Made by a program: the position numbers and the translations under genes
Assembly (NCBI GenBank): GCA_027491115.1
Contig: JAIXWV010000038.1
Coordinates: 1 to 64,000 of the forward strand
Direction: 5' to 3'
DNA: 64,000 nucleotides
Source of the DNA: Pseudomonadota bacterium
Lineage (GTDB): Bacteria > Bdellovibrionota > UBA1018 > CAIMNF01
Notes under the pieces: model-generated
What the model was told of the DNA's origin: nothing
Database searches by the model: none
The model's input: the letters and a program-made list of their open reading frames with translations, nothing else
Part shown: in pieces, positions 1 to 64,000 of the stretch
Layout of the letters: each line of letters opens with the position of its first letter
Numbering within the stretch: position 1 is the stretch's first letter

Positions 1-2129
1 CCGTTCTCCTCGAAGTTCATCATTCCATCGGGCTGCATCAACCCCGAAAGCACTTTGGACATGCTGGCGGGATTCTCGTAGGGACCCGCAATCCCGCCTT
101 CCCTCGCATCAGCTTGCTTCAGCGCCTCAGACTCGATCGAGGCGGGTTCGCTCACCGAAGAAGCGCCCATATTGGTCAAGGAGGTATTCAGCCTCCCGAA
201 CTGCGCCTTCAAGTCACGCTGAAGCACAGCCAGAGCAGCGCCAAACTGATTCAACTGGGTCTTTACTCCAGCATTGGAATCGTTCACGAACTTCACCAGG
301 ACCTTCTGAGAAGTCGCCAATTGGGTCTTCTTGCCAGTTCGGATCCCTTTCAGTGTGGTGATGCAGCCGTTGATCCCTTTGCAAGCGAAGCTCACTGGAG
401 GCAGAGCATAGGCGCCGGACTGAGTTCCTCCGGTAATGGTTTTTGAGGTTCCGCTCATACCATTCCCCTCGAGGAGATCCGTGACCCCTTGTTTCATCTG
501 AACGAAGCAGCCCTGCATTTTTTCAGGGTCGTCCGTGGTGCAGTTGTAGCGGTTTACATTAGCGACCTGCCCGCTCAATACGGACATGGCATCACCGTAA
601 GATTTGTTGACCGCTGCGAGATCGTTCCGGAGGTTGGCACTCACCTCGTCCTTCACTTTGGTGATCTCGGCCTTTTGCTTGTTGTAAGGTGAGGTCATCG
701 AGCGTTTTTGCTGTTTTCTCCAGCCGTCTGCTTCGGTAAAGCAGCTTCCGGCGATGGCATTCAGTTGCTGACTCACGTTTACGCCGGTTTTTCCTGAGAG
801 CTCCTGCATCGCCGCGGAGTGCTTCCGTGCAATGTCATTCCAACTCGTTTCACGGGTGACCAACTTACCCCCGTCCTCACCCTTTTCATCCTGGGCTCCG
901 AGATCCCTCAAGATGGCGGTTTGCAGAGAATCAAACTCGGCGCCGAAAGACTCGGACTCTTCAGTCCTTCGCTGATCCCGCATCACCCCACGTGAAGTGA
1001 TGAATGCCGACTGACTGACCTGACTCTTAAGCCACTCCATCGGACCGCAGGCTTGTCGGTTGTATACTGTGCGGCCGGTCGCCGAATCGGTTTTAGGAAC
1101 AAAGCAAGTGAGAGCGCGTCCTCCGCTGATACTGACCCCTTTCCCGGTCTGCATGCACTTGGTCACTTCCCCCATGCGCCCGCTTTCGAGGGTCTGTTCG
1201 TTGGCCTCGGTTCTGGTTTTCATCTCGTCGATCTTGGTCTTAAACTCCGCTTCGCGGGTGTTCATCTCCTTCAGTTGGGTGTTCAGCGCCCGCTGGATCC
1301 CGAAAAGCCCCTTGAACTGGTTCCCGGAATCGCCCTCCGCCCCTGCGAGTTTCTCGTCTTCCGGCCCGAGCATCTCATCGACCTGGCGGATTTGATCGCC
1401 CACTTCGGCTACGAACTGCTCACCTTTTTTGAATTCCGCCTGGTTGGCCTGTAGGACGGTTTGCAATTGTGTCGAAGCGTGAGCAACTGCTGTTTTCATC
1501 GCGTTTTGCTTACATTCGTATATTTTGATCTCGGCCTCGAGCGCCTTTTGATCCCGATCTGCGCAGTTTTTAGCTTTCCAGGACAAGAATGCACGGTAAT
1601 TGGCGATGATCTTCAGCTCGTCTTCGATCTTTTCATTCCCTTTCTTTTTCTGATCTTCTGTTGGATCAGAAGCAGTCCCGAAATACACAGAGCAAGAGGA
1701 TGGTTCTGCGGAAGGCTCAGGGAAAACCGAGTCGCAATGCTCGAGCTTGAATTTGCTCGAGTCAAAGTTCTTGGGGTCGGCGATCTTGGCGCCCACCAGA
1801 GTGGTCAAGCCGGCCTCACCCGGCTTCTTGAACTGGTTGCTGAAAAGATTCGCCACCCCACTTTGGACGTTTAACTGGCTGAGAGCTCCATGGGCAAGGC
1901 GCTCAGTAGACCCCATCTCACACTGTTTCATCGCGTATTGGAGCTGCGCCATGGGGTCCTGGAGCGCGAGCTGCTGGGCAGCAGGATTGAAAATGAGGTA
2001 TTGGGCTTGATTGGCGAGATTTCCCACTGCTCCCGCCACATCCTGCATGCCGGTTCCGGCCACGCCTGGACTCGAAACAAAAGACAGCAAAACCACCCAA
2101 GACGAAACACCCCTGAATTTTTGGCTCAT
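1..2129 (-). CDS. Large exported Cys-rich coiled-coil protein, 3' end outside the window
   Basis: An open minus-strand frame begins at ATG 2127-2129 and runs without a stop to base 1, giving at least 709 codons; the C-terminus lies outside the window. The N-terminus (MSQKFRGVSSWVVLLSFVSS, then PGVAG) is a clear Sec signal peptide. The mature part is Gln/Glu/Lys-rich with long helical, probably coiled-coil stretches (for example around EMNTREAEFKTKIDEMKTRT) and about a dozen scattered cysteines, which suggests a disulfide-bonded periplasmic or secreted protein. I recognise no family. A weak AAGGGG ribosome-binding site lies about 11 bases before the ATG, inside an inverted repeat. It is transcribed away from rimP. 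Coding status is well supported by length and the signal peptide; function is unknown. Confidence 0.8.
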   Translation of the reverse strand, partial: MSQKFRGVSSWVVLLSFVSSPGVAGTGMQDVAGAVGNLANQAQYLIFNPAAQQLALQDPMAQLQYAMKQCEMGSTERLAHGALSQLNVQSGVANLFSNQFKKPGEAGLTTLVGAKIADPKNFDSSKFKLEHCDSVFPEPSAEPSSCSVYFGTASDPTEDQKKKGNEKIEDELKIIANYRAFLSWKAKNCADRDQKALEAEIKIYECKQNAMKTAVAHASTQLQTVLQANQAEFKKGEQFVAEVGDQIRQVDEMLGPEDEKLAGAEGDSGNQFKGLFGIQRALNTQLKEMNTREAEFKTKIDEMKTRTEANEQTLESGRMGEVTKCMQTGKGVSISGGRALTCFVPKTDSATGRTVYNRQACGPMEWLKSQVSQSAFITSRGVMRDQRRTEESESFGAEFDSLQTAILRDLGAQDEKGEDGGKLVTRETSWNDIARKHSAAMQELSGKTGVNVSQQLNAIAGSCFTEADGWRKQQKRSMTSPYNKQKAEITKVKDEVSANLRNDLAAVNKSYGDAMSVLSGQVANVNRYNCTTDDPEKMQGCFVQMKQGVTDLLEGNGMSGTSKTITGGTQSGAYALPPVSFACKGINGCITTLKGIRTGKKTQLATSQKVLVKFVNDSNAGVKTQLNQFGAALAVLQRDLKAQFGRLNTSLTNMGASSVSEPASIESEALKQADAREGGIAGPYENPASMSKVLSGLMQPDGMMNFEEN

Positions 2130-2131
2130 TC

Positions 2132-2150
2132 TCTGAAAACCCCTTTCAGA
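2132..2150 (-). repeat. 7-bp inverted repeat holding the ribosome-binding site of the exported coiled-coil gene
   Basis: TCTGAAA and TTTCAGA flank a 5-base centre just upstream of ATG 2129. On the transcript the purine-rich AAGGGG lies across the loop, so the hairpin could modulate translation. Seen directly; the role is inferred. Confidence 0.45.
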
Positions 2151-2277
2151 CTAACTCAGTCAAGTTTAGGGGGTAACCGAGGTAAACGGAAATGAAAAAA
2201 GCTGAAAACAAGGGCTCAATGCGGGGATGCGCCCTCGAATCAACGAAGGCCGTTGAGAATGACTGACCGAATGAGGC

Positions 2278-2306
2278 TTGATATTCTCCCATGTTTCGGG
2301 TAAGAC
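2278..2306 (+). promoter_or_regulatory. Candidate promoter for the rimP-nusA-infB operon
   Basis: TTGATA (2278-2283), a 17-base spacer and TAAGAC (2301-2306) give a good -35 and a weak -10 in the 200-base gap between two divergent genes. Transcripts would start near 2312 and carry the hairpin at 2340-2370 in their leader. Confidence 0.4.
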
Positions 2307-2339
2307 ACTCAAGGATCCTCAACAACTAGAGTATGGATG

Positions 2340-2370
2340 AGCGGGTTCGGAAGATCCCCGCTTTTTTTTT
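2340..2370 (+). terminator. Intrinsic-terminator-like hairpin in the leader of the rimP operon
   Basis: AGCGGG (2340-2345) pairs with CCCGCT (2357-2362), followed directly by nine T residues (2362-2370). No gene lies upstream on this strand apart from the short leader, so the hairpin sits between the candidate promoter and the first gene, as an attenuator would. The stem is only 6 bp, so efficiency is uncertain. Confidence 0.55.
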
Positions 2371-2375
2371 ACCTT

Positions 2376-3065
2376 ATGGACCATATGACACTGAGTACTA
2401 CAAACATCACAACCGCCATCGCCGACACCGCGCTTTTGAGTCCGGAAGAGCGGCTCACGCGTCATCTAGAGAGCCTGCTGGCCCCGCTGGGTTATGAATT
2501 GGTGGCGATGGAGATCACGAACCATCGTGAAAAGAAACTTTCTCTATACATCGACCTGCTCGGTAAAAACGATGATGGCGTCGGCATCGAAGATTGCGTG
2601 AAAGTGTCTCATGCGTTGGACGCTCCATTGGAAGAGAATGAAGAGCTGAAAGCGATCTTCAAGGGCCCTTACGAACTCGAGGTTTCGTCTCCCGGTATTG
2701 ACCGCCCGCTTCGGAAACCTTCGGACTTCGAGAACTTCCAGGGAGAGGTGGCTCGATTAAACACTTTCCGGCCCTTGACCGGAGAGGAAACTCGGGCACC
2801 TGAATACAGTGCCAAAAATCCGAAACAAAAAAACTTTTACGGAATCCTGAGAGGTTTCGAGTCCGACAGTCGGAGCATCCTGTTCGGAGTGATACCGGAG
2901 GATGGAACCCGTGCCGTGTTCAAAAACAAAAAGTCCAAAGACAAGAAAGCCCCGGAGAAGAAGGAATCCGGGCGAGCGGAAACTCTGATCCGGGTACCCC
3001 TCGAGCTCGTGGCCAAGGCCAATCTCGAACCCATGATCGAAATTCCTGAGAACAAGAACAAATAA
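2376..3065 (+). CDS. rimP: Ribosome maturation factor RimP
   Basis: Cytoplasmic factor for 30S subunit assembly. The core matches RimP: an N-terminal half with LAPLGYELVAMEI and the region around YELEVSSPGIDRPL, which is a family signature, then an SH3-like C-terminal half. At about 230 residues it is longer than the usual 150-170; the extra is a Lys-rich insert (FKNKKSKDKKAPEKKESGR) in the C-terminal domain. The frame is open back to ATG 2337, but that stretch encodes the leader hairpin and T-run, so I prefer ATG 2376; ATG 2385 is also possible. None of these has a strong ribosome-binding site. First gene of an operon with nusA 35 bases downstream, the order seen in many bacteria. Confidence 0.9.
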   Translation: MDHMTLSTTNITTAIADTALLSPEERLTRHLESLLAPLGYELVAMEITNHREKKLSLYIDLLGKNDDGVGIEDCVKVSHALDAPLEENEELKAIFKGPYELEVSSPGIDRPLRKPSDFENFQGEVARLNTFRPLTGEETRAPEYSAKNPKQKNFYGILRGFESDSRSILFGVIPEDGTRAVFKNKKSKDKKAPEKKESGRAETLIRVPLELVAKANLEPMIEIPENKNK

Positions 3066-3100
3066 CTTCAAAAGAACCCAATCGAGAGGAGATATCGAAC

Positions 3101-4492
3101 ATGAATCTGATGACAGAATTGAGCCGGGTGATTGAATCCGTAGGCCGCGACCGTGGCATCAAGCGTGAAATCATCGTGAGCGCCATCGAGCAGGCGATCC
3201 TCGCCGCCGCACAAAAGAAGTACGGCCCCCACGCTATTCTCGAGGCCCACTACAACGAGGAATCCGGTGACGTGGATCTCTACCTCTTCAAGAAGGTGGT
3301 CGATAGTGAAGACGACATGCTCGAAGAGTCGGAGGAGATCAAGATCCAGGACGCTCTGGAACTCGATCCCCAGGCCCAAATCGGTGACGAACTCGGTGTG
3401 AAGGTCGAAACCCCCAGCTTCGGCCGGGTGGATGCCCAGACCGCCAAGCAGATCATTTTCCAGAAGGTCCGGGATGCCGAGCGCGACATCATCTTCAACG
3501 AATACCTCCCCTTGAAGGGCGAGATCATCTCCGGGATCGCCCGTCGCATGGAGCGCGGCAATCTGGTGATCGACCTCGGGAAGACCGATGCATTCCTTCC
3601 GAAGAACGAGATCATTCCCGGCGAACTCTACAAGCCGGGTGACCGTGTCCAGGCGATTCTGGTCGATGTGGTGACCACCACCAAGGGTCCCGCACTCTAC
3701 ATCAGCCGGACCAACCCCAAGTACCTCATGAAGCTGTTCGAACAGGAAGTGCCTGAGATCCGTGACGGCATCATCGAAATCAAGCAATGCTCACGCGAGC
3801 CCGGTTCACGCGCCAAGATGGCCGTGATCTCGAAAGACCGTGACATTGATCCGGTCGGCGCATGCGTCGGGATGAAAGGCGTACGCGTCCAGCAGGTCAT
3901 TCAGGAGCTCAAAGGCGAGAAGATCGACATCATTCCTTGGTCCGACAACCCGATGGTTTTCGCCCGTTCTGCCCTGTCTCCTGCAGAAATTTCTTCGATC
4001 CGGATCGACGAGCGCACCAAGGCCATGGAGATCATGGTCGAGGACTCCCAGCTCTCGCTCGCCATCGGCAAGCGAGGTCAGAATGTTCGTCTGGCAGCCC
4101 AAATCACCGGATGGAAACTGGACATCATCTCCAAGACCAAGCTCCAGAAGCGGGTCCAGGATGCCATCACCAACCTGATGAACATCGAAGGAATGAATGA
4201 CACCCAAGCCCGGGCGCTCGCCCAGGTCGGCGTCCTGAATATCCGCCAGCTCTCCGAGACCGGAATCGATAACCTAGCCAAAGTTCCAGGCTTCGAAGAT
4301 CGGGAAGTGGCCGAACGCATGAAGGCCAGAGCCCAGCAATTGGTAGATGAAGGCTCCCCGATTGTGAACGGCGTGCAAGCTCCGACCACCATCGGTGCAG
4401 TCGAGAACGACGCCAAGGCTCAGGCCTCTGAGAAACTGAAAGAAATGATTCAACAAGCTGAAGGCGCCACCGCCGGAGGAACCGCTGAATGA
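3101..4492 (+). CDS. nusA: Transcription termination/antitermination factor NusA
   Basis: RNA polymerase-binding elongation factor controlling pausing, termination and antitermination. Domain order as seen: polymerase-binding N-terminal domain (about 1-125), S1 domain from about residue 140 (GEIISGIARRMERGNLVIDL), KH1 around 250 (GACVGMKGVRVQQV), KH2 around 320 (AIGKRGQNVRLAAQ), then one helix-hairpin-helix-like C-terminal segment (about 350-415). Length 463 is normal for NusA without the duplicated E. coli acidic repeats. Strong ribosome-binding site GAGAGGAGA before ATG 3101. Its stop overlaps the infB start (ATGA), so the two are probably translationally coupled. NusA is known to feed back on its own operon in E. 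coli, which makes the leader hairpin at 2340-2370 relevant. Confidence 0.97.
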   Translation: MNLMTELSRVIESVGRDRGIKREIIVSAIEQAILAAAQKKYGPHAILEAHYNEESGDVDLYLFKKVVDSEDDMLEESEEIKIQDALELDPQAQIGDELGVKVETPSFGRVDAQTAKQIIFQKVRDAERDIIFNEYLPLKGEIISGIARRMERGNLVIDLGKTDAFLPKNEIIPGELYKPGDRVQAILVDVVTTTKGPALYISRTNPKYLMKLFEQEVPEIRDGIIEIKQCSREPGSRAKMAVISKDRDIDPVGACVGMKGVRVQQVIQELKGEKIDIIPWSDNPMVFARSALSPAEISSIRIDERTKAMEIMVEDSQLSLAIGKRGQNVRLAAQITGWKLDIISKTKLQKRVQDAITNLMNIEGMNDTQARALAQVGVLNIRQLSETGIDNLAKVPGFEDREVAERMKARAQQLVDEGSPIVNGVQAPTTIGAVENDAKAQASEKLKEMIQQAEGATAGGTAE

Positions 4493-7368
4493 CGGATCGC
4501 GAACCGCTCAAGGTCTACGAGCTCTCTAAAGAGCTCGGCATTGACTCCATCACCCTGGTCGACAAACTAAACGGGCTCTCTATTGCTGTGAAGAATCACA
4601 TGAGCGAGCTCTCGGACGCCGACGTCGAAAAAGCTCGAACCGCCCTGAAGACCGGCGCCGTGGCGGAAGACACTTCCAAGGCCAAGAAAAGCACCGGAAC
4701 CGGCACGGCGAAAAAAACTGTGACGAAGAAAGCCGCTCCTGCGACCGCGACTCCGGAAGCTCCGAAGGTCGTGGCGAAAACCACGGCTCCGAGCGAAACG
4801 GCTCCGGCACCGAAAACAGCAGCTGTCAGGAAGCGTCCTAGTGCTACGCCGGCCGAGAAACCGGTAGCAGCAGCTCCTGCTGCCGCTGGAGAAACCTCCT
4901 CGAGCAGCTCGACTGTGATCCGCCGTCGGGTTCTCTCCGATGGAGCGACCCAGACTGTGACCTCGACCATCTCGACCACAACCGGAACTGAGTCGGTTCC
5001 TGCTCCGGCTCCCGCTGAAGTGGTACCGGAGACCGTGCTCGAGGCCGCTCCTCAACCCACCTTTGCACCAGAAGAGACACCGGCTGTTGTACCTCCTGTA
5101 GAAACCGGTGGATTTTTGAAGACCGTGGAAGCCCCGAAAACTTCCTCCGAGGGCACTGTTGAAACGGTTCGTACTGAAGTCAAAACCGAAGGTGGGAAGA
5201 CCACCACTTCGATCATCCGCAGGACCGAGATCACGACCTTGACGACATCCAGCTTGAAAGACATCAAGCGGACGGGCGGTCTCCGGATCATCGAACAACC
5301 GAAAATCACTCCGAAATCCGCCATCCGTCCCGGCCTCGACAAAGCAGCACCGGGAACCACGGCGACCGACGGGAAGAAGATCGGTTTCAAGACCGATCGG
5401 GATGGATTCAAATTCGCACGGGTGGACAAGGAAAACCTCGACCGCATGGCCGAGGAAGAAGCCCGCAAGCGCGGCCCCAAGGCCTTTGAAGCCGTGGTGA
5501 AACCTGAAGACGTCAAGTTCTCCGACTACCGGAAGAAAGAGATGATCTTCATTCCCAAGAAGAAGAAGGCACCCGTGGGGAAAGAGACCAAGCGTACCGA
5601 GATCACCGTTGCCGCTGCCCACAAACGGGTGGTGGAAATGGGGGACACCATCAAGGTCTCCGAACTGGCCCAGCAAATGAGTGTCAAAGCGACCGATGTC
5701 ATCAAGAAACTGATGAGCATGGGGACCATGGCCACCATGAACCAGGTGATCGATCTCGACACCGCGACCATCATCGCAGGTGAGTTCCAGTTCGAAGTGA
5801 AAAACATCGCATTCAAGGAACACTCCGTTCTCGAGCAGGGAGAAGACCGGGAAGAAGATCTGCTTCCTCGTCCTCCGGTGGTCACCATCATGGGTCACGT
5901 CGACCACGGGAAAACCACCCTCCTCGATTCGATCCGTGAGGCCAATGTGGCCGAAGGGGAAGCCGGCGGAATCACCCAGCACATCGGTGCCTATACCATC
6001 GAAAAAGACGGGAAGATGATCACCTTCATCGACACTCCCGGCCACGAAGCGTTCACGAACATGCGTGCTCGCGGAGCGAACGCCACGGACATCGTGATTC
6101 TGGTGGTCTCGGCCGATGACGGGGTGATGCCTCAAACCCGTGAAGCTCTATCGCACGCGAAGGCGGCGGGAGTGCCCATCATCGTCGCCGTGAACAAGAT
6201 CGACAAACCCGGAGCCAACCCCGAAAAAATCAAGCAGGCGCTGGCTGAACTCGACCTCCTCGCAGAAGACTGGGGCGGAGAAACGATGTTTGTCCCCGTG
6301 TCGGCGTTGAAAAAAACCAATCTCGACAAATTGCTCGAGAGCATCCTTCTGGTGGCTGAAGTCCAAGACCTCAAGGCAAATCAAAAAGCCTTGGCAACCG
6401 GCGTAGTCCTGGAGTCCAGGATCGAAAAGGGACGTGGCCCTGTGGCCAGCGCCCTCGTCGACCGGGGAACTCTCCGGATCGGTGATATCGTGGTCAGCGG
6501 AACCCAATGGGGTCGCGTGAAGGCCATGACCAACCACCTCTCGGAGTCCGTGAAAGACGTTCTTCCTGGCATGGCAGCCGAGATTCTCGGTCTCGACGGC
6601 GTTCCGAATGCGGGTGACCGCTTCGACGTGGTCAAAGACGAGAAAGCGGCGACCACACTCGTGGACCACCGGATCCAGGCCGCTCGTGACAAGAAATCGA
6701 TGAGTTCGAAGGCTTCCATGGAAGATCTGTTCGCCCGCGCACAAGCTGGGGAACTCAAAGAACTTCGTGTGGTCCTGAAGGCGGACGTTTTCGGCTCGGT
6801 GGAAGCGGTCAAAGACTCCCTCACCAAGCAGTCCACCGAAAAAGTGAAGGTCAAAGTGATTCACTCCGCAGCCGGTGGGATCACCGAAAGCGACGTGATG
6901 CTCGCGAACGCATCTGATGCGATCATCATCGGCTTCAACGTTCGTCCGGAAACCAAAGCCCGGGCCATCGCTGAATCCGAGCATATCGAGATCAAGTGCT
7001 ACAACATCATCTACGAACTGCTGGACGATGTGAAACTGGCCATGGCCGGATTGCTCGAGAAGAAGAAGGTCGAGACCTACCTCGGTCGGGCCGAAGTCCG
7101 TCAGACTTTCAGCGTGCCGAAGGCCGGAACCATTGCAGGTTGCTTCGTGATCGACGGAAAGCTCGTGCGGAACGCGCAAGTCCGCTTGCTGCGTGATAGC
7201 CGGATCATCTTCGACGGGAAGTTGAACTCTTTGAAGCGCTTCAAAGACGACGCCAAAGAAGTGGCCCAAGGATATGAGTGCGGGATGGGTATCGACGGGT
7301 ACAACGACATCAAGATCGGTGACTTGATCGAGGCCTATCAGATCGACATGGTCGCTCAGGAACTTTGA
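4489..7368 (+). CDS. infB: Translation initiation factor IF-2
   Basis: GTPase that delivers initiator fMet-tRNA to the 30S subunit and promotes subunit joining. 959 residues. An IF2_N motif at about 5-50 is followed by a long Ala/Pro/Thr/Lys-rich disordered linker (about 55-340), a second IF2_N motif (about 380-430), the G domain with G1 [10 protein letters not shown] (about 468), DTPGHEAF and NKID, then IF-2 domains II-IV with [11 protein letters not shown] and the C-terminal initiator-tRNA domain. The low-complexity linker creates very long antisense open frames that are not genes. ATGA overlap with nusA; rbfA follows 12 bases downstream. Confidence 0.98.
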
Positions 7369-7380
7369 TCGGAGACCCCC

Positions 7381-7764
7381 ATGGACGCAATCAGGATCCA
7401 ACGGATCCAATCGATGATGAAGGACGAGCTCACCCTCCTGATCAACCGGGAACTGAAGGATCCTCGGATTCCGTCGGTCTCGGTGACCAATGTCGAGCTC
7501 ACACGGGATGCCAAACAGGCCACGGTGTTCATTTCGATCCTGTCGCTGAATCAAACCAGTGCGGACCCGGAACTGATGCAGAGTTGCCTGGCCGCTCTCG
7601 AGAAGTCCAAGGGCTATCTGAAGAAGTCGATTTCGAAGATCATGCAGCTTCGATTCGTGCCCGAGCTCCTCTTCCGTGAGGACAAGGGTCTGGAGAACAC
7701 CCTCCGGGTTCATGAGTTGTTGAAGCAGATTTCAGACGAGAAAAAACCGAAGCCATCGGAATGA
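7381..7764 (+). CDS. rbfA: Ribosome-binding factor A
   Basis: Cold-shock 30S maturation factor with a KH-like fold. 127 residues, the typical size. Family features include the N-terminal RIQRIQSMMKDELTLLINRE helix, LKDPRI, and the C-terminal region LRFVPELLFREDKGLE. Ribosome-binding site GGAGA lies 7 bases before ATG 7381. The stop codon overlaps the truB ATG (ATGA). Confidence 0.96.
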   Translation: MDAIRIQRIQSMMKDELTLLINRELKDPRIPSVSVTNVELTRDAKQATVFISILSLNQTSADPELMQSCLAALEKSKGYLKKSISKIMQLRFVPELLFREDKGLENTLRVHELLKQISDEKKPKPSE

Positions 7765-8732
7765 GCGTTCAGCCGCTGCCTCCCGGAGCCTTCCTGATCG
7801 ACAAGCCGAAGGACTTCACCTCGAGCGATGTGGTGAACCGTCTGAAGCGCGTCTTGATTCGGAAAGGGTGTGCCCCGAAGAGCTTCAAGATCGGGCACGG
7901 AGGAACCCTCGACCCCTTCGCGACGGGCGTTCTTGCCGTACTGGTCGGAGAAGCGACCAAGCTCGCAGACTGCTACCTCCATTCGACCAAGTCTTACTCG
8001 GGAAGAATCCGCTTGGGGGAGCGCAAGGACACAGGGGACCTGACCGGAGAAACCCTGGAGCAGGCTCCGGTTCCGGACTTGAATCCGGAACAGTGGCAGG
8101 ATCTCGCAAAAGATTTCTCTTTGGAGCCTTATTGGCAGACTCCTCCGATGTATTCGGCCAAGAAGCTGGGGGGCCAGGCCCTCCATCAACTGGCCCGGAA
8201 AGGGATCGAGGTGAAGCGCGATCCGATACTGAAGCGGATCGACTCTTTCCGGATCCTGTCGAAAGAACAGGGATCCCTTGAGTTCTCCGTGACCTGTGAG
8301 AGTGGCACCTATGTCCGCGTTCTGGCCGAGGATCTCGCGCGAAAAGCAGGTACCCTCGCCTACCTCGACCGATTGGAACGGACCGCCTCGAGTGATTTGC
8401 GACTCTCTTCCTGTGATTCTTTGGACATAAGTGCCCAACAGATTGAAGAGGGTGTCCCCTTCACGGATTTCAAGAACTTCATTCCGCTGGGTTCACTTGG
8501 GACCCACCTGCCACGGATCGAGCTCAAAGGGTTCGAGCTCTCCCGGATCCGGAGCGGTGTCCCGGCTGAAATCGAACGCCTTCTCGGGATGGCGGATCGA
8601 GCAAACAGCATTTCCCGCTACCTGATCGCAGGAGTACATGGGAATCCGGTAGCCCTTCTCGAGAGACCGGATGCCGGGCATCCATTCCGTTTGCAGAGGA
8701 TTTTCGTCCATGAAACGCAAAACCCGGCTTGA
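7761..8732 (+). CDS. truB: tRNA pseudouridine(55) synthase TruB
   Basis: Converts U55 to pseudouridine in the T-loop of tRNAs. 323 residues. The catalytic motif GHGGTLDPFATGVL places the nucleophile at Asp51. FLIDKPKDFTSSDVV near the start and MYSAKKLGGQALHQLARKG are also characteristic, and a C-terminal PUA-like segment completes the protein. Overlaps rbfA by 4 bases and the recX-like gene downstream by 23. Confidence 0.96.
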   Translation: MSVQPLPPGAFLIDKPKDFTSSDVVNRLKRVLIRKGCAPKSFKIGHGGTLDPFATGVLAVLVGEATKLADCYLHSTKSYSGRIRLGERKDTGDLTGETLEQAPVPDLNPEQWQDLAKDFSLEPYWQTPPMYSAKKLGGQALHQLARKGIEVKRDPILKRIDSFRILSKEQGSLEFSVTCESGTYVRVLAEDLARKAGTLAYLDRLERTASSDLRLSSCDSLDISAQQIEEGVPFTDFKNFIPLGSLGTHLPRIELKGFELSRIRSGVPAEIERLLGMADRANSISRYLIAGVHGNPVALLERPDAGHPFRLQRIFVHETQNPA

Positions 8733-9225
8733 TTCCCAAAAGGCCTGGATGGACCTGGCGCTTTGGTACTGCTCGAAGCGAGAAACCTCGCGTACCGGGC
8801 TGCTTCGCTATCTCAAACGAAAACTGCGCGAAACCTCGGAGGGTGTGACTCCCTCCGAGGAGACCGAAGCGTGGCTGGTGGCGGTGGTCGATGAATGCGT
8901 CCGACTCCGGATCGTCGAGGACGCCCGTTATGCCGACATCCTCCAACGCGAATTCGAGCGCCGGGGTAAAGGAAGTCGATACATCCGACAAAAGCTGACC
9001 GAGAAGGGACTCAAGGAGCGGATCGAGACTCTGGAGTTCGATCCCGAGCGGGAACTCGAACGCGCTATCGATCTGGCCACACGGACACTCGGAAGAAGTC
9101 AGTTCAAAAAAATCACCGATCCCCGTGAACTCAAGATGAAACTCCTCAAAAAGATTGTGAGTTCGGGATACGACCTCGGAATCGCCAAGAGGGCTGTCGA
9201 GCAGGCGATCAAGAATCCCGCTTGA
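8710..9225 (+). CDS. recX: RecX-family regulatory protein
   Basis: RecX proteins bind and modulate the RecA filament. I chose ATG 8710 (MKRKTRLDSQKAWMDLALWY) rather than the upstream ATG 8671, which would overlap truB further. The repeated three-helix pattern of the family is visible: ALWYCSKRETSRTGLLRYL, then DARYADILQREFERRGKGSR, then the C-terminal repeat. About 171 residues, within family range. Identity rests on this pattern, not on a conserved catalytic residue. Last gene of the rimP operon. Its end overlaps the convergent methyltransferase gene by 17 bases. Confidence 0.75.
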   Translation: MKRKTRLDSQKAWMDLALWYCSKRETSRTGLLRYLKRKLRETSEGVTPSEETEAWLVAVVDECVRLRIVEDARYADILQREFERRGKGSRYIRQKLTEKGLKERIETLEFDPERELERAIDLATRTLGRSQFKKITDPRELKMKLLKKIVSSGYDLGIAKRAVEQAIKNPA

Positions 9226-9934
9226 GCGCCTCCACCTCGGCGATCACCCGGGCGAAAAGGCCCCTGAGGAGCCCCAGATCATCGCGAGTGAGACCGGCAC
9301 GTTGAAAAATCTTTTTCAGGCGTCCGAGCATCCGGTCCGGATTGCCGTCACGATCGAGACCGACCTGAACCATCATGGATCTCAGATGTTCGAACATGGG
9401 TAACATTTCTTCGGTCGGTGCGTAGGTGAGATGCCCCCTTCTTGAATCACTCTCCTGACGGTAAAGATCCGATAGCACCACTGCAACCGAATGACTGAGG
9501 TTCAATGCAGAAAAATTCGGGCTGGTGTCGAGTGCGCACAAATGTGTGCAAAGCTCCACTTCGTCTGCCAGCAGACAGAAGTCCTCCCTTCCGAAAACGA
9601 GGGCCACCTTGCCGTCCAATTTTCCGGCGAGATCCTCGAGACGGATCGACATCCGACGGTTTTTTCCGGCGCGGGCGGTGAATCCGACCACAAACTGGCA
9701 ATCCGCCACGGCACTTGCAAGAGAGGCGTGGACAGGAATCGAGTTCAAGCGCTCTCTTGAAGTGCCGGTGGCCATCCATTGAGCCACCCCTTCCCGCCAT
9801 TCGCAATTCGGCAAGACGAGACCGGCCTCTGTCACCTCGAAATTCTCGAGCAAGCGGGCAAAGGAACCGATGTTCTCAGGGGTTTTTGTCCCGACCAGAA
9901 GGGGTCGGAACCGGTGGAGTCTTTGTGAATGCAT
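9209..9934 (-). CDS. trmJ: SpoU/TrmH-type RNA methyltransferase, TrmJ-like
   Basis: SAM-dependent 2'-O-ribose methyltransferase of the SPOUT class, probably modifying tRNA position 32 as TrmJ does. Motif 1 is VGTKTPENIGSFARLLENF near the N-terminus. KVALVFGREDFCLLADEVEL is motif 2 and SPNFSALNLSHSVAVVL is motif 3, the knot-forming SAM site. A C-terminal helical extension (about 170-241) is typical of TrmJ. The start codon lies inside the preceding gene on the same strand, a 59-base overlap in a different frame; motif 1 sits so close to the start that a shorter protein is unlikely. The TrmJ assignment within the SpoU family is tentative. Confidence 0.85.
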   Translation of the reverse strand: MHSQRLHRFRPLLVGTKTPENIGSFARLLENFEVTEAGLVLPNCEWREGVAQWMATGTSRERLNSIPVHASLASAVADCQFVVGFTARAGKNRRMSIRLEDLAGKLDGKVALVFGREDFCLLADEVELCTHLCALDTSPNFSALNLSHSVAVVLSDLYRQESDSRRGHLTYAPTEEMLPMFEHLRSMMVQVGLDRDGNPDRMLGRLKKIFQRAGLTRDDLGLLRGLFARVIAEVEALKRDS

Positions 9935-10832
9935 GGTTACTGAAGTCGAAAACGACCTTCGACTTTTCCTCCTTCAGGGGATTACTCAAGAATGCGATTT
10001 GTAGTTTTCCGGTCTTCCGGCCCAAGAGCAACTCCACGATTTCATAACGATCGAGCGTGGATACGGATATCCCGTTCAACTCGGTGACAACACTTCCCGG
10101 CTTCAACCCTACCGACGCTGCATCCCGGACCTCGGACGCTATCAACGCCCTCACTCTCAAATTCCGAGAACCCGGAAGAAAATCAAAGGTCAACAATGGG
10201 TCACGAAGCGAGAGAGTTTCAGTGGATGGTGCTTCCACAGAGAAATGGATCTTTCCAGAGCGGAGATCGAGAACCCAACCTTGCTTGGAGGCGTCCGAGA
10301 TCCTTCCATTCCAATTTACCTTTGGGGAGTTCACAGAGAACAGTGCCCCGAGTCCTTGAATTTTCGGTGCGGAAGGTAACTCCGCTAACTGCAGAGGCTC
10401 CCACTGAATGTGGCTGGGAGACTCCGGCCTGAAGTGCAAGCGGTACTTTTCGAGGACGTCCCGACCGATCGCACCCATGCAGCAGTTTTTGGCGAACTCG
10501 GGAGAAACCGCCAGATCCGAACGCTGCGACTTGAAATTCCGGAGCGGGATCGTCACCCCTGAAATTTCGACTTCGTCAGCCTTGAAGTCCTGGTACGGCC
10601 ACCCGATGAGTCGCATTTGCCCAGGATCGAGTGAGCTTTCGGCACGGTCCGGACGGATCCAGACCGGAATCACATAAGAAAACGAATCCCGCCAGATCGT
10701 CATCTTGACACTGTAAGCGGATCCAAAACGTCGTGCAGGCGTATGGAAGATCTGGGCTTGGACCGTGGACGGAATCAGGATGAGCAGGAACAAAAGAGCG
10801 TCAACCCTGATCTTCATTCTTGGAAGTCGCAT
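9876..10832 (-). CDS. Exported PDZ protein with a retropepsin-like domain
   Basis: 318 residues with a signal peptide (VDALLFLLILIPSTVQA). The middle looks like a retropepsin-type aspartyl protease fold: SSLDPGQMRLIGW in the place of the D-T/S-G loop, and CMGAIGRDVLEKYRLHF, which resembles the conserved IGxDxLxxxxxxxD segment of such folds. The usual Asp-Thr/Ser-Gly is Asp-Pro-Gly, so activity is doubtful. A C-terminal PDZ-like domain (PGSVVTELNGISVSTLDRYE) follows, as in substrate-recognising periplasmic proteases. The start may be ATG 10832 (GGAG about 10 bases upstream) or ATG 10817. It overlaps the end of hflX and encodes the start of the trmJ-like gene in another frame. Confidence 0.65.
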   Translation of the reverse strand: MRLPRMKIRVDALLFLLILIPSTVQAQIFHTPARRFGSAYSVKMTIWRDSFSYVIPVWIRPDRAESSLDPGQMRLIGWPYQDFKADEVEISGVTIPLRNFKSQRSDLAVSPEFAKNCCMGAIGRDVLEKYRLHFRPESPSHIQWEPLQLAELPSAPKIQGLGALFSVNSPKVNWNGRISDASKQGWVLDLRSGKIHFSVEAPSTETLSLRDPLLTFDFLPGSRNLRVRALIASEVRDAASVGLKPGSVVTELNGISVSTLDRYEIVELLLGRKTGKLQIAFLSNPLKEEKSKVVFDFSNHAFTKTPPVPTPSGRDKNP

Positions 10833-12081
10833 ACTTTCTCACTCCGAGTTTGCGGGCGATGCCGGAATCGAGCATCACCTGCATGAACACGCCTTTTTCG
10901 AGATAGCGAGTCGTCTGGATCGAACCGAACTCCTGCAGTTGGGCCTGGAGTTTGCCTTCAGCATAAGGAAGCACGAGATCCCAGGTTTCCATCCGTGTTT
11001 TGAAATGATCGAGAATCCTCTCGCGCAGGCTCCGGACCGCATCGGGATCGAGAGCCGACAGTCGAACAGCACCGGGGACGGCGATCCTCGCCTGATTGAT
11101 CTGTGCGGGAGTGGTCAGAAGATCCGCCTTGTTGAGGACCACCAACTTCTCCTTGGAGTCACACTCGAGTTCCTTCAAGACCTCGCAAGTGGTTTCAAAC
11201 TGCTCCCGGGCCTGCAGAGACGATGCATCCACCACGTGGACAATGAGATCCGCCTCACGGATCTCCTCGAGCGTCGAACGGAAAGAGGCAATCAGGCTGG
11301 TCGGAATCCGGCTGATGAATCCGACAGTATCGATCGCCACCACAGGCGGGTGACTGTCGGGGTTGAGAGCGCGCACTGTCGAATCGAGTGTGGCGAACAG
11401 CTTGTCTTCAGCCAGCACTTTGCTTTCGGTCAAAGAGTTGAGCAGGGTCGACTTCCCGGCATTGGTGTACCCGACCAGGGCCACCTTCAAAAGATCCTGT
11501 CGCGAAGCCCGCTGGACCACGCGCTCTTTCTCGATCTCGACGAGGCGGCCTCTCAGAATCTGAATGCGTCGCTTGACCAGACGCCGGTCGACCTCGAGTT
11601 GCTTCTCTCCCATCCCCTTGTTACCCACTCCACCGCCACGTTGGCGTTCGAAGTGATTCCAGAGGTGAGCGAGACGGGGAAGGACGTATTGGAGCTTCGC
11701 AAGCTCCACCTGGGTTTTCGCTTCCCTCGTACGCGCGTGTCGGGAAAAGATCTCCAGGATGATCCCGGTCCGGTCGAGCACGGGTTTACACAAAAGCTTC
11801 TCGACATTCTGGAGTTGGCGGGGAGTGAGATCGACATCGATCACAAAAAGATCGATCCCCGGTTCCATTGCGGCTGCGGCCAGGCGAAGTTCATCAAGCT
11901 TGCCCGTTCCAAAGTAGGTCCCGGCAACCACCCGACGCACGGGAGCCGCGACCCTGCAGGCGGTCTGCAAGTCGAGCGTGTCGAGCAGACGGTCGAGTTC
12001 ATTCAATGACTCGTCATCGACGCCCAGGGTAAAAACCCGACTGGCTCCGTTCGGCAGGAGTGACTCAGAATTTTCGATCAT
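10801..12081 (-). CDS. hflX: GTPase HflX
   Basis: Ribosome-associated GTPase that splits stalled or stressed 70S ribosomes. 426 residues. The N-terminal HflX domain includes GTYFGTGKLDEL and DVDLTPRQLQNVEKLL, followed by a helical linker with RQRGGGVGNKGMGEKQLEVD, diagnostic of HflX. The G domain has G1 VALVGYTNAGKSTLLN, G3 DTVGF and G4 NKAD, and a C-terminal domain follows. First gene of a three-gene minus-strand unit. Its start (12081) diverges from the aminotransferase at 12123. Confidence 0.97.
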   Translation of the reverse strand: MIENSESLLPNGASRVFTLGVDDESLNELDRLLDTLDLQTACRVAAPVRRVVAGTYFGTGKLDELRLAAAAMEPGIDLFVIDVDLTPRQLQNVEKLLCKPVLDRTGIILEIFSRHARTREAKTQVELAKLQYVLPRLAHLWNHFERQRGGGVGNKGMGEKQLEVDRRLVKRRIQILRGRLVEIEKERVVQRASRQDLLKVALVGYTNAGKSTLLNSLTESKVLAEDKLFATLDSTVRALNPDSHPPVVAIDTVGFISRIPTSLIASFRSTLEEIREADLIVHVVDASSLQAREQFETTCEVLKELECDSKEKLVVLNKADLLTTPAQINQARIAVPGAVRLSALDPDAVRSLRERILDHFKTRMETWDLVLPYAEGKLQAQLQEFGSIQTTRYLEKGVFMQVMLDSGIARKLGVRKYATSKNEDQG

Positions 12082-12122
12082 AATCCTCTCATTTTTATTA
12101 CTAAACCTGATAGAATTAGCCC

Positions 12123-13025
12123 ATGAAAAACCGCGGCACCCTGATCAATTTGAACGGCGAAATCCTCGACCCGGCCGATGCGAAGGTATCGGTGTTCGAC
12201 CGGAGCTTCCTGTACGGCGACAGCCTTTACGAGGTGGTGCGGACCTACCGGGGGAAGCCATTCCGCCTCAAAGAGCACCTGGTCAGGATGGAAAAGTCTG
12301 CCAAGCTGTGTCAAATGCGTTTTTCTCAGACTTCCGCCGAGTACGAGCGGGAGATGCTGAAGAGTATCGAGGCCTACCGGGCCCAACCCGGAAAACAGGA
12401 TGAGGACGTTTACGTCCGGATCGTGGTTTCGAGGGGCAGCGGAAAAATCGGATTCGGACTCGGTAATCTGGAGACCCCCACCCTATACGCAATCATCGTC
12501 GAGCCGATCTCGATGTTTCCGAACAAGCCTTTCGAGAAAGGCACCAAGCTCCAGATTTCCGACAGGATCCGGAATCATCCGAAAGCCTTGGATCCGGCGA
12601 TGAAGTCCGGAAACTACCTGAACAGTCTGCTGGCCTACCTCAGTGCGGCTGAGGCAGGGTATGACGATGCCCTCATGGTGGATCAACAGGGATTCATGAC
12701 CGAAGGCACCACCTTCAACCTGTTCTATGTGAATCGGGGCATCGTCGCGACAGCTCCGCTCGATGTCGGCATTCTCGACGGGGTCACCCGCCGCGCGATT
12801 CTCAATCTATGCATTGAACAGGGCATTCCTTGCCGTGAGGTCAGATTCCCGAAAGAGTTCCTGTATGAAGCGGACGAAGTGTTCGTCTCGAGTTCACTCA
12901 AGGAAGTTCTGCCGGTGCTCGATCTCGACGGGAAGAAAATCGGCAACGGAAAAGCGGGCCCGATCACCCGCAAGTTGAGGGATGCTTTCGACGATCTGGT
13001 CCGCCGCGAGTTGTTCCTCGGTTAA
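12123..13025 (+). CDS. PLP-dependent class IV aminotransferase (IlvE/Dat-like)
   Basis: Fold-type IV transaminase of the branched-chain / D-amino-acid / aminodeoxychorismate lyase superfamily. 300 residues. DRSFLYGDSLYEVVRTYRGK near the N-terminus and MKSGNYLNSLLAYLSA, with Lys161 as the PLP lysine, are typical, as is MTEGTTFNLFYV. The SGNYLNSLLA form is closest to branched-chain aminotransferases, but D-alanine transaminase cannot be excluded from sequence alone. Monocistronic, divergent from hflX; ends 4 bases inside suhB tail-to-tail. Confidence 0.85.
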   Translation: MKNRGTLINLNGEILDPADAKVSVFDRSFLYGDSLYEVVRTYRGKPFRLKEHLVRMEKSAKLCQMRFSQTSAEYEREMLKSIEAYRAQPGKQDEDVYVRIVVSRGSGKIGFGLGNLETPTLYAIIVEPISMFPNKPFEKGTKLQISDRIRNHPKALDPAMKSGNYLNSLLAYLSAAEAGYDDALMVDQQGFMTEGTTFNLFYVNRGIVATAPLDVGILDGVTRRAILNLCIEQGIPCREVRFPKEFLYEADEVFVSSSLKEVLPVLDLDGKKIGNGKAGPITRKLRDAFDDLVRRELFLG

Positions 13026-13804
13026 ATCAATTTCTTGATCTGACCGTGCAAAGTCCGGTTGCTGGCCAGGATTTCCATTCCGTGTGGATCAAAACGTCCG
13101 CCTTTGAAATCCGTGACTCTTCCCCCGGCTTCCTGAACCAGGAGGGCACCAGCAGCAACATCCCACGGGGAGAGGTGACGCTCCCAGAATCCGTCAAAAA
13201 CTCCGCGAGCGGTGTAAGCCAAGTCCAGCGCGGCTGATCCGGGTCTCCGAACGGCACGAGCGGCGCGACTGACTTTTTCGAACGAGCCCATCTCAGTCGA
13301 CAACAGGTCACGAGCCGAGTAAGCGAACCCGGTCGAGAGCAAGGCGTTCCGGATTCGAGAAGTAGAAGACACCTTCATCCGCTTTCCGTTCAGAAAAGCC
13401 CCCTTGCCCCGGATGGCCGTATACAGTTCGTCGAGAATGGGATGGTAGGTCACTCCGACAGTTAAATCGTGGCCGATTTGAAGGGCCACAGTCGTGCAGA
13501 ACATCGGAAATCGGTGGACAAAATTGGTGGTTCCATCGAGAGGATCGACGATCCACAATCCTTCTTGTCCGGCTTCTCTCACCCCAGTGGAATGAGTCTC
13601 TTCGGTCAACAAAGCAAAAGAAGGTTCGCATTTCCTCAACACCTTCATGGCGACTTCTTCGGCCTCGACATCGGCGTTGGTCACCAAACCGAGCTTCCCC
13701 TTCTCCCTGACCTTAAGCGGCCTAACGTAATGCTTGCGGATCACCTGCCCAGCCTGGAGAGCCGCTTCGACCGCACCAGCCAACCAATATTCAACTTGTG
13801 ACAT
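13022..13804 (-). CDS. suhB: Inositol-1-monophosphatase family protein (SuhB-like)
   Basis: Mg2+-dependent phosphatase of the IMPase family. Seen: metal-binding WIVDPLDGTTNFVHRFPMF, LTEETHS upstream of it, and the C-terminal SPWDVAAGALLVQEAGGRV. 260 residues, normal length. In other bacteria SuhB also partners with NusA/NusG in rRNA antitermination; whether this one does cannot be judged here. Convergent with the aminotransferase. Confidence 0.93.
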   Translation of the reverse strand: MSQVEYWLAGAVEAALQAGQVIRKHYVRPLKVREKGKLGLVTNADVEAEEVAMKVLRKCEPSFALLTEETHSTGVREAGQEGLWIVDPLDGTTNFVHRFPMFCTTVALQIGHDLTVGVTYHPILDELYTAIRGKGAFLNGKRMKVSSTSRIRNALLSTGFAYSARDLLSTEMGSFEKVSRAARAVRRPGSAALDLAYTARGVFDGFWERHLSPWDVAAGALLVQEAGGRVTDFKGGRFDPHGMEILASNRTLHGQIKKLI

Positions 13805-13876
13805 GAATCCATCCTAACTCTGCCACCGGGGAGAGAGTCCATGATTTTCGTCAAGCGGATGACTCCGGAACGCGAT

Positions 13877-13906
13877 TTGACACTGCCGCACCGGGACTTG
13901 TACACT
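13877..13906 (+). promoter_or_regulatory. Candidate sigma-70 promoter
   Basis: TTGACA (13877-13882), an 18-base spacer and TACACT (13901-13906). It lies 37 bases before ATG 13944, whose ribosome-binding site AGGAGGGA is also strong. Confidence 0.6.
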
Positions 13907-13943
13907 GAGACCACTGGAGTACGGTCTAGGAGGGACCTGATCT

Positions 13944-15008
13944 ATGGCATCTTTCATCTACATTTATTCCCGTTTCACTGAAGAACTGCTCTTACTCAGT
14001 GCCGCAGGAATTTTCGCTCTCCTCTCCGCGTACTGCTATTACTGGGTGATCAAGAAACGTAGACTGGGTGCCGCCCGAAATGAGATTCCCGCAACAGTGG
14101 TGAAAGCCTACCTGGGACAACTCATCAACGAAGCCCAGTTTGTCAGGACCCAGCTTTTCGGAATCGCGCAGGCGAATTTACCCGGTGATAGTCACTCCCA
14201 CTCATCGACTTCACCCTCCACTTCCCTTTCAGCATCCTTGACCGGATTGGAAGCTTCCTCGCCGACCGGGATCTCTGGAGACCTGAGTGACCGCCTCCGT
14301 GCCCTTCAGGCTCAACTTACCGAAAAAGAAAGCCTGGTCGTGAACATCAACATCGAGAAAACTAAACTGCTCGAGGAGCTCGAGAACCTCAGACAGAATC
14401 AGCATGCGATCCAAAGCGCCTCGTCTTCAGGCAATGCAGAGGACATGATCAAAAAGATCAAGACTCTCGAAGAACGCCTGGAGGAGTACTCTTTGTTCGA
14501 GGATGATCTCGCCAACTTGAAGCGACTTCAGCAGGAGAATGCGAACCTGAAGAAGCGCATTGAAGAAATGACCGGAGCAGCACCAGAACCCAAGATCGCA
14601 GTAGCTCCGGTGGCGACACCGTCACCTGCGGCACCCTCACCTGAGCCCTCCATCACACCCCCTCCTCCCGCCGCACTTGCGCAAGAAGCGATCGACGCCC
14701 TGCTCGACGGCACACCTGCCATTCCACCAAGTGCGGAACCCGGAGCAGAACCTTCGATTGCCTCGAACAAATCAGGACCGGATGAGTTCGAACGATTGGT
14801 TGACTCTGTCGAATCAAGCCTGGATGCAGCCCCTGCGGCGGCAACTCCTGATGTGACGACCCCGGAGGCGGCCCAGATGCCTCAAGCGATCCCATCAGCC
14901 GAAGAAACTCTCGCTGCCGCGCAACCTTCTCCCTCGAACCCTGAGACCTTGGCAACGAAGTCGGATGAAGAACTCCTCAAAGAGTTCGAGAACCTTCTGA
15001 ACTCCTGA
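13944..15008 (+). CDS. Membrane-anchored coiled-coil protein with Ala/Pro-rich tail
   Basis: 354 residues. One N-terminal transmembrane helix (LLLLSAAGIFALLSAYCYYW, about 14-36) is followed by a basic stop-transfer KKRR, a Ser-rich linker (about 80-110), a coiled coil (about 115-210, RLQQENANLKKRIEEM and neighbours), and a long Ala/Pro/Glu-rich tail ending in a short acidic helix (ATKSDEELLKEFENLL). The anchor is predicted N-out, placing the coil and tail in the cytoplasm. No family is recognised; the architecture suggests a scaffold or adaptor. The promoter at 13877 and a strong ribosome-binding site support expression. Confidence 0.8.
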   Translation: MASFIYIYSRFTEELLLLSAAGIFALLSAYCYYWVIKKRRLGAARNEIPATVVKAYLGQLINEAQFVRTQLFGIAQANLPGDSHSHSSTSPSTSLSASLTGLEASSPTGISGDLSDRLRALQAQLTEKESLVVNINIEKTKLLEELENLRQNQHAIQSASSSGNAEDMIKKIKTLEERLEEYSLFEDDLANLKRLQQENANLKKRIEEMTGAAPEPKIAVAPVATPSPAAPSPEPSITPPPPAALAQEAIDALLDGTPAIPPSAEPGAEPSIASNKSGPDEFERLVDSVESSLDAAPAAATPDVTTPEAAQMPQAIPSAEETLAAAQPSPSNPETLATKSDEELLKEFENLLNS

Positions 15009-15009
15009 C

Positions 15010-15552
15010 TCATTCTCCTAAGGGAACGGTCATTTTTACATCCTCGAGCTGTTTTTTCAGCTTGGCGTTTTCCATGTCTTGGATTCGTTTCCGGTAATCG
15101 ATCACTTTTCCGATACGGTAAAGCAATGAGTTCTCCTGGATCCCATCGGTTTCCTGATTGATCCATCCCTCCAGGACATCGCGCTGGATCTGCTGCTCTT
15201 TTTGGACGCTGACCCGGACAGAAGGTTGTCCCTCGTAAAATCCCTTAGCCAGTACAACTCGGAAACGGTACTGAGCCTTGATATAGTTGCTGACCAAGCC
15301 GCCTGAATCGAGCAGGTTCCTCTCTGCCGTGTTGTCGATCCACTTGGTCTGGAGAGTTCCGTTCTCCCGATTCACAATGTCCATCGGCGAAGCCTTCATT
15401 GCATCCACCGCGGACTCCCAAGCCATTGGGTACTCGCTTAAAAAGATCTTACTGAGGACTCGATCCGCATCGCCTCCCACAGACTTCAGATAAGCCGACA
15501 TGCACGCCGGCAGAAGCAGTGCGGCCAGAAAAATTTTCGCGGCGCTGAACAT
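15010..15552 (-). CDS. Small outer-membrane-type lipoprotein
   Basis: 180 residues. The leader FSAAKIFLAALLLPAC ends in a lipobox with Cys17, so lipidation is likely. The mature part contains YPMAWESAVDAMKASPM and NRENGTLQTKWIDN, a pattern reminiscent of BamC/NlpB-type helix-grip domains (an alternative is an unnamed lipoprotein family), then a charged helical tail. Function is not assigned. Tail-to-tail with the coiled-coil gene (1-base gap) and divergent from kdsD (24-base gap). Confidence 0.75.
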   Translation of the reverse strand: MFSAAKIFLAALLLPACMSAYLKSVGGDADRVLSKIFLSEYPMAWESAVDAMKASPMDIVNRENGTLQTKWIDNTAERNLLDSGGLVSNYIKAQYRFRVVLAKGFYEGQPSVRVSVQKEQQIQRDVLEGWINQETDGIQENSLLYRIGKVIDYRKRIQDMENAKLKKQLEDVKMTVPLGE

Positions 15553-15575
15553 GCAAGTTAGTGTAGCATAACTCC

Positions 15576-16559
15576 ATGAGCTTCAAAGAATTTTGCCGGG
15601 TGATGGAACTCGAGGCCCGGGCGATTACCGACGCCTTGGCTCGTTTCCGTACGGATTCAAAATCCGAGGCCTCGATCGGACGCGCCTTGGAACTGATGAT
15701 GGAGCGGAGTCGACGGGGCGGAAAAGTGATGGTGGTCGGTCTCGGCAAGTCGGGCAAGATCGCAGCAAAAATTTCAGCCACACTGTCGAGTACCGGAACC
15801 CGTTCGGTCTACCTTCACCCGACCGAGGCACTTCACGGAGACCTGGGGGTGACTGGCCCGGAAGATGTCGTCCTCGCCATCAGCCAAACCGGAAATACGG
15901 AAGAAATCGTTTCCTTGATACCATTTTTCAAAAAGCGGGGTCTCGGAGTGGTCGCCATCACCGGCAATCCGCGCTCTCGTCTGGCATCAGCCGCTGATGT
16001 GGTTCTGGACTCCTCCGTTTCGGAAGAGGCCTGCGCACACAATCTCGCCCCGACTTCAAGCACCACTCTCGCCTTAGTAATCGGTGATGCCCTGGCCCTG
16101 GCCCTGATGAAGACCCAAGGGTTCAGTGCTGAAGATTTTGCTAAAAACCATCCGGGAGGCGCATTAGGGCGTCGACTTCAATTGACCGTGGCAGACCTCA
16201 TGCATCCGCTCACACGGGTGGCAGTTCTGGGATCAGAATCGACCATGGAGGAGGTCCTGGATTCCTCTACCCGGATGCGGCTGGGCGCAGTGATCATCAC
16301 CGACAACCAGCGGCTGTCCGGCATCATCACAGATGGAGACATCCGACGATCCCTAAAACGCGGCGAAGCCTTCTTCGGACTCAAGGCCAAGGAAATCATG
16401 TGCTCTAATCCGACTACCGTCAGTCCGGAGACCCTCGCTTATGACGCTCTCCGCATCATGGAAGAGCGTGAGACCCAGATCAGCGTGCTTCCAGTGGTGG
16501 ATTCTCAGGGCAACGCGTTAGGATTGCTTCGGATCCATGACCTTGTACAAACATTCTAG
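15576..16559 (+). CDS. kdsD: Arabinose-5-phosphate isomerase (KpsF/GutQ family)
   Basis: Converts ribulose-5-phosphate to arabinose-5-phosphate, the first step to Kdo of lipopolysaccharide. 327 residues: a SIS sugar-isomerase domain (about 1-195) with VGLGKSGKIAAKISATLSS and HPTEALHGDLG, then two CBS domains (about 205-327). The family-typical NHPGGALGRRL is present as KNHPGGALGRRLQLTV. Indicates a Kdo-containing outer membrane, consistent with a Gram-negative host. Confidence 0.95.
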   Translation: MSFKEFCRVMELEARAITDALARFRTDSKSEASIGRALELMMERSRRGGKVMVVGLGKSGKIAAKISATLSSTGTRSVYLHPTEALHGDLGVTGPEDVVLAISQTGNTEEIVSLIPFFKKRGLGVVAITGNPRSRLASAADVVLDSSVSEEACAHNLAPTSSTTLALVIGDALALALMKTQGFSAEDFAKNHPGGALGRRLQLTVADLMHPLTRVAVLGSESTMEEVLDSSTRMRLGAVIITDNQRLSGIITDGDIRRSLKRGEAFFGLKAKEIMCSNPTTVSPETLAYDALRIMEERETQISVLPVVDSQGNALGLLRIHDLVQTF

Positions 16560-16603
16560 GTAGGCTAGGCTTCCTTTATCACGCTACGAAAGGACGAAGC
16601 AAA

Positions 16604-17662
16604 ATGAACATGAAACGCACACTCGGTGTGCTCAGCGCATGCGTACTGGCCTCTTTGGCCGTGGTCGCCTGCTCCGAGAGCGCCAAAGCTAAGATCAGCA
16701 TGGTTTTCAAAGATCCCCCCAAGGCCGGAATCGTGGCCAACATCAACGGTGAGGAAATCACCGAAGATCAACTGATCGGGGATGCCCAGATCGAACTCAT
16801 GCAGATCAAGAAGCAAGAATACGATCTGAAGATGAACCAGCTCAACAAGATGGTCACTGACCGCTTGCTTGGTGCCGAAGCCAAAAAGGCTGGTCTTGCC
16901 AACGCTGACGAGTACATCGCGAAGAAGCTCCTCAAGGGCGAAATCAAGATCTCCGACGCCGAGTACAAGAAATTCGTGAAGGACAAGCAGATCCCTGAGA
17001 GCAACATCAACGACCAGGTCAAAGAACGCATCTATGCCTACATGAAGGAACAGAAGCGCGAAGAGACCGTCAACGCGGCAGTTGCCAAGCTCTCCAAGGG
17101 CTCCCCCGTGGAAGTTTACTTCAAGAAGCCGAAGTCGAACATCCAGGTCGAAGTTGGACAGTCTCCGATGGCTGGTGGCGAAAATGCAAAAGTCTCCGTG
17201 GTGGTTTTCTCCGATTTCCAGTGCCCCTTCTGCTCTCGCGCGGCCAAAACCGTGTCGGACCTGAAGAAGAAGTATGGAAACAAGGTGAAGATCGCATTCA
17301 AGCACTTCCCACTCCCTATGCACAAGGACGCGGGCCCCGCATCGGAAGCCTCCATGTGCGTGCATGAGCAAGGCAAGGACAAGTTCTGGAAATTCCACGA
17401 TATCGCTTTCGCGGCCCAGGACAAACTCGACGCCGAAAGCTTGGCGAAACACGCCAAGGCTGCCGGAGCTGACGAGAAGAAGTTCAAGGAATGCTTCGAC
17501 GGAAAGAAATACGCTGAATTCGTGAAGAAAGATCTCGCTTACGGCGAGAAACTCGGCGTGCGTTCGACTCCGACCTTCTTCGTGAACGGCCAATTGCTGA
17601 GCGGAGCCCTTCCAATTGAGCAGTTCTCCGAAGTGATCGACGAAGAACTCGAATCCAAGTAA
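16604..17662 (+). CDS. DsbA-type thioredoxin lipoprotein with SurA-like N-terminal domain
   Basis: 352 residues. The leader (RTLGVLSACVLASLAVVAC) ends in a plausible lipobox at Cys23. Residues about 45-170 resemble the SurA/PpiC chaperone N-domain (GIVANINGEEITEDQLIGDA, then Lys-rich helices). From about 180 follows a DsbA/thioredoxin_4 domain with VFSDFQCPFCSRAAKT, active-site Cys207 and Cys210, and the cis-Pro loop RSTPTFFVNG. Probably a periplasmic oxidoreductase coupled to a chaperone module acting on exported proteins. Purine-rich ribosome-binding site AAAGGA; a strong terminator follows the gene. Confidence 0.85.
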   Translation: MNMKRTLGVLSACVLASLAVVACSESAKAKISMVFKDPPKAGIVANINGEEITEDQLIGDAQIELMQIKKQEYDLKMNQLNKMVTDRLLGAEAKKAGLANADEYIAKKLLKGEIKISDAEYKKFVKDKQIPESNINDQVKERIYAYMKEQKREETVNAAVAKLSKGSPVEVYFKKPKSNIQVEVGQSPMAGGENAKVSVVVFSDFQCPFCSRAAKTVSDLKKKYGNKVKIAFKHFPLPMHKDAGPASEASMCVHEQGKDKFWKFHDIAFAAQDKLDAESLAKHAKAAGADEKKFKECFDGKKYAEFVKKDLAYGEKLGVRSTPTFFVNGQLLSGALPIEQFSEVIDEELESK

Positions 17663-17684
17663 TTTCCGAAAAAGAATAAATAAG

Positions 17685-17717
17685 CCCCCCGGAGGGATTC
17701 CTTCCGGGGGGTTTTTA
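17685..17717 (+). terminator. Rho-independent terminator
   Basis: CCCCCCGGA pairs with TCCGGGGGG around a short loop, followed by a T-run. It lies 23 bases after the DsbA-like gene and before murF. Confidence 0.9.
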
Positions 17718-17738
17718 TTTCAAGACTGCGATGCCATA

Positions 17739-19133
17739 ATGGTTAAGATGTCATTTGAATGGACCACTTTTCGGATTTTTGAAACGCTCGGGCTTCCCGT
17801 GACTCTGGCGGACACCCCCGTCACGGGCATCACCACCGACTCCCGTGCAGTGAAGGCCGGGAACCTGTTTGTCGCCATCAAAGGCGACACCCACGACGGA
17901 CATGTATTCATCCCGCAGGCCTTTTCAGCCGGAGCCGTGGCGGTTCTGAGTGAAGTGCCGGCACAGGAAACAGATCCGAGGGTCATCGTCGTTCCATCCA
18001 CCCTCGACGCCATCCGTACGTTGGCCGGCAGATGGAGGAGATCCTTCGACATCCCCTTCATTGCCATCGTCGGCGCTGTGGGAAAAACGACGACCAAAGA
18101 ACTCAGTTCATCCATTCTCGAGGGACGGTTCGGTCGGGTTCTCAAAACCGAGGGTAGCCAGAACGGTTTTCTGGGTGTTGCCCTCACACTTCTCCGCTTA
18201 CGTCCCGAGGACCGGGCTGCGGTCATCGAGATCGGCATCGATGACATCGGTGCCATGGATCAGCACCTTGCTCTCGTGGCTCCCACTCATGTGCTTCTGA
18301 CCCGGACAGGCCCTGAGCACCTCCATCAGCTCAAAACGGTGGAAATCGCCGCACAAGAAGAGCTGAGAGCCTTCGATCATGCCTTGGAGCACGGACTGCC
18401 TCTAGCCGTCAATGTGTCGGACCCGTTTGTGAAAAACTGGTGGTCCACCCACCAATCAGCACTTCGCCCGGGACAAGCACTCACCTATTCCATGGACCGC
18501 GAAGACGGAGCAGACCACCTCGGCATCGATCGAGATGGAACGATCGAGATCGTAGCGAAGGACTGGAGTGTGGAGCTCGATTGTCCGCTGCCCGGGATCC
18601 ATCACGCCCACAACTTGCTGGCCGCGGTCACATTGAGCCGTTTTTTCGGGCTGAGCGTGGCTGAAATCAAAAATGGCCTTTCGGGATTCAAGACGGCACT
18701 CGGTCGCACCGAAGTGTACCGGCTTCCCGACGGAACCACTGTGATCGGAGACCACTATAATTCAAATCCCACTTCCCTCGCAGCCGCGTTGGAACTCTTG
18801 GCCCGACCAGGCAATGGTCATTCACTTCACGCGGTCCTCGGGGACATGCTCGAACTCGGCGAAAACGAGGAACACTACCACCGCGAAGTGGCTTCTGAAT
18901 TGAGTCGACTCGGGATCGGATCCATCTGGCTCTACGGCCCTAGAATGAAGTGGCTGAAGAACGAAATCGATGGCGCCGGAATTCCAGGAGCCAGGCACTT
19001 CGAATCACATGCTGATTTGATTTCGAGTCTAAAGCCTGCCATCAGTCCTGGAGACCGGATCTTGATCAAGGGTTCCCGCGGAATGAGAATGGAGACCGTA
19101 TTGAAGGCCCTCCTGGAGACCCGGAATCAGTAA
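17739..19133 (+). CDS. murF: UDP-N-acetylmuramoyl-tripeptide--D-alanyl-D-alanine ligase
   Basis: Cytoplasmic Mur ligase adding D-Ala-D-Ala to the peptidoglycan precursor. 464 residues. N-terminal domain GITTDSRAVKAGNLFVAIKG is typical of MurE/MurF. The ATP loop is VGAVGKTTTKE; GSQNGFLGVALTLLR is the MurF-specific segment; DHYNSNPTSLAAALELL and GDMLELGENEEHYHREV match the C-terminal domain. The start is ATG 17739, or ATG 17748 three codons on. Found alone, not in a dcw cluster, and followed directly by tsaC. Confidence 0.96.
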   Translation: MVKMSFEWTTFRIFETLGLPVTLADTPVTGITTDSRAVKAGNLFVAIKGDTHDGHVFIPQAFSAGAVAVLSEVPAQETDPRVIVVPSTLDAIRTLAGRWRRSFDIPFIAIVGAVGKTTTKELSSSILEGRFGRVLKTEGSQNGFLGVALTLLRLRPEDRAAVIEIGIDDIGAMDQHLALVAPTHVLLTRTGPEHLHQLKTVEIAAQEELRAFDHALEHGLPLAVNVSDPFVKNWWSTHQSALRPGQALTYSMDREDGADHLGIDRDGTIEIVAKDWSVELDCPLPGIHHAHNLLAAVTLSRFFGLSVAEIKNGLSGFKTALGRTEVYRLPDGTTVIGDHYNSNPTSLAAALELLARPGNGHSLHAVLGDMLELGENEEHYHREVASELSRLGIGSIWLYGPRMKWLKNEIDGAGIPGARHFESHADLISSLKPAISPGDRILIKGSRGMRMETVLKALLETRNQ

Positions 19134-20245
19134 TGAAGCCACTGATTACCCGACATCTAGGACCGGACGAAATCGAACTGGCTGCAAGTATCCTTACCCT
19201 CGGGGGACTTGTCGCGCTTCCGACCGAGACTGTTTACGGATTGGCTGGAAATGCTTTCTCGAGTGAGAGTGCACTCAAGATCTTCAAGGCGAAGGAGCGA
19301 CCGGCCTTTGATCCACTCATCACCCATGTTTCTGAGAAACTGCTGTCGATGCCGGGAGGTGTGTTGAACGCTCTGGTCGAATCCGGAGTGATCGATCGGT
19401 CGACGACCGCTTGGAAAGCAGCACCCGCCATTGAAAACCTCATTCAAGAATTCTGGCCGGGTCCCCTCACGCTGATTCTCCCTCGAGGATCGAAGATTCC
19501 GGATGAAGTGACGAGCGGGAGCCCCCGTGTGGGCGTCCGGATGCCGGAAAACGTCCTGTTTCAAAAAGTGCTGAGTCTCACCGGATTTCCATTGGCCGCA
19601 CCGAGCGCCAATCGTTTTGGAAGGATTTCGCCGACCACTTCAGGCCATGTGAAAGCCGAGTTGGACGGACGGATCGATGCCATTCTCGACGGGGGACCTT
19701 GTAGCGTCGGTGTGGAATCAACCATCCTCTCGCTCGAGGAGTCCGACCAACAGTCCTTGATCGCGACTTTGCTCCGCCCGGGAAAGATTTCCCGAGCTGC
19801 TCTCGAGATCTCCCTAGGAATACCTGTGGGTGACGGAGTCGGACTTGGGGAGAAAAACCAGAAGATCGCAGCCCCGGGCATGCTCGATCAGCATTATGCT
19901 CCTACAAAACCACTCTTTTTGTATCCTGGCCCGTTTCCGAACCGAATGCTTCTCGATTCTTGGATTCAGAAAATTGGACTCACGGGTACCCCGGCTTTCC
20001 TTTGCCAGGACCTGAACAGCGCAGAACAGTTGTTTCCCGATGAACATCGAAGCATCCTCACACCAGAAGCCGATCCCGCTGCCGCGGCAAGGGCCTTATT
20101 TTCAGTTCTCCGTTCGCTCGATGAGAATGCCGCCATCGATTTCATTCTCGCCGAACTCCCTGAAAACACTGAGGAAGGGCTCTCTGCCGCAATCGCCGAC
20201 CGATTGAACCGTGCAAGCGTCAATAAACCGTTACTGAAGCGCTGA
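19133..20245 (+). CDS. tsaC: L-threonylcarbamoyladenylate synthase (Sua5/YwlC/YrdC family)
   Basis: First enzyme of t6A37 tRNA modification, making threonylcarbamoyl-AMP from Thr, bicarbonate and ATP. 370 residues, so the long Sua5-type form: YrdC domain (about 10-215) with GGLVALPTETVYGLAGNAF, FWPGPLTLILPR, GVRMPENVLFQKVL and APSANRFGRISPT, then a Sua5 C-terminal Rossmann-like domain after the linker AAPGMLDQHYAP. Stop of murF and this start overlap (TAATG), implying coupling. Confidence 0.95.
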   Translation: MKPLITRHLGPDEIELAASILTLGGLVALPTETVYGLAGNAFSSESALKIFKAKERPAFDPLITHVSEKLLSMPGGVLNALVESGVIDRSTTAWKAAPAIENLIQEFWPGPLTLILPRGSKIPDEVTSGSPRVGVRMPENVLFQKVLSLTGFPLAAPSANRFGRISPTTSGHVKAELDGRIDAILDGGPCSVGVESTILSLEESDQQSLIATLLRPGKISRAALEISLGIPVGDGVGLGEKNQKIAAPGMLDQHYAPTKPLFLYPGPFPNRMLLDSWIQKIGLTGTPAFLCQDLNSAEQLFPDEHRSILTPEADPAAAARALFSVLRSLDENAAIDFILAELPENTEEGLSAAIADRLNRASVNKPLLKR

Positions 20246-20338
20246 GGGCGCAATATTTTTGACTGGGTTCCGATTTGCCGGGCGCTTTGTTACCCTGATC
20301 TCCTAAACCAGAATTTCCCAAGGATGGGAGGGGGACAC

Positions 20339-21214
20339 ATGAAAAAGCATCTCTTGATTGCATTGAGCGCAATTCTCTTCACCGGAACCGCATTTGCCGG
20401 ACAAACCGGCGTGAACGTGGTTTACGGCGAAGACAACCGTAAAGACCTTTTCGAGGTCACCAATCCAATGTACCTGAAGCTTGCACGCTCCACGGTGGCA
20501 TTGATGAAGACCAACAGTCTTTCACAAAACAGTTCCGGCATGGTTGAAATCAAAGCCCGCAGCTTCCAGCAGCTGATGGGCGTTTGCAACAACGAGCCGT
20601 TCTTCGATCAACCCTCCGGCGGCTTTTGCTCCGGCTCCCTGATCGGAAAGAACATGATCCTGACCGCTGGCCACTGCATCAAGTCCCAGAGCGATTGCAT
20701 GGGTACCAGCTTTGTCTTCGACTACGCCGTGACAGCCAAAGGTAAGTATCCCCGTTCTGCAAAAGAATCGGACGTGTACAAGTGCTCGAACGTGATCCAC
20801 ACCGAAGCCTTCGGAAACGGCTCCGATTTCGCGATCGTGACTCTCGACCGCAATGTGGTCGGGCGTGACGCTCTCGAGCTTGCTCGCGAGCGCGCGAATG
20901 GCGTGATCCCGAACGGAACCGAGCTTCTCATGATCGGTCACCCGGCCGGACTTCCCACCAAGTTCGACGATGGCGGGAAAGTCCGCAGCAACACCCAGAA
21001 CGGATTTTTCGTTGCCACCACCGACAGCTACGGCGGCAACTCCGGATCTGCAGTCTTCAACAAGAAGACCGGCAAGATCGAAGGTGTTCTGGTCCGTGGC
21101 GAGACCGACTACGTGTACGCCAACGGCTGCCGCGTCTCCAAAGTCTGCAGTGAAACCACCTGCCGCGGTGAAGACGTCACCAAGATCAGCTCGGTTCTTC
21201 CCTACTTGAACTGA
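20339..21214 (+). CDS. Exported trypsin-like serine protease
   Basis: 291 residues with a Sec signal peptide (HLLIALSAILFTGTAFAGQ). The S1/V8-like catalytic triad is complete: His112 in ILTAGHC, Asp163 in GSDFAIVTLD and Ser235 in GGNSGSAVF. Several cysteines suggest disulfides. I start at ATG 20339 because AGGGGG precedes it; the upstream ATG 20324 would spoil the signal peptide. Followed by a strong terminator. Probably periplasmic or secreted; the substrate is unknown. Confidence 0.92.
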   Translation: MKKHLLIALSAILFTGTAFAGQTGVNVVYGEDNRKDLFEVTNPMYLKLARSTVALMKTNSLSQNSSGMVEIKARSFQQLMGVCNNEPFFDQPSGGFCSGSLIGKNMILTAGHCIKSQSDCMGTSFVFDYAVTAKGKYPRSAKESDVYKCSNVIHTEAFGNGSDFAIVTLDRNVVGRDALELARERANGVIPNGTELLMIGHPAGLPTKFDDGGKVRSNTQNGFFVATTDSYGGNSGSAVFNKKTGKIEGVLVRGETDYVYANGCRVSKVCSETTCRGEDVTKISSVLPYLN

Positions 21215-21227
21215 GCTCTGTAGTTCA

Positions 21228-21267
21228 AAAGCCCGGGGGTGCGAAAGCACTTCCGGGCTTTTTCTTT
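21228..21267 (+). terminator. Rho-independent terminator
   Basis: AAAAGCCCGG and CCGGGCTTTTT form the stem, with an inner TGC/GCA pairing around GAAA, then a T-rich tail. It closes the trypsin-like protease gene. Confidence 0.9.
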
Positions 21268-21334
21268 TTAAATCAAACCCTTAAATCCACTCCCAGGATC
21301 CCGAGCAGGAAGGCGGTGGAGGTGCCTCTTTTTC

Positions 21335-21349
21335 CAGCATTCCATGCTG
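21335..21349. repeat. Palindrome upstream of the subtilisin-like gene
   Basis: CAGCAT-TCC-ATGCTG, perfect 6-base arms, lying 38 bases before ATG 21388 and next to a TGCTATGCT extended -10-like element. A possible operator, but short enough to be chance. Confidence 0.3.
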
Positions 21350-21387
21350 ATTAATGCTATGCTTCCGGCCCAAAAGAGGCGCTCATC

Positions 21388-24201
21388 ATGAATGCATTGA
21401 GTTTCATCTTCGTGGTTCTTGTTCTAATGACCGCCGGTTGCGGGAGCGGACTCCAGCACCGGAAAATCACTCTCGAAACGACCGGTCTGACCACTGTTGT
21501 GGTCACTGGGGTCTCAAACCAGGAAGAAGTCAAACTCGAGGCAGCCCGACGCGGAGTGAGTGTCCGTGGAGACGAAGTGCTCACTCTCGCGGGTCAGTCG
21601 GACGCCATCGAAGCCCTTTCTTTCAAATCTGTGGAGGGTTTCGACTACCTGGTGGACTCCCCGATTGAGGCCAGCCTTGAAGCTCCAGAATCCGTCGATG
21701 ATCAACTGCTTTACCTGGCAAAAAAAGACATGGGGGTGCTGGAGCTGTGGAAGTCAAGGCCGCTCGCGGACGGCCGCCGGGTCAAAGTGGGCGTGATCGA
21801 CGACGGGATCTCCCCTCATCAATCCGGGTTCAATTCCACTCCTACGGGAGAACGGAAGTTTTTGAAGAAGGGCTCCAATTCCTCCTTCTCCACCTTCACG
21901 CTCGTGGAATCGGATACGGGGCTGACCGCACTCATCGATGAGAAAAGACCTTCTTACTCCGGGCAAGTGGACTTGAATGCCGATGGAAAAACCGATTCCT
22001 GGTCAGTTTTCGTTCCGTCCGGTACTGAAACGGCGTGCATCGATCTCGACGGGGATCGGACCTACGGCCCCGCGGAGTGCAAAGGCTCCTTCTCGAAGAC
22101 CGGGGAATACTTCCTGCTGAAGGACCAACGCCTCGCACTTATTTTCGAGCTGGATCTGGCACAGAAGAAGATCCAGTTCTTCCAACCCGAAAGAGGGGGG
22201 GATTCCCACGGAGAAGGCGTAGCCGGAGTGATGGCCGGTCACCGGATCGGAAACCTCGACTCCTTCGACGGAGTCGCCCCGGGTGCGGCGATCCTCGATT
22301 ACGACCTCTCCGAGGCGTCCGATCAGGCCGCTGAGAGCGAGTACTCCCTCGCGACTTTCCTGACCGCTCTCGAGTGGCTCGGAAAAGAAGGGGCGGATGT
22401 GGCCAATGTCAGCTACTCCCTCTTCTTCACGAGTGCACGCACCCAGACCTTCATGGCCAAAGCCATCGACCGGATCGTTAGGAAATACAACATGGTGGTT
22501 TCGTTCTCGGCCGGTAACAACGGACCCGGACTCGGTTCTTTGAACCGGAGAGGGATCTACCCGTCCTCCGTACTGGTGGCAGGCGCCTATGTGTCGAAAG
22601 AACTGGATGAAGTGGTTCATGGAGTCACCGGTCTTCCGGAGGAGGGGCGGGTCGTCCACTACTCGAGCCGCGGACCAGGACTCGGAGTGGGACCGCTCCT
22701 GATCACTCCACTCTCAAGCCTCGTTCCCTCGACCCCGGATTCGGGTCACCGGGCCTTCAGCGGCACCAGTTCCGCCTCCCCCGCCCTAGCCGGAACGGCC
22801 GCCGTGCTCATTTCAGCTCTGAAACAGGACGGCATCCCGGTGGATGCGGTCACCGTGATCCAGGCCCTCCGCTTGTCGGGAAAGCGCCTCAAGAACGAAC
22901 CCTTCATCTTCCAGGGCTACGGGCTCCCCCGGGTGGACCGGGCGTATGAAATCTATAAAGACCTGATCCGTGGAAGCCTGTTCGGTGCGGTGAACATCAG
23001 CACCGAAGAGAGCACGGACGGTGTGGCCCACGGAGGAATCGTGGTCCTGAGGTCGAAGGAGCCCGGAATCCTCACTCGCCGGGTCAACCTGAGTGGCGTG
23101 ATCTCGCCTCTGGCTCCGGCTGAAACCAGAGTGAACCTCCTCACCCCGGTACGGATCGAATATCCAATAGGAATGAGTGGCCCGAGGGTACTTTGGGTCT
23201 CCTCTTCCCGGAGCTCGTTCTCGGTCGATATTGATCCGGAGGCGGCGAGTGTACACCCGCTCGAGGACTTCCTTGAGATCAAGATTTTTTCTGCTGCGGA
23301 CGATCGCCTGCTGGCCATCGTACCCGTCACGCTGATCCGGGATCAGGATGTGAATCTGAAGCCCACAGCGGTATTCAAGATCTCTGCCCAGGAGGGGTTG
23401 CGCTTTCCACTTCAGGTCCCAGCAGGGGTCCGGGGAATCCGAGTCTCCCATCGTCTGCTCGAGGGTGAGTCCCGGAACCTCCAGATTTCGGCCTTCGATC
23501 CGAACGGTATCCGGACCCAGCAGATGCGACTGAACTCCGAACTCTGGATCCCCACGCCTAAGTCCGGCTTCTATCAGATCGGACTGGCCATGGCGGGTGG
23601 GACATCCCGATCCAGTCAAGTCGAGCTCCGGGTGGAACCGGTCGATCTGATGGTGTCGAGCCGCCTTGTCCACGAGAAAGAAGGTGTGATCCCCCTGATC
23701 AACCGTGGAGCACCGATATCCGGGACACTCAGGCTCACCCCTGAAACAGCACTGATCGGACGGGTGACCGTCAGCTCGAAAGATCTTCCGACCGGGGCGG
23801 TGATGACCGCTGAACTTCCGAAGGGAGCCTATACGCTCAACCTGCAATCTTTTTCAGATTCCGAGCTCGCCTACCCCTTCATCAACTGTAGCGTTCAAGA
23901 AACCCAACCCAATGGAACCGTTAAGCTCAGTAATGGCCAGAGCTTCAGCGTCGATGGTGCACTCTCCAAAGTCTGGATCCGCTGCATGCCCTTCGAACTC
24001 GGGGCAGAGTTCGACAAGAAAACGGACTGGGAGCTCAGGCTCGAGCAAAGACCCACTCCCCTCACCAAGCGGATAGACGCCGTTTCCGGACAGTCGGTTG
24101 AAACCAAGTTCGAAGCACTGCCCGCCGGTAGATATTCGGTCGAGATTCTCGATCCACACCACCAGATCCCGATCCCGATCGGAAAGATCGAGGTTCTTTG
24201 A
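21388..24201 (+). CDS. Subtilisin-like (S8) serine protease lipoprotein
   Basis: 937 residues. The leader LSFIFVVLVLMTAGC ends in a lipobox with Cys19. Catalytic residues: Asp138 in VGVIDDGIS, His274 in DSHGEGVAGV and Ser461 in SGTSSASPAL, with the oxyanion Asn in SFSAGNNGPG. About 135 residues separate Asp and His, much more than in plain subtilisins; this insert contains two Asp-rich loops (DLNADGKTDSW and DLDGDRTYG) like calcium-binding EF-hand/dockerin loops. After about residue 530 come beta-rich domains without a recognised family (about 400 residues). No obvious autoinhibitory I9 propeptide apart from about 80 residues before Asp138. Probably surface or periplasm anchored. Confidence 0.92.
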   Translation: MNALSFIFVVLVLMTAGCGSGLQHRKITLETTGLTTVVVTGVSNQEEVKLEAARRGVSVRGDEVLTLAGQSDAIEALSFKSVEGFDYLVDSPIEASLEAPESVDDQLLYLAKKDMGVLELWKSRPLADGRRVKVGVIDDGISPHQSGFNSTPTGERKFLKKGSNSSFSTFTLVESDTGLTALIDEKRPSYSGQVDLNADGKTDSWSVFVPSGTETACIDLDGDRTYGPAECKGSFSKTGEYFLLKDQRLALIFELDLAQKKIQFFQPERGGDSHGEGVAGVMAGHRIGNLDSFDGVAPGAAILDYDLSEASDQAAESEYSLATFLTALEWLGKEGADVANVSYSLFFTSARTQTFMAKAIDRIVRKYNMVVSFSAGNNGPGLGSLNRRGIYPSSVLVAGAYVSKELDEVVHGVTGLPEEGRVVHYSSRGPGLGVGPLLITPLSSLVPSTPDSGHRAFSGTSSASPALAGTAAVLISALKQDGIPVDAVTVIQALRLSGKRLKNEPFIFQGYGLPRVDRAYEIYKDLIRGSLFGAVNISTEESTDGVAHGGIVVLRSKEPGILTRRVNLSGVISPLAPAETRVNLLTPVRIEYPIGMSGPRVLWVSSSRSSFSVDIDPEAASVHPLEDFLEIKIFSAADDRLLAIVPVTLIRDQDVNLKPTAVFKISAQEGLRFPLQVPAGVRGIRVSHRLLEGESRNLQISAFDPNGIRTQQMRLNSELWIPTPKSGFYQIGLAMAGGTSRSSQVELRVEPVDLMVSSRLVHEKEGVIPLINRGAPISGTLRLTPETALIGRVTVSSKDLPTGAVMTAELPKGAYTLNLQSFSDSELAYPFINCSVQETQPNGTVKLSNGQSFSVDGALSKVWIRCMPFELGAEFDKKTDWELRLEQRPTPLTKRIDAVSGQSVETKFEALPAGRYSVEILDPHHQIPIPIGKIEVL

Positions 24202-24226
24202 TACCCTAGAAAGCGGAAAGCCGCTC

Positions 24227-24616
24227 TCACCGCATCACGAACAAAGACACGAGTGTCGCTCCGAAGTACACAAACATGTTCGCAGAGCCCTGGAACTCGT
24301 TTGCCAGGCGAAGTCCGAGACAAAGGATCCCGAAGAGGAAGAGTGAACCGGTGAGCGCCCAAGGGAGAAGGGCCGGCATGAATGGCGAGAGTACGAACAT
24401 CACGGCGAGTACAGTCTCGAGCAAGGTGATCACCGCGTAGCCGATCTTGGCCCCACCCGGAATGGAGGCGATCGGGGTCTTCGCAAACTGCCCGATAAAC
24501 CAGTCTGGAGCCACGCCGAAGGTCTTGAGCTTGTCCCAAGCCGCTGTGACCATGAGTACCGAGTAGATCAGGATGATGGCGTAAGTCTGAAGCAAAGCGG
24601 GAGAAAGGTTTTCCAT
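24227..24616 (-). CDS. DoxX-like small membrane protein
   Basis: About 129 residues and four predicted membrane helices (YAIILIYSVLMVTAAWDKL; YAVITLLETVLAVMFVLSPF; LLPWALTGSLFLFGILCLGL; MFVYFGATLVSLFVMR). Size and the N-terminal helix followed by KL and a short amphipathic loop fit the DoxX/DoxD-like superfamily, but no diagnostic residue is seen. The start is set at ATG 24616 (MENLSPALL). It lies downstream of the hppA terminator on the same strand. Confidence 0.7.
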   Translation of the reverse strand: MENLSPALLQTYAIILIYSVLMVTAAWDKLKTFGVAPDWFIGQFAKTPIASIPGGAKIGYAVITLLETVLAVMFVLSPFMPALLPWALTGSLFLFGILCLGLRLANEFQGSANMFVYFGATLVSLFVMR

Positions 24617-24656
24617 AAGGCCGATCCTAGCGATGGCGGGTTGAGCACGCAAACAA

Positions 24657-24692
24657 AAAGCCCCGAAGAGGAATCCTCTCCGGGGCTTTTTT
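24657..24692 (-). terminator. Rho-independent terminator of hppA
   Basis: AGCCCCG-A-AGAGG / CCTCT-CCGGGGCT with A-run and T-run on both sides, so usable on either strand. It lies 25 bases after the hppA stop and before the DoxX-like gene. Confidence 0.9.
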
Positions 24693-24716
24693 CAATTCCA
24701 AATGAAGATCCTCGAA

Positions 24717-26771
24717 TCAGAGCTTTGCGATCAGAGGTGCAATCAGCAAGGAAACGACGCTCATCACCTTGATGAGAATCGCGATGCCCGGACCGGAGGT
24801 GTCCTTGAACGGGTCGCCGACCATGTCGCCGACGACTGCGTTCTTGTGTACATCCCCGCCCTTCTTATGGCCCGGAAGATTGCCCTTCTCAATGTACTTC
24901 TTGGCGTTGTCCCAAGCTCCACCGGCATTCGCCATGTAAAGAGACAGCGTCGCACCGACAGCGAGAGCACCGGCTAGCAAGCCTGCGAGAGCTCCGGCTC
25001 CGAGCACGAAGCCGATGATCACAGGCGAGACCACCGCGATCATGCCCGGAAGGATCATCTCCCTCAAAGCAGCAGCAGTGGCGATATCGACGATTTTCTT
25101 GGGCTCAGGATCGGCCTTCAGCTCCATGAGACCGGGGATCTCTTTGAACTGACGACGGATCTCTTCCACGATTGCCCCAGCAGCGCGACCGACCGCCAAC
25201 ATGGTGGTCGAACCCACCAGGAACGGAAGGATCGAACCGACCAGGATCCCGATCAGGATGTTCGGATCGGTGATCTCGAGCGACATTTTGGCCAATCCGG
25301 CGACTTCACGAACATGGTTCACTTCCATGTTGAAAGCCGAGAACAGGGCGAGCACGGTCAGGATGGCGGAGCCGATGGCAAAGCCTTTCCCGATCGCGGC
25401 AGTGGTGTTCCCCACGGCGTCGAGCTCGTCGGTGATCGCACGGACTTCAGGTCCGAGACCCGACATTTCGGAGATCCCGCCCGCGTTGTCCGAGATCGGA
25501 CCGTAAGCATCGACAGTCATCACCACAGCCGTTCCACCGAGCATCCCGACCGCAGAAAGTGCTATGCCGTAGAGGCCGAGGTACTTGTTCGAGAGGTATG
25601 CCACGAATGCCACGACCAACATGGGAATTGCAGTGGACTCCATTCCGACCGCAAGACCACGGATCAGGTTGGTGCCAGCTCCAGTTGTGGACGCTTCAGC
25701 AATCTTCGCCACCGGACCCATGGAGGTGTAATAGTCGGTCACGAGGCCGATCACCGCACCACCGAGCGCTCCCAGCGCCAGGATTGCCGTCACCGATTGG
25801 GTGATGCCGAGAACATTCATGACCACGTAAGACACCACTGCCAGAAGGATCGGCGGGAAAATGAGTGATCCGCGCAGCACGGCCGCCGGGTTCATCCCTC
25901 TCATCGCACGGGCGATGAAGATACACAGGATGGACACGCCCAGACCGAGGCCCGACAGAACCAGAGGCAGCCCGATCGCCACCAGACGGTTGTCGAGAGC
26001 GGTGGTCAGGGTCGGAAGGGTTTCGTTCGAGGAGGTGATGGCGATCGCCATGGCTGCCACAATGGCGGCAATCATGGACTCGTAAATATCGGCACCCATG
26101 CCGGCCACGTCACCGACGTTGTCACCGACGTTGTCGGCCACCACGCCCGGGTTCCGGGGGTCGTCTTCGGGAATGCCTTCAATCACCTTGCCGGCGATGT
26201 CGGATCCGACGTCGGCCGCTTTGGTGTAGATCCCGCCACCGATCCGAGCAAAGAGCGCAATCGAGGAGGCTCCGACCGCGAAGGAGTGCAGGATCGGGCT
26301 CAGGGATTCATGATCCTTGAACATCTGATAAACCACGCCAAGACCGATCAGGCCGAGAGCGGCGACCGACAATCCCATGACAGCTCCGCCGTCGAGGGCG
26401 GTCAGAAGGGCATTGGCCTTGATCCCGGAACGGGCGGCTTCAGTAGTCCGGACGTTGGCATAGGTGGCGGCCTTCATGCCGATGAAGCCCGCCAGGAGAC
26501 TCAAGAAGGCCCCGAGGAGAAAGGAAGCGGCAGAAATCCAGCCCAGCCCGTAGCCAATAGCCAGGCCCACCACCACTGCGTAAACTCCGAGGACTTTGTA
26601 TTGGCGGTTCAAAAAGGCCATGGCGCCTTCGCGGATGTAACCGGCGATCCGTCTCATGGTGTCATTCCCATCCGGAATGTTTTTCACTCTAAAAAAGAAG
26701 AACGCCGCAATCGCCAAGCCCAAAACCCCGAAAATAACGGGAGAATTCATCCACGAATTCCAAGATTCCAT
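24717..26771 (-). CDS. hppA: Membrane-bound proton/sodium-translocating pyrophosphatase
   Basis: Couples pyrophosphate hydrolysis to ion pumping across the inner membrane. About 684 residues with some 16 membrane helices. Substrate motifs: [20 protein letters not shown] and [20 protein letters not shown] near the middle, and the C-terminal [30 protein letters not shown] carries Ala and Gly at the two positions that are Lys and Thr in K+-independent enzymes, so this is of the K+-dependent class, which contains Na+ and H+ pumps. Start at ATG 26771 ([12 protein letters not shown]), preceded by AAGGAG; the frame is open further upstream. Confidence 0.96.
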
Positions 26772-26913
26772 TTCCACAGATCTCCTTAATGATGTTGAAT
26801 TGCGGAGACTATTCCCCAAAATTGACGCCCTGTAAATAGAGGAAACCGCTCGGAAAGTTTATTTTTATTCCTGTATTGACTTTGCCCGCCCTTTCAGGCA
26901 TCCCTGTAAAGCT

Positions 26914-27420
26914 ATGTACGCAGTCATTGAAACAGGTGGAAAACAAGTTCGTGTTCAAGCAGGCGATATCGTTCAGATCGAGAAGCTCGCGGGAGAAGTC
27001 GGTTCCAAAGTCACTTTCGACAAAGTGTTGTTTGTGAGCACCCCTTCCGAAACCAGCTCTGAGATCACACTCGGTCAGCCCTACATCTCGAACGCTAAAG
27101 TGGAAGTGGAAATCCTGGCCCAAGGCCGTGGCGATAAGGTGACCATCATCAAGATGAAGCGTCGCAAACAGTATCGTCGCACCCAAGGTCACCGTCAGGA
27201 GCAGACCCAAGTCCTCGTGCTCGGACTCTCCGACGGCGCCAAGAAAACCGAGATCACCGCTGCGGACAAGAAGGTCAAGTTGGCCAAGTTCTTCACGAAC
27301 CTGAAGCCAAAAGGACCTGCGAGCCAGACCAAGACTCTCGGCTCCCGCAAGAAGATGACCGCTGCGAAAAAAGCGGCTTCGATCGCGGCTAAAGGCACCA
27401 AGGCGAAAGCCAAGAAATAA
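26914..27420 (+). CDS. rplU: 50S ribosomal protein L21 with C-terminal extension
   Basis: 23S rRNA-binding protein. The L21 core (about 1-103) is clear: [20 protein letters not shown] and [18 protein letters not shown]. The protein is 168 residues; beyond the usual end is a Lys/Ala-rich basic tail of about 65 residues. Basic L21 extensions occur in several lineages. No clear ribosome-binding site precedes ATG 26914. Followed by rpmA. Confidence 0.96.
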
Positions 27421-27510
27421 TTTCAATCCAATTTGAGGGTGGAGCCCGGAGGAAGACATTTCGCTCCCGGCAGCCCGTCGGCATGAAGGGCCGATCCCAG
27501 AGGTAAAGTC

Positions 27511-27765
27511 ATGGCACATAAAAAAGCGGGTGGTAGTACAAAGAACGGTCGCGACAGCAATCCGAAGATGCTCGGCGTGAAGAAATTCGGCGGCCAGCAT
27601 GTGAAGAGCGGTCAGATCCTCGTCCGTCAGCGCGGAACCAAGTTTCACGCCGGCAAGAACGTCGGTCTCGGACGTGACTTCACCATCTTCGCCCTGATCG
27701 ACGGCGTAGTGAAGTTCGAGTACAAGGACCAAAAGCGCCAGAAGATCTCCGTTTACGCCGCGTAA
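27511..27765 (+). CDS. rpmA: 50S ribosomal protein L27
   Basis: Peptidyl-transferase-centre protein. 84 residues, canonical: [20 protein letters not shown], then [20 protein letters not shown] and [12 protein letters not shown]. Mature N-terminus without the Firmicutes-type cleaved extension. Ribosome-binding site AGAGG 7 bases upstream. Confidence 0.98.
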
Positions 27766-27790
27766 GCCGAGATTCTTCGTAAAGGATTCT

Positions 27791-27830
27791 GAACCGGGGG
27801 AACAGGCTCTGTCTCCCGGTTCTTTTTTTT
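27791..27830 (+). terminator. Rho-independent terminator after rpmA
   Basis: GAACCGGG pairs with CCCGGTTC, with a 20-base interior that can partly pair further, and eight Ts follow. It separates rplU-rpmA from obgE. Confidence 0.9.
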
Positions 27831-27853
27831 GAGGCCCGTCAAGGGAAGGGATC

Positions 27854-28945
27854 ATGAGGTTCATCGACGAAGCGAAAATCAAGGTCATGGCCGGTCACGG
27901 TGGCCGCGGTTGCATCAGCTTCCGCAGGGAAAAGTTCGTTCCGCGGGGCGGGCCGGACGGGGGTGACGGTGGCAAGGGCGGAAGCGTGATCTTCGAATCC
28001 ACCACCAATCTGGCCACACTCCAGGACTTCCGTTTTAAGCGTAACTACCAGGCCGAAAACGGCCAACCCGGCTCCGGCAAGAACAAGGCGGGACGCGACG
28101 GAGAGGACATCACCGTCCTCGTTCCGGTGGGAACCCTGATCAAGCGACTGGATGACGGAGAGATCCTCTTCGACTTCACTGAGTCGGGACAACGATGGAC
28201 TGCGGTCAAGGGAGGCCGTGGAGGAAAAGGCAACTCCCATTTTGTGACTGCCGTTTTCCAGGCCCCGAAATTCGCCCAACCGGGTGAAGAAGGTGGAAGC
28301 CTCGAGCTGACTCTCGAACTGAAACTCCTGGCAGATGTGAGTCTTATCGGCTACCCCAATGCCGGGAAGTCGACTCTGATCTCCCGAATGAGCGCGGCCC
28401 ATCCTAAAATCGCTGATTATCCCTTCACCACGCTCTCTCCAAACCTGGGCGTAGTGAAGGTAGCTGACTTCCAGAGCTTCGTGGTGGCCGACATTCCCGG
28501 ACTCATCGAAGGAGCCCACAAGGGTCTTGGCCTCGGGCACAAGTTCTTGAAACACATCGAACGAACCCGGATCACGGTGCACCTGCTTGACGGGACCCAC
28601 CTCCTCGATTTCACTACACTCCCGGATGACGAACCCGGAGCTTCGGTCAAAAAAGGGGCGAAAGAGCTTCACCGTCTTTATCTGGCCATCCGAAAAGAGC
28701 TCGAACTTTTCAATCCTGAACTCGCCGACAAGGACGAGGTCATCGTGATCAACAAGGCCGACCTCTTCCTCGGGCAGCCGGGTTTCCTCGACGATGTGAA
28801 AGCCGAATTCCGGAAACTCCTGACCCAAGGATCCAAAAAAATCGACCGGAAGTTGTTGGCGAAAGAACCTTACTCGATTTCTTGCGCCTCGGGTGAGGGC
28901 ATTCATGACCTGATCCACATCCTCTGGGAGCGCCTGTCCTCATGA
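27854..28945 (+). CDS. obgE: Obg-family GTPase (50S assembly)
   Basis: Essential GTPase in late 50S assembly and stress control. 363 residues. The glycine-rich Obg fold (about 1-158) includes MAGHGGRGCISFRREKFVP and GPDGGDGGKGGSVIF. G1 is LIGYPNAGKSTLISRM, G3 is VADIPGLIEG and G4 is NKADLF. Lacks a long C-terminal OCT domain. The stop codon overlaps the nadD start (ATGA). Confidence 0.97.
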   Translation: MRFIDEAKIKVMAGHGGRGCISFRREKFVPRGGPDGGDGGKGGSVIFESTTNLATLQDFRFKRNYQAENGQPGSGKNKAGRDGEDITVLVPVGTLIKRLDDGEILFDFTESGQRWTAVKGGRGGKGNSHFVTAVFQAPKFAQPGEEGGSLELTLELKLLADVSLIGYPNAGKSTLISRMSAAHPKIADYPFTTLSPNLGVVKVADFQSFVVADIPGLIEGAHKGLGLGHKFLKHIERTRITVHLLDGTHLLDFTTLPDDEPGASVKKGAKELHRLYLAIRKELELFNPELADKDEVIVINKADLFLGQPGFLDDVKAEFRKLLTQGSKKIDRKLLAKEPYSISCASGEGIHDLIHILWERLSS

Positions 28946-29595
28946 TGTCCGGGCTTCGCGGGCACACCGCTCTTTTCGGCGGGAGCTTCAACCCGCCCCA
29001 CCGGGGCCATGTGAGCGCAGTGAGAAGCCTTCTGGAGAATGCCGGAGTCCGCAGGGTGAAGGTGGTCCCTTCGTTCGGAACCCCGCTGAAAGAGACTGCA
29101 CTCCCCTATCCGCACCGCCTGGCCATGGCCCGGATCGCATTCGAGGGAATCGCCGAAGTCGATGGAGTCGAAGGCGAACACCGTGTCGAGTTCACCTGGC
29201 AACTCCTCGAGGTCCTGAAGAAAAGCGGGGAGCCTCTTGCGTTTGTGATGGGCTCGGACCAATTGGAATCGATGCCCCGCTGGAACCGTTTTCCAGAAGT
29301 CCTCGGCCAATGTGATTGGATCGTGATCGGTAGAAAACCCGGAGGTCTGGATCGTGCCGAGCGCGCCGCTGCCGTTCTCGCCGCAGGTGGAATCCTCAAA
29401 CCCACCGAATCCCGTGGCGTTTACCAAACCCCCGAGAGGTCCTCGCATGTGAGGCTGTGCGAGACCGACGCACCGGAACTTTCATCCACACGGATCCGCG
29501 AGCTTCTGGCTCTCAACAATAAAGAATCGGCCGGGGAACTGCTTCCTCCGGGAGTTCTCGATTACATTGAAAGGAACAAACTTTATGGCACCTGA
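28942..29595 (+). CDS. nadD: Nicotinate-nucleotide adenylyltransferase
   Basis: Makes nicotinate adenine dinucleotide from NaMN and ATP in NAD synthesis. 217 residues with ALFGGSFNPPHRGHVSAVRS (the nucleotidyltransferase G-x-F-x-P-x-H-x-G-H motif), VMGSDQLESMPRWNRF, and the C-terminal ISSTxxR equivalent ELSSTRIRELL. ATG 28942 or 28945 may be used; both adjoin the obgE stop. Confidence 0.95.
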   Translation: MMSGLRGHTALFGGSFNPPHRGHVSAVRSLLENAGVRRVKVVPSFGTPLKETALPYPHRLAMARIAFEGIAEVDGVEGEHRVEFTWQLLEVLKKSGEPLAFVMGSDQLESMPRWNRFPEVLGQCDWIVIGRKPGGLDRAERAAAVLAAGGILKPTESRGVYQTPERSSHVRLCETDAPELSSTRIRELLALNNKESAGELLPPGVLDYIERNKLYGT

Positions 29596-29992
29596 AACCA
29601 CCACCGTCATCGAAGTCGGCGAAGTATCATTGGCAAAGGCTTATTTAGCCGTACAGGCATCCGCCAACAAGAAAGCCGAAAACATCAAGGTCCTCGACCT
29701 GAGGGAACTCTCCTCATTCACCGAATACTTCATGATTGCTTCCGGTCATTCCGACCGCCAGGTCCAGGCGATCGCGGACTCCATCATCATCGAACTGAAA
29801 GAAGAAGGTTTCACTCCAGTCGCTGTGGAAGGCTACCGTGAGGGTCGCTGGGTCATCGTGGACTATGGCGACATGGTCGCACACATCTTCCTCGATGCAC
29901 TCCGCGAATTCTACGACCTGGAAAACCTGTGGCATCACGCGCGGAAGGTGCCGATTCCCCAGGAACTTTTCATCACCTCGATCGAGCACTGA
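29585..29992 (+). CDS. rsfS: Ribosomal silencing factor RsfS
   Basis: Binds L14 and blocks subunit joining in starvation. 135 residues from ATG 29585 (MAPETTTVIEVG), preceded by AAAGGA; the upstream ATG 29567 is less likely. Family signature: DLRELSSFTEYFMIASGHSD, GYREGRWVIVDYGDMVAHIF and YDLENLWHHARKV. Overlaps the nadD end by 11 bases. Confidence 0.95.
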   Translation: MAPETTTVIEVGEVSLAKAYLAVQASANKKAENIKVLDLRELSSFTEYFMIASGHSDRQVQAIADSIIIELKEEGFTPVAVEGYREGRWVIVDYGDMVAHIFLDALREFYDLENLWHHARKVPIPQELFITSIEH

Positions 29993-30002
29993 TTCCCGGA
30001 TC

Positions 30003-30515
30003 ATGAAACGGATCACCCTCGTCTGCTTCGGGAAACTGAGAACAGCCGGATTCGAAGCCGCCGTAGGTGAGTTCGAGAAGCGATTGAAACGCTATACGGT
30101 ATTCGAAGTTCGCGAACTCCGCGGTCTCCCCGTGCCGGAGAAGGAAGGCGTCCTTCGTGATCAGGTGTCCGAAAAAGAGGCTGACATGATCCTCGAGCTG
30201 ATTTCGAGTCCGGGGTTCAAATCACGGTCCGGAAGGAATCCGGACCTCTGGTGCCTCGATGAGACCGGTAAGGCGATGAAAACCACCGAATGGGCCGCAT
30301 CTTTGGCAGACATTTCGGATCACGGGAGCGGCGAGCTCGTGCTCGTCATCGGAGGGAGTCTTGGCCTGGGCGAACGGATTCTGAAGCAGGCTCAAAAACG
30401 CATTTCGTTCGGGCCCCAGACCCTCTCTCACGAACTGGCTCGACTGGTGTTGATGGAACAACTGTACCGGGCCCTTTCGTACCGGGCCGGACACCCCTAC
30501 CACAACGAAGGCTGA
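30003..30515 (+). CDS. rlmH: 23S rRNA pseudouridine(1915) N3-methyltransferase
   Basis: SPOUT methyltransferase modifying helix 69 of 23S rRNA. 170 residues from ATG 30003 (MKRITLVCFGKLRTAG). The knot region LVLVIGGSLGLGERILKQAQ and the family C-terminus RLVLMEQLYRALSYRAGHPY are complete. Slightly longer than E. coli RlmH (155). Ten bases after rsfS. Confidence 0.95.
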   Translation: MKRITLVCFGKLRTAGFEAAVGEFEKRLKRYTVFEVRELRGLPVPEKEGVLRDQVSEKEADMILELISSPGFKSRSGRNPDLWCLDETGKAMKTTEWAASLADISDHGSGELVLVIGGSLGLGERILKQAQKRISFGPQTLSHELARLVLMEQLYRALSYRAGHPYHNEG

Positions 30516-30540
30516 GCCCGTTCCTTGCAGCTCCCGGGAC

Positions 30541-31263
30541 ATGTTCTGGCCCACCCTGTTCTTCTGCCCAGGATGTTCTCAACCCTCATTGCAATCTTTG
30601 TGCAAATCATGCCGCGCATCCATCCGTCTGAATACCCAGCGATTCGATCTGGGTCGAAGCGGACTCGAGGGCTGTTATCCGATTCTGATCTCGGCAGGTA
30701 CCACTCGCGCCCTTCTCCGCCAATGGAAGGAAAAGCGGGGAAGCGTCCTGAGGAGGCACCTTTTCAGGATCGATCCGGAATTGATGCAATCCATCGTGGA
30801 ACTCGAACTCCTCGCCGTCGTTCCGATCCCCCAAAGTCGTATACGATCCGAGCGAAGGGGGCATGCCTCTTCTATCGAAGTCGCAGAATTCATTGCCACC
30901 CGAATCGATCGTCCGATCTTGCAACTCCTTGAATTGTGCACGGATGAACCGTCCCACATGACCGGAAAAACCCGCTTTGAGCGGGACCATTCGTCCAATC
31001 CTTTTCAGATCTCAAAGGATTTTTCAGGTCATCACCCCTTGTTCCCACGAATCGAGGAAAGGGTGTTTTCAGGCAAAGAAATCCCCTTACTCCTCGTGGA
31101 CGACATGATCACGAGCGGAGCCACATTAGCCCGCGCGGCCACTATCATTCACGGATTCCTACCGCGTGCACGGATCCACACTTCAGGGCTCGGGTACCGA
31201 CCCCAGCTCCAAAAAGAGGTCAAACCTGAGCGACCGGAGCCTCCGGCATCGTCGTCTCGATGA
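30541..31263 (+). CDS. comF: ComF-family phosphoribosyltransferase-like protein
   Basis: 240 residues. Zinc-finger-like N-terminus with CPGC and CKSC, then VVPIPQSRIRSERRGHASS and a PRPP-binding loop LLVDDMITSGATLARAA. ComF/GntX proteins are linked to DNA uptake in competent bacteria but often have unknown roles. No good ribosome-binding site is visible, so the start could be elsewhere. The 3' end overlaps the opposite-strand gene by 44 bases. Confidence 0.85.
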   Translation: MFWPTLFFCPGCSQPSLQSLCKSCRASIRLNTQRFDLGRSGLEGCYPILISAGTTRALLRQWKEKRGSVLRRHLFRIDPELMQSIVELELLAVVPIPQSRIRSERRGHASSIEVAEFIATRIDRPILQLLELCTDEPSHMTGKTRFERDHSSNPFQISKDFSGHHPLFPRIEERVFSGKEIPLLLVDDMITSGATLARAATIIHGFLPRARIHTSGLGYRPQLQKEVKPERPEPPASSSR

Positions 31264-32422
31264 GATGGGCTGGAAGCTCAATTCCACTCAGATCAAGACC
31301 GGTCGATTCCGACTCCATCACCGATTCGGCATAAGCGTCGACATCCACCGCTTCGTAATGGAAGTGACGGGCGATTCGCTCGAGTGTTTCGGAGAATCCG
31401 AGAGCGTCGTTGAGCAGGATGAAGTCGGGGTTCGTGGTGGTCTCGCGGATGGTCCCGCCGGAAAGCAAGCTTCCCGACTCGAAACGGACCTGCTCACGAT
31501 CGACGGTGGCCATGAACTCCTTTTTCCCCTCCGGGAGGAACTCAGGGCTGTCGAAAGCACGGTTCAAAGCCTGCTTGAGCTTCCGGAGCTTTTTCATGAT
31601 CTCGTGATTGTCTTCGCACTCCGAAGGCTGGAGGAATACGGTCCAGACTGATCGATCGGAAGCAAGGAACCCACCGAGCACATTGCGATCGAAAGTTTCA
31701 CCTGCATCGCGATTCAATGGCACAACCAATCCAGAACGGATTTCCTGTTTAAGCGGGGTCGAATGATGGAACACCACTTGGAGGGCGCTCATTCGATCCC
31801 CCGACTTCAAAGCTCCGAGTTGGTGCTTGAACACTGTGAGGAGCTTGGGGATCGACTTCAGGCTAGTGAGGTCGTCGCAGTAATACAATTGCTTGAACTC
31901 GGAAATCAGACCATTCGCCAACTGGATCTTCCCGCCGCGTTCGAAGATTTCAAGCTCCACGACCGGCGCATGCCCGATTCGGGTGATGCGCGGATCGTTC
32001 TCCAGAGACTCACGCAATCCTTCCTCGACCTGTGCTGGATGCAGATCCTTCATGGCCAACTCGTGAGAAGCGAGCCAAGCCTGCTCGGGAGACCAGGTTT
32101 CCTTGAGAAATGCCTCCTCGCGTGCCACTGGATCCGACAGCCGTTTCCAAACAGGAAGTTTGAAAGCCTTGTTCCGGAACACCCGGTGACAAATCCCCTG
32201 CTCAATGGCCGGATCACTTCCCGGATCGACCTGCAGGGCCGAGCGTCCTTCCATCAGTGTCGCCAGAGCCAGAGGAGTTTTGACGCCTGGCATCACAGGA
32301 AGCAATCTCGCTCCTGAGCCGGCAATCCAGAGAATTTTTTCGTTTCTTTTCAAGAGCTCCTGAAGCAGGAAGATGGATGCGGAGCCTTCGCCAAAGAGGA
32401 TCACAGGTGCTGATTCGTTCAT
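31220..32422 (-). CDS. Unassigned Rossmann-like cytoplasmic protein
   Basis: 400 residues, no signal peptide. The start PVILFGEGSASIFLLQELL (a beta-strand, Gly-rich turn, helix) and WIAGSGARLLPVMPGVKTPL look like a nucleotide-binding Rossmann fold, possibly FAD/NAD type as in lycopene-cyclase-like or amine-oxidase proteins. The rest has no diagnostic motif; LEIFERGGKIQLANGLISEF resembles a dinucleotide-enzyme beta-meander. No family assigned. Monocistronic, and divergent from the exported glucoamylase. Confidence 0.75.
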   Translation of the reverse strand: MNESAPVILFGEGSASIFLLQELLKRNEKILWIAGSGARLLPVMPGVKTPLALATLMEGRSALQVDPGSDPAIEQGICHRVFRNKAFKLPVWKRLSDPVAREEAFLKETWSPEQAWLASHELAMKDLHPAQVEEGLRESLENDPRITRIGHAPVVELEIFERGGKIQLANGLISEFKQLYYCDDLTSLKSIPKLLTVFKHQLGALKSGDRMSALQVVFHHSTPLKQEIRSGLVVPLNRDAGETFDRNVLGGFLASDRSVWTVFLQPSECEDNHEIMKKLRKLKQALNRAFDSPEFLPEGKKEFMATVDREQVRFESGSLLSGGTIRETTTNPDFILLNDALGFSETLERIARHFHYEAVDVDAYAESVMESESTGLDLSGIELPAHLIETTMPEAPVAQV

Positions 32423-32563
32423 GTTTTACCCCCTGCGTCCATTAGAACGAGTTTGATCGACTCCGTCCAGTAAAAATTTTGACACCCACCAGTTAACGCC
32501 GCGCAAAACTGATCTGCATCCCCCCTCTTGCCAAGGGTCGAACTTCAAGGGATAAGGACCCCC

Positions 32564-33856
32564 ATGAAGCCAGTTAGGTCAGCCCTGATCCTCCTCCTGC
32601 TCTGGTCGATCCCTTCTTACGCAAAAATGTCGGAAAGACAGTATGCGCGGTCCCTGAGGGGCGTCTTGTCGAACGTTCTCGAGAACGGAGCCCTTCTCGC
32701 CTCTCCCTCGAGCCAGGACCCGAATTATCGCTTCCACTGGGTTCGAGATTCAGCCCTCACCTGGAAGGCTCTGTTGGGCGTGGTGACTGCTCCTGAAACT
32801 CCTTCAGATGTCAGAGCGAACATTCTTGCGAATGCTGAAAACTGGGTGAGCTTTGAGACCCGACTTCAAGAGACTCCAAAGTTGACCGGACTCGGCGAGC
32901 CACGCTTCGAACTGGACGGCCGGGCGAACTTCGACCCTTGGGGACGCCCCCAGAACGACGGACCGGCACTCCGTGCTTTGGCAATGATGGAGCTCGCGAC
33001 CCTCTGGATGGACGCCGGAAGGACGAGCGATGTCGAAACGAAGCTCTACGGTGGCCGACTTCCGGCCCGTGGGTTGATCAAACAAGACCTCGAGTTTGTC
33101 GCGCATCACTGGAACGATCAGAGCTTCGATTTGTGGGAGGAAGAGAAAGGACTTCATTACTACACTCTTCAAGCCCAGAGGGCCGCCCTAGAAAAAGGCG
33201 CGGCACTTGCCATGCGACTGGGTGATCCGGGCGCAACAGCGTTTTACTTGGAACAGGCGGGAAAAATCTCTGAGTTGCTGAAGCGTTTCATTTCCCTCGA
33301 CGGCAATCTCCTGAGTTATGCCATCGAAAGAAGCGCCCCCCTTGCACACAAGAACAGCCCGCTCGACATTGCCGTGATCCTCTCGGCCATCCAGACCTGG
33401 GACCATGGCTTCCGGATTCCACTCCGTGCGGCTTACGGTACGCTGCTTAAACTGACCGCCGACGCCCAGAATCGCTACCGGATCAACTCAGTCCACACCG
33501 ATGGCCGGGGAATCGCACTGGGTGTGGCCTTGGGCCGTTACCCCGAAGATCGCTACACCGGCACCGGGTTCGGTGAGGCGAATCCATGGTTCCTCTCGAC
33601 TCTTGCAGCAGCTGAATTCTTCTGCCGCTTGTCGGTTGAACCTGCTTTCGCCCCCTCACGCACGAAGTTGCTCGAGCTCGCGGACCGGCAGTTCAGCCGA
33701 GTTCACCATCACATGCTTCCAGACGGGGGATTGCCCGAGCAATTCGACCGAAACAACGGGTATGTCAGGGGTGCCCGTGACCTGACCTGGAGTTACGCGT
33801 CTTATCTCACTGCGTATCGGGCTTGCCTCGAGGCCGGAAATACATCCGCTCCTTGA
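32564..33856 (+). CDS. Exported GH15 glucoamylase-like hydrolase
   Basis: 430 residues. Signal peptide SALILLLLWSIPSYA. The body matches glycoside hydrolase family 15 (alpha-glucan exo-hydrolase): HWVRDSALTWKALLG, the catalytic-acid region SFDLWEEEKGLHYYTLQAQR, GEANPWFLSTLAAAEFF, and the catalytic-base region GLPEQFDRNNGYVRGARDLT followed by [12 protein letters not shown]. Start ATG 32564 follows AAGGATAAGGA. Would release glucose from starch/glycogen-like glucans outside the cytoplasm. Ends inside rarA (50-base tail-to-tail overlap). Confidence 0.88.
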   Translation: MKPVRSALILLLLWSIPSYAKMSERQYARSLRGVLSNVLENGALLASPSSQDPNYRFHWVRDSALTWKALLGVVTAPETPSDVRANILANAENWVSFETRLQETPKLTGLGEPRFELDGRANFDPWGRPQNDGPALRALAMMELATLWMDAGRTSDVETKLYGGRLPARGLIKQDLEFVAHHWNDQSFDLWEEEKGLHYYTLQAQRAALEKGAALAMRLGDPGATAFYLEQAGKISELLKRFISLDGNLLSYAIERSAPLAHKNSPLDIAVILSAIQTWDHGFRIPLRAAYGTLLKLTADAQNRYRINSVHTDGRGIALGVALGRYPEDRYTGTGFGEANPWFLSTLAAAEFFCRLSVEPAFAPSRTKLLELADRQFSRVHHHMLPDGGLPEQFDRNNGYVRGARDLTWSYASYLTAYRACLEAGNTSAP

Positions 33857-35000
33857 CCCCTTCGGGAAGTAGATTTTTGGTAGCTCCATGATGGAGAATA
33901 GCCTGAGGGATCGGTAGTGCCCCCGTCTCTCTGACTTCACGGATGGCCGCTTCGATCGCTTCGTAAACGCCCCGGTCTTTACGTGCAAGCGCAAGCGAGA
34001 TCGCCGCGTGGGCGAGATTGATTCTCGCCTCGGGAAGACCCACCGTCTCGAGTGCATCTTTGGCAGCCACGGCCATGAGCAAGCCTCTCGGCTCGGCGTT
34101 TCCGACATCCTCACTCGCGAAAATGATCATCCTCCGGGCGATGAACATCGGATCCTCACCGCCCTCGAGCATCCGTGCCAGATAATATACCGCCGCATCG
34201 GGGTCGGAAGCCCGCATCGATTTGATGAAGGCCGAGATCGTGTTGTAATGGGAGTCGGAGGCTTTATCGTAGGGAATCACCCGCCCCCCGCTTCCCTCCA
34301 ACACCTCACGCACCGTCGAAGCCGTGAGAAGCTCCGATTCCGGATGGAGTAGCACCACGGACTCGAGCAGGGTCAACAAGCGACGTGCGTCCCCTTCGGA
34401 CTGCCCGACGAGTAACTCACGCGCCTCAGATTCGAGACGGACTCTCCCGCCGAATCCGCGCTCTTCGCGGAGTGCCCGGTCCAACACCCGATCCAGATCG
34501 GAAGGCGTGAATCTCTCGAGCCGGATGACCCGAAGTCTCGACAAAAGCGCCGAATTGACCTCGAATGAAGGATTCTCGGTGGTCGCTCCAATCAGGGTGA
34601 ACATACCGCTCTCGACGTGGGGAAGCAGACTGTCCTGTTGGGATTTGTTGAGCCGATGAATCTCATCAAAGAATAAGACCGTTTTCCGGCCGAGTTGACG
34701 GAATCCGCGGGCGCGTTCCGCCGCATCCTTGATGTCCTTCACTCCCGAACTGACCGCACTCAACTGGATGAACGCTTCACCGAGAGATTCTGCAATCAGG
34801 ATCGCAAGGGTGGTCTTTCCGACACCGGGAGGACCCCATAGCAAGATCGAAGGGAATTTTCCGCTCTTGAGCCAGCGTCTGACCGCACCTTGTTCTCCGA
34901 GCACCCGGTCATGGCCGATCCACTCCTCAAGAGTCTTCGGTCTCAATCGGTGAGCCAAGGGCTCCGTATCGGGAGCCCGAGCCGACTCGAACAGATCCAT
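33807..35000 (-). CDS. rarA: Replication-associated recombination protein A (MgsA/RarA)
   Basis: AAA+ ATPase at stalled replication forks. 397 residues: [20 protein letters not shown], Walker [15 protein letters not shown], Walker [17 protein letters not shown], sensor [21 protein letters not shown]-terminal [20 protein letters not shown] and [13 protein letters not shown]. Last gene of a minus-strand run, 3 bases after the lytic transglycosylase. Confidence 0.96.
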
Positions 35001-35003
35001 CGA

Positions 35004-36596
35004 TCAAAGCCGGCTATGACGGCGATTGGACTCGACGCGAGCCTCGCTGGTCGGCCCGCTTTTCATCCGCTTGCGGTTGCGAAAGCGACGGGAGCGGTTC
35101 TTTTTCGGATAAACCGGATCGAGCAATTCGAGGGTCTTCAAGGATGCCAGGGAGCGGACAAAGTCGCTGGGGATCGGCAATTCAACCAGAGTTCCTGGCA
35201 TGAAGGAAACGTTCTGTCCTTTGATCTCGTTCATGTCGAGAAGGGGATCGGCACTGATGCCGAACCGCTTGGCCACCTTCTTGGGGGTATCCCCTTTCCG
35301 GGCCTTGTAGACGAGGAAGGTCACGTCTTTTTGAAACCCGTTGTCGAAATACTTTTTGATGAAGGTCTCTTTATGGCTCAACGGCATCCGGACCCGATAC
35401 GTCTTGGTGTCCGGAGGTGTGACCCAGCGGGAAAGTTCCGGGTTCATGGATTTGAATTCCATGTACGTGAGTCCGGCGGCAGAAGCCACCTTGAACAGAT
35501 CTGCAGGAGAAGGAACTTCGACTTCGGTGAGGATATCCCCGTTCACCTCACCCTTCACATTCACATGGGGAGTGCGAACCGGATTCGACATGGAACGGAG
35601 CATGGACTCCATTGAGTCAGGAGAAAGCTGGGCCGCCTCGTCGGCGTCCATGGGTGAATCGCGAGTCAACTCCACCAGATTGTCGGGATTGGCAGGAGTG
35701 CCACCTTCTGTTTTGTCGGAATCCAGCTGGTCAGGAAGGCGTCCGATATCATCCTTTTCTTCGGCTTTGGCGGCCACCACTGCGGCGTTCACACTCCGCA
35801 AAGCGGTGTAGTTCTCAGCGAAACCGAAAAACTTGCGGTTTTTGCAAATGATCGCAGCGGCAAAGAGCTTCGGAACGTAGTTCTTCGTTTCGGGCTTCAG
35901 GTACTTTCGCTTTTTGTCGGAAAGCTCCCAGAAATCACGGGTCTTATACTTCCCGATCGCACGCTGGATCTTGGCCTCACCCGCATTGTAGGCGGCCGCG
36001 GCGAGATGCCAGCTGCCGAACATCACATTGAGCTCCTTCAAGTATTGGATAGCGGCGATGGTTGATTTCTCGACATCCCGGCGCTCATCCACCCACCAAT
36101 TTACATCGAGTCCGTAGCGACGTCCGGTGGCAGGAATGAACTGCCAAGCTCCCACGGCACGGGCATTCGAGCGGGCATTGTTGTTGAAACCACTCTCGAT
36201 CATCGCCAAGTAAACGAGGTCTTCCGGAGCTTTGGCATTCCGGAGGATCGGCTTCAAAAAGGGAATGAAATATTCCGAGCGTTCGAGGTATTTTTCAAAG
36301 TGCCCACGGCCCTTGCCGGTGAAATAGTCGATCCATTTTTCGACCGTTTTGTTCATTTCAACAGGGAGGTCGAATCGAGTCACCGGGATTGGGTTTCCAC
36401 GGTAATCGAGTTTGAACTCCACTGACTCGGGAGTCTCATTCGACCAAGTTACGGTCTCGTTTTCATCAGCCGTTCCCGCTCCGGTGGCTGTGCCTGATTT
36501 GAAAAAATTACCACTCAGTGTTCCCGCGCAGCCCGAGAGGTTCCATACCATGAAAAAAGAGAATCCAAGGCCCAGAAAGCGAGAATATCCGTTCAC
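35004..36596 (-). CDS. mltD: Membrane-bound lytic murein transglycosylase (MltD-like) with LysM
   Basis: Cleaves peptidoglycan glycan strands. I choose GTG 36596 because GGGAG lies 7 bases upstream and the product (MVNGYSRFLGLGFSFFMVWN then LSGCAG) is a clean lipoprotein leader; the frame is open to an ATG at 36620 with no ribosome-binding site. The SLT domain has YLAMIESGFNNNARSNARAV (catalytic Glu) and GAWQFIPATGRRYGL, and AAYNAGEAKIQRAIGKY. Two LysM-like repeats follow, the second with VYKARKGDTPKKVAKRFGIS. The tail is strongly basic (KKNRSRRFRNRKRMKSG). About 530 residues. Confidence 0.9.
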   Translation of the reverse strand: MNGYSRFLGLGFSFFMVWNLSGCAGTLSGNFFKSGTATGAGTADENETVTWSNETPESVEFKLDYRGNPIPVTRFDLPVEMNKTVEKWIDYFTGKGRGHFEKYLERSEYFIPFLKPILRNAKAPEDLVYLAMIESGFNNNARSNARAVGAWQFIPATGRRYGLDVNWWVDERRDVEKSTIAAIQYLKELNVMFGSWHLAAAAYNAGEAKIQRAIGKYKTRDFWELSDKKRKYLKPETKNYVPKLFAAAIICKNRKFFGFAENYTALRSVNAAVVAAKAEEKDDIGRLPDQLDSDKTEGGTPANPDNLVELTRDSPMDADEAAQLSPDSMESMLRSMSNPVRTPHVNVKGEVNGDILTEVEVPSPADLFKVASAAGLTYMEFKSMNPELSRWVTPPDTKTYRVRMPLSHKETFIKKYFDNGFQKDVTFLVYKARKGDTPKKVAKRFGISADPLLDMNEIKGQNVSFMPGTLVELPIPSDFVRSLASLKTLELLDPVYPKKNRSRRFRNRKRMKSGPTSEARVESNRRHSRL

Positions 36597-36723
36597 AATG
36601 CAACTCCCATAGGTTTCCATCCTGGAGGTCAGGAGGGTGCCCAAACAGTTTAACCAGAACCACCGGATCTTTGCCACCCGGAAATCCCGAATCGGACCTG
36701 CGCCAAAAAACCGACTGTTCCGC

Positions 36724-37170
36724 TCAATGCAGAAGGTCAGGATTAAAACGTTTCAGGAAATCGACAATGGATTTTTCAAGTTCCTCGTCGGATGGAAAAA
36801 CTTCTTCCACCTGGGTGTGGGTCATCAGGAACCGCGCAATCTCCTGAGCAACCACTTTGACCGGCCGCTGGTAATAAAGCCCAGCAACGGCGTTTTCACC
36901 AAATTTGGCCATCAGAACCGCTTTAGCAGCCTTGTAATGATCACTCTCAGTTTGTCCGGCCTCACCCAACTGCTCAGCTTTCTGGCCAAGCTCGGAGAGA
37001 ATCTTTTCCCGAATGTCCTCATCCGTCAGAACGAGTGCCTCGAGTTTCAGGAAAAGGTCTTGGTAAACCATCTGCCGTGTCCGCGGATTGAGCGCAATCG
37101 CCTGATCCTGCTCCAATCGGCTCACAGTGTTTTTGGCAAGGGCCTTCAGGTGGTCTTTTTTGGTGAACAT
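36724..37170 (-). CDS. DUF507-family protein
   Basis: About 148 residues, soluble, mostly helical and charged. ALVLTDEDIREKILSELGQK and the C-terminal DEELEKSIVDFLKRF fit DUF507, a family of unknown function common in deltaproteobacteria and related groups. Its ATG (37168-37170) overlaps the murJ stop (TGATG), so translation is coupled to murJ. Family assignment is from pattern memory. Confidence 0.7.
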   Translation of the reverse strand: MFTKKDHLKALAKNTVSRLEQDQAIALNPRTRQMVYQDLFLKLEALVLTDEDIREKILSELGQKAEQLGEAGQTESDHYKAAKAVLMAKFGENAVAGLYYQRPVKVVAQEIARFLMTHTQVEEVFPSDEELEKSIVDFLKRFNPDLLH

Positions 37171-38783
37171 CAGCGTTTTCCTCGACCCCATCTTCTCTTG
37201 AAGAGTTCGAGCAGTTCAAGGGTTTCTTCGATCCGGGTCAAAATACTGATTGCCACATATACTCCCACGCCGACCGAAACTCCGATCCCGACCCGCATTG
37301 CCCGGAACCAGGGCGGATTTATAGGCACCATTGGAGCGACCCAGTACCGATCCAAAGCCCAAACCACCACCCCCATGATCAATGCCGCAACCAGACATTT
37401 GAGAGCCGATCCAAGCAACTCCACTCCGGGAACGCGAACTCCTCCGCTCCGAAGCCGTCGACCGATCCAAAACCAGAGGAGGCCTGCATTGAGCAATGCC
37501 GTGAGAGAAGTGCCCAGTGCCAAGCCGGTGAACCCCAAGCTCCCCACGAGCATAAAGTTCGCCAAGAGGTTCACGCCCACCGAGAAAAAACTCGAAATCA
37601 CTGCGATCCGGGTTTCTCCCATGGCGTAACAGACCGGGACCAGGACCTTCACCACGGAGTAGGCGGTCAACCCGATCGAATAGGCGGCCAGCGCACGAGC
37701 CGTGTTCAGAGTGTCGAGTGGAGAGAACCTGCCATGCTCGAAAATGAGAGACAAGATCGGAACTCCCAGGAAAGCGAGACCAGCCGAGGCAGGAAAGTTT
37801 ACCGCGAACACCCGACGGATCGATTTCCGGAGCACCTCGACCGCTTGATCGGGCTCACGAGCCGACCAGTGCCGACTGAAAGCGGGAAGCGTAGCCGAGG
37901 CGAGCGACACTCCAAACACTCCGATCGGGAACTGCATGAGCCGGAAGGAATAATTGAGCCACGAAACCGCACCCTCACCCACTGAGGTCGCAAAGATACT
38001 GTTCACCAGGATGTTGATTTGGGTCGCAGCGAGTCCGACAGTGCCGGGGATCATGAGGCCCATCATCCGAATCAGAGCGGGGTCACGGAATACAGGTGAC
38101 TGGAGCGGTTGTGACCATTGGGGACGATAGCCCACTTTCAACAGAACAGGCCACTGGATCAAGGCCTGAATGAACCCACCTGCGACCACTCCCCAAGCCA
38201 TGCCTTCGATGGGGTGCTCAAAGAATCCGGCGAGCACGACCCCGGTCAGAATCGAAACCACATTGAAAAGAGCGGAGGCGAAAGAAGGAATGAAGAATTT
38301 TCCAGCAGCGTTCAGGATGGCCATGAAAGCCGCGGCGAGCGCGACCAAGGGAAAGAACGGCATCATGATCCGGGTCATGGTGACCGTCAGTTCGAATTTG
38401 CCCGGAATGTTACGAAAGGCGCCGGCATACAAGGCGACGAGTGGCTCGGCGTACAGGATCCCGAGCAAGGAAATCACTGAAACCGTCGCGAACAGAACAC
38501 CGAACACCCGAGTGGCGACCTGCCATCCTCTGGCTTTTCCCTCTTCTTTTTGAACCCGGATGAAGGTCGGGACCAAGGCCGCACTCATCGCACCCTCGGC
38601 AAAGAGGTCCCTCAAGAGGTTGGGAATCCGGAATGCGATCTGATAGGCGTCTGTCGCAGTCGAAGCACCGAACATCGCGGCGAAGACCTGCTCACGCACC
38701 AAACCCAGGATCCGGCTCAGGAAAACGGCGATCCCCATCGCTCCGGCGGATTTCAGCACGGAGGATCCGGACTTTTCAGACAT
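37170..38783 (-). CDS. murJ: Lipid II flippase MurJ
   Basis: Flips the peptidoglycan precursor lipid II across the inner membrane. 537 residues, about 14 membrane helices, with hallmark segments FLSRILGLVREQVFAAMFGA, AFRIPNLLRDLFAEGAMSAA and RVFGVLFATVSVISLLGI. The start overlaps the end of the 98-residue gene upstream by 8 bases. Followed by coupled DUF507 and then the lytic transglycosylase, a coherent cell-wall unit. Confidence 0.96.
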   Translation of the reverse strand: MSEKSGSSVLKSAGAMGIAVFLSRILGLVREQVFAAMFGASTATDAYQIAFRIPNLLRDLFAEGAMSAALVPTFIRVQKEEGKARGWQVATRVFGVLFATVSVISLLGILYAEPLVALYAGAFRNIPGKFELTVTMTRIMMPFFPLVALAAAFMAILNAAGKFFIPSFASALFNVVSILTGVVLAGFFEHPIEGMAWGVVAGGFIQALIQWPVLLKVGYRPQWSQPLQSPVFRDPALIRMMGLMIPGTVGLAATQINILVNSIFATSVGEGAVSWLNYSFRLMQFPIGVFGVSLASATLPAFSRHWSAREPDQAVEVLRKSIRRVFAVNFPASAGLAFLGVPILSLIFEHGRFSPLDTLNTARALAAYSIGLTAYSVVKVLVPVCYAMGETRIAVISSFFSVGVNLLANFMLVGSLGFTGLALGTSLTALLNAGLLWFWIGRRLRSGGVRVPGVELLGSALKCLVAALIMGVVVWALDRYWVAPMVPINPPWFRAMRVGIGVSVGVGVYVAISILTRIEETLELLELFKRRWGRGKR

Positions 38784-39072
38784 GGAAAGTCTTGTTCAAC
38801 CAGCGAGTTACGCCTTCTTCGATCTTGCCCTTGAAGGCGGAGGCCAGAAAGCTCAGTGAAACTTCGACAGACAACTCACCCTCGGTTGCAGTGAGCGTCC
38901 CACTGGCCATCGAGGACTTGAAGGTCACTTTTTTCGAGGCGTCTTCGCGAGAGACTTCCACCGTCCCGAGAGGGGTCTTACTCAGGAAACGGTCGATATC
39001 GGTTGAAACCGCCTGATAAATCACGTCGGAGGACTTTCCTGGAATCGTGAACTTTTTCGAGAAACTTGCCAT
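38776..39072 (-). CDS. Small protein resembling polyhydroxyalkanoate-system proteins
   Basis: 98 residues, no leader. KKFTIPGKSSDVIYQAVSTD, ASGTLTATEGELSVEVSLSF and the ending ASAFKGKIEEGVTRWLNKTF match the general pattern of the putative polyhydroxyalkanoic acid system (PHA_gran_rgn) family, which adopts a small alpha/beta fold. No PHA synthase is in the window, so a role in polymer storage is not supported by context. Sits 16 bases after the biotin-carboxylase-like gene and overlaps murJ. Confidence 0.55.
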   Translation of the reverse strand: MASFSKKFTIPGKSSDVIYQAVSTDIDRFLSKTPLGTVEVSREDASKKVTFKSSMASGTLTATEGELSVEVSLSFLASAFKGKIEEGVTRWLNKTFHV

Positions 39073-39088
39073 CAGACTCTCCTCACTT

Positions 39089-41047
39089 TCAATTGTTCTC
39101 CCAACGCTCGAGTTCGATCAGCTCCTGCCCCACCACCACCTCGTCCTCGGCCCTCACCTTGAGGGCTTTGATCCGGACGGGAATCGGAAGACGGTGCGGG
39201 ATCAGGTTCTGATGGGTCTCGAGAATGAGCACAGTTTGCTTGGGGAGCACTGGGGACTGCTCCTTGAAAAAAATGGAATGCACGCGCCCTCCGGTGAGAG
39301 CCATCAATGAAAGCGGACGTCCGCGCTCGGACCTGCGGACTGAAAAAAACCAGTTTTTCATCCGGACGATGTAGCGCTTGTCGTGCACTGGATAGACACA
39401 GATCCGCTCGGCTTTCGACTCTTGATTTTGGAAATACCCTTTCACCCCTCTCAATGCACCCGCACCGATCTCGAGTCGTTGGGTCCAGCGAAGCGAAGGC
39501 GCTCCGACCGGAAGCCGCTGATTCATCCAGATGAAACTCTCGTTCTCAGCCAAAGGAGGAGAGATTTCCGCAATCGCAGCAGAGATGGCAGGCAACCAGG
39601 ACGGATCCGGGGTTTGCTTGGGAATGAACTCTTCGTCCACAAACCCGGTGAAGAACATCGATTCCTCGACCCAAGGATGGGAAAGCAGTTCATACAAAAA
39701 GCGCTCGTTGGTCTGGATGCCACCCGAAATCCAGATCGATTCGAGAATTTCGCGGGCACGAACCAGCGCGGTTTTCCAATCCGTCGCAAAAAGTGTGACC
39801 TGTCCGAGGGCCCCGCTCGAACGCCAATCGACATCTTGCCCGGGGGTCACGCCCCAGTGGAGCACTCCTTCAAAATCACTGCCGCTCCAGTCGGTCTCCT
39901 GACTCACCTCGTGGACCACACCCGGATGGGGGACTTTAAGCCAGGTGTCCTCGGAATAAAGCTTGAGATTGATGCCGACAATTGGAGAATCTCCGCTCTC
40001 ATCGGCGCCGATTCGGGGCATGGATTTCGGTGGTGTCCGCAGCAAGGATGGCGCGAGCGTGTGAACCTGCCACTCGACCGCACGCGTCCGGCCGACACTT
40101 TCCCAGAGCCTAAATCCGAAATTGAGTCGCCCGAGCGCCTCAGTGAAATAAACTTCCAACCCGTTCGAGAGGAATACGAGATTCCCAACCCCGACAAAAT
40201 CCGCGGCATCGAGAAAGCGCGTGGAATAATCTTCGATTTTGAGCCGGGTCTCCTCGTCCAAGCTTTGGGCAGGACAAACCTCGACCCAGTTGCGTCCCTC
40301 GAACATGAGGGATCCGTCGATGACCGGGAAAAACTCGATGTGGCCCTCTTTGGTCCTCGCAAAAGGCTGGACAAAACAGCGCGAGCTCTCAAGGAACCGC
40401 TCAAAAAACAACAATGACGATCCGGAACCCTCACGGATCTGATTCATCCAGATCGGCACCCACTCATCGAGTTCTTCAAGTTCACGGATCACCCGCACAC
40501 CAAATCCACCACGGGCCCTGTAGGCGCTTTTCAGGACAAACGGCAATACAGCTCGACCTTCTCCCATCAGACGCTGGATGGATTGCTCGATCTCACGGGT
40601 AGAAGTGACGGGTTCGTCGGAAAGCACCAGAGTCGGCACTCCTGCACTTTTGGCGAGGCCGAGGGACTGGTGGATGTTCCAGAAGAGTTGAAGATTCCGG
40701 GAGGAAGAACAGATCGCGGCCAAACCGGATTGGCGTGCCCAGGTCTCCATCTCGGGGCGCTCACCCCAAAGGGTCACCCCGGGGTGGACCCAGAGGTGCT
40801 CGAAGGGCTCGACCTGGTCCCGTTGCTTGAAGGCTTCGAACAAGACCTTGATGCGAGTGCCTGCGTCGGGGTCGGTGATTTTTGGAAGCTGGGCCACCTC
40901 GGGATCCAAGCCCAATTCGGACAATTGGAACACGGCCAGACCGAGGGAGATGAGATCGTCCCGGATCTGGGTGGTGGCAGCCCCCTCACCAAGCAGTAAA
41001 ATTGCCGGTGGACGAGGGGCAGTTTGATCAGCTAAACCTAGTTTCAT
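39089..41047 (-). CDS. Diverged biotin-carboxylase/ATP-grasp protein with a non-biotinylated carrier-like tail
   Basis: 652 residues. The order follows an acyl-CoA carboxylase alpha subunit: preATP-grasp Rossmann (PAILLLGEGAATTQIRDDLI), ATP-grasp with PFVLKSAYRARGGFGVRV and EVYFTEALGRLNFGFRLWES (where active biotin carboxylases have a FIEMNxRxQVEHP motif), a C-terminal carboxylase domain (ALVRAREILESIWISGGIQT then NERFLYELL), and a terminal lipoyl/biotinyl-like hammerhead (RIKALKVRAEDEVVVGQEL). The catalytic Glu-x-Asn...Arg-x-Gln set is altered, and the protein ends at IELERWENN where the biotinyl Lys (A/V-M-K-M) should be. Probably a pseudo-enzyme or a carboxylase relative with another reaction. 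Confidence 0.7.
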   Translation of the reverse strand: MKLGLADQTAPRPPAILLLGEGAATTQIRDDLISLGLAVFQLSELGLDPEVAQLPKITDPDAGTRIKVLFEAFKQRDQVEPFEHLWVHPGVTLWGERPEMETWARQSGLAAICSSSRNLQLFWNIHQSLGLAKSAGVPTLVLSDEPVTSTREIEQSIQRLMGEGRAVLPFVLKSAYRARGGFGVRVIRELEELDEWVPIWMNQIREGSGSSLLFFERFLESSRCFVQPFARTKEGHIEFFPVIDGSLMFEGRNWVEVCPAQSLDEETRLKIEDYSTRFLDAADFVGVGNLVFLSNGLEVYFTEALGRLNFGFRLWESVGRTRAVEWQVHTLAPSLLRTPPKSMPRIGADESGDSPIVGINLKLYSEDTWLKVPHPGVVHEVSQETDWSGSDFEGVLHWGVTPGQDVDWRSSGALGQVTLFATDWKTALVRAREILESIWISGGIQTNERFLYELLSHPWVEESMFFTGFVDEEFIPKQTPDPSWLPAISAAIAEISPPLAENESFIWMNQRLPVGAPSLRWTQRLEIGAGALRGVKGYFQNQESKAERICVYPVHDKRYIVRMKNWFFSVRRSERGRPLSLMALTGGRVHSIFFKEQSPVLPKQTVLILETHQNLIPHRLPIPVRIKALKVRAEDEVVVGQELIELERWENN

Positions 41048-41093
41048 TCAGGGTTTAGGTTAGCGTAAGGTCAATCCAAAAGGAAACAATTCC

Positions 41094-42347
41094 ATGAGAG
41101 TTCCGGTCGCACTGGTGGACGCATTCAAAGAAGGCTTCGAGCCGGTCTTGACTGACTTCATGTCCCAACAGCGCCTGCTTCCCGAGGGGGAAACCCTTGA
41201 GTCGAAACGTTACCTTTCACGATCCATCGCGCCCCATGTGAAGGCACTTTCCAATCTCTTCAACCGGATGGAGGGGAGTCAAACGGATGGCATCGACACC
41301 GAAGCTTACTGGACCGAGGGAGGGAGTGCAAAGAACCGCCGACTCGCCTACTTTCTTTCGTTCATGCCCTGCAATCTGTTCCGGGTGGCCGCGGTCTGGA
41401 GTGAACTGCATCGTCTCGGATTCAAATGGCCCTTTCCTTCGGATGGCGAATTCCGTGGTCTGGAATGGGGGGCCGGTCTCGCTTCTGGCGCCTGTGGAAT
41501 CATTGCAGGAGAGAAGCACGCCCCCATCGGGCTGCCTGCTCGAGGCAATTTTGCTTTGATCGAACAGAGCAAGGCCGCCTTGCAAATGGGGAAAGCCTGG
41601 TTCGAGCATTTCTCCGGTGCGGGATTCGATGCACGTCCCTTTCACCGTCGAGTCGAGCTCGGACGTCGCTGGCTTCCCGAAGCAGCACCTCGGTTCCATT
41701 TGTTTGTTTCGAGCTATTTTTTGAACGAGAGCGAGCTGCCTCCCGAAGTCATCGCCTCGAATCTCATCGATACTTGCGAGCACCACCTCGAAGACGAGGG
41801 CGTGGTGATCCTGGTGGAACCCGCTTTGAGGTTGCAGTCTCGCAAGCTGCTCGAGATTCGCAAAGCCCTGATCGCCCACCCCAAAGTGAACTCCGGAGCG
41901 GTACCCCTTCAAGTTCTGCTACCTTGCCTCGGACACCAGGCCTGCGGGGCGCTGACCAAGGAAGACGACTGGTGCCATGAAGAAGTAAATTGGTGGAGAC
42001 CCGCCTACCTCAGGGAACTTGATGCCTTGGCCGGACTGGATCGGAAGTCCCTCCCCTTCAGCTACCTTGTACTACAAAAAACTCGTAAACCGCGCGAAGA
42101 GATCCTCCCTCGACTCAAAGGTCCGTCCGGCGGCCGACATCGTCTGGTCAGCCCGACCCATTCACTCGGCAAAAAAACCTGGGAATTCTTCATGTGTGGT
42201 GAAGAGGGAAAGCGTCGAGCACGACTCTCCCGGAAGGCGATTACCGGCGGAGGTGACGAGCCGGATCGTGGCTCCATTTTGCAGTGCGCCAAGCTCCATG
42301 GCGAGGCTAGCCTGACTCAGATCGATTCCACCGAGGTGCTGGACTGA
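41094..42347 (+). CDS. Rsm22-like SAM-dependent methyltransferase
   Basis: 417 residues, cytoplasmic. LEWGAGLASGACGI is the SAM-binding glycine loop. FHLFVSSYFLNESELPPEVI matches the family VxSYxLxEL segment, and VVILVEPALRLQSRKLLEIR the VEPGTPxGxxxIxxxR segment. Cysteines at about 278-300 (PCLGHQACGALTKEDDWCHE) recall the Cys cluster of Rsm22, which binds Fe-S or zinc in mitochondrial homologues acting on the small ribosomal subunit. The bacterial function is not established. Divergent from the biotin-carboxylase-like gene (46 bases). Confidence 0.75.
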   Translation: MRVPVALVDAFKEGFEPVLTDFMSQQRLLPEGETLESKRYLSRSIAPHVKALSNLFNRMEGSQTDGIDTEAYWTEGGSAKNRRLAYFLSFMPCNLFRVAAVWSELHRLGFKWPFPSDGEFRGLEWGAGLASGACGIIAGEKHAPIGLPARGNFALIEQSKAALQMGKAWFEHFSGAGFDARPFHRRVELGRRWLPEAAPRFHLFVSSYFLNESELPPEVIASNLIDTCEHHLEDEGVVILVEPALRLQSRKLLEIRKALIAHPKVNSGAVPLQVLLPCLGHQACGALTKEDDWCHEEVNWWRPAYLRELDALAGLDRKSLPFSYLVLQKTRKPREEILPRLKGPSGGRHRLVSPTHSLGKKTWEFFMCGEEGKRRARLSRKAITGGGDEPDRGSILQCAKLHGEASLTQIDSTEVLD

Positions 42348-42353
42348 GAATAT

Positions 42354-42382
42354 TTGACTCGACCGTCCATGCGCGGTATCCC
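42354..42382 (+). promoter_or_regulatory. Candidate promoter for tatA-hpt
   Basis: TTGACT (42354-42359), 17-base spacer, TATCCC (42377-42382). It lies about 36 bases before ATG 42419, which has a GGAGG ribosome-binding site. Confidence 0.5.
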
Positions 42383-42418
42383 TTTACCCCTCGCAAAACC
42401 TTTTCCTGGAGGACTTCC

Positions 42419-42637
42419 ATGTTTGGCATTTCTTTCGAACACATCCTGATCGTCGGCGTCGTACTCCTCATCTTTGGACCGCGCAGACTGCCGGAACTCG
42501 GAATGACCATGGGAAAAGCGGTCAAAAATTTCAAAGACTCGATCAGCGGCATCGAAGAAGCGAACTTCAAGAGGGTGAATGAGCCCGAGAAATCCGAGAA
42601 GACAGCAAACGCTCCGGAAACCAACACTCAGGCATGA
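42419..42637 (+). CDS. tatA: Twin-arginine translocase subunit TatA/TatE
   Basis: 72 residues. One N-terminal membrane helix (FEHILIVGVVLLIFGPRRLP, with the FGPxxLPELG hinge), then the amphipathic helix GMTMGKAVKNFKDSISGIEE and a charged tail. Forms the Tat pore with TatC, which is not in the window. Ribosome-binding site GGAGG; stop overlaps the hpt ATG. Confidence 0.95.
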   Translation: MFGISFEHILIVGVVLLIFGPRRLPELGMTMGKAVKNFKDSISGIEEANFKRVNEPEKSEKTANAPETNTQA

Positions 42638-43167
42638 ACGGGACTCCGAAGTTCAGCAAGGTTCTGAGCGAAGGTGACATCAAAATCATGGTCCGGGATC
42701 TCGCAGACCGGATCCGCAAGGACTACGACGGCGCACCGATCCTCCTGATCGGTGTTTTGAAGGGCGCCTTCGTATTCATGACCGATCTCATGCGCGAACT
42801 CCGGATGGATGTCGAGATCGACTTCGTCCGCCTGTCCAGTTACGGAAAAAACCGGCACTCCAGCGGGACCGTCACGCTTCTCAAGGACATTTCCAGGGAC
42901 ATTCGTGGCAAGCACGTCCTCATCGTCGAAGAAATCATCGACAGCGGTCGCTCACTCAAGTTCCTGTACGAGCGTCTGATCCAGTCCGAACCCGCCTCTC
43001 TCGAAATCGTGACCCTGCTCGACAAGGCCCAAAAACGAGTCGTTCATGTTCCGGTCAAATACGTGGGCCGGAAAGTCGACGATCAGTTTTTGATCGGCTA
43101 CGGCCTCGACCTGGAGGAACGGGAGCGCAATCTTCGCGAAGTCCTCACGCTTAGCTACCCCAACTGA
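42634..43167 (+). CDS. hpt: Hypoxanthine phosphoribosyltransferase
   Basis: Purine salvage: hypoxanthine/guanine plus PRPP to IMP/GMP. 177 residues. VLIVEEIIDSGRSLKFL is the PRPP loop (usually VEDIxDTG), FVRLSSYG and KYVGRKVDDQFLIGYGLDLE are typical of Hpt. Coupled to tatA (ATGA). Convergent, 17-base overlap with the next gene. Confidence 0.93.
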   Translation: MNGTPKFSKVLSEGDIKIMVRDLADRIRKDYDGAPILLIGVLKGAFVFMTDLMRELRMDVEIDFVRLSSYGKNRHSSGTVTLLKDISRDIRGKHVLIVEEIIDSGRSLKFLYERLIQSEPASLEIVTLLDKAQKRVVHVPVKYVGRKVDDQFLIGYGLDLEERERNLREVLTLSYPN

Positions 43168-43927
43168 AGTCGACCCTTTCACCCCCTTGTGCGGGGACCA
43201 TGCGCAAAGTACGGAGCTCGCGATAATTCCGGAATTCAAAGGTGAGCGGATGCCCCACCCGGGTTTCGATGCACTCGAAGGCACGGGGCTCACTCAGCAT
43301 GAAACGATGATTCGCGATTGTTTTTTTCAATATCGCATCCGGATTGAAGGGGACGGGGTAGTAGCCCGCACAGACAGTTTGGGCTGCTGGATCCAGCTCA
43401 CAGGGAACTTCGGTAGGCCGCGGAATCACACAAAAAATCGCATCAGGCGTGCAAATGAACGGACGACTCAAGCGGTCGTTTCCGAGAAACCGGAACTTGG
43501 AGCAGTATCCGAATGAAGGAGAATACCAAGTGGGCGCGTCCTCTCTTTTGGGGTTCTCCATCATCAGTCGTGCCGTTTCGTCGACATACACGGAGAGAAA
43601 TACCCCGTCAGCGCCCTCTGCATCCTGAATCACCGGATAGGATCCAGTCGTGATGTCGTTCTCGATTCGGTTGGCCTGCCCGGAAGGGGTAACCTCGAAC
43701 CGAACCTGACGCTCCACAAAAGAGAGCATTCCAGATGGAGATGCAGCAGAACCAGGAGGCTTACCTTCGAAAATCATGAGGCGAACCGGGGCAGTACCGG
43801 ACCCGCCTCTCATCTCCCGCAAAAAAATCGGTGCGCTCAAGGCTTCAGACCGGAACCGGACCTCCCCGCATCCCGCACCCCACACCAACACCCACCCGAT
43901 CCAGAAAACCTTTTTTCCGTAGCTCAT
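43151..43927 (-). CDS. Putative lipoprotein of unknown family
   Basis: 258 residues. The leader KKVFWIGWVLVWGAGC has a lipobox-like WGAGC with Cys20. The mature protein is beta-rich with about 7 further cysteines (for example FGYCSKFRF, FICTPDAIFCVIP, VPCELD), suggesting disulfides in the periplasm. No domain recognised. It lies downstream of the small-RNA locus on the same strand, but a strong terminator separates them, so it probably has its own promoter in 43930-44070. Confidence 0.75.
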   Translation of the reverse strand: MSYGKKVFWIGWVLVWGAGCGEVRFRSEALSAPIFLREMRGGSGTAPVRLMIFEGKPPGSAASPSGMLSFVERQVRFEVTPSGQANRIENDITTGSYPVIQDAEGADGVFLSVYVDETARLMMENPKREDAPTWYSPSFGYCSKFRFLGNDRLSRPFICTPDAIFCVIPRPTEVPCELDPAAQTVCAGYYPVPFNPDAILKKTIANHRFMLSEPRAFECIETRVGHPLTFEFRNYRELRTLRMVPAQGGERVDFSWGS

Positions 43928-44072
43928 TCAGCACTCACCCCTCTTGTTTCATTAAGGTGCAGAACACCTGCCAAGAGGAGATGCTGAAAACAGTAAGCAT
44001 TCCGGAAGGATGGTCGGACCGCGTCCCGCAACTGTCGACAAGTTTCGAACCACGATCCGGATTCCGGAATCC

Positions 44073-44112
44073 AAAAAGAAAAAACCCCGGTAGGAGAAAC
44101 CTCCCACCGGGG
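44073..44112 (-). terminator. Rho-independent terminator of the small RNA
   Basis: On the minus strand CCCCGGTGGGAG and CTCCTACCGGGG form a 12-bp stem (one G-U) around a 4-base loop, then TTTTTTCTTTTT. One of the strongest terminators in the window. No protein gene ends upstream of it on this strand. Confidence 0.92.
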
Positions 44113-44242
44113 CCCGTAAAGGGTCAAACCGATCACTCCGTCGATCAAGCCAATGCTTTATCCAATCCCTTGGATGGACCTCGACCGCAACCACACTTCG
44201 ATACAGTTGCCTCGTCCCTGAAGCCGATCTCACAACCGATGT
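44079..44242 (-). ncRNA. Unassigned small RNA, about 160 nt
   Basis: A 419-base gap (43928-44346) contains on the minus strand a consensus-like promoter and, about 130 bases on, a strong terminator, with no credible reading frame between. The transcript can form a perfect AUCCAA/UUGGAU hairpin with a GGGA loop (near 44161-44176), closed further out by GUCGA/UCGAC, then the terminator. It does not match 6S RNA, SRP RNA, tmRNA, RNase P or any riboswitch consensus I know. It could be a trans-acting small RNA, or a leader whose terminator controls the lipoprotein gene at 43927. Termini are estimated. Confidence 0.6.
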
Positions 44243-44248
44243 AGCTCC

Positions 44249-44276
44249 ATCGTAACGAACCCCTACCGGGTGTCAA
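44249..44276 (-). promoter_or_regulatory. Promoter of the small RNA
   Basis: On the minus strand TTGACA (44271-44276, consensus), a 16-base spacer and TACGAT (44249-44254). It points at the terminator at 44073-44112. Confidence 0.65.
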
Positions 44277-44322
44277 TTCCCTCTCGTTCTTTTTTGATAA
44301 AATATTTTATTTTCGAAACGAT

Positions 44323-44341
44323 CTTAGATTGAGAATCTAAG
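44323..44341. repeat. 8-bp inverted repeat before the methyltransferase start
   Basis: CTTAGATT-GAG-AATCTAAG ends 5 bases before ATG 44347 and its right arm merges with the AAG of the purine-rich AAGAAGG. It could be an operator or an RNA hairpin limiting ribosome access. Confidence 0.5.
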
Positions 44342-44346
44342 AAGGC

Positions 44347-45147
44347 ATGAAAGAAGACCTGAGCACACTCTGGCGCGGAAACTCCGAAGAACTCCTAAAG
44401 GCCCTGCACATTCTCACCCGGGAAGGAAAGCTGAACGCGGATTCCCGACGCAAATTGAAGCAGGTGCATCATCTTGCCCAGCTCATCGAGCCCTTGATCC
44501 GCAAACTCCACAATACGGATTCAGGAATGACCGTCGTGGACATGGGTGCCGGGAAGTCCTACCTCGGATTCATTCTCACCGATCTCTACTTGAAGCAGCT
44601 TGGCGGAGCTCGAATGATCTCGATCGAGAACCGTCCCGAGCTCGTCGAGCGCTCACAAAAACTTGCCTCGGATTCAGGATTTAGCATGATGGAATTCATC
44701 GCTTCGACCATTGGAGAGGCCCATGTCAAGGGATCGGTTGATCTGGTCACCGCTCTGCATGCTTGCGACACCGCAACAGATGATGCGATTCGCTTCGGAT
44801 TGCGACACGAGGCTCGCGCCTTCGCTTTGGTTCCGTGCTGCCAGGCGGAAGTGGCCTCACAATTGGGCGGGATCCCTGCGCCCGATCGATCCCCCCTGTA
44901 CCGCCAGGCCCTGCACCGCAGGGAGTTTGGAAGCCACCTCACGAACGTGATCCGGACCCTGTACTTGAGCTCGCTCGGTTATCAGGTCACGGTCACCGAG
45001 CTGGTTGGCTGGGAACACTCGATGAAGAATGAGCTGATCCTCGCTGAGAAAAAATCAGGACCGGAGCACCCCGAGGCACTCCGGTCCAAACAACAGCTGG
45101 AGAGCTTGCTTCAGACCTTCCCGGTCCGACCGACGCTCTTCAAATAG
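44347..45147 (+). CDS. Methyltransf_32-type SAM-dependent methyltransferase
   Basis: 266 residues, cytoplasmic. VDMGAGKSYLGFILTDLYLK is the SAM glycine motif, RKLKQVHHLAQLIEPLI precedes it, LVTALHACDTATDDAIRFGL matches the family LHACGDLT segment, and FALVPCCQAEVAS the VPCC segment. The PF13679 family includes METTL25-like and RRNAD1-like proteins and bacterial members of unknown substrate; RNA is plausible. Preceded by the 8-bp inverted repeat and an AT-rich tract. Tail-to-tail with the TonB receptor. Confidence 0.82.
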   Translation: MKEDLSTLWRGNSEELLKALHILTREGKLNADSRRKLKQVHHLAQLIEPLIRKLHNTDSGMTVVDMGAGKSYLGFILTDLYLKQLGGARMISIENRPELVERSQKLASDSGFSMMEFIASTIGEAHVKGSVDLVTALHACDTATDDAIRFGLRHEARAFALVPCCQAEVASQLGGIPAPDRSPLYRQALHRREFGSHLTNVIRTLYLSSLGYQVTVTELVGWEHSMKNELILAEKKSGPEHPEALRSKQQLESLLQTFPVRPTLFK

Positions 45148-47101
45148 AGCCCTGGATCCCGATCACGATGTTCCGTCCCGGCAAGGGCGCTAGTTCCTTC
45201 AAGAACGAAAGGTGATTGCGAGCCTCGACATCGAACAGGTTATTCGCCCGCAGAATCGCTTTCAAGTTCCCAAAACCTCCCGATAAAGGGATTTCCGCTC
45301 CGAGATTCAACATCGTATAGCCACGGGTGGCGAGCTCATTCGCAGCGATCACGTTCTGCCCTTCGACCCGCTGGAGCTCGCCGTCGATTGCAAAATAGGT
45401 CTGCTGGTAACGCACACCCACCGTTCCTCGCGCCGGCACCATCCGAGGCAGATTTCCGCCTCCGCCGAGATCCAGGCCACGCATCCAGTCGGCCTTGAAG
45501 TCGAACTCCCAGTTTCCGCTCAAAAAGGCCTGCTCCAGCTTGTGGGTATACTCGAATTCCGCTCCGAACAGGCGGGCAGGAGTCGCACGAAACTCGTAGA
45601 TCTCCAGATCGTCCGTCGTATCCCCGGGCGTCCCCATGTCATCCTGGGATCCCGTTGGGGTTAGCGCGAGGTAATTCCGGAAATCCTGAACATAGGTGGT
45701 GAACCGTGCTTCATTTTGGCGATCCTTCACCTTCAGCGAGGCCTCCAGGCCAAGGTTTTTCTCGGTCCGGAACGAGCTATTACCCTTTTCGACAATCCCT
45801 GTAGCCATGTGAGCTCCGTCTGCGAAAAGCTCCTGATAGTTGGGAGCACGCTCGGTATAGGTCGAGTTCAAACCGACAGTCCATTCTTGACCCGTGATCG
45901 GAGCTGGAACATCCACCTGGAACCCGAGCGAGCCGCTCGGAGCAAAGAAGTTCCGAGACGTTTCTTCGGTGAGCAGATCTCCCGCCTCACCCGTCACGGA
46001 AGAAGCATCAAGCCTGACCCCGACCGAAGGACGGATCGCACCCCACTTCGCCTCTTGGAGGCCGAAGAGTGCCCAAGACGAACTCCGGTTCGTCGGAAGG
46101 AAGGCCTCATCACCGAGCGCACTCAGACGCGAATACTGTTGCTGAAGCCCAAAGGTAGTGTTCCCGCTCTTCGCATCCACCCGCGATTCAATCCCGCGGT
46201 TCCGGAACACCGTTCCGATTTCACCACCTTCACGCTCTTGATGCTCGTACTTGGTGTAGGCCGACTTGAAGCGGATCGAGTCGAAGAACGCAACGCGCTT
46301 GATCTCGCCAGCGGCATCCAACCTGACCCGATCCATCCCGATCCGCACCTCTTCCTCGGCCACGGTCCCGTAGTCAGTGAGAAAGCCCGAAAGCGCCAGG
46401 CCCACGAATCCGTTCTCAAACGGACGACTGATCCCGATCGCGGCCTGAGAAGTCCGGTTCGAGCTGTTCTCGACCTCTTCTTGCGCTGTGGGAACCGCAT
46501 AGTTCTCGGTACTCCGGATCGTTCCGTCGATGTGGAACACAAAATCCCCGAGCTTGTAGCAGGCCACTCCGCCCGCTGCTTTTCCTTGATCCACACTCGA
46601 ATACCGGAGGCTGAAGTCGGAATGTCCAGTTTCGATGCCAGTTTCTGAGATCCGGTTGGTCCGCAGGTTCACCACCCCACCGACTGCGCTGTTACCGTAC
46701 AGAAGCGCCGATGGGCCTCGCAAAATCTCAACCGACTCCAGCAGCAAGGGATCGATGGCTACAGCATGGTCCGGACTGGCGCCCGAGGCATCGAGCAGGC
46801 CAATTCCGTTCTCGAGCATTCGGACCCGGTCTCCATCCAAACCCCGAATCACAGGTCGGGAGGCGTTCGGACCGAAGAAGCTCGAGCTCACCCCGACTTC
46901 CTGCGAGAGTGTTTCTCCGAGCGTGGTCTGTTTCTTACGGTCGAGTTTGGCTCCACCGATTTTGGAAACGGTCGGCAAGAAATCGAATGCCGAGCGGCGC
47001 TCCGGGGTTCCGAGCACGCTGATTTCAGGGAGCTCGAGCTCGTGGGCGGTGGCAGAGAACACGGGTAGATACAGGGCCAAAAGAATGAGTTGGGTCTTCA
47101 T
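45140..47101 (-). CDS. TonB-dependent outer-membrane receptor, ZnuD-like
   Basis: 653 residues. Signal peptide LILLALYLPVFSATA, plug domain with TTLGETLSQEVGVSSSFFGP, RPVIRGLDGDRVRMLENG, DHAVAIDPLLLESVEILRGP and GNSAVGGVVNLRT, then the 22-strand barrel ending in a C-terminal aromatic-poor IGIQGSI. The SPDHAVAID segment followed by SVEILRGPSALLYG resembles ZnuD zinc receptors (SPDHAxxxDP), although His-rich loops are lacking. Ribosome-binding site AAGGA. Forms a unit with tonB and the Fur-family gene, with a matching inverted repeat upstream. Confidence 0.9.
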   Translation of the reverse strand: MKTQLILLALYLPVFSATAHELELPEISVLGTPERRSAFDFLPTVSKIGGAKLDRKKQTTLGETLSQEVGVSSSFFGPNASRPVIRGLDGDRVRMLENGIGLLDASGASPDHAVAIDPLLLESVEILRGPSALLYGNSAVGGVVNLRTNRISETGIETGHSDFSLRYSSVDQGKAAGGVACYKLGDFVFHIDGTIRSTENYAVPTAQEEVENSSNRTSQAAIGISRPFENGFVGLALSGFLTDYGTVAEEEVRIGMDRVRLDAAGEIKRVAFFDSIRFKSAYTKYEHQEREGGEIGTVFRNRGIESRVDAKSGNTTFGLQQQYSRLSALGDEAFLPTNRSSSWALFGLQEAKWGAIRPSVGVRLDASSVTGEAGDLLTEETSRNFFAPSGSLGFQVDVPAPITGQEWTVGLNSTYTERAPNYQELFADGAHMATGIVEKGNSSFRTEKNLGLEASLKVKDRQNEARFTTYVQDFRNYLALTPTGSQDDMGTPGDTTDDLEIYEFRATPARLFGAEFEYTHKLEQAFLSGNWEFDFKADWMRGLDLGGGGNLPRMVPARGTVGVRYQQTYFAIDGELQRVEGQNVIAANELATRGYTMLNLGAEIPLSGGFGNLKAILRANNLFDVEARNHLSFLKELAPLPGRNIVIGIQGSI

Positions 47102-47121
47102 GGTCCTTAACGCTAATTCAA

Positions 47122-47138
47122 ATGCAACCAGTTTGCAT
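47122..47138. promoter_or_regulatory. Inverted-repeat operator upstream of the TonB receptor
   Basis: ATGCAA-CCAGT-TTGCAT, perfect 6-base arms, in the 45-base gap between tonB and the receptor ATG. Its top-strand core TGCAACCA recurs at 47783-47790 before the Fur-family gene. Candidate binding site of that regulator. Confidence 0.5.
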
Positions 47139-47146
47139 CTAAAAAA

Positions 47147-47740
47147 TCAGCGGAGCTGGAAGCGGATGGGGATATGGAGGATGACCGCCTTCCCTGTCGG
47201 AACGGGTGCCAATCGCCCGACAGCTCTCACCGCCTCGAGCGCCGCCCGATTCAGGCTCTCGAAAGGACTCGCATTTTCAACTTCTGAGCGGAGGACTCCG
47301 CCATCGGCCGCAACTTCAATCAGGAGCATCACCGTGCCCTCCTGCTCGTTGAACTGCGCCTCACGTGGATAGCGTTTGGTCTGGTGCAGGCGGGCAATCA
47401 CTCCGGCCAAGTAGCGCTCCATTTCTCCGGGGGGCGGCCCACTGTCCTCACGATTCAGACCTGGATTCCCCGGGGTTCCTCGAGGTACCGGAGGGCTCAC
47501 CGGAGGTGCCGACGCCTCGGTTACTGTTTCTTCAGGTTCCTCATGCGGAATCCCGAGCTGATGAACCGCCTCATGGACAGCCTGCTTGACCTCTTGCTCG
47601 ATCCGGATGTTCTCGAGGGTGATGCTCTCGTCCTTTTTCTCGGGCTCACGAGAGGCAAAAAGAAGCGCCACCACCACCCCGACCAGGATGAGGTGGATCA
47701 CGATGCTCTTCAAAAAGGGGCGGCGCATGCGTTTTGCCAT
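47147..47740 (-). CDS. tonB: TonB-family energy transducer
   Basis: About 197 residues from ATG 47740 (MAKRMRRPFLKS). An N-terminal membrane anchor (IVIHLILVGVVVALLFA), a Pro/Glu-rich periplasmic spacer (about 60-120) and the TonB C-terminal domain (KRYPREAQFNEQEGTVMLLI, then LNRAALEAVRAVGRLAPVPT). The lack of a long rigid Pro repeat is within family variation. Next to its receptor and a Fur-family regulator; divergent from the latter. A TAGAAT -10 (47760-47765) with TTGCAA -35 (47782-47787) lies inside the shared inverted repeat. Confidence 0.9.
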   Translation of the reverse strand: MAKRMRRPFLKSIVIHLILVGVVVALLFASREPEKKDESITLENIRIEQEVKQAVHEAVHQLGIPHEEPEETVTEASAPPVSPPVPRGTPGNPGLNREDSGPPPGEMERYLAGVIARLHQTKRYPREAQFNEQEGTVMLLIEVAADGGVLRSEVENASPFESLNRAALEAVRAVGRLAPVPTGKAVILHIPIRFQLR

Positions 47741-47759
47741 TGATCGGAACCTTGCGCGC

Positions 47760-47790
47760 ATTCTATGGTGTTGCAGATGATTTGCAACCA
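47760..47790. promoter_or_regulatory. Shared operator and overlapping divergent promoters, tonB / fur-family gene
   Basis: GTTGCA-GATGATT-TGCAAC (47770-47788) is a perfect inverted repeat. On the minus strand it covers the -35 (TTGCAA) and spacer of a tonB promoter with -10 TAGAAT (47760-47765). On the plus strand a weak TTGATC (47740)-18-TATGGT (47764-47769) would start transcription around ATG 47777. One bound dimer could repress both genes. Confidence 0.5.
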
Positions 47791-48235
47791 TAAGCATGAA
47801 AAATCCGAATCCCTAGAGGATCGGATCCGGGGGGCCGGCCTGAAACTCACTCCGTCCCGCCTCCGGGTACTGGAGCTTCTGGAAACCAAACGCTGCCTGA
47901 TGACGGTGGATGAGGTGGTTTCAGCCCTCACCCGTAAAGCGAAAAAGAAAGCAGATTGGACCACCATCTACCGGACCCTCCTGAGCTTCACGGAAACGGG
48001 CATCGTGAGCTCCACCCTTCTAGATGATGGCGTGGCGCGTTACGAATACAGATGCCTCGCCCCCGGAGATACCCACCACCATCACCATGTTCAGTGTAAG
48101 TCCTGCGGTAAAATCGCTCCAATCGAGGCCTGTGAGATCCAGGCGATCGAGAACCTGGTCGCGCGAATGGGCTACACCGGACTTTCACACAAGCTCGAAT
48201 TCTCGGGTATCTGCCCGGATTGCCAGGAATCCTGA
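47777..48235 (+). CDS. Fur-family metalloregulator, probably zinc-responsive (Zur-like)
   Basis: About 152 residues. Winged helix RGAGLKLTPSRLRVLELLET and WTTIYRTLLSFTETGIVSS, then the dimerisation domain with HHHHHVQCKSCGKIAPIEAC and a C-terminal CPDC: both CxxC zinc-structural motifs are present. ATG 47777 has GGTG 6 bases upstream; ATG 47765 is the longer alternative. Linkage to a ZnuD-like receptor suggests Zur rather than Fur, but sequence alone does not settle the metal. The inverted repeat over its start suggests autoregulation. Confidence 0.85.
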   Translation: MICNHKHEKSESLEDRIRGAGLKLTPSRLRVLELLETKRCLMTVDEVVSALTRKAKKKADWTTIYRTLLSFTETGIVSSTLLDDGVARYEYRCLAPGDTHHHHHVQCKSCGKIAPIEACEIQAIENLVARMGYTGLSHKLEFSGICPDCQES

Positions 48236-48242
48236 AAAGCCG

Positions 48243-48271
48243 TTGATTGACCCCCCGTTCGATGCTACCTT
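48243..48271 (+). promoter_or_regulatory. Candidate promoter of tRNA-Ser
   Basis: TTGATT (48243-48248), 17-base spacer, TACCTT (48266-48271), about 25 bases before the mature tRNA 5' end. Confidence 0.4.
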
Positions 48272-48296
48272 CCACATTACATTTCATCGTTCAACT

Positions 48297-48386
48297 GGAG
48301 GGGTGTCCGAGTGGTTGAAGGAGCACGCTTGGAAAGCGTGTAAAGGGTCACACCTTTCGTGGGTTCGAATCCCATCCCCTCCTCCA
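48297..48386 (+). tRNA. tRNA-Ser (anticodon GGA)
   Basis: 90 bases with GGAGGGG / CCCCTCC acceptor arms, a class II variable arm (AAAGG...CCTTT), anticodon loop TTGGAAA giving GGA, T-loop TTCGAAT and encoded CCA (48384-48386). Reads UCC/UCU. The base before CCA is T, where most bacterial serine tRNAs have G. Confidence 0.97.
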
Positions 48387-48394
48387 TTTTTTTC

Positions 48395-48952
48395 ATGGCA
48401 CCCCCCTCCACGCTCCACCGTTTTCGAATCGACCTCAGTGACATTGACCGTGGGGTTTACGAGAAAATCGACATCCGCATTGCGAGACATCCTTCAGAAA
48501 ACGAGGAGTTTCTCCTCACGCGAACGCTGGCCTTCACTCTGAACTTTTCGAGTGGACTCGCCTTCTCGAAAGAAGGGCTGGGCAACCCGGATGAGCCTTG
48601 TATCTCGATTGCCGACCCGGGCGGAGGGTACAAGCTGTGGATTGATATCGGAAACCCGAGCACACGCAAGCTCCATCGTGCGACGAAATCAAGCCCGAAA
48701 GTCAGGATTTACACCTACAAAAACCCGGAACTCTTGATCGAGGAACTTGACCATGCTGGAATCTACCAACCAGAGAGACTCGAACTGTACCATTTTTCAC
48801 AGGGCCTACTGGAAACACTGAAGGGCACCCTGGCCCGAGATAACAACTGGAACCTGATCCAACAGGATGGCGCACTGATGATCCAGGTCGGAACTCATGC
48901 GATTTCAGGGGAAGTCATTTCCTGCTCTCTGATGAGGCTCGGCAAGAAATGA
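48395..48952 (+). CDS. yaeQ: YaeQ family protein
   Basis: 185 residues from ATG 48395 (MAPPSTLHRFRIDLSDIDRG). The family is a PD-(D/E)XK-nuclease-like fold: HPSENEEFLLTRTLAFTLNF, DIGNPSTRKLHRATKSSPKV and TYKNPELLIEELDHAG are conserved. Function unclear (linked to RfaH effects in E. coli). Starts 9 bases after the tRNA and may be co-transcribed with it. The last bases overlap the next gene (ATGA). Confidence 0.92.
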   Translation: MAPPSTLHRFRIDLSDIDRGVYEKIDIRIARHPSENEEFLLTRTLAFTLNFSSGLAFSKEGLGNPDEPCISIADPGGGYKLWIDIGNPSTRKLHRATKSSPKVRIYTYKNPELLIEELDHAGIYQPERLELYHFSQGLLETLKGTLARDNNWNLIQQDGALMIQVGTHAISGEVISCSLMRLGKK

Positions 48953-49602
48953 CCGATGACACATTCCGGATCTCCTGTCCGAACTGTGCCCGCATTCCAG
49001 GACTCTGTCTGTGCTCGCTGCTCATCCCATTTGAGATCGAGGTCAGGATGGCTCTATTGGTTCACCCGCGTGAGTACTCCAAAACGACAGGGACCGCTCG
49101 AATCGTCGCGAAATCGATACGGAATTGCGCGATCATTCGAGGATATGGACAGGATTTCGATCGGGACTCCCGTTTTAGGACAATGGTCCAAGACCCGACA
49201 CTTCGGTGGGTGGTTCTCTATCCCGGATCCGACAGTCTGAATCTTACAGAGGCATCTGACAAATGCCTGCTTCAGGCCTTTCCTCAGGACGGAAAGAAAC
49301 TTGGAATTTTACTGATCGATGGTACCTGGTCTTCGGCCAAAAGGATGATCCGGACCAGCGTCCTCCTTTCCTCTCTTCCGAAGATCAGTTTCTCGGTGAA
49401 TTTTCTTTCACAGTTTCGATTCAAAAAACAGCCCCGCCCGAACTGTCTCTCCACGGTCGAGGCAACGACCCACCTCATTGAATCTCTGGCCCTCAGGGGC
49501 CTTTGCTCGGTAGACCCTCCCGGAGCGCATTGGAAAATGCTTCATGTGTTCGATGCACTCGTCGAAACCCAACTAAAATTCATGCAAAGACCAAGAGCTT
49601 GA
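48949..49602 (+). CDS. tapT: DTW-domain tRNA-uridine aminocarboxypropyltransferase
   Basis: 217 residues. Zinc-type N-terminus with CPNCARIPGLCLCSL, then the DTW-family motif LIDGTWSSAKRMIRTS and FKKQPRPNCLSTVEATTHLI. In E. coli this family (TapT) installs acp3U at tRNA position 47. ATGA overlap with yaeQ. Confidence 0.9.
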   Translation: MTDDTFRISCPNCARIPGLCLCSLLIPFEIEVRMALLVHPREYSKTTGTARIVAKSIRNCAIIRGYGQDFDRDSRFRTMVQDPTLRWVVLYPGSDSLNLTEASDKCLLQAFPQDGKKLGILLIDGTWSSAKRMIRTSVLLSSLPKISFSVNFLSQFRFKKQPRPNCLSTVEATTHLIESLALRGLCSVDPPGAHWKMLHVFDALVETQLKFMQRPRA

Positions 49603-49609
49603 ACTCTCC

Positions 49610-50242
49610 TCAAAATGTATATCGGTGGGCCACATCCAACTCATCGGCCGATTGAATCATAGCCATCGACTTACACAGCCCGGTGTTGATGTCATAGACC
49701 CAACCATGGAGTGCCGGGAATCCCTTTCGCTCTTTCCAGGCTTTCTGAATGATCGAGGTACTCGCCAGGTTCTTCACCTGGGCCATCACATTCAGTTCCA
49801 CCAGACGGTTGACCCGATCCGACTCACTCTTGATCCCGTCCACCTCGAAACGGTGGAACGAGTAGGTGTCCTTGATGTTCCGGATCCAGTGATCGATCAC
49901 CCCGATCGACGCGCTCCCCATCGCGGCCTTCACTCCCCCGCAATTGTAGTGCCCGCAAACGATGATGTGGTCAACCTTCAGGGCTTCGACTGCATACTGG
50001 ACGACACTCAGAAGATTCAAGTCGGTATGGACCACGAGGTTGGCCACATTCCGGTGCACGAACATCTCCCCGGGTTGGGTGTTGGTGAGCTCAGATGGAT
50101 CTACTCTCGAGTCCGAGCATCCGATCCACAAGTAGTCGGGTTTCTGGCCTTCTGCCAAGTGGGCGAAATAGTCGGGGTTATTCTGGATCTTCCCCTTGGA
50201 CCAAGCGAGGTTCTCCAATAACAACTTTTTAATACGATTCAT
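49610..50242 (-). CDS. can: Beta-class carbonic anhydrase
   Basis: 210 residues. Zinc ligands Cys42 and Asp44 (IGCSDSRVDPSEL), His98 and Cys101 (CGHYNCGGVKAAM). Interconverts CO2 and bicarbonate in the cytoplasm. Two bases downstream of the SulP transporter gene in the same direction, an arrangement that suggests bicarbonate uptake and use. Confidence 0.96.
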   Translation of the reverse strand: MNRIKKLLLENLAWSKGKIQNNPDYFAHLAEGQKPDYLWIGCSDSRVDPSELTNTQPGEMFVHRNVANLVVHTDLNLLSVVQYAVEALKVDHIIVCGHYNCGGVKAAMGSASIGVIDHWIRNIKDTYSFHRFEVDGIKSESDRVNRLVELNVMAQVKNLASTSIIQKAWKERKGFPALHGWVYDINTGLCKSMAMIQSADELDVAHRYTF

Positions 50243-50244
50243 GA

Positions 50245-51786
50245 TTACCCCCTGAAAAACGGGGTCACTGCACCCCGAGTTTTACGGACATTGACTTGAA
50301 TTCCACGACCGGGCGCGCCTTGAACGAAATCCTCGAGCACGCTGACGATGTCCGGATCGAAATGGTTCTCCGACCCTCCATCGATCTCAAGCGTGGTCCC
50401 TGACTCGATGGATCTCAGATGGAGCAAGAGTTCATGCTTGTTCAGAAACGAGACATCTTTCACAAACCGGAGCAGGCTGAAGGATTCGTCACCCTTCACG
50501 AGAATCATGGATTTCTTCTGGCTTCGCTTGATCACGAAAGCGAAACCGATCACCATCCCTACGACAACTCCCTTCAAAAGGTCGGTGAACAGTATGGCAA
50601 GAATCGTGATCACAAACGGGACAAACTGATCCGGTCCATTGGCGTACATCTTCCGGTACAGCTCGGGTTTGGTCAGTTTGTAGCCGACCAGAATGAGGAC
50701 GACCGCCAAAACCGAAAGTGGAATCAAGGTCAGGACCTTCGGAAACAGAATGATCGCCAGGAGAAGCCAGATTCCGTGAAAGATTCCGGACCAACGATCC
50801 TCGGCACCGGCACTCACATTGGCCGAAGTCCGCACAATGACCGCGGTGACGGGAAGCCCACCCAGGAGTCCCGCGAGGGTGTTGGACACCCCTTGCGCCA
50901 AGAGCTCACGGTTTTTGGAACTGCTTCTCTTTTTCGGATCGATCTTGTCGGCAGCATCAAGACTGAGGAGACTCTCCAGGGATCCGACAATTGCAATCGT
51001 GAGTGCGGTCACATAGATCGTAGCATTCCCGAGCGCACTCCAATCCGGACGGATCAAACCACCCAGGATCTCCGAGACACCTCCACTGAAGGGAAGTGCG
51101 ACCCGGTGCTTGATATCGAGCTCCATGCCCAAGGCATGAAAACCATACCGGCTCAGCAGCACCCCTGCGACCACGGCCAGCAGAGCACTCGGGATACTGC
51201 GGATCCAAACCGACTTCACCTTCGGTCCGATCCGCTCCCAACCCAGAATCACTCCGAAGCTGACCAGCGCGATGATGACGCACTCCAGGTCGAACACTTC
51301 AAAGGCTTCCATCAACTCACTGAACGTGTTTTGCCCGTCTTCGGGCTGAAAAAACTCGAAGGTTCCCATGAATGCACTGTCCAAACCGACCGCGTGGGGA
51401 ATTTGTTTCAGAATCAGTAACAGTCCGATTGCGGACAACATGCCGGTGATGACCGAGGATGGGAAAAAATTCCCGATCACTCCGGCTTTCATCAGGGAGA
51501 ACACGATCTGGATCAGACCGGACAAGAAAACCGCCACAGTGAACGCCTCGAACCCTCCCACCTGGTCGATTCCATTCGCCACGATCACTGCAAGTCCGGC
51601 AGCCGGGCCCGAAACACTGAGTCGCGAGCCGCTCAAGCTCGATGCCACAATCCCACCGACTATTCCCGCCACCAGTCCTGCCACCAAGGGCGCCTTCGAG
51701 GCCAGGGCGATTCCAAGACAAAGTGGCAGGGCTACCAAAAATACCACTACCGAGGCGCGTAAATCCGAACGAACGTTAGGCATCAT
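50245..51786 (-). CDS. SulP-family anion (probably bicarbonate) transporter
   Basis: 513 residues, about 12 membrane helices. SulP signature in the first span (VFLVALPLCLGIALASKAPL, SGSRLSVSGPAAGLAVIVAN), then LGGLPVTAVIVRTSANVSAG, and a C-terminal STAS-like domain (about 430-513) that is degenerate. The downstream carbonic anhydrase, almost fused by spacing, supports bicarbonate rather than sulfate as substrate (inference). Starts at 51786, or ATG 51783. Confidence 0.88.
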   Translation of the reverse strand: MMPNVRSDLRASVVVFLVALPLCLGIALASKAPLVAGLVAGIVGGIVASSLSGSRLSVSGPAAGLAVIVANGIDQVGGFEAFTVAVFLSGLIQIVFSLMKAGVIGNFFPSSVITGMLSAIGLLLILKQIPHAVGLDSAFMGTFEFFQPEDGQNTFSELMEAFEVFDLECVIIALVSFGVILGWERIGPKVKSVWIRSIPSALLAVVAGVLLSRYGFHALGMELDIKHRVALPFSGGVSEILGGLIRPDWSALGNATIYVTALTIAIVGSLESLLSLDAADKIDPKKRSSSKNRELLAQGVSNTLAGLLGGLPVTAVIVRTSANVSAGAEDRWSGIFHGIWLLLAIILFPKVLTLIPLSVLAVVLILVGYKLTKPELYRKMYANGPDQFVPFVITILAILFTDLLKGVVVGMVIGFAFVIKRSQKKSMILVKGDESFSLLRFVKDVSFLNKHELLLHLRSIESGTTLEIDGGSENHFDPDIVSVLEDFVQGAPGRGIQVNVRKTRGAVTPFFRG

Positions 51787-51823
51787 TCAACTAAAATTAC
51801 CTGAGTGGAGGAACGAGGACAAT

Positions 51824-51883
51824 ATGAATCCCTCTGAATCAGGATTCCTCATGGCGCGCTTCATGCTTGATGACGGGACATGA
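51824..51883 (+). CDS. Possible 19-residue leader peptide of the ABC operon
   Basis: ATG 51824 follows GAGGAACGAGGAC and opens a 19-codon frame ([19 protein letters not shown]) whose TGA overlaps the ATG of the ABC ATPase (ATGA). The ATPase has no ribosome-binding site of its own, so it may be translated by coupling. It could also be a chance frame. Confidence 0.35.
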
Positions 51884-52605
51884 CCTTTTCCGGACCGGAG
51901 CGGGCTCCGGTATTCAAAGCCCGGAATCTCGTCAAAACCTACACTTGGGGTGAAGTGACCGTTCATGCGCTCCGTGGCGTGGATCTCGACCTTTACGAGC
52001 ATGAGATGGTGGTGCTCCTGGGCCCGTCCGGTAGTGGCAAAACCACCCTCCTCAACATCCTGGGAGGACTCGATTCCGCAAGCTCAGGTGAAGTATTTTA
52101 TCGCGACCACAATTTGGTCAACTCGGATGAGGAGACCCTCACCCGCTTCAGGAGGGAACACGTCGGATTCGTTTTCCAGTTCTACAATCTGATTGCAAGC
52201 CTCACGGCTGTGGAGAATATCCGCCTCGTCACCGAAATCACCTCGTCACCCATGAAGCCCGAAGATGCCCTGGATCTGGTCGGCATAAAGGCTCTCGCGG
52301 ATCGCTTTCCGTCCCAGCTCTCGGGAGGAGAGCAGCAACGGGTCTCGATCGCCCGCGCCATCGCGAAACGTCCGGACATCCTCTTGTGTGACGAACCGAC
52401 CGGTGCGCTGGATTATGAGACCGGTAGGAAGGTTCTCGAAGCAATTCAAAAGATTCATTCCGAGCTCGGCACCCTAGTGGTCATCATCACCCACAATGCG
52501 GCCATTGCCGGAATAGCGGATCGCGTGATCCGAATTGAAAACGGAAAAATCGCGGAAGTCAGGATTCAACCCGATCGACTGGCCCTGGACCAGATCCGAT
52601 GGTGA
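51880..52605 (+). CDS. ABC transporter ATP-binding protein, MacB/LolD type
   Basis: 241 residues. Walker [20 protein letters not shown]-loop region [18 protein letters not shown], signature [17 protein letters not shown], Walker [17 protein letters not shown] and H-loop VIITHN. The family exports lipoproteins, drugs or peptides together with FtsX-like permeases. First full gene of a three-gene unit; overlaps the permease start by 7 bases. Confidence 0.95.
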
Positions 52606-54929
52606 AACAGGCGCTCAACACTAAAATCCTGAGAAGTTTGGTGAGACTCCGTTTTCAAACCGTGAGCATCGCTGTGTTGGTGGCCTGCGGATCCGGACTC
52701 TTGATTGCTGCATGGAGTTCCTACGATGCGCTTCAACGCGCGAAGCAGCATACTTATGACAATCTCCACTTCGGAGACATCTTCGCAGAAGTCAAAGAAG
52801 CCCCCCTTTCGCTCGAATCACGGATCCGAGCCATACCGGGCGTCCGGGAAGTCGATCTTCGTTTGGTGGAAAGTGCCCTGATCCGTCTGCCAGGGGCACC
52901 ATCCGCACGATTCATCTCCCTGCCAGAGGCCGGCTCACCCGGGCTGGATCGTGTGCACTTGAAATCTGGGACCCTTCCGGCGTCCACACAGATTCCCGAG
53001 ATTCTGGTCAGCGAAGGATTCGCTTTGGCACGAACGCTCAGACCAGGTGACACCCTCGGTGGCATCGTCGGCGGAAGACAATGGATGTTCAGGATTTCCG
53101 GTTTGGGCCTTTCGCCGGATTCTGTCTACTTGATCGGACCTGGGTCTCCCCTTCCGGACAATACCCGCTACGGACTGGTCTGGATGAACCGGAAGGATCT
53201 TGAACGAATTTCCAGAAAAGGCCGCACCTTCCAAAGGTTGAGTTTGAAAGTCTCACCCGGTATTTCCACTACTGGCGTGATCGAGGACCTGGATCGAATT
53301 CTAAAGCCCTACGGGTCCTCCGGATCTTTCCTGCGAAAAGATCAACTTTCCAACCGTCTGGTGGAAAACGAGATCACCGAACAAAAGACCTTGGCTGTTC
53401 TCTTTCCGGGGATTTTTCTTGGAATCGCCACCTTCCTCATTCACAACACCTTGGCTCGCCTGGTTCAAATGGAACGGGTTCAGATCGCAACCCTCCGCGC
53501 GCTCGGATACCGCTCTCTTGAGATCATGGTTCACTATCTGAAGCTGGCATTGAGTATGATCGCCATCGGCGCCGTTGCCGGAATCGCATTGGGCACGGGG
53601 ATCGGAAGCCTCATGTCCCGATCGTACCAGGCTTTTTTTCGCTTTCCGGAGATCGTCTTCAGGCCGGGATTCGACGCGATCCTCCTGGGTCTACTCGCAT
53701 CTGTCACCGCTGGTGTCCTCGGGGCGGTCTCCGCCTTGCGTTCGATTCGAGCGCTCACCCCTGCCGAAGCCCTTCGTCCCCCGGCTCCACAGCGGTTCCG
53801 AACCGGCATTCTCGACCGCTCATTTATCGGTCCTCGAATACCGGTTCGAATCCGGATGATCTTGAGAAACTCTCTGGCACACCCCATCCGACTCGCATGG
53901 AACATCTTGGGAATGGCCTGTGCCTGGATCCTGCTCATCATGTCCTTGTCCTGGAACGACATCCTCGAAAACCTGATCGATGAGCGTTTTCTGCGGCAAT
54001 CGAGGGAGACGCTCTCCATGTCCCTTCGGACTCCCGTGAAGGATGCCAGTGCTGATTCCTGGGGTCAAATTCCGGGTGTATTGGAGCACGAGACCTACCG
54101 CATTCTTCCCGTGAGAATGCGCTTCGAGCAGCACTTGAAAACCCTGGCGCTGACTGGAGCTCCCCTCCTACCCCGTCTCGAACTTCCCGCCGTCGAAGGG
54201 TTGGCACTCAGCAGGTATTTTCAGAAAGTCTGGGGTTTGAATGTCGGCGACCGGGTGGCGTTCGAATCACTCGAAGACGGGAAAAAGCATTTTTCCATAC
54301 CTGTGAGTCACTTTATCCAGGATGCGATCGGAGTATCAGCACGTGTACCAAAGACCTGGCTTCATTCACTTCTGGACGAGGAGCCCTCATTCAACCGGAT
54401 CCTGCTTCGGGTGAACCCGTCATCCGTTCCCGATGTTCTCGAGCGACTCGAGGCAAGCCCTCTCGGAAAATCGATCGTGACTAAACGTGACATTCTGGTG
54501 AGCTTCGCCCGCACACTCGGTACACTCATCCGGGTGTCGAGCCTGGTGTTGGTGGTGTTTGCGATCGTCATGGCAGTCGCACTCCTGTTGAATTCGATCC
54601 GTATCAGCTTCGCCGAACGTCAGAAGGAGATTGCGAGTCTCAGGGTCTTGGGCCTCCCTTTCTCAACTGCATTCGACTTGCTCTTATCTGAAACAGCGAT
54701 CCAATGGATTCTAGCAGCACCGGTCGGTTGTGTGGCCGGCAACCTCCTGACCCGGGCCGCACTGAAAGCCATGCATGCCGAAGAGTATGACTTCACCGTG
54801 GTCATTTCGCCAAGAACCTATGCCTTGTCGTTCATCATTTTGGGTGCTTGTTTTCTTGCAGGATCACATTGGATGCGCACCATTTGTCGTACTACCCCCC
54901 TTCCGGATGCCATCAAAACGGAGGAATGA
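52599..54929 (+). CDS. ABC transporter permease with two FtsX-type domains
   Basis: 776 residues. An N-terminal membrane helix ([20 protein letters not shown]), a large periplasmic domain (about 45-250), then a first FtsX block ([20 protein letters not shown] and [20 protein letters not shown]) and a second block toward the C-terminus ([20 protein letters not shown]). The 8-10-helix duplicated form resembles DevC/LolE-like fused permeases rather than MacB. Substrate unknown. One base separates it from the fusion-protein gene. Confidence 0.9.
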
Positions 54930-54930
54930 A

Positions 54931-55815
54931 ATGAAGCACCGATACCGTATTTGGATCATTCTCACTTTGTTCTTGTTCCTGCTCTGGGTCATCCTCCGAC
55001 CGAAAAGAATCCCGGTCGAAACCGTGAGCGTTACTCAAGGCGACGTTGCGGAGACCATTTCTATCGACGGCTACTTCCGGAGCCTGGATCGAAGAGTCCT
55101 TTCCGCTTTTGCAGACGGAGAGATCGGAACCATCACATTGAAGGCGGGAGAACCCGTCAGGAAAGACCAGGTGATCACCCGCATCTTATGGGATGTGAAT
55201 CCCGAGCCGCTCCGCTCACCTTTGAACGGCGTAGTGTCGCGCGTAATGAGGGAAACCGCCGGCCCCGTCAGGCGAGGCGAACCGTTGATCGAAATCATCG
55301 ATCCGAAAAGACTCGAGATCGTCGCAGAAATCCTGACATCCGATGCGGCGCGGGTCCGACCGGGGCAAAACGCGACTGTGAAAGGCTTCGGCTTGAAATC
55401 AGCGGTTCCTGCACGGGTCAAGCGACTGAGTCAGGCCGCATTCGTCAAAGTCTCCGCTTTGGGCGTGGACGAGGAGCGGACGGAGGTGATCCTGGAACCC
55501 TTAAGGCCGATTTCTCACCAGGCCCCCTGGACCGGAAACCTCTTTCACGCCGAGGTGAGCATTGAAACCGCCAGAGTGAGCCGTTGCCTGAAGATCCCCA
55601 TCGGAACCTTGATCCGATCCGGCGGCGAATGGTCGGTCTTTGTGGTCAATGAGCGAAAAGCACAGCGGAGATCGATTGCACGGGGAATCGATGATGGCCA
55701 CTGGGTGGAGATCCTGGAAGGCCTGACCGGAATCGAGCGGGTCATCCTCTATCCGGAGGACCGGATCCGTGAGGGAATCGGAGTGAAGCTGGTGGAACCC
55801 CCGGCAGCTCGATAG
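54931..55815 (+). CDS. HlyD/MacA-type membrane fusion protein
   Basis: 294 residues from ATG 54931 with GGAGG 5 bases upstream. An N-terminal membrane helix (RIWIILTLFLFLLWVILRP) is followed by a barrel-sandwich/lipoyl domain (RSPLNGVVSRVMRETAGPVR then RGEPLIEIIDPKRLEIVAEI) and beta-barrel domains. It lacks a long coiled-coil hairpin, so it is a short adaptor. Completes an ATPase-permease-adaptor export set; no outer-membrane TolC is nearby. Confidence 0.88.
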   Translation: MKHRYRIWIILTLFLFLLWVILRPKRIPVETVSVTQGDVAETISIDGYFRSLDRRVLSAFADGEIGTITLKAGEPVRKDQVITRILWDVNPEPLRSPLNGVVSRVMRETAGPVRRGEPLIEIIDPKRLEIVAEILTSDAARVRPGQNATVKGFGLKSAVPARVKRLSQAAFVKVSALGVDEERTEVILEPLRPISHQAPWTGNLFHAEVSIETARVSRCLKIPIGTLIRSGGEWSVFVVNERKAQRRSIARGIDDGHWVEILEGLTGIERVILYPEDRIREGIGVKLVEPPAAR

Positions 55816-55823
55816 GTCACAAC

Positions 55824-56390
55824 TTACGGAAGGCTTTCCGTCCACATCTTCTCGAACTGCCTCACAAAAGGAGTAACCAGCTTGGCTTCTTCCAAATAGA
55901 TCTGGTTCTCTTGATTCTTGTTCGCCGCCCCGTTGGTGAAGTTGAATGATCCGGTCTCCATTCGACCTCCGTCCACCAATACGAACTTGTGGTGCATGAT
56001 CCCTTTCTGCCGTCCGTAACGCACCTTCACTCCGGCACGCAACAACTTCGGAACACCCGAATGGGTGTTTTTGGAATTCCGCCGGTCCACCAGGACCCTC
56101 ACGGGGATTCGAGAGGAAATCTCGATCAATGCGTCGACCACGGACGGAAGGTTGATGTCGAACACAGCGACATCAACGCTCTTTTTGGCTGAACGGATGA
56201 ATTTGACCAGTTTGACTTCACACGGCCCGGATGGGGAAAAACAGATCTCATTCGGCACCGGTGCCTCGGCGAGTGTGTTCGCCACGACCTTGGCGGCACG
56301 CTCCGCTAGCCGATCGGCCTTCGATCGGGCTTCTGCCAACCCCCCCGCCACGCACATCAAAACAATGGAAATCACCCAAGCGAATCGCAC
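55824..56390 (-). CDS. Exported phospholipase D-like protein (single HKD)
   Basis: 188 residues. Signal peptide (AWVISIVLMCVAGGLAEA). One HKD motif with His133, Lys135 and Asp140 (HHKFVLVDGG), then GSFNFTNGAANKNQEN. One-HKD PLD proteins form homodimers and include nucleases such as Nuc and mitochondrial MitoPLD; phospholipase activity is equally possible. Exported, possibly a secreted nuclease. Separated from the HlyD-like gene by 8 bases tail-to-tail. Confidence 0.9.
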   Translation of the reverse strand: MRFAWVISIVLMCVAGGLAEARSKADRLAERAAKVVANTLAEAPVPNEICFSPSGPCEVKLVKFIRSAKKSVDVAVFDINLPSVVDALIEISSRIPVRVLVDRRNSKNTHSGVPKLLRAGVKVRYGRQKGIMHHKFVLVDGGRMETGSFNFTNGAANKNQENQIYLEEAKLVTPFVRQFEKMWTESLP

Positions 56391-56472
56391 GACTTCATTC
56401 TAGCTGTCGAGACCATTACGTCAAGCCCTCGACAGCTTGCCTCACCCATACCGGCTCCACTATGCTCGGTAT

Positions 56473-57528
56473 ATGATTCCAACAAAAGCTTATGCTGCCT
56501 TCTCGGCTGACTCTCCCCTGGCACCCCATACCATTCAACGAAGAAAGCCCGGTCCGGACGAGATCCTGATCGAGATTCTGTACTCGGGCATCTGTCATTC
56601 GGACATCCACACGGCCCGAAGTGAGTGGGGACCCACCCAGTACCCCTGCGTTCCGGGACACGAGATCGTCGGCAGAGTGGTCGAGATCGGGAGAAAAGTG
56701 AGCCGATTCAAGATCGGCGATCATGCCGGTGTGGGTTGTTTCGTAGACTCTTGCGGAAAATGCGGTGAATGCCGGTCGGACGAAGAGCAGTACTGCACGA
56801 AGCACGCATCTTTCACTTACAACAGTTTGGAGCGGGACCTTGAAACGCCGACCTACGGTGGCTATTCCGAGAGAATCACCGTTCGTGAAGCTTACGCTCT
56901 CAAGATCAAGAAATCACTGCCGCTCGAGCAGGTCGCTCCCTTGCTCTGCGCAGGCATCACCACTTACTCCCCCCTCAAGCGCCATGGCATCAAAAAAGGC
57001 ATGAAAGTGGGAGTCATCGGACTCGGCGGCCTGGGACACATGGGTGTCAAACTGGCCAAGGCCATGGGTGCAGAAGTCACCGTTTTCAGTACTTCCCCGT
57101 CGAAACAGAAAGACGCCAAGAAACTCGGTGCAAGCCACTTCATCCTCACCAAAAGTCCGGAAGCCTTTACTAACGTGCAGGGGATGTTCGACTTCATTCT
57201 CGACACGGTTTCCGCCAAGCATGATTTCACCCCTTATCTGGAATCATTGAAAAAGGACGGTACCCTCGTTTTGCTGGGTGCCGCACCGGACCCGAGCGAG
57301 GTTCAAGCCTTTTCACTCATTTTCGGCAGAAAAAAACTGACCGGATCATTGATTGGAGGGATTCGCGAGACCCAAGAGATGCTCGATTTTTGTGCAAAGA
57401 AGAAGGTCCTGTCTGAAGTCGAGGTGATCCCAGCCTCAAAAATCAATGAAGCCTACGAGAGAACACTCAAGGGTGATGTTCGCTATCGTTTTGTCATCGA
57501 CACTTCGACACTGAGGAGCGGGAAGTGA
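56473..57528 (+). CDS. Zinc-dependent alcohol dehydrogenase (YahK/cinnamyl-ADH type)
   Basis: 351 residues from ATG 56473 (MIPTKAYAAFSADSPLAPHT). Catalytic zinc ligand CHSDIHTARSEWG, HEIVGRVVEIG, structural zinc CGKCGECRSDEEQYC, and the Rossmann GVIGLGGLGHMGVKLAKAMG. Substitution pattern suggests NADP(H)-linked broad aldehyde reduction. Its stop overlaps the GTG start of the next gene. Confidence 0.95.
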   Translation: MIPTKAYAAFSADSPLAPHTIQRRKPGPDEILIEILYSGICHSDIHTARSEWGPTQYPCVPGHEIVGRVVEIGRKVSRFKIGDHAGVGCFVDSCGKCGECRSDEEQYCTKHASFTYNSLERDLETPTYGGYSERITVREAYALKIKKSLPLEQVAPLLCAGITTYSPLKRHGIKKGMKVGVIGLGGLGHMGVKLAKAMGAEVTVFSTSPSKQKDAKKLGASHFILTKSPEAFTNVQGMFDFILDTVSAKHDFTPYLESLKKDGTLVLLGAAPDPSEVQAFSLIFGRKKLTGSLIGGIRETQEMLDFCAKKKVLSEVEVIPASKINEAYERTLKGDVRYRFVIDTSTLRSGK

Positions 57529-58430
57529 TCCTCCAACCGGCGATCGGCATTCTCTTCCTGTGTCTCCCCATGATGGCACTCGCCGGTCAGGGAGGATATT
57601 CCTGCTCACGCTCCCCGACTGAACGTACCGTCACCAGACCTGTGCCTTGTGATGACACTCACGGATTCGGTCTGATCACACCCACCCAACTGGCCCGACC
57701 TGAGTTGAAGGCCTTGTTCGGAGGGAAATCAGAAGCGGAAATCGAGAAGGACTCCCGTCTCAAGAATCTCGCTCTCGAAGCGAAATTCAGGACCACTTCC
57801 AATATGAACGGGGCCCGCTTCCGGTTTCCATCCGGGATCGAGCGCACCGTCTTTCGAGGGTCGTATCTCGCTCCCCTGTTCACCCGAACGAGCGTCACCC
57901 GCAGAAATCCGACCGATCACGAGGACCTTCGTGCCGAGTGCATGAGGTCCTTGGTCAAGGACCACGGACTATCCAAGATTGTGAATTACGACGAGCTGGA
58001 CTGGCCATCGGCGAAGAACCTGACCGAGGAAGAACGCGAATCACTGTTCCGCAACAATCCGAAGGCCTCATACTGGAAGTTCAATGATGCTACCGGAAGG
58101 ACCTTCCAGTACAAGATCTCGAAAGTCCCGGGGACGGACGATCAGGCCCGGAAGAAGTTCATTTTTGACGATGTGGCGAGAATCATTCGGGAGATCGAGG
58201 GAAAGAAGGAAGACCCGGGCTCGGTGTACATCCACTGCTACGGTGGACACCACCGGACAGGTGCGGTTTACGGTGTGCTTCAAAAATGCATCGGTGGAAT
58301 GCCTGTGGAAAAGGTCGTCGATGAATACCGCTGCCACATCGGTTACGAGTCGGAAGCGCGTCGCGGCGGGCAACATCCCGACAATGAAACCGTCATCCGA
58401 GAGTTCCCCTGCGGGGACTACTTCACCTGA
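57525..58430 (+). CDS. Exported tyrosine-phosphatase-like protein
   Basis: 301 residues beginning at GTG 57525, which overlaps the alcohol dehydrogenase stop. Signal peptide (PAIGILFLCLPMMALAGQG). The P-loop is HCYGGHHRTGAVYG: Cys238 and Arg244 in the C-x5-R pattern of protein tyrosine / dual-specificity or inositol phosphatases, with a possible general acid in the Asp-rich stretch before it. In bacterial exported relatives it may act on host or prey phosphoproteins or phytate; the substrate is not known. Overlaps the L,D-transpeptidase by 8 bases tail-to-tail. Confidence 0.82.
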   Translation: MILQPAIGILFLCLPMMALAGQGGYSCSRSPTERTVTRPVPCDDTHGFGLITPTQLARPELKALFGGKSEAEIEKDSRLKNLALEAKFRTTSNMNGARFRFPSGIERTVFRGSYLAPLFTRTSVTRRNPTDHEDLRAECMRSLVKDHGLSKIVNYDELDWPSAKNLTEEERESLFRNNPKASYWKFNDATGRTFQYKISKVPGTDDQARKKFIFDDVARIIREIEGKKEDPGSVYIHCYGGHHRTGAVYGVLQKCIGGMPVEKVVDEYRCHIGYESEARRGGQHPDNETVIREFPCGDYFT

Positions 58431-59670
58431 AATAACGTACGGTCAGATCCCGAAGGACCCCATCGCCTGAAACGACCTCCAGGACCAACCCGGAGGAGGA
58501 CTTGAGCCGGTGAGAAATCTGATACAGAGGATAAACAAAAACCCCTTCGAACGATCCTTCCGGACCCCTGGGTTTGGAGCAGATTCCAACTTCAGGATCA
58601 CAGATCCGGACCTTGAGACCTGATCCGTTCGCGGTCAGACTGAGGCGGACCTCCTGGATCATGAATGGATCGAGCGCTCCGATCTCGCCCTTCAAGAGAT
58701 CATCCAGAGCTGGAGCGCCTCCGATGGAAGACAGGACCATCGGGAGCTCATCGACCGATCTGAAATCCACGGACTCTGGACGGGAGAACTGGACGTTGGG
58801 TTTCAGACGGAGGATTTTCGGTTCCCTCCGGTAGAGCGCCCAACAATCCGCTCCCGCACACTTGGGAAAAGCTTTTCCTGACTCCAGTTGGTCGGCAAAG
58901 GGACGGAAATGGGCTTCTGCCGGAACACCGGGTGAATACTCGAGGTCTCCTGTCGATACCGCTTCGATTTCGCGTCTGTTCTGCTCGAGGGCCTCTTTCA
59001 ATTGATCCACAGACCAAGCCGAGTCGCGAAGCACTCCGGACAATTCCTTCGCTTCGGCGGAGTCGGTGTCCAGATCCACCTCTTCCCGGAGCACGATCGT
59101 CCCGGTACGGCTCCCGGACCGGTTCACCACTGCGTCGAACAGCTGCATGGCATCCGGAAGGCTGGCACGAATGCATCCCATCGAGGCCGGGGCACCCAGG
59201 TTCCCGTAATGGGGAGATGAATGGATGAAATAGCCACCCTGGATCTGGAGTGCCCAGTACATGGGTGAGTTGTGATACTTGATTGAAGTCCTCCAAGGCC
59301 AGGGCTTCCCCCCGATCTGTGGTACCGTCATGCGATAAGTTCCGAGGATCGGGTCCTTCCCCTCAATGGCGGTTGAAACGAGAAACGCTCGCTCGATCCG
59401 TCCATTGATCAACAGCAGGGCGAACTCATGATCGAAGTTCTTGGGTTTCCTTTGAACCAACACCCGCACCCGACTGGCCACCGCAGACTCAAGCTGGACC
59501 CCTTTTCCATGCCGGACATCGTTCAATCCCTCGGTCAACAAGGTCGACGGATCGGCCTCGGGGATCGTCTCTTTCACCAATGATCGACGCCAACCTTGGG
59601 CGAAGGCAGTGTCCGCAAAAAGCAGACATACGATGAGAGACCCATGCTGGATAATCGAACGAATGATCAT
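58423..59670 (-). CDS. Exported L,D-transpeptidase (YkuD domain)
   Basis: 415 residues with signal peptide (GSLIVCLLFADTAFAQG). YkuD catalytic segment YFIHSSPHYGNLGAPASMGC followed by IRAS, with nucleophile Cys166. It forms 3-3 peptidoglycan cross-links or attaches proteins to the wall. The C-terminal half (about 200-415) is a separate beta-rich region with CAGADCWALYRREPKIL and PEVGICSKPRGP and no recognised domain. Confidence 0.9.
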   Translation of the reverse strand: MIIRSIIQHGSLIVCLLFADTAFAQGWRRSLVKETIPEADPSTLLTEGLNDVRHGKGVQLESAVASRVRVLVQRKPKNFDHEFALLLINGRIERAFLVSTAIEGKDPILGTYRMTVPQIGGKPWPWRTSIKYHNSPMYWALQIQGGYFIHSSPHYGNLGAPASMGCIRASLPDAMQLFDAVVNRSGSRTGTIVLREEVDLDTDSAEAKELSGVLRDSAWSVDQLKEALEQNRREIEAVSTGDLEYSPGVPAEAHFRPFADQLESGKAFPKCAGADCWALYRREPKILRLKPNVQFSRPESVDFRSVDELPMVLSSIGGAPALDDLLKGEIGALDPFMIQEVRLSLTANGSGLKVRICDPEVGICSKPRGPEGSFEGVFVYPLYQISHRLKSSSGLVLEVVSGDGVLRDLTVRYFR

Positions 59671-59721
59671 GGTTAAAGCACGAAAGTGTACTAAATCACT
59701 ACTCCATTGTCAATGCCTGAC

Positions 59722-59749
59722 TTGACTTATCCGATTCGGAGCGTACCCT
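59722..59749 (+). promoter_or_regulatory. Candidate promoter of the PilZ/HD gene
   Basis: TTGACT (59722-59727), 16-base spacer, TACCCT (59744-59749), just before the AGGAAGGA ribosome-binding site of ATG 59773. Confidence 0.4.
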
Positions 59750-59772
59750 GAAATCAGGAAGGATTGGTTTCA

Positions 59773-61074
59773 ATGGAGCCGAAACTCAGGATCACCAAGC
59801 GACTCCAGGAAATTTACCGTCTTCTCGACGGGCTCCCCGCCCAATCCGAGCTTTCACTTTGGATCAACCGGGGAGACAAAAGACAGCTGTTCCCGGGTGT
59901 ATTGATCAAGGTAGACCGATCCCAGAACCTCTTGTTCATCGAACTCAGAGAGGGTACCCCGGACCTGACCGGTCTGGACCATTGTTTTGTGCGCCTCACC
60001 CCATCCGAAGGCGTCGCTCGTTGCGCCGTTTCTGTATTCCATGATCGGACCTTGGTGCTCGAAATATCAGACGAATTGGTCCTGACCGAAAGAAGACGTC
60101 ACCGCAGGATTTTTTTTCAAAGCGAGGACGGTAAGAAAGTACGGATCAAGATCGACCCCCACACCCTCGAACTCGACGTGATCAACGCTTCTCGTGGAGG
60201 CCTTCGCGTCCGTGTGGACTCCGGTCAGACCTCCATGTTGAAACAGTCCGGATCATTCGAAATCGAAGCCATCGGGAACCAGACACACCCGATTCCGGCT
60301 CGCTTGGTCTGGACACGGGAGGGCAGTGCGGCCATCGCACTCGAGGAGGAGATTCCCGAGGAGATCTTCAAAGAGTTCATCCGTCTCCCCCGCTCGGCCA
60401 ATGTGGATCCGGAAAAGTTCTTCCAGGATCAGGAGTACTTCCAGACTGTCCGGAGCAACATGGAATCGATCATTTCCAGGCTCGAGAAACGTCCCAAGTT
60501 CGCCACTGCCATGAGGACTCTCAAGGTGGATCGGAACGGGAACTACCTGAAAACCCACATCGACTTGCTCTGCTACGTTTCGTGCTCGATCGGCAGGACA
60601 CTCGGTTGGGTCACTGAAAGCACCATCGATAAATTGATTTACGTGTCCTACTTGCACGACCTTAGGTACTTCGATATGGCCCATTTGGCTCGAATTCCAT
60701 CAAAGGCGGCCTTCGATGCACAAAAGGATTCCCTCTCCGAAGAGGAACGAACAGCTTACCTTGAGGGACCGGGTTACAGTGCCCTCATGTCCAAGGATGA
60801 CGAGATGAACTCAATCGATGTGGAGAGGATTCTGATCCAACAAAAAGAAAGACCTGACGGTTCGGGATTTCCAGCAGGGATCTCCTTCAAGCAGCTCTTC
60901 CCCCTCTCCTGCCTGTTCATCATCAGTCATGAATTCGTGGATTATGTTTACGAACACCCGGACTGGTCCTTCCGTAAATTCGTAGACGCAGTCAGACCCC
61001 AGTTCAAAGGACCGTATTTCATTAAAATCCTCCAAGCGATCGAAGAGCTGGAGACCTCGAGAGCAAGGTACTGA
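59773..61074 (+). CDS. PilZ-domain protein with degenerate HD-GYP domain
   Basis: 433 residues, cytoplasmic. A PilZ-like segment (about 105-215) has ERRRHRRIFF (RxxxR-type) and DVINASRGGLRV (the N/D-x-S-x-x-G turn), the c-di-GMP-binding pattern. From about 270 follows an HD-GYP-like domain: THIDLLCYVS, YLHDLRYFDMAHLARIP with His295-Asp296, and QQKERPDGSGFPAG (Gln356-Gln357) where active phosphodiesterases have HH-x-x-x-DGxGYP. Loss of the two His ligands suggests no phosphodiesterase activity; it may be a c-di-GMP effector. Start ATG 59773 rather than TTG 59764. Confidence 0.82.
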   Translation: MEPKLRITKRLQEIYRLLDGLPAQSELSLWINRGDKRQLFPGVLIKVDRSQNLLFIELREGTPDLTGLDHCFVRLTPSEGVARCAVSVFHDRTLVLEISDELVLTERRRHRRIFFQSEDGKKVRIKIDPHTLELDVINASRGGLRVRVDSGQTSMLKQSGSFEIEAIGNQTHPIPARLVWTREGSAAIALEEEIPEEIFKEFIRLPRSANVDPEKFFQDQEYFQTVRSNMESIISRLEKRPKFATAMRTLKVDRNGNYLKTHIDLLCYVSCSIGRTLGWVTESTIDKLIYVSYLHDLRYFDMAHLARIPSKAAFDAQKDSLSEEERTAYLEGPGYSALMSKDDEMNSIDVERILIQQKERPDGSGFPAGISFKQLFPLSCLFIISHEFVDYVYEHPDWSFRKFVDAVRPQFKGPYFIKILQAIEELETSRARY

Positions 61075-61075
61075 A

Positions 61076-64000
<2,925 letters not shown>

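Follow-up and report, generated by a model that had tools for sequence, protein, structure and literature searches.

The leader of the rimP-nusA-infB operon in the window, the 64,000-nucleotide stretch of DNA that we analyzed, carries a compact hairpin followed by nine consecutive T. We consider it probable (roughly 60%), from its sequence and by analogy with other bacteria, that this element is an attenuator of the rimP-leader type, at which premature termination would limit the operon and NusA would be the likeliest controller. Its sequence, its fold, its place, its conservation and the changes that keep its stem are established here. The features on which the argument depends are as follows:

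837–2129, − strand: divergent gene of at least 431 residues in the stretch searched, beginning near 2129 and running leftwards
2278–2306, + strand: promoter-like site, TTGATA (2278–2283), 17 bases, TAAGAC (2301–2306); its place is kept in the genus
2313–2318, + strand: GGATCC, which pairs with GGGTTC (2343–2348) if the 3′ arm is absent, not beyond chance
2339–2363, + strand: terminator-like hairpin with outer stem GAGCGGG/CCCGCTT, recognized by sequence, fold, conservation and pair changes
2362–2370, + strand: run of nine T (U tract), from the sequence and a terminator scan of the window
2376–3065, + strand: rimP, start at ATG 2376 or ATG 2385 (RimP_N, 1.9e-14)
3101–4492, + strand: nusA (Pfam NusA_N, S1 and KH domains), the presumed controller
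4489–7368, + strand: infB (Pfam IF-2 and GTPase domains)
7381–7764, + strand: rbfA (Pfam RBFA), downstream on the same strand
7761–8732, + strand: truB (Pfam TruB_N), downstream on the same strand

The outer stem comprises seven pairs (2339–2345 with 2357–2363), followed by an inner UC/GA helix and a GGAA loop, with a predicted energy of −12.2 kcal/mol. Reading AGCGGG at 2340–2345 and CCCGCT at 2357–2362 from the sequence confirmed the hairpin and nine Ts that a preliminary description had noted before rimP. Folded with short flanks (2334–2372), the hairpin scores −12.9 (z −2.24), and 7 of 200 shuffles are at least as stable; the excess is lost over 2300–2400 (z −0.61, 48/200 shuffles) and again over 2312–2370 (z −0.86), which makes folding energy weak evidence by itself. 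The window contains 33 terminator-like sites on both strands (mfe of −7 or lower, six or more T in nine), and of these the rimP-leader hairpin alone has T at all nine positions. A simple terminator and promoter scanner listed neither this hairpin, which exceeds its loop limit of 8, nor any promoter in the rimP leader. The 3′ ends of a short leader RNA would be expected at about 2365–2370. A coding role for the hairpin (ORF from ATG 2337) was rejected, as no reading frame is kept across the genus; the RimP frame that crosses the hairpin begins with ATG in three of the 12 members of the genus (L001, L002, L046) and with TTG in L005, and the other 8 have no in-frame start codon upstream of the hairpin.

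The element is conserved in the phylum, which answers a check that the same description had proposed. We searched 97 genomes, found RimP in 79 and took leaders from 69, one of which (L047) is left out of the counts for want of a tblastn match, though the covariance model described below has a site beside its rimP. By a single rule that asks for an mfe of −7 or lower and six or more T in nine, no farther than 320 bases ahead of the RimP core, a terminator is present in 64 of these 68 leaders, far above the dinucleotide shuffles (39/680); the rule finds none in L045, L054, L058 and L059. With the rule unchanged, a second set of 40 further phylum genomes, hand-picked from 136 matching and mostly one per genus, yielded a terminator in 36 leaders and none in 4 (shuffles 33/400). 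The motif GGG..CCC lies in the hairpin of 54 of the 68 leaders, and in 27 of the 36 terminators from the further genomes.

Pairing in the stem is maintained as its sequence changes. In alignment A1, built from a selection of 51 hairpins, 49 of them distinct, 94.9% of cells are paired and both-sided changes occur in 5 of 8 pairs (29 cells), values that were each reached in 0 of 500 shuffles; further pair types are not unusually numerous (171/500). The best column holds U-A 18, C-G 17 and U-G 14 times, and slid pairings give far lower scores. The innermost pair is absent in 15 of the 49 distinct rows. Because the alignment omits six of 57 listed hairpins (L013, L018, L030, L033, L037 and L051), of which L018, L030 and L037 carry GAG, its near-constant GGG is partly the result of selection; the list of 57 itself omits L054, L042, L041, L053, L055, L066, L067 and L070. 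A covariance model, R1, has a match at E ≤ 1 in 53 of 58 genomes, not all at rimP, and its matches to these leaders are circular because it was built from them. Among its three matches in the window's own genome the rimP leader ranks second, behind a site on contig 44 that seems to follow directly on a + strand reading frame; the exact hairpin pattern occurs at these same two sites. In 25 sources of named loci R1 finds 10 sites at E ≤ 1, with no match to the E. coli leader or to loci titled as alphaproteobacteria.

Upstream of the hairpin lies TTGATA-17-TAAGAC, a site of weak promoter consensus, from which transcription would start near 2313 if it is used as a promoter. In a fixed-spacing test devised after the sequences had been looked at, 11 of 12 leaders in the genus have TTGNNN-17-TANNNN ending 29–35 bases ahead of the hairpin (shuffles 102/600), and with spacers of 16–18 a promoter-like site is present in 24 of 30 leaders of family f2 (188/1500) and 19 of 22 others (257/1100). 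A sigma-70 weight scan gave only a mild excess, with a mean of 8.0 vs 6.9 in shuffles, and placed 6 of 64 leaders over the 95% threshold set by shuffles (both promoter analyses cover 64 of the 65 hairpins detected, as one had too short a flank). Within the window the weight scan favors another site, ATGACT-17-TATTCT, whose end lies 51 bases ahead of the hairpin; unlike this favorite, TTGATA-17-TAAGAC keeps its form and place across the genus.

The leader fits a described class. Passages of Naville and Gautheret (2010; PMC2965389) present rimP-leader as their top-ranked predicted attenuator, name NusA as its best candidate controller, and cite earlier E. coli studies that found the operon to be repressed by NusA. 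As far as those passages describe it, the class shares with the window its place in the leader of rimP-nusA-infB and a short hairpin with a G-rich 5′ arm, a C-rich 3′ arm and then a U stretch; the 5 bases to ATG 2376, or 14 to ATG 2385, fall within the published range of 4–130, and a large extra element is not found here. The published core is GGGc...gCCC, whereas the window has GGGT...CCC with a bulge: the c-g pair next to GGG/CCC is absent (T2346, C2356), though formed in 34 of the 49 distinct rows of A1, and GGGC...GCCC is present in most f2 relatives. We file the element with this class because place, arms, U tract and distance fit, with one core pair differing. Since the hairpin sits between a conserved promoter-like site and rimP, is conserved in the phylum, is faced by no upstream gene in the window, and corresponds to an attenuator class already published for this operon (PMC2965389, in the part cited), comparison supports attenuation well, as had been proposed from the sequence.

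Control by NusA is plausible by analogy with B. subtilis and E. coli. According to parts of a review (PMC12288461), B. subtilis NusA is autoregulated through NusA-stimulated termination in the nusA leader; there, as here, a terminator lies in the leader of a nusA-bearing operon, but the stimulation demonstrated in B. subtilis is inferred in our case. In B. subtilis without NusA and NusG, just 12% of intrinsic terminators are independent, as given in an excerpt of PMC8060035. For E. coli, a passage of PMC6511841 reports two terminators upstream of rimP and self-control by NusA. At the corresponding place before rimP, E. coli K-12 has GGGCTTTAGGCCC followed by seven T. Mondal et al. (2016) reportedly name weak terminators as the main targets of NusA, and control of the B. 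subtilis nusA leader reportedly works without an antiterminator structure. The metY-rimP interval of E. coli K-12 (L113) contains tandem terminator-like hairpins, CCCCGATTTATCGGGG + T and GGGCTTTAGGCCC + T, and PMC2965389, in the portion concerned, includes tandem hairpins before rimP for gammaproteobacteria. Excerpts of two other papers mention lower expression of rimP fusions in a Rho mutant, with no explanation in the excerpt (PMC7815308), and the rimP leader among ProQ-bound small RNAs derived from attenuators (PMC5391140); the latter implies that a short leader RNA exists in enterobacteria.

The Rfam family of the gammaproteobacterial rimP leader, RF01770, is likewise a rimP leader, whose E. 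coli member ends in GGGC...GCCC and seven T, but it has 102 positions and a second upstream hairpin. It gave no match in 2180–2480 up to E 10 (required score 47 bits), and only two sub-threshold matches in the window's own genome, both on contig 4; the E. coli control scored 102 bits. Rfam returned nothing at gathering level for the leader, and the best weak match, the L20 leader, was set aside at 19.1 bits vs 58.7 needed. A literature search joining NusA, rimP and Bdellovibrio found no paper.

In the mechanism that we propose, RNA polymerase would start near 2313 and read a short leader; the hairpin would fold and the U tract would release part of the polymerases near 2365–2370, giving a leader RNA of about 55–60 bases, while the remaining polymerases would continue into rimP and nusA. 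NusA, the product of the second gene, would most likely raise pausing and release at the hairpin, so that much NusA would lower its own operon. Use of the promoter, termination in the cell and this feedback are what we infer from the comparisons above, and the S1 and KH domains of the operon's NusA count in favor of the feedback.

The preliminary description had also suggested that an upstream GGATC could pair with GATCC in the hairpin. Both sequences are present (GGATCC at 2313–2318, GATCC at 2353–2357), but the alternative fold found no support: neither GGATC with GATCC nor GGATCC with GGGTTC does better than shuffled sequence in the genus. Pairing of GGATCC with GGGTTC in the window without the 3′ arm has z −0.14, and across the genus the upstream part and the 5′ arm pair with a mean z of −0.04 (n=12). 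A second test of this pairing on 63 leaders (L054 and L042 left out) gave a mean z of −0.27 (s.e. 0.20, n=13) for the genus plus one further genus of its family. Family f2 shows a weak excess (mean z −0.69, s.e. 0.19, n=30; second test −0.70, s.e. 0.16) among sequences that are related, not independent. Upstream parts also suit the arms of their own family better (interaction −2.04; shuffles −0.06, s.d. 0.56, 0/100), an effect that comes mostly from f2. A GGTCAC- or GGTTCAC-like element, a pattern picked after looking, lies a few bases before the stem in 21 of 30 f2 leaders (carriers include L014, L016, L019, L020, L022, L023, L030 and L037) and can pair with the 5′ arm.

Among other explanations, a hairpin that ends an upstream transcription unit, or that arose by chance, is very improbable. 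Shuffles do yield such a site at the rate given above, but conservation far exceeds it. Several distant families have their longest upstream ORF on the strand of rimP, so that in these the hairpin may also end an upstream unit; in the window, however, the upstream neighbor (no Pfam match at E 0.001) is on the − strand and points away, bearing out the earlier remark that no upstream gene needs termination here, and the promoter-like site intervenes. In all 11 loci of the genus whose flank is long enough, the longest upstream ORF is divergent, and the same holds for 14 of the 15 f2 loci that offer 1300–1500 upstream bases. A terminator of fixed leak, setting the operon level without feedback by NusA or another signal, is a more serious competitor, if still unlikely. 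Conservation of the terminator and the promoter site fits it equally, the genus has no antiterminator beyond chance, and the perfect U tract means that the hairpin could act without NusA. Against it stand the response of the B. subtilis nusA operon leader to NusA (PMC12288461, in the parts noted) and the retention of GGG..CCC in most leaders, which hints at recognition, though terminators favor G+C anyway.

It is rather improbable that the attenuator answers a different signal, such as RimP, ribosome assembly, cold or a competing RNA fold. The f2 pairing excess and the own-family fit of upstream parts to arms would suit such a signal; yet the excess is absent in the window's genus, and both effects are subject to the relatedness of the f2 sequences. 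We likewise give small odds to a related reading for this order of Bdellovibrionota, in which a lineage-specific element between promoter and hairpin (resembling GGTCAC in one family and GATCC in the window's genus) serves as a weak antiterminator by mimicking the 3′ arm, or binds NusA or another protein; if true, the leader would be a two-state RNA switch rather than a bare terminator.

Under the reading that we prefer, a NusA-responsive attenuator, the element is a further case of an established switch, since signals of this kind have been reported from other bacteria. With it, the rimP-leader attenuator reaches a little-studied phylum, where most of the leaders examined carry it. This lends support to the idea that stopping transcription early, ahead of nusA and infB, is ancient or has been kept repeatedly. 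The leader is very compact, and suited to testing NusA feedback.

The nearest NusA relatives in named genomes are metagenome-assembled and mostly titled Bdellovibrionales, Oligoflexia or Bdellovibrionota; a few are titled otherwise (e.g., Nitrosovibrio), and these titles may be wrong. Inspection by eye of 38 named loci from the NusA search (L074 and L088, too short upstream, were not counted) revealed a similar hairpin, GTGGGC..GCCCAC + T, in Binataceae-type bins. In L053 and L055, from the same class but another order, the rimP terminator has a pyrimidine-rich 5′ arm, of the GAGCTTCTC..GAGGGGCTT type, without the GGG core.

Follow-up and report, generated by a model that had tools for sequence, protein, structure and literature searches.

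A candidate CsrA-sequestering small RNA with three GGA-loop hairpins in a CsrA-FliW lineage

The ANGGAN hexaloop is the binding motif of RsmA and of CsrA, an RNA-binding protein that regulates flagella and metabolism, and the small RNAs (sRNAs) that antagonize CsrA have been described mainly from Gammaproteobacteria. Those of Pseudomonas (RsmY, RsmZ and RsmX; Rfam families RsmY and PrrB_RsmZ) are stand-alone, terminated RNAs with ANGGAN hairpin loops, and in size they are similar to the sRNA described here. The RsmZ-2 hexaloop reads AAGGAU, the structure of RsmN with an ANGGAN hexaloop of RsmZ as ligand has been solved (PMC3791407), and CsrB of E. coli contains 22 GGA sequences (PMC7652899). 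FliW, a protein antagonist of CsrA, is notably absent from Gammaproteobacteria (PMC7652899), and BarA-UvrY, which drives the CsrA-antagonist sRNAs, is strongly anti-correlated with FliW, the sRNAs so driven and FliW being reported as alternatives (PMC4682653). The CsrA-FliW-flagellin systems of Bacillus, Campylobacter and Geobacter have been described as devoid of CsrB/C-type sRNAs, with Geobacter having FliW and no characterised Csr sRNA, and residue N55 of CsrA has been proposed as key for FliW binding (PMC13407953). A 2020 review left it undecided whether any species uses FliW and sRNAs together (PMC7652899), and our search of the open literature, with subscription papers mostly outside its coverage, found no report of a CsrA-sponge RNA in a FliW lineage.

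Here we analysed a stretch of 64,000 nucleotides (the window), in which the initial annotation had located a promoter and a terminator on the minus strand of a 419-base gap and had proposed a self-contained small-RNA gene (Table 1). Both elements were confirmed, lying about 130 bases apart on that strand, and they are kept as one promoter-RNA-terminator unit in relatives, present once per genome in 12 of the 12 genomes of the genus. Within the window alone neither goes beyond chance (1 promoter-like site observed against 0.7 expected, and 1 terminator-like site against 1.3 expected), and the folding z of the window sRNA (-1.82, from a single sequence) denotes a mild stability that is uninformative; the orthologs folded as single sequences gave inconsistent folds. 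It is because the unit is conserved across the genus that, from sequence comparison, we judge the small-RNA gene in this gap to be real and conserved.

Table 1. Features of the predicted sRNA locus (positions in the window)
Feature	Position	Strand	Description
Host gap	43928-44346		419 bases; small-RNA gene on minus strand
Promoter	44249..44276	-	-35 TTGACA 44276-44271, 16-nt spacer, -10 TACGAT 44254-44249
Predicted sRNA	44076..44243	-	about 165 nt; start near 44243-44241 deduced from the -10 box, 3' end placed in the T-run; unit kept across the genus (12 genomes) and in its sister genus
Hairpin A	44209..44224	-	GCUUC-AGGGAC-GAGGC; loop 44219-44214, CsrA-type ANGGAN hexaloop
Core	44180..44196	-	GUGUGGUUGCGGUCGAG; near-invariant, single copy per genome, first 15 bases the same in 12/12 genomes of the genus
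Hairpin B	44160..44175	-	AUCCA-AGGGAU-UGGAU; loop 44170-44165, GGA inside
Spacer hairpin	44147..44158	-	AAGC-AUUG-GCUU; three pairs with double changes
Hairpin C	44131..44146	-	GAUCG-ACGGAG-UGAUC; loop 44141-44136, CsrA-type ANGGAN hexaloop
Intrinsic terminator	44082..44115	-	15-pair stem, then T-run 44084-44073

In a blastn comparison of 40 genomes, each of the other 11 genus members gave a match to the sRNA stretch and the 28 genomes from outside the genus gave none, and the ortholog alignment delimited a conserved segment that runs from the -35 box through the terminator. TTGACA is present in 13 of 13 orthologs. The 12 genus members also share the 16-nt spacer and a TA(C/A)NAT box, and every ortholog has a terminator with its T-run, the sequence of the terminator stem differing between them. 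With a covariance model, each genome of the genus gave a single strong match (95-158 bits), and a diverged ortholog was retrieved from the sister genus, which is represented by one genome only (G012:C18:31760-31902, 46.9 bits, E 6.5e-7). Conservation in close relatives, on which the proposal depended, covers the 12 genus genomes and this sister-genus ortholog. The latter adjoins tatA, a gene also found near the sRNA in the window and in several relatives. In 369 genomes of the phylum, a second covariance model with the sister ortholog included gave no convincing match beyond these; its weak matches in G037, G128, G184 and G185 (E 0.004-0.07) were not accepted as family members, and the loci of the G037 match and of a second weak match in G008, once read, look like chance.

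The three ANGGAN hairpins are the key feature that the first reading overlooked, and they point to an action on CsrA. All 13 orthologs carry three GGA-loop hairpins, mostly ANGGAN hexaloops, with the genus consensus GCUUC-ANGGAN-GARGC for A, UCCA-ANGGAU-UGGA for B and GAUCG-ANGGAN-UGAUC for C. For hairpin A, UCANGGANGA is found in 13 of 13 orthologs with every pair kept, and hairpin C retains ANGGAN in all 13. The loop GGA of hairpin B is equally constant (13/13), being kept by all its variants within the genus, and its outer pair shows double changes. In the loops of A and C across the genus, the 8 columns fixed by the motif are all invariant and the 4 N columns are all variable; by our own arithmetic, the chance that 4 variable columns among 12 fall exactly on the N positions is 1/495. 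The GGA loops persist in the sister genus on changed stems (GCCUC-AUGGAU-GAGGU, UUCCA-GCGGA-UGGAA and UCA-AAGGAU-UGA), with CCCGG-CGGGAA-CCGGG replacing the spacer hairpin, and extra, lineage-specific GGA loops occur in a 5' hairpin (locus L018) and in the spacer hairpin (locus L182). Since three GGA loops are not rare in one sequence (shuffle P 0.01-0.19), the case for them is based on their conservation.

The covariance analysis gave a divided result. Covariation was weak on the plain, unfitted MAFFT alignment (1 double-changed pair, with 176 of 500 shuffles as high), and it appeared once the sister genus had been added and the sequences realigned to the model, a procedure that leans towards structure, where 98% of the cells pair and 4 double-changed pairs were counted against 0.7 in shuffles (0/500 as high). 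Of the two helices that had been described in the interval, the AUCCAA/UUGGAU hairpin, our hairpin B, is real, with 95% of its cells paired over the 13 sequences of the structure-fitted alignment. The GUCGA/UCGAC helix said to close it is poorly supported, as many relatives have lost its outer pair (GAUCGAG) and the sister genus the whole helix; it was dropped for this lack of conservation and for its competition with hairpin C, the conserved GAUCG-ANGGAN-UGAUC.

The genome of the window has one csrA, which lies between a flagellin-like (FlgL-type) gene upstream and fliW downstream. CsrA is encoded in 56 of 58 genomes of the class, and fliW comes after csrA in each of the 14 csrA loci fetched from relatives. 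The CsrA of the window organism, 74 aa long, has L4, R44 and N55, and a C-terminal extension. We read the flagellin leaders as an internal test of the ANGGA motif. In the window genome, 4 of 8 combine an upstream ANGGA hairpin (for example GGGUCAUGGAUUGACCC and UCGUGAAGGAUCACGA) with a second ANGGA close to the ribosome-binding site, a combination seen in 0 of 57 leaders of the window, and across the genus 27 of 35 have the ANGGA hairpin and ANGGA at the ribosome-binding site, on several different stems with the same loop, in a set that contains at least one duplicate leader and whose selection favours the best-scoring flagellins. The CsrA of this lineage very probably reads ANGGAN hairpins. 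As the other 4 flagellin leaders of the window genome lack the hairpin, the flagellins may differ in CsrA control; flagellin paralogs are many, with 6-9 Flagellin_N matches per genome (loci L191-L198 and L206-L233).

Altogether, with a probability that we put at roughly 0.75, the locus would encode an independently transcribed sRNA of about 165 nt that sequesters CsrA, like RsmY, RsmZ or CsrB although from an unrelated family, in a CsrA-FliW lineage. Three traits of a sequestering sRNA are present at the sequence level: a stand-alone gene with its own promoter and terminator, for which synteny comparison found no downstream gene shared among the orthologs; several GGA motifs in hairpin loops; and CsrA encoded in the same genome. 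The three hairpins would mimic the CsrA sites on flagellin and probably other mRNAs, and an abundant sRNA would titrate CsrA and release those mRNAs for translation, giving the lineage two CsrA antagonists, the FliW protein, encoded just downstream of csrA, and the sRNA. Several points speak against such a sponge: it has three strong sites only, far below the number of GGAs in E. coli CsrB; the near-invariant core and the 5' end are unexplained by CsrA binding; single sequences show three GGA loops not rarely; and covariation is weak on the unfitted alignment.

This core could carry a second function. Neither pairing, with a possible GGUC/GACC closing helix, nor CsrA binding would account for so strict a conservation, and part of the core is still present in the sister genus. 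Every one of the 12 genus genomes contains a single copy of the 15-mer GTGTGGTTGCGGTCG, which is absent from 46 other genomes of the class, and a broader scan of genome contigs for the 15-mer core returned chance matches only. It is conceivable, if rather unlikely, that the RNA is a trans-acting antisense sRNA pairing with mRNAs through the core GUGUGGUUGCGGUCGAG or the conserved 5' end, with GGA loops that are incidental or serve as CsrA sites controlling or stabilising the RNA itself. Conservation of the core beyond the needs of a helix, part of it surviving in the sister genus, agrees with this idea, but the three GGA loops are kept with A and C varying only at the N positions of the motif, and the sister genus retains them in spite of its altered core. 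The self-contained small-RNA gene of the initial annotation is upheld, its hairpins pointing to CsrA rather than, or besides, base-pairing with mRNAs.

The other role suggested there, a leader regulating the lipoprotein at 43927, was not borne out. A CsrA-controlled leader or attenuator acting in cis on the downstream gene would suit the window and loci L009 and L015, where the lipoprotein gene lies downstream in the same direction; however, these are only 3 of 12 genomes, and in the others that gene is missing downstream and no conserved same-direction gene takes its place. The sRNA and hpt are convergent in L012, as are the sRNA and tatA in L182, and a terminator closes every copy, which makes a leader highly improbable. 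We take the sRNA to stand alone because of the scarcity of the downstream lipoprotein gene and of this convergence with hpt and tatA. On the other side, a PF13679 methyltransferase gene is always divergent upstream of the sRNA in the genus. Between the start codon of that gene at 44347 and the sRNA promoter, the minus strand carries an inverted repeat, TCTTAGATT-CTC-AATCTAAGA (44324-44344), imperfect in its genus form TCTTA(G/T)AT-N5-ATC(T/A/C)AAGA, which may be an operator or else a hairpin in the leader of the methyltransferase gene. Further along, positions 45140-48235 contain a TonB-dependent receptor (Pfam) followed by TonB-like and Fur-family-like reading frames judged by eye, possibly a metal-uptake locus.

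As initially annotated, the sRNA matches no known family. The Rfam scan at gathering score over the window and 8 orthologous loci gave no relevant family at the sRNA, and a relaxed scan of its region, with E up to 10, gave no match to CsrB, CsrC, RsmY or PrrB_RsmZ; we therefore do not place it in the CsrB, CsrC or Rsm families, the likeness proposed being functional. Its size and single copy would also fit a housekeeping RNA (6S or SRP) too diverged for Rfam, but 6S RNA was found elsewhere in the genome (66.4 bits, contig C4) and neither 6S (RF00013) nor SRP matched at the sRNA even at E up to 10, so that we give this identity very little credence. The 6S RNA (G000:C4:4623-4799) lies about 2 kb from three flagellin genes on the same 11.7-kb contig. 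No small SRP RNA reached the gathering score in the genome, the best match having 16.9 bits (G000:C30:107844-107932), and the SRP RNA of this genome may be diverged, of another type, or absent from the assembly. A short protein-coding gene is scarcely credible, since the short open frames of each sequence, as in any DNA, keep no common start, length and stop across orthologs and the hairpin insertions are not multiples of three, in line with the earlier view that the interval holds no credible gene.

Compared with RsmY, RsmZ and RsmX, the candidate sponge RNA has no sequence or covariance-model similarity and belongs to a host with FliW, and a loose scan for a GacA-type box upstream of the orthologs (up to 4 mismatches) gave scattered weak matches, none common to all. 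Like CsrB and CsrC it would titrate CsrA through GGA hairpins, and it differs from CsrB in its three conserved hairpin sites and in having no Rfam match. The lineage resembles the CsrA-FliW-flagellin systems in the position of csrA beside fliW and flagellar genes, in the C-terminal extension and N55 of CsrA, and in flagellin leaders that combine a hairpin upstream with a motif at the ribosome-binding site, whereas it departs from them in that FliW here seems to be accompanied by a sponge-like RNA. We give even odds to the proposal that a single CsrA pool, and with it a common set of flagellin mRNAs, is under the joint control of FliW and a sponge sRNA of independent origin, with the core adding a further function, such as base-pairing or the binding of another protein.

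FliW was previously thought to replace CsrA-sponge RNAs, and here both types of antagonist would occur in one lineage. A genus of 12 species with csrA-fliW, two-site flagellin leaders and a motif-bearing sRNA makes the joint use of FliW and sRNAs directly testable, and the window sRNA provides a template with which to look for comparable RNAs in further FliW lineages without characterised ones, such as Geobacter (PMC13407953).
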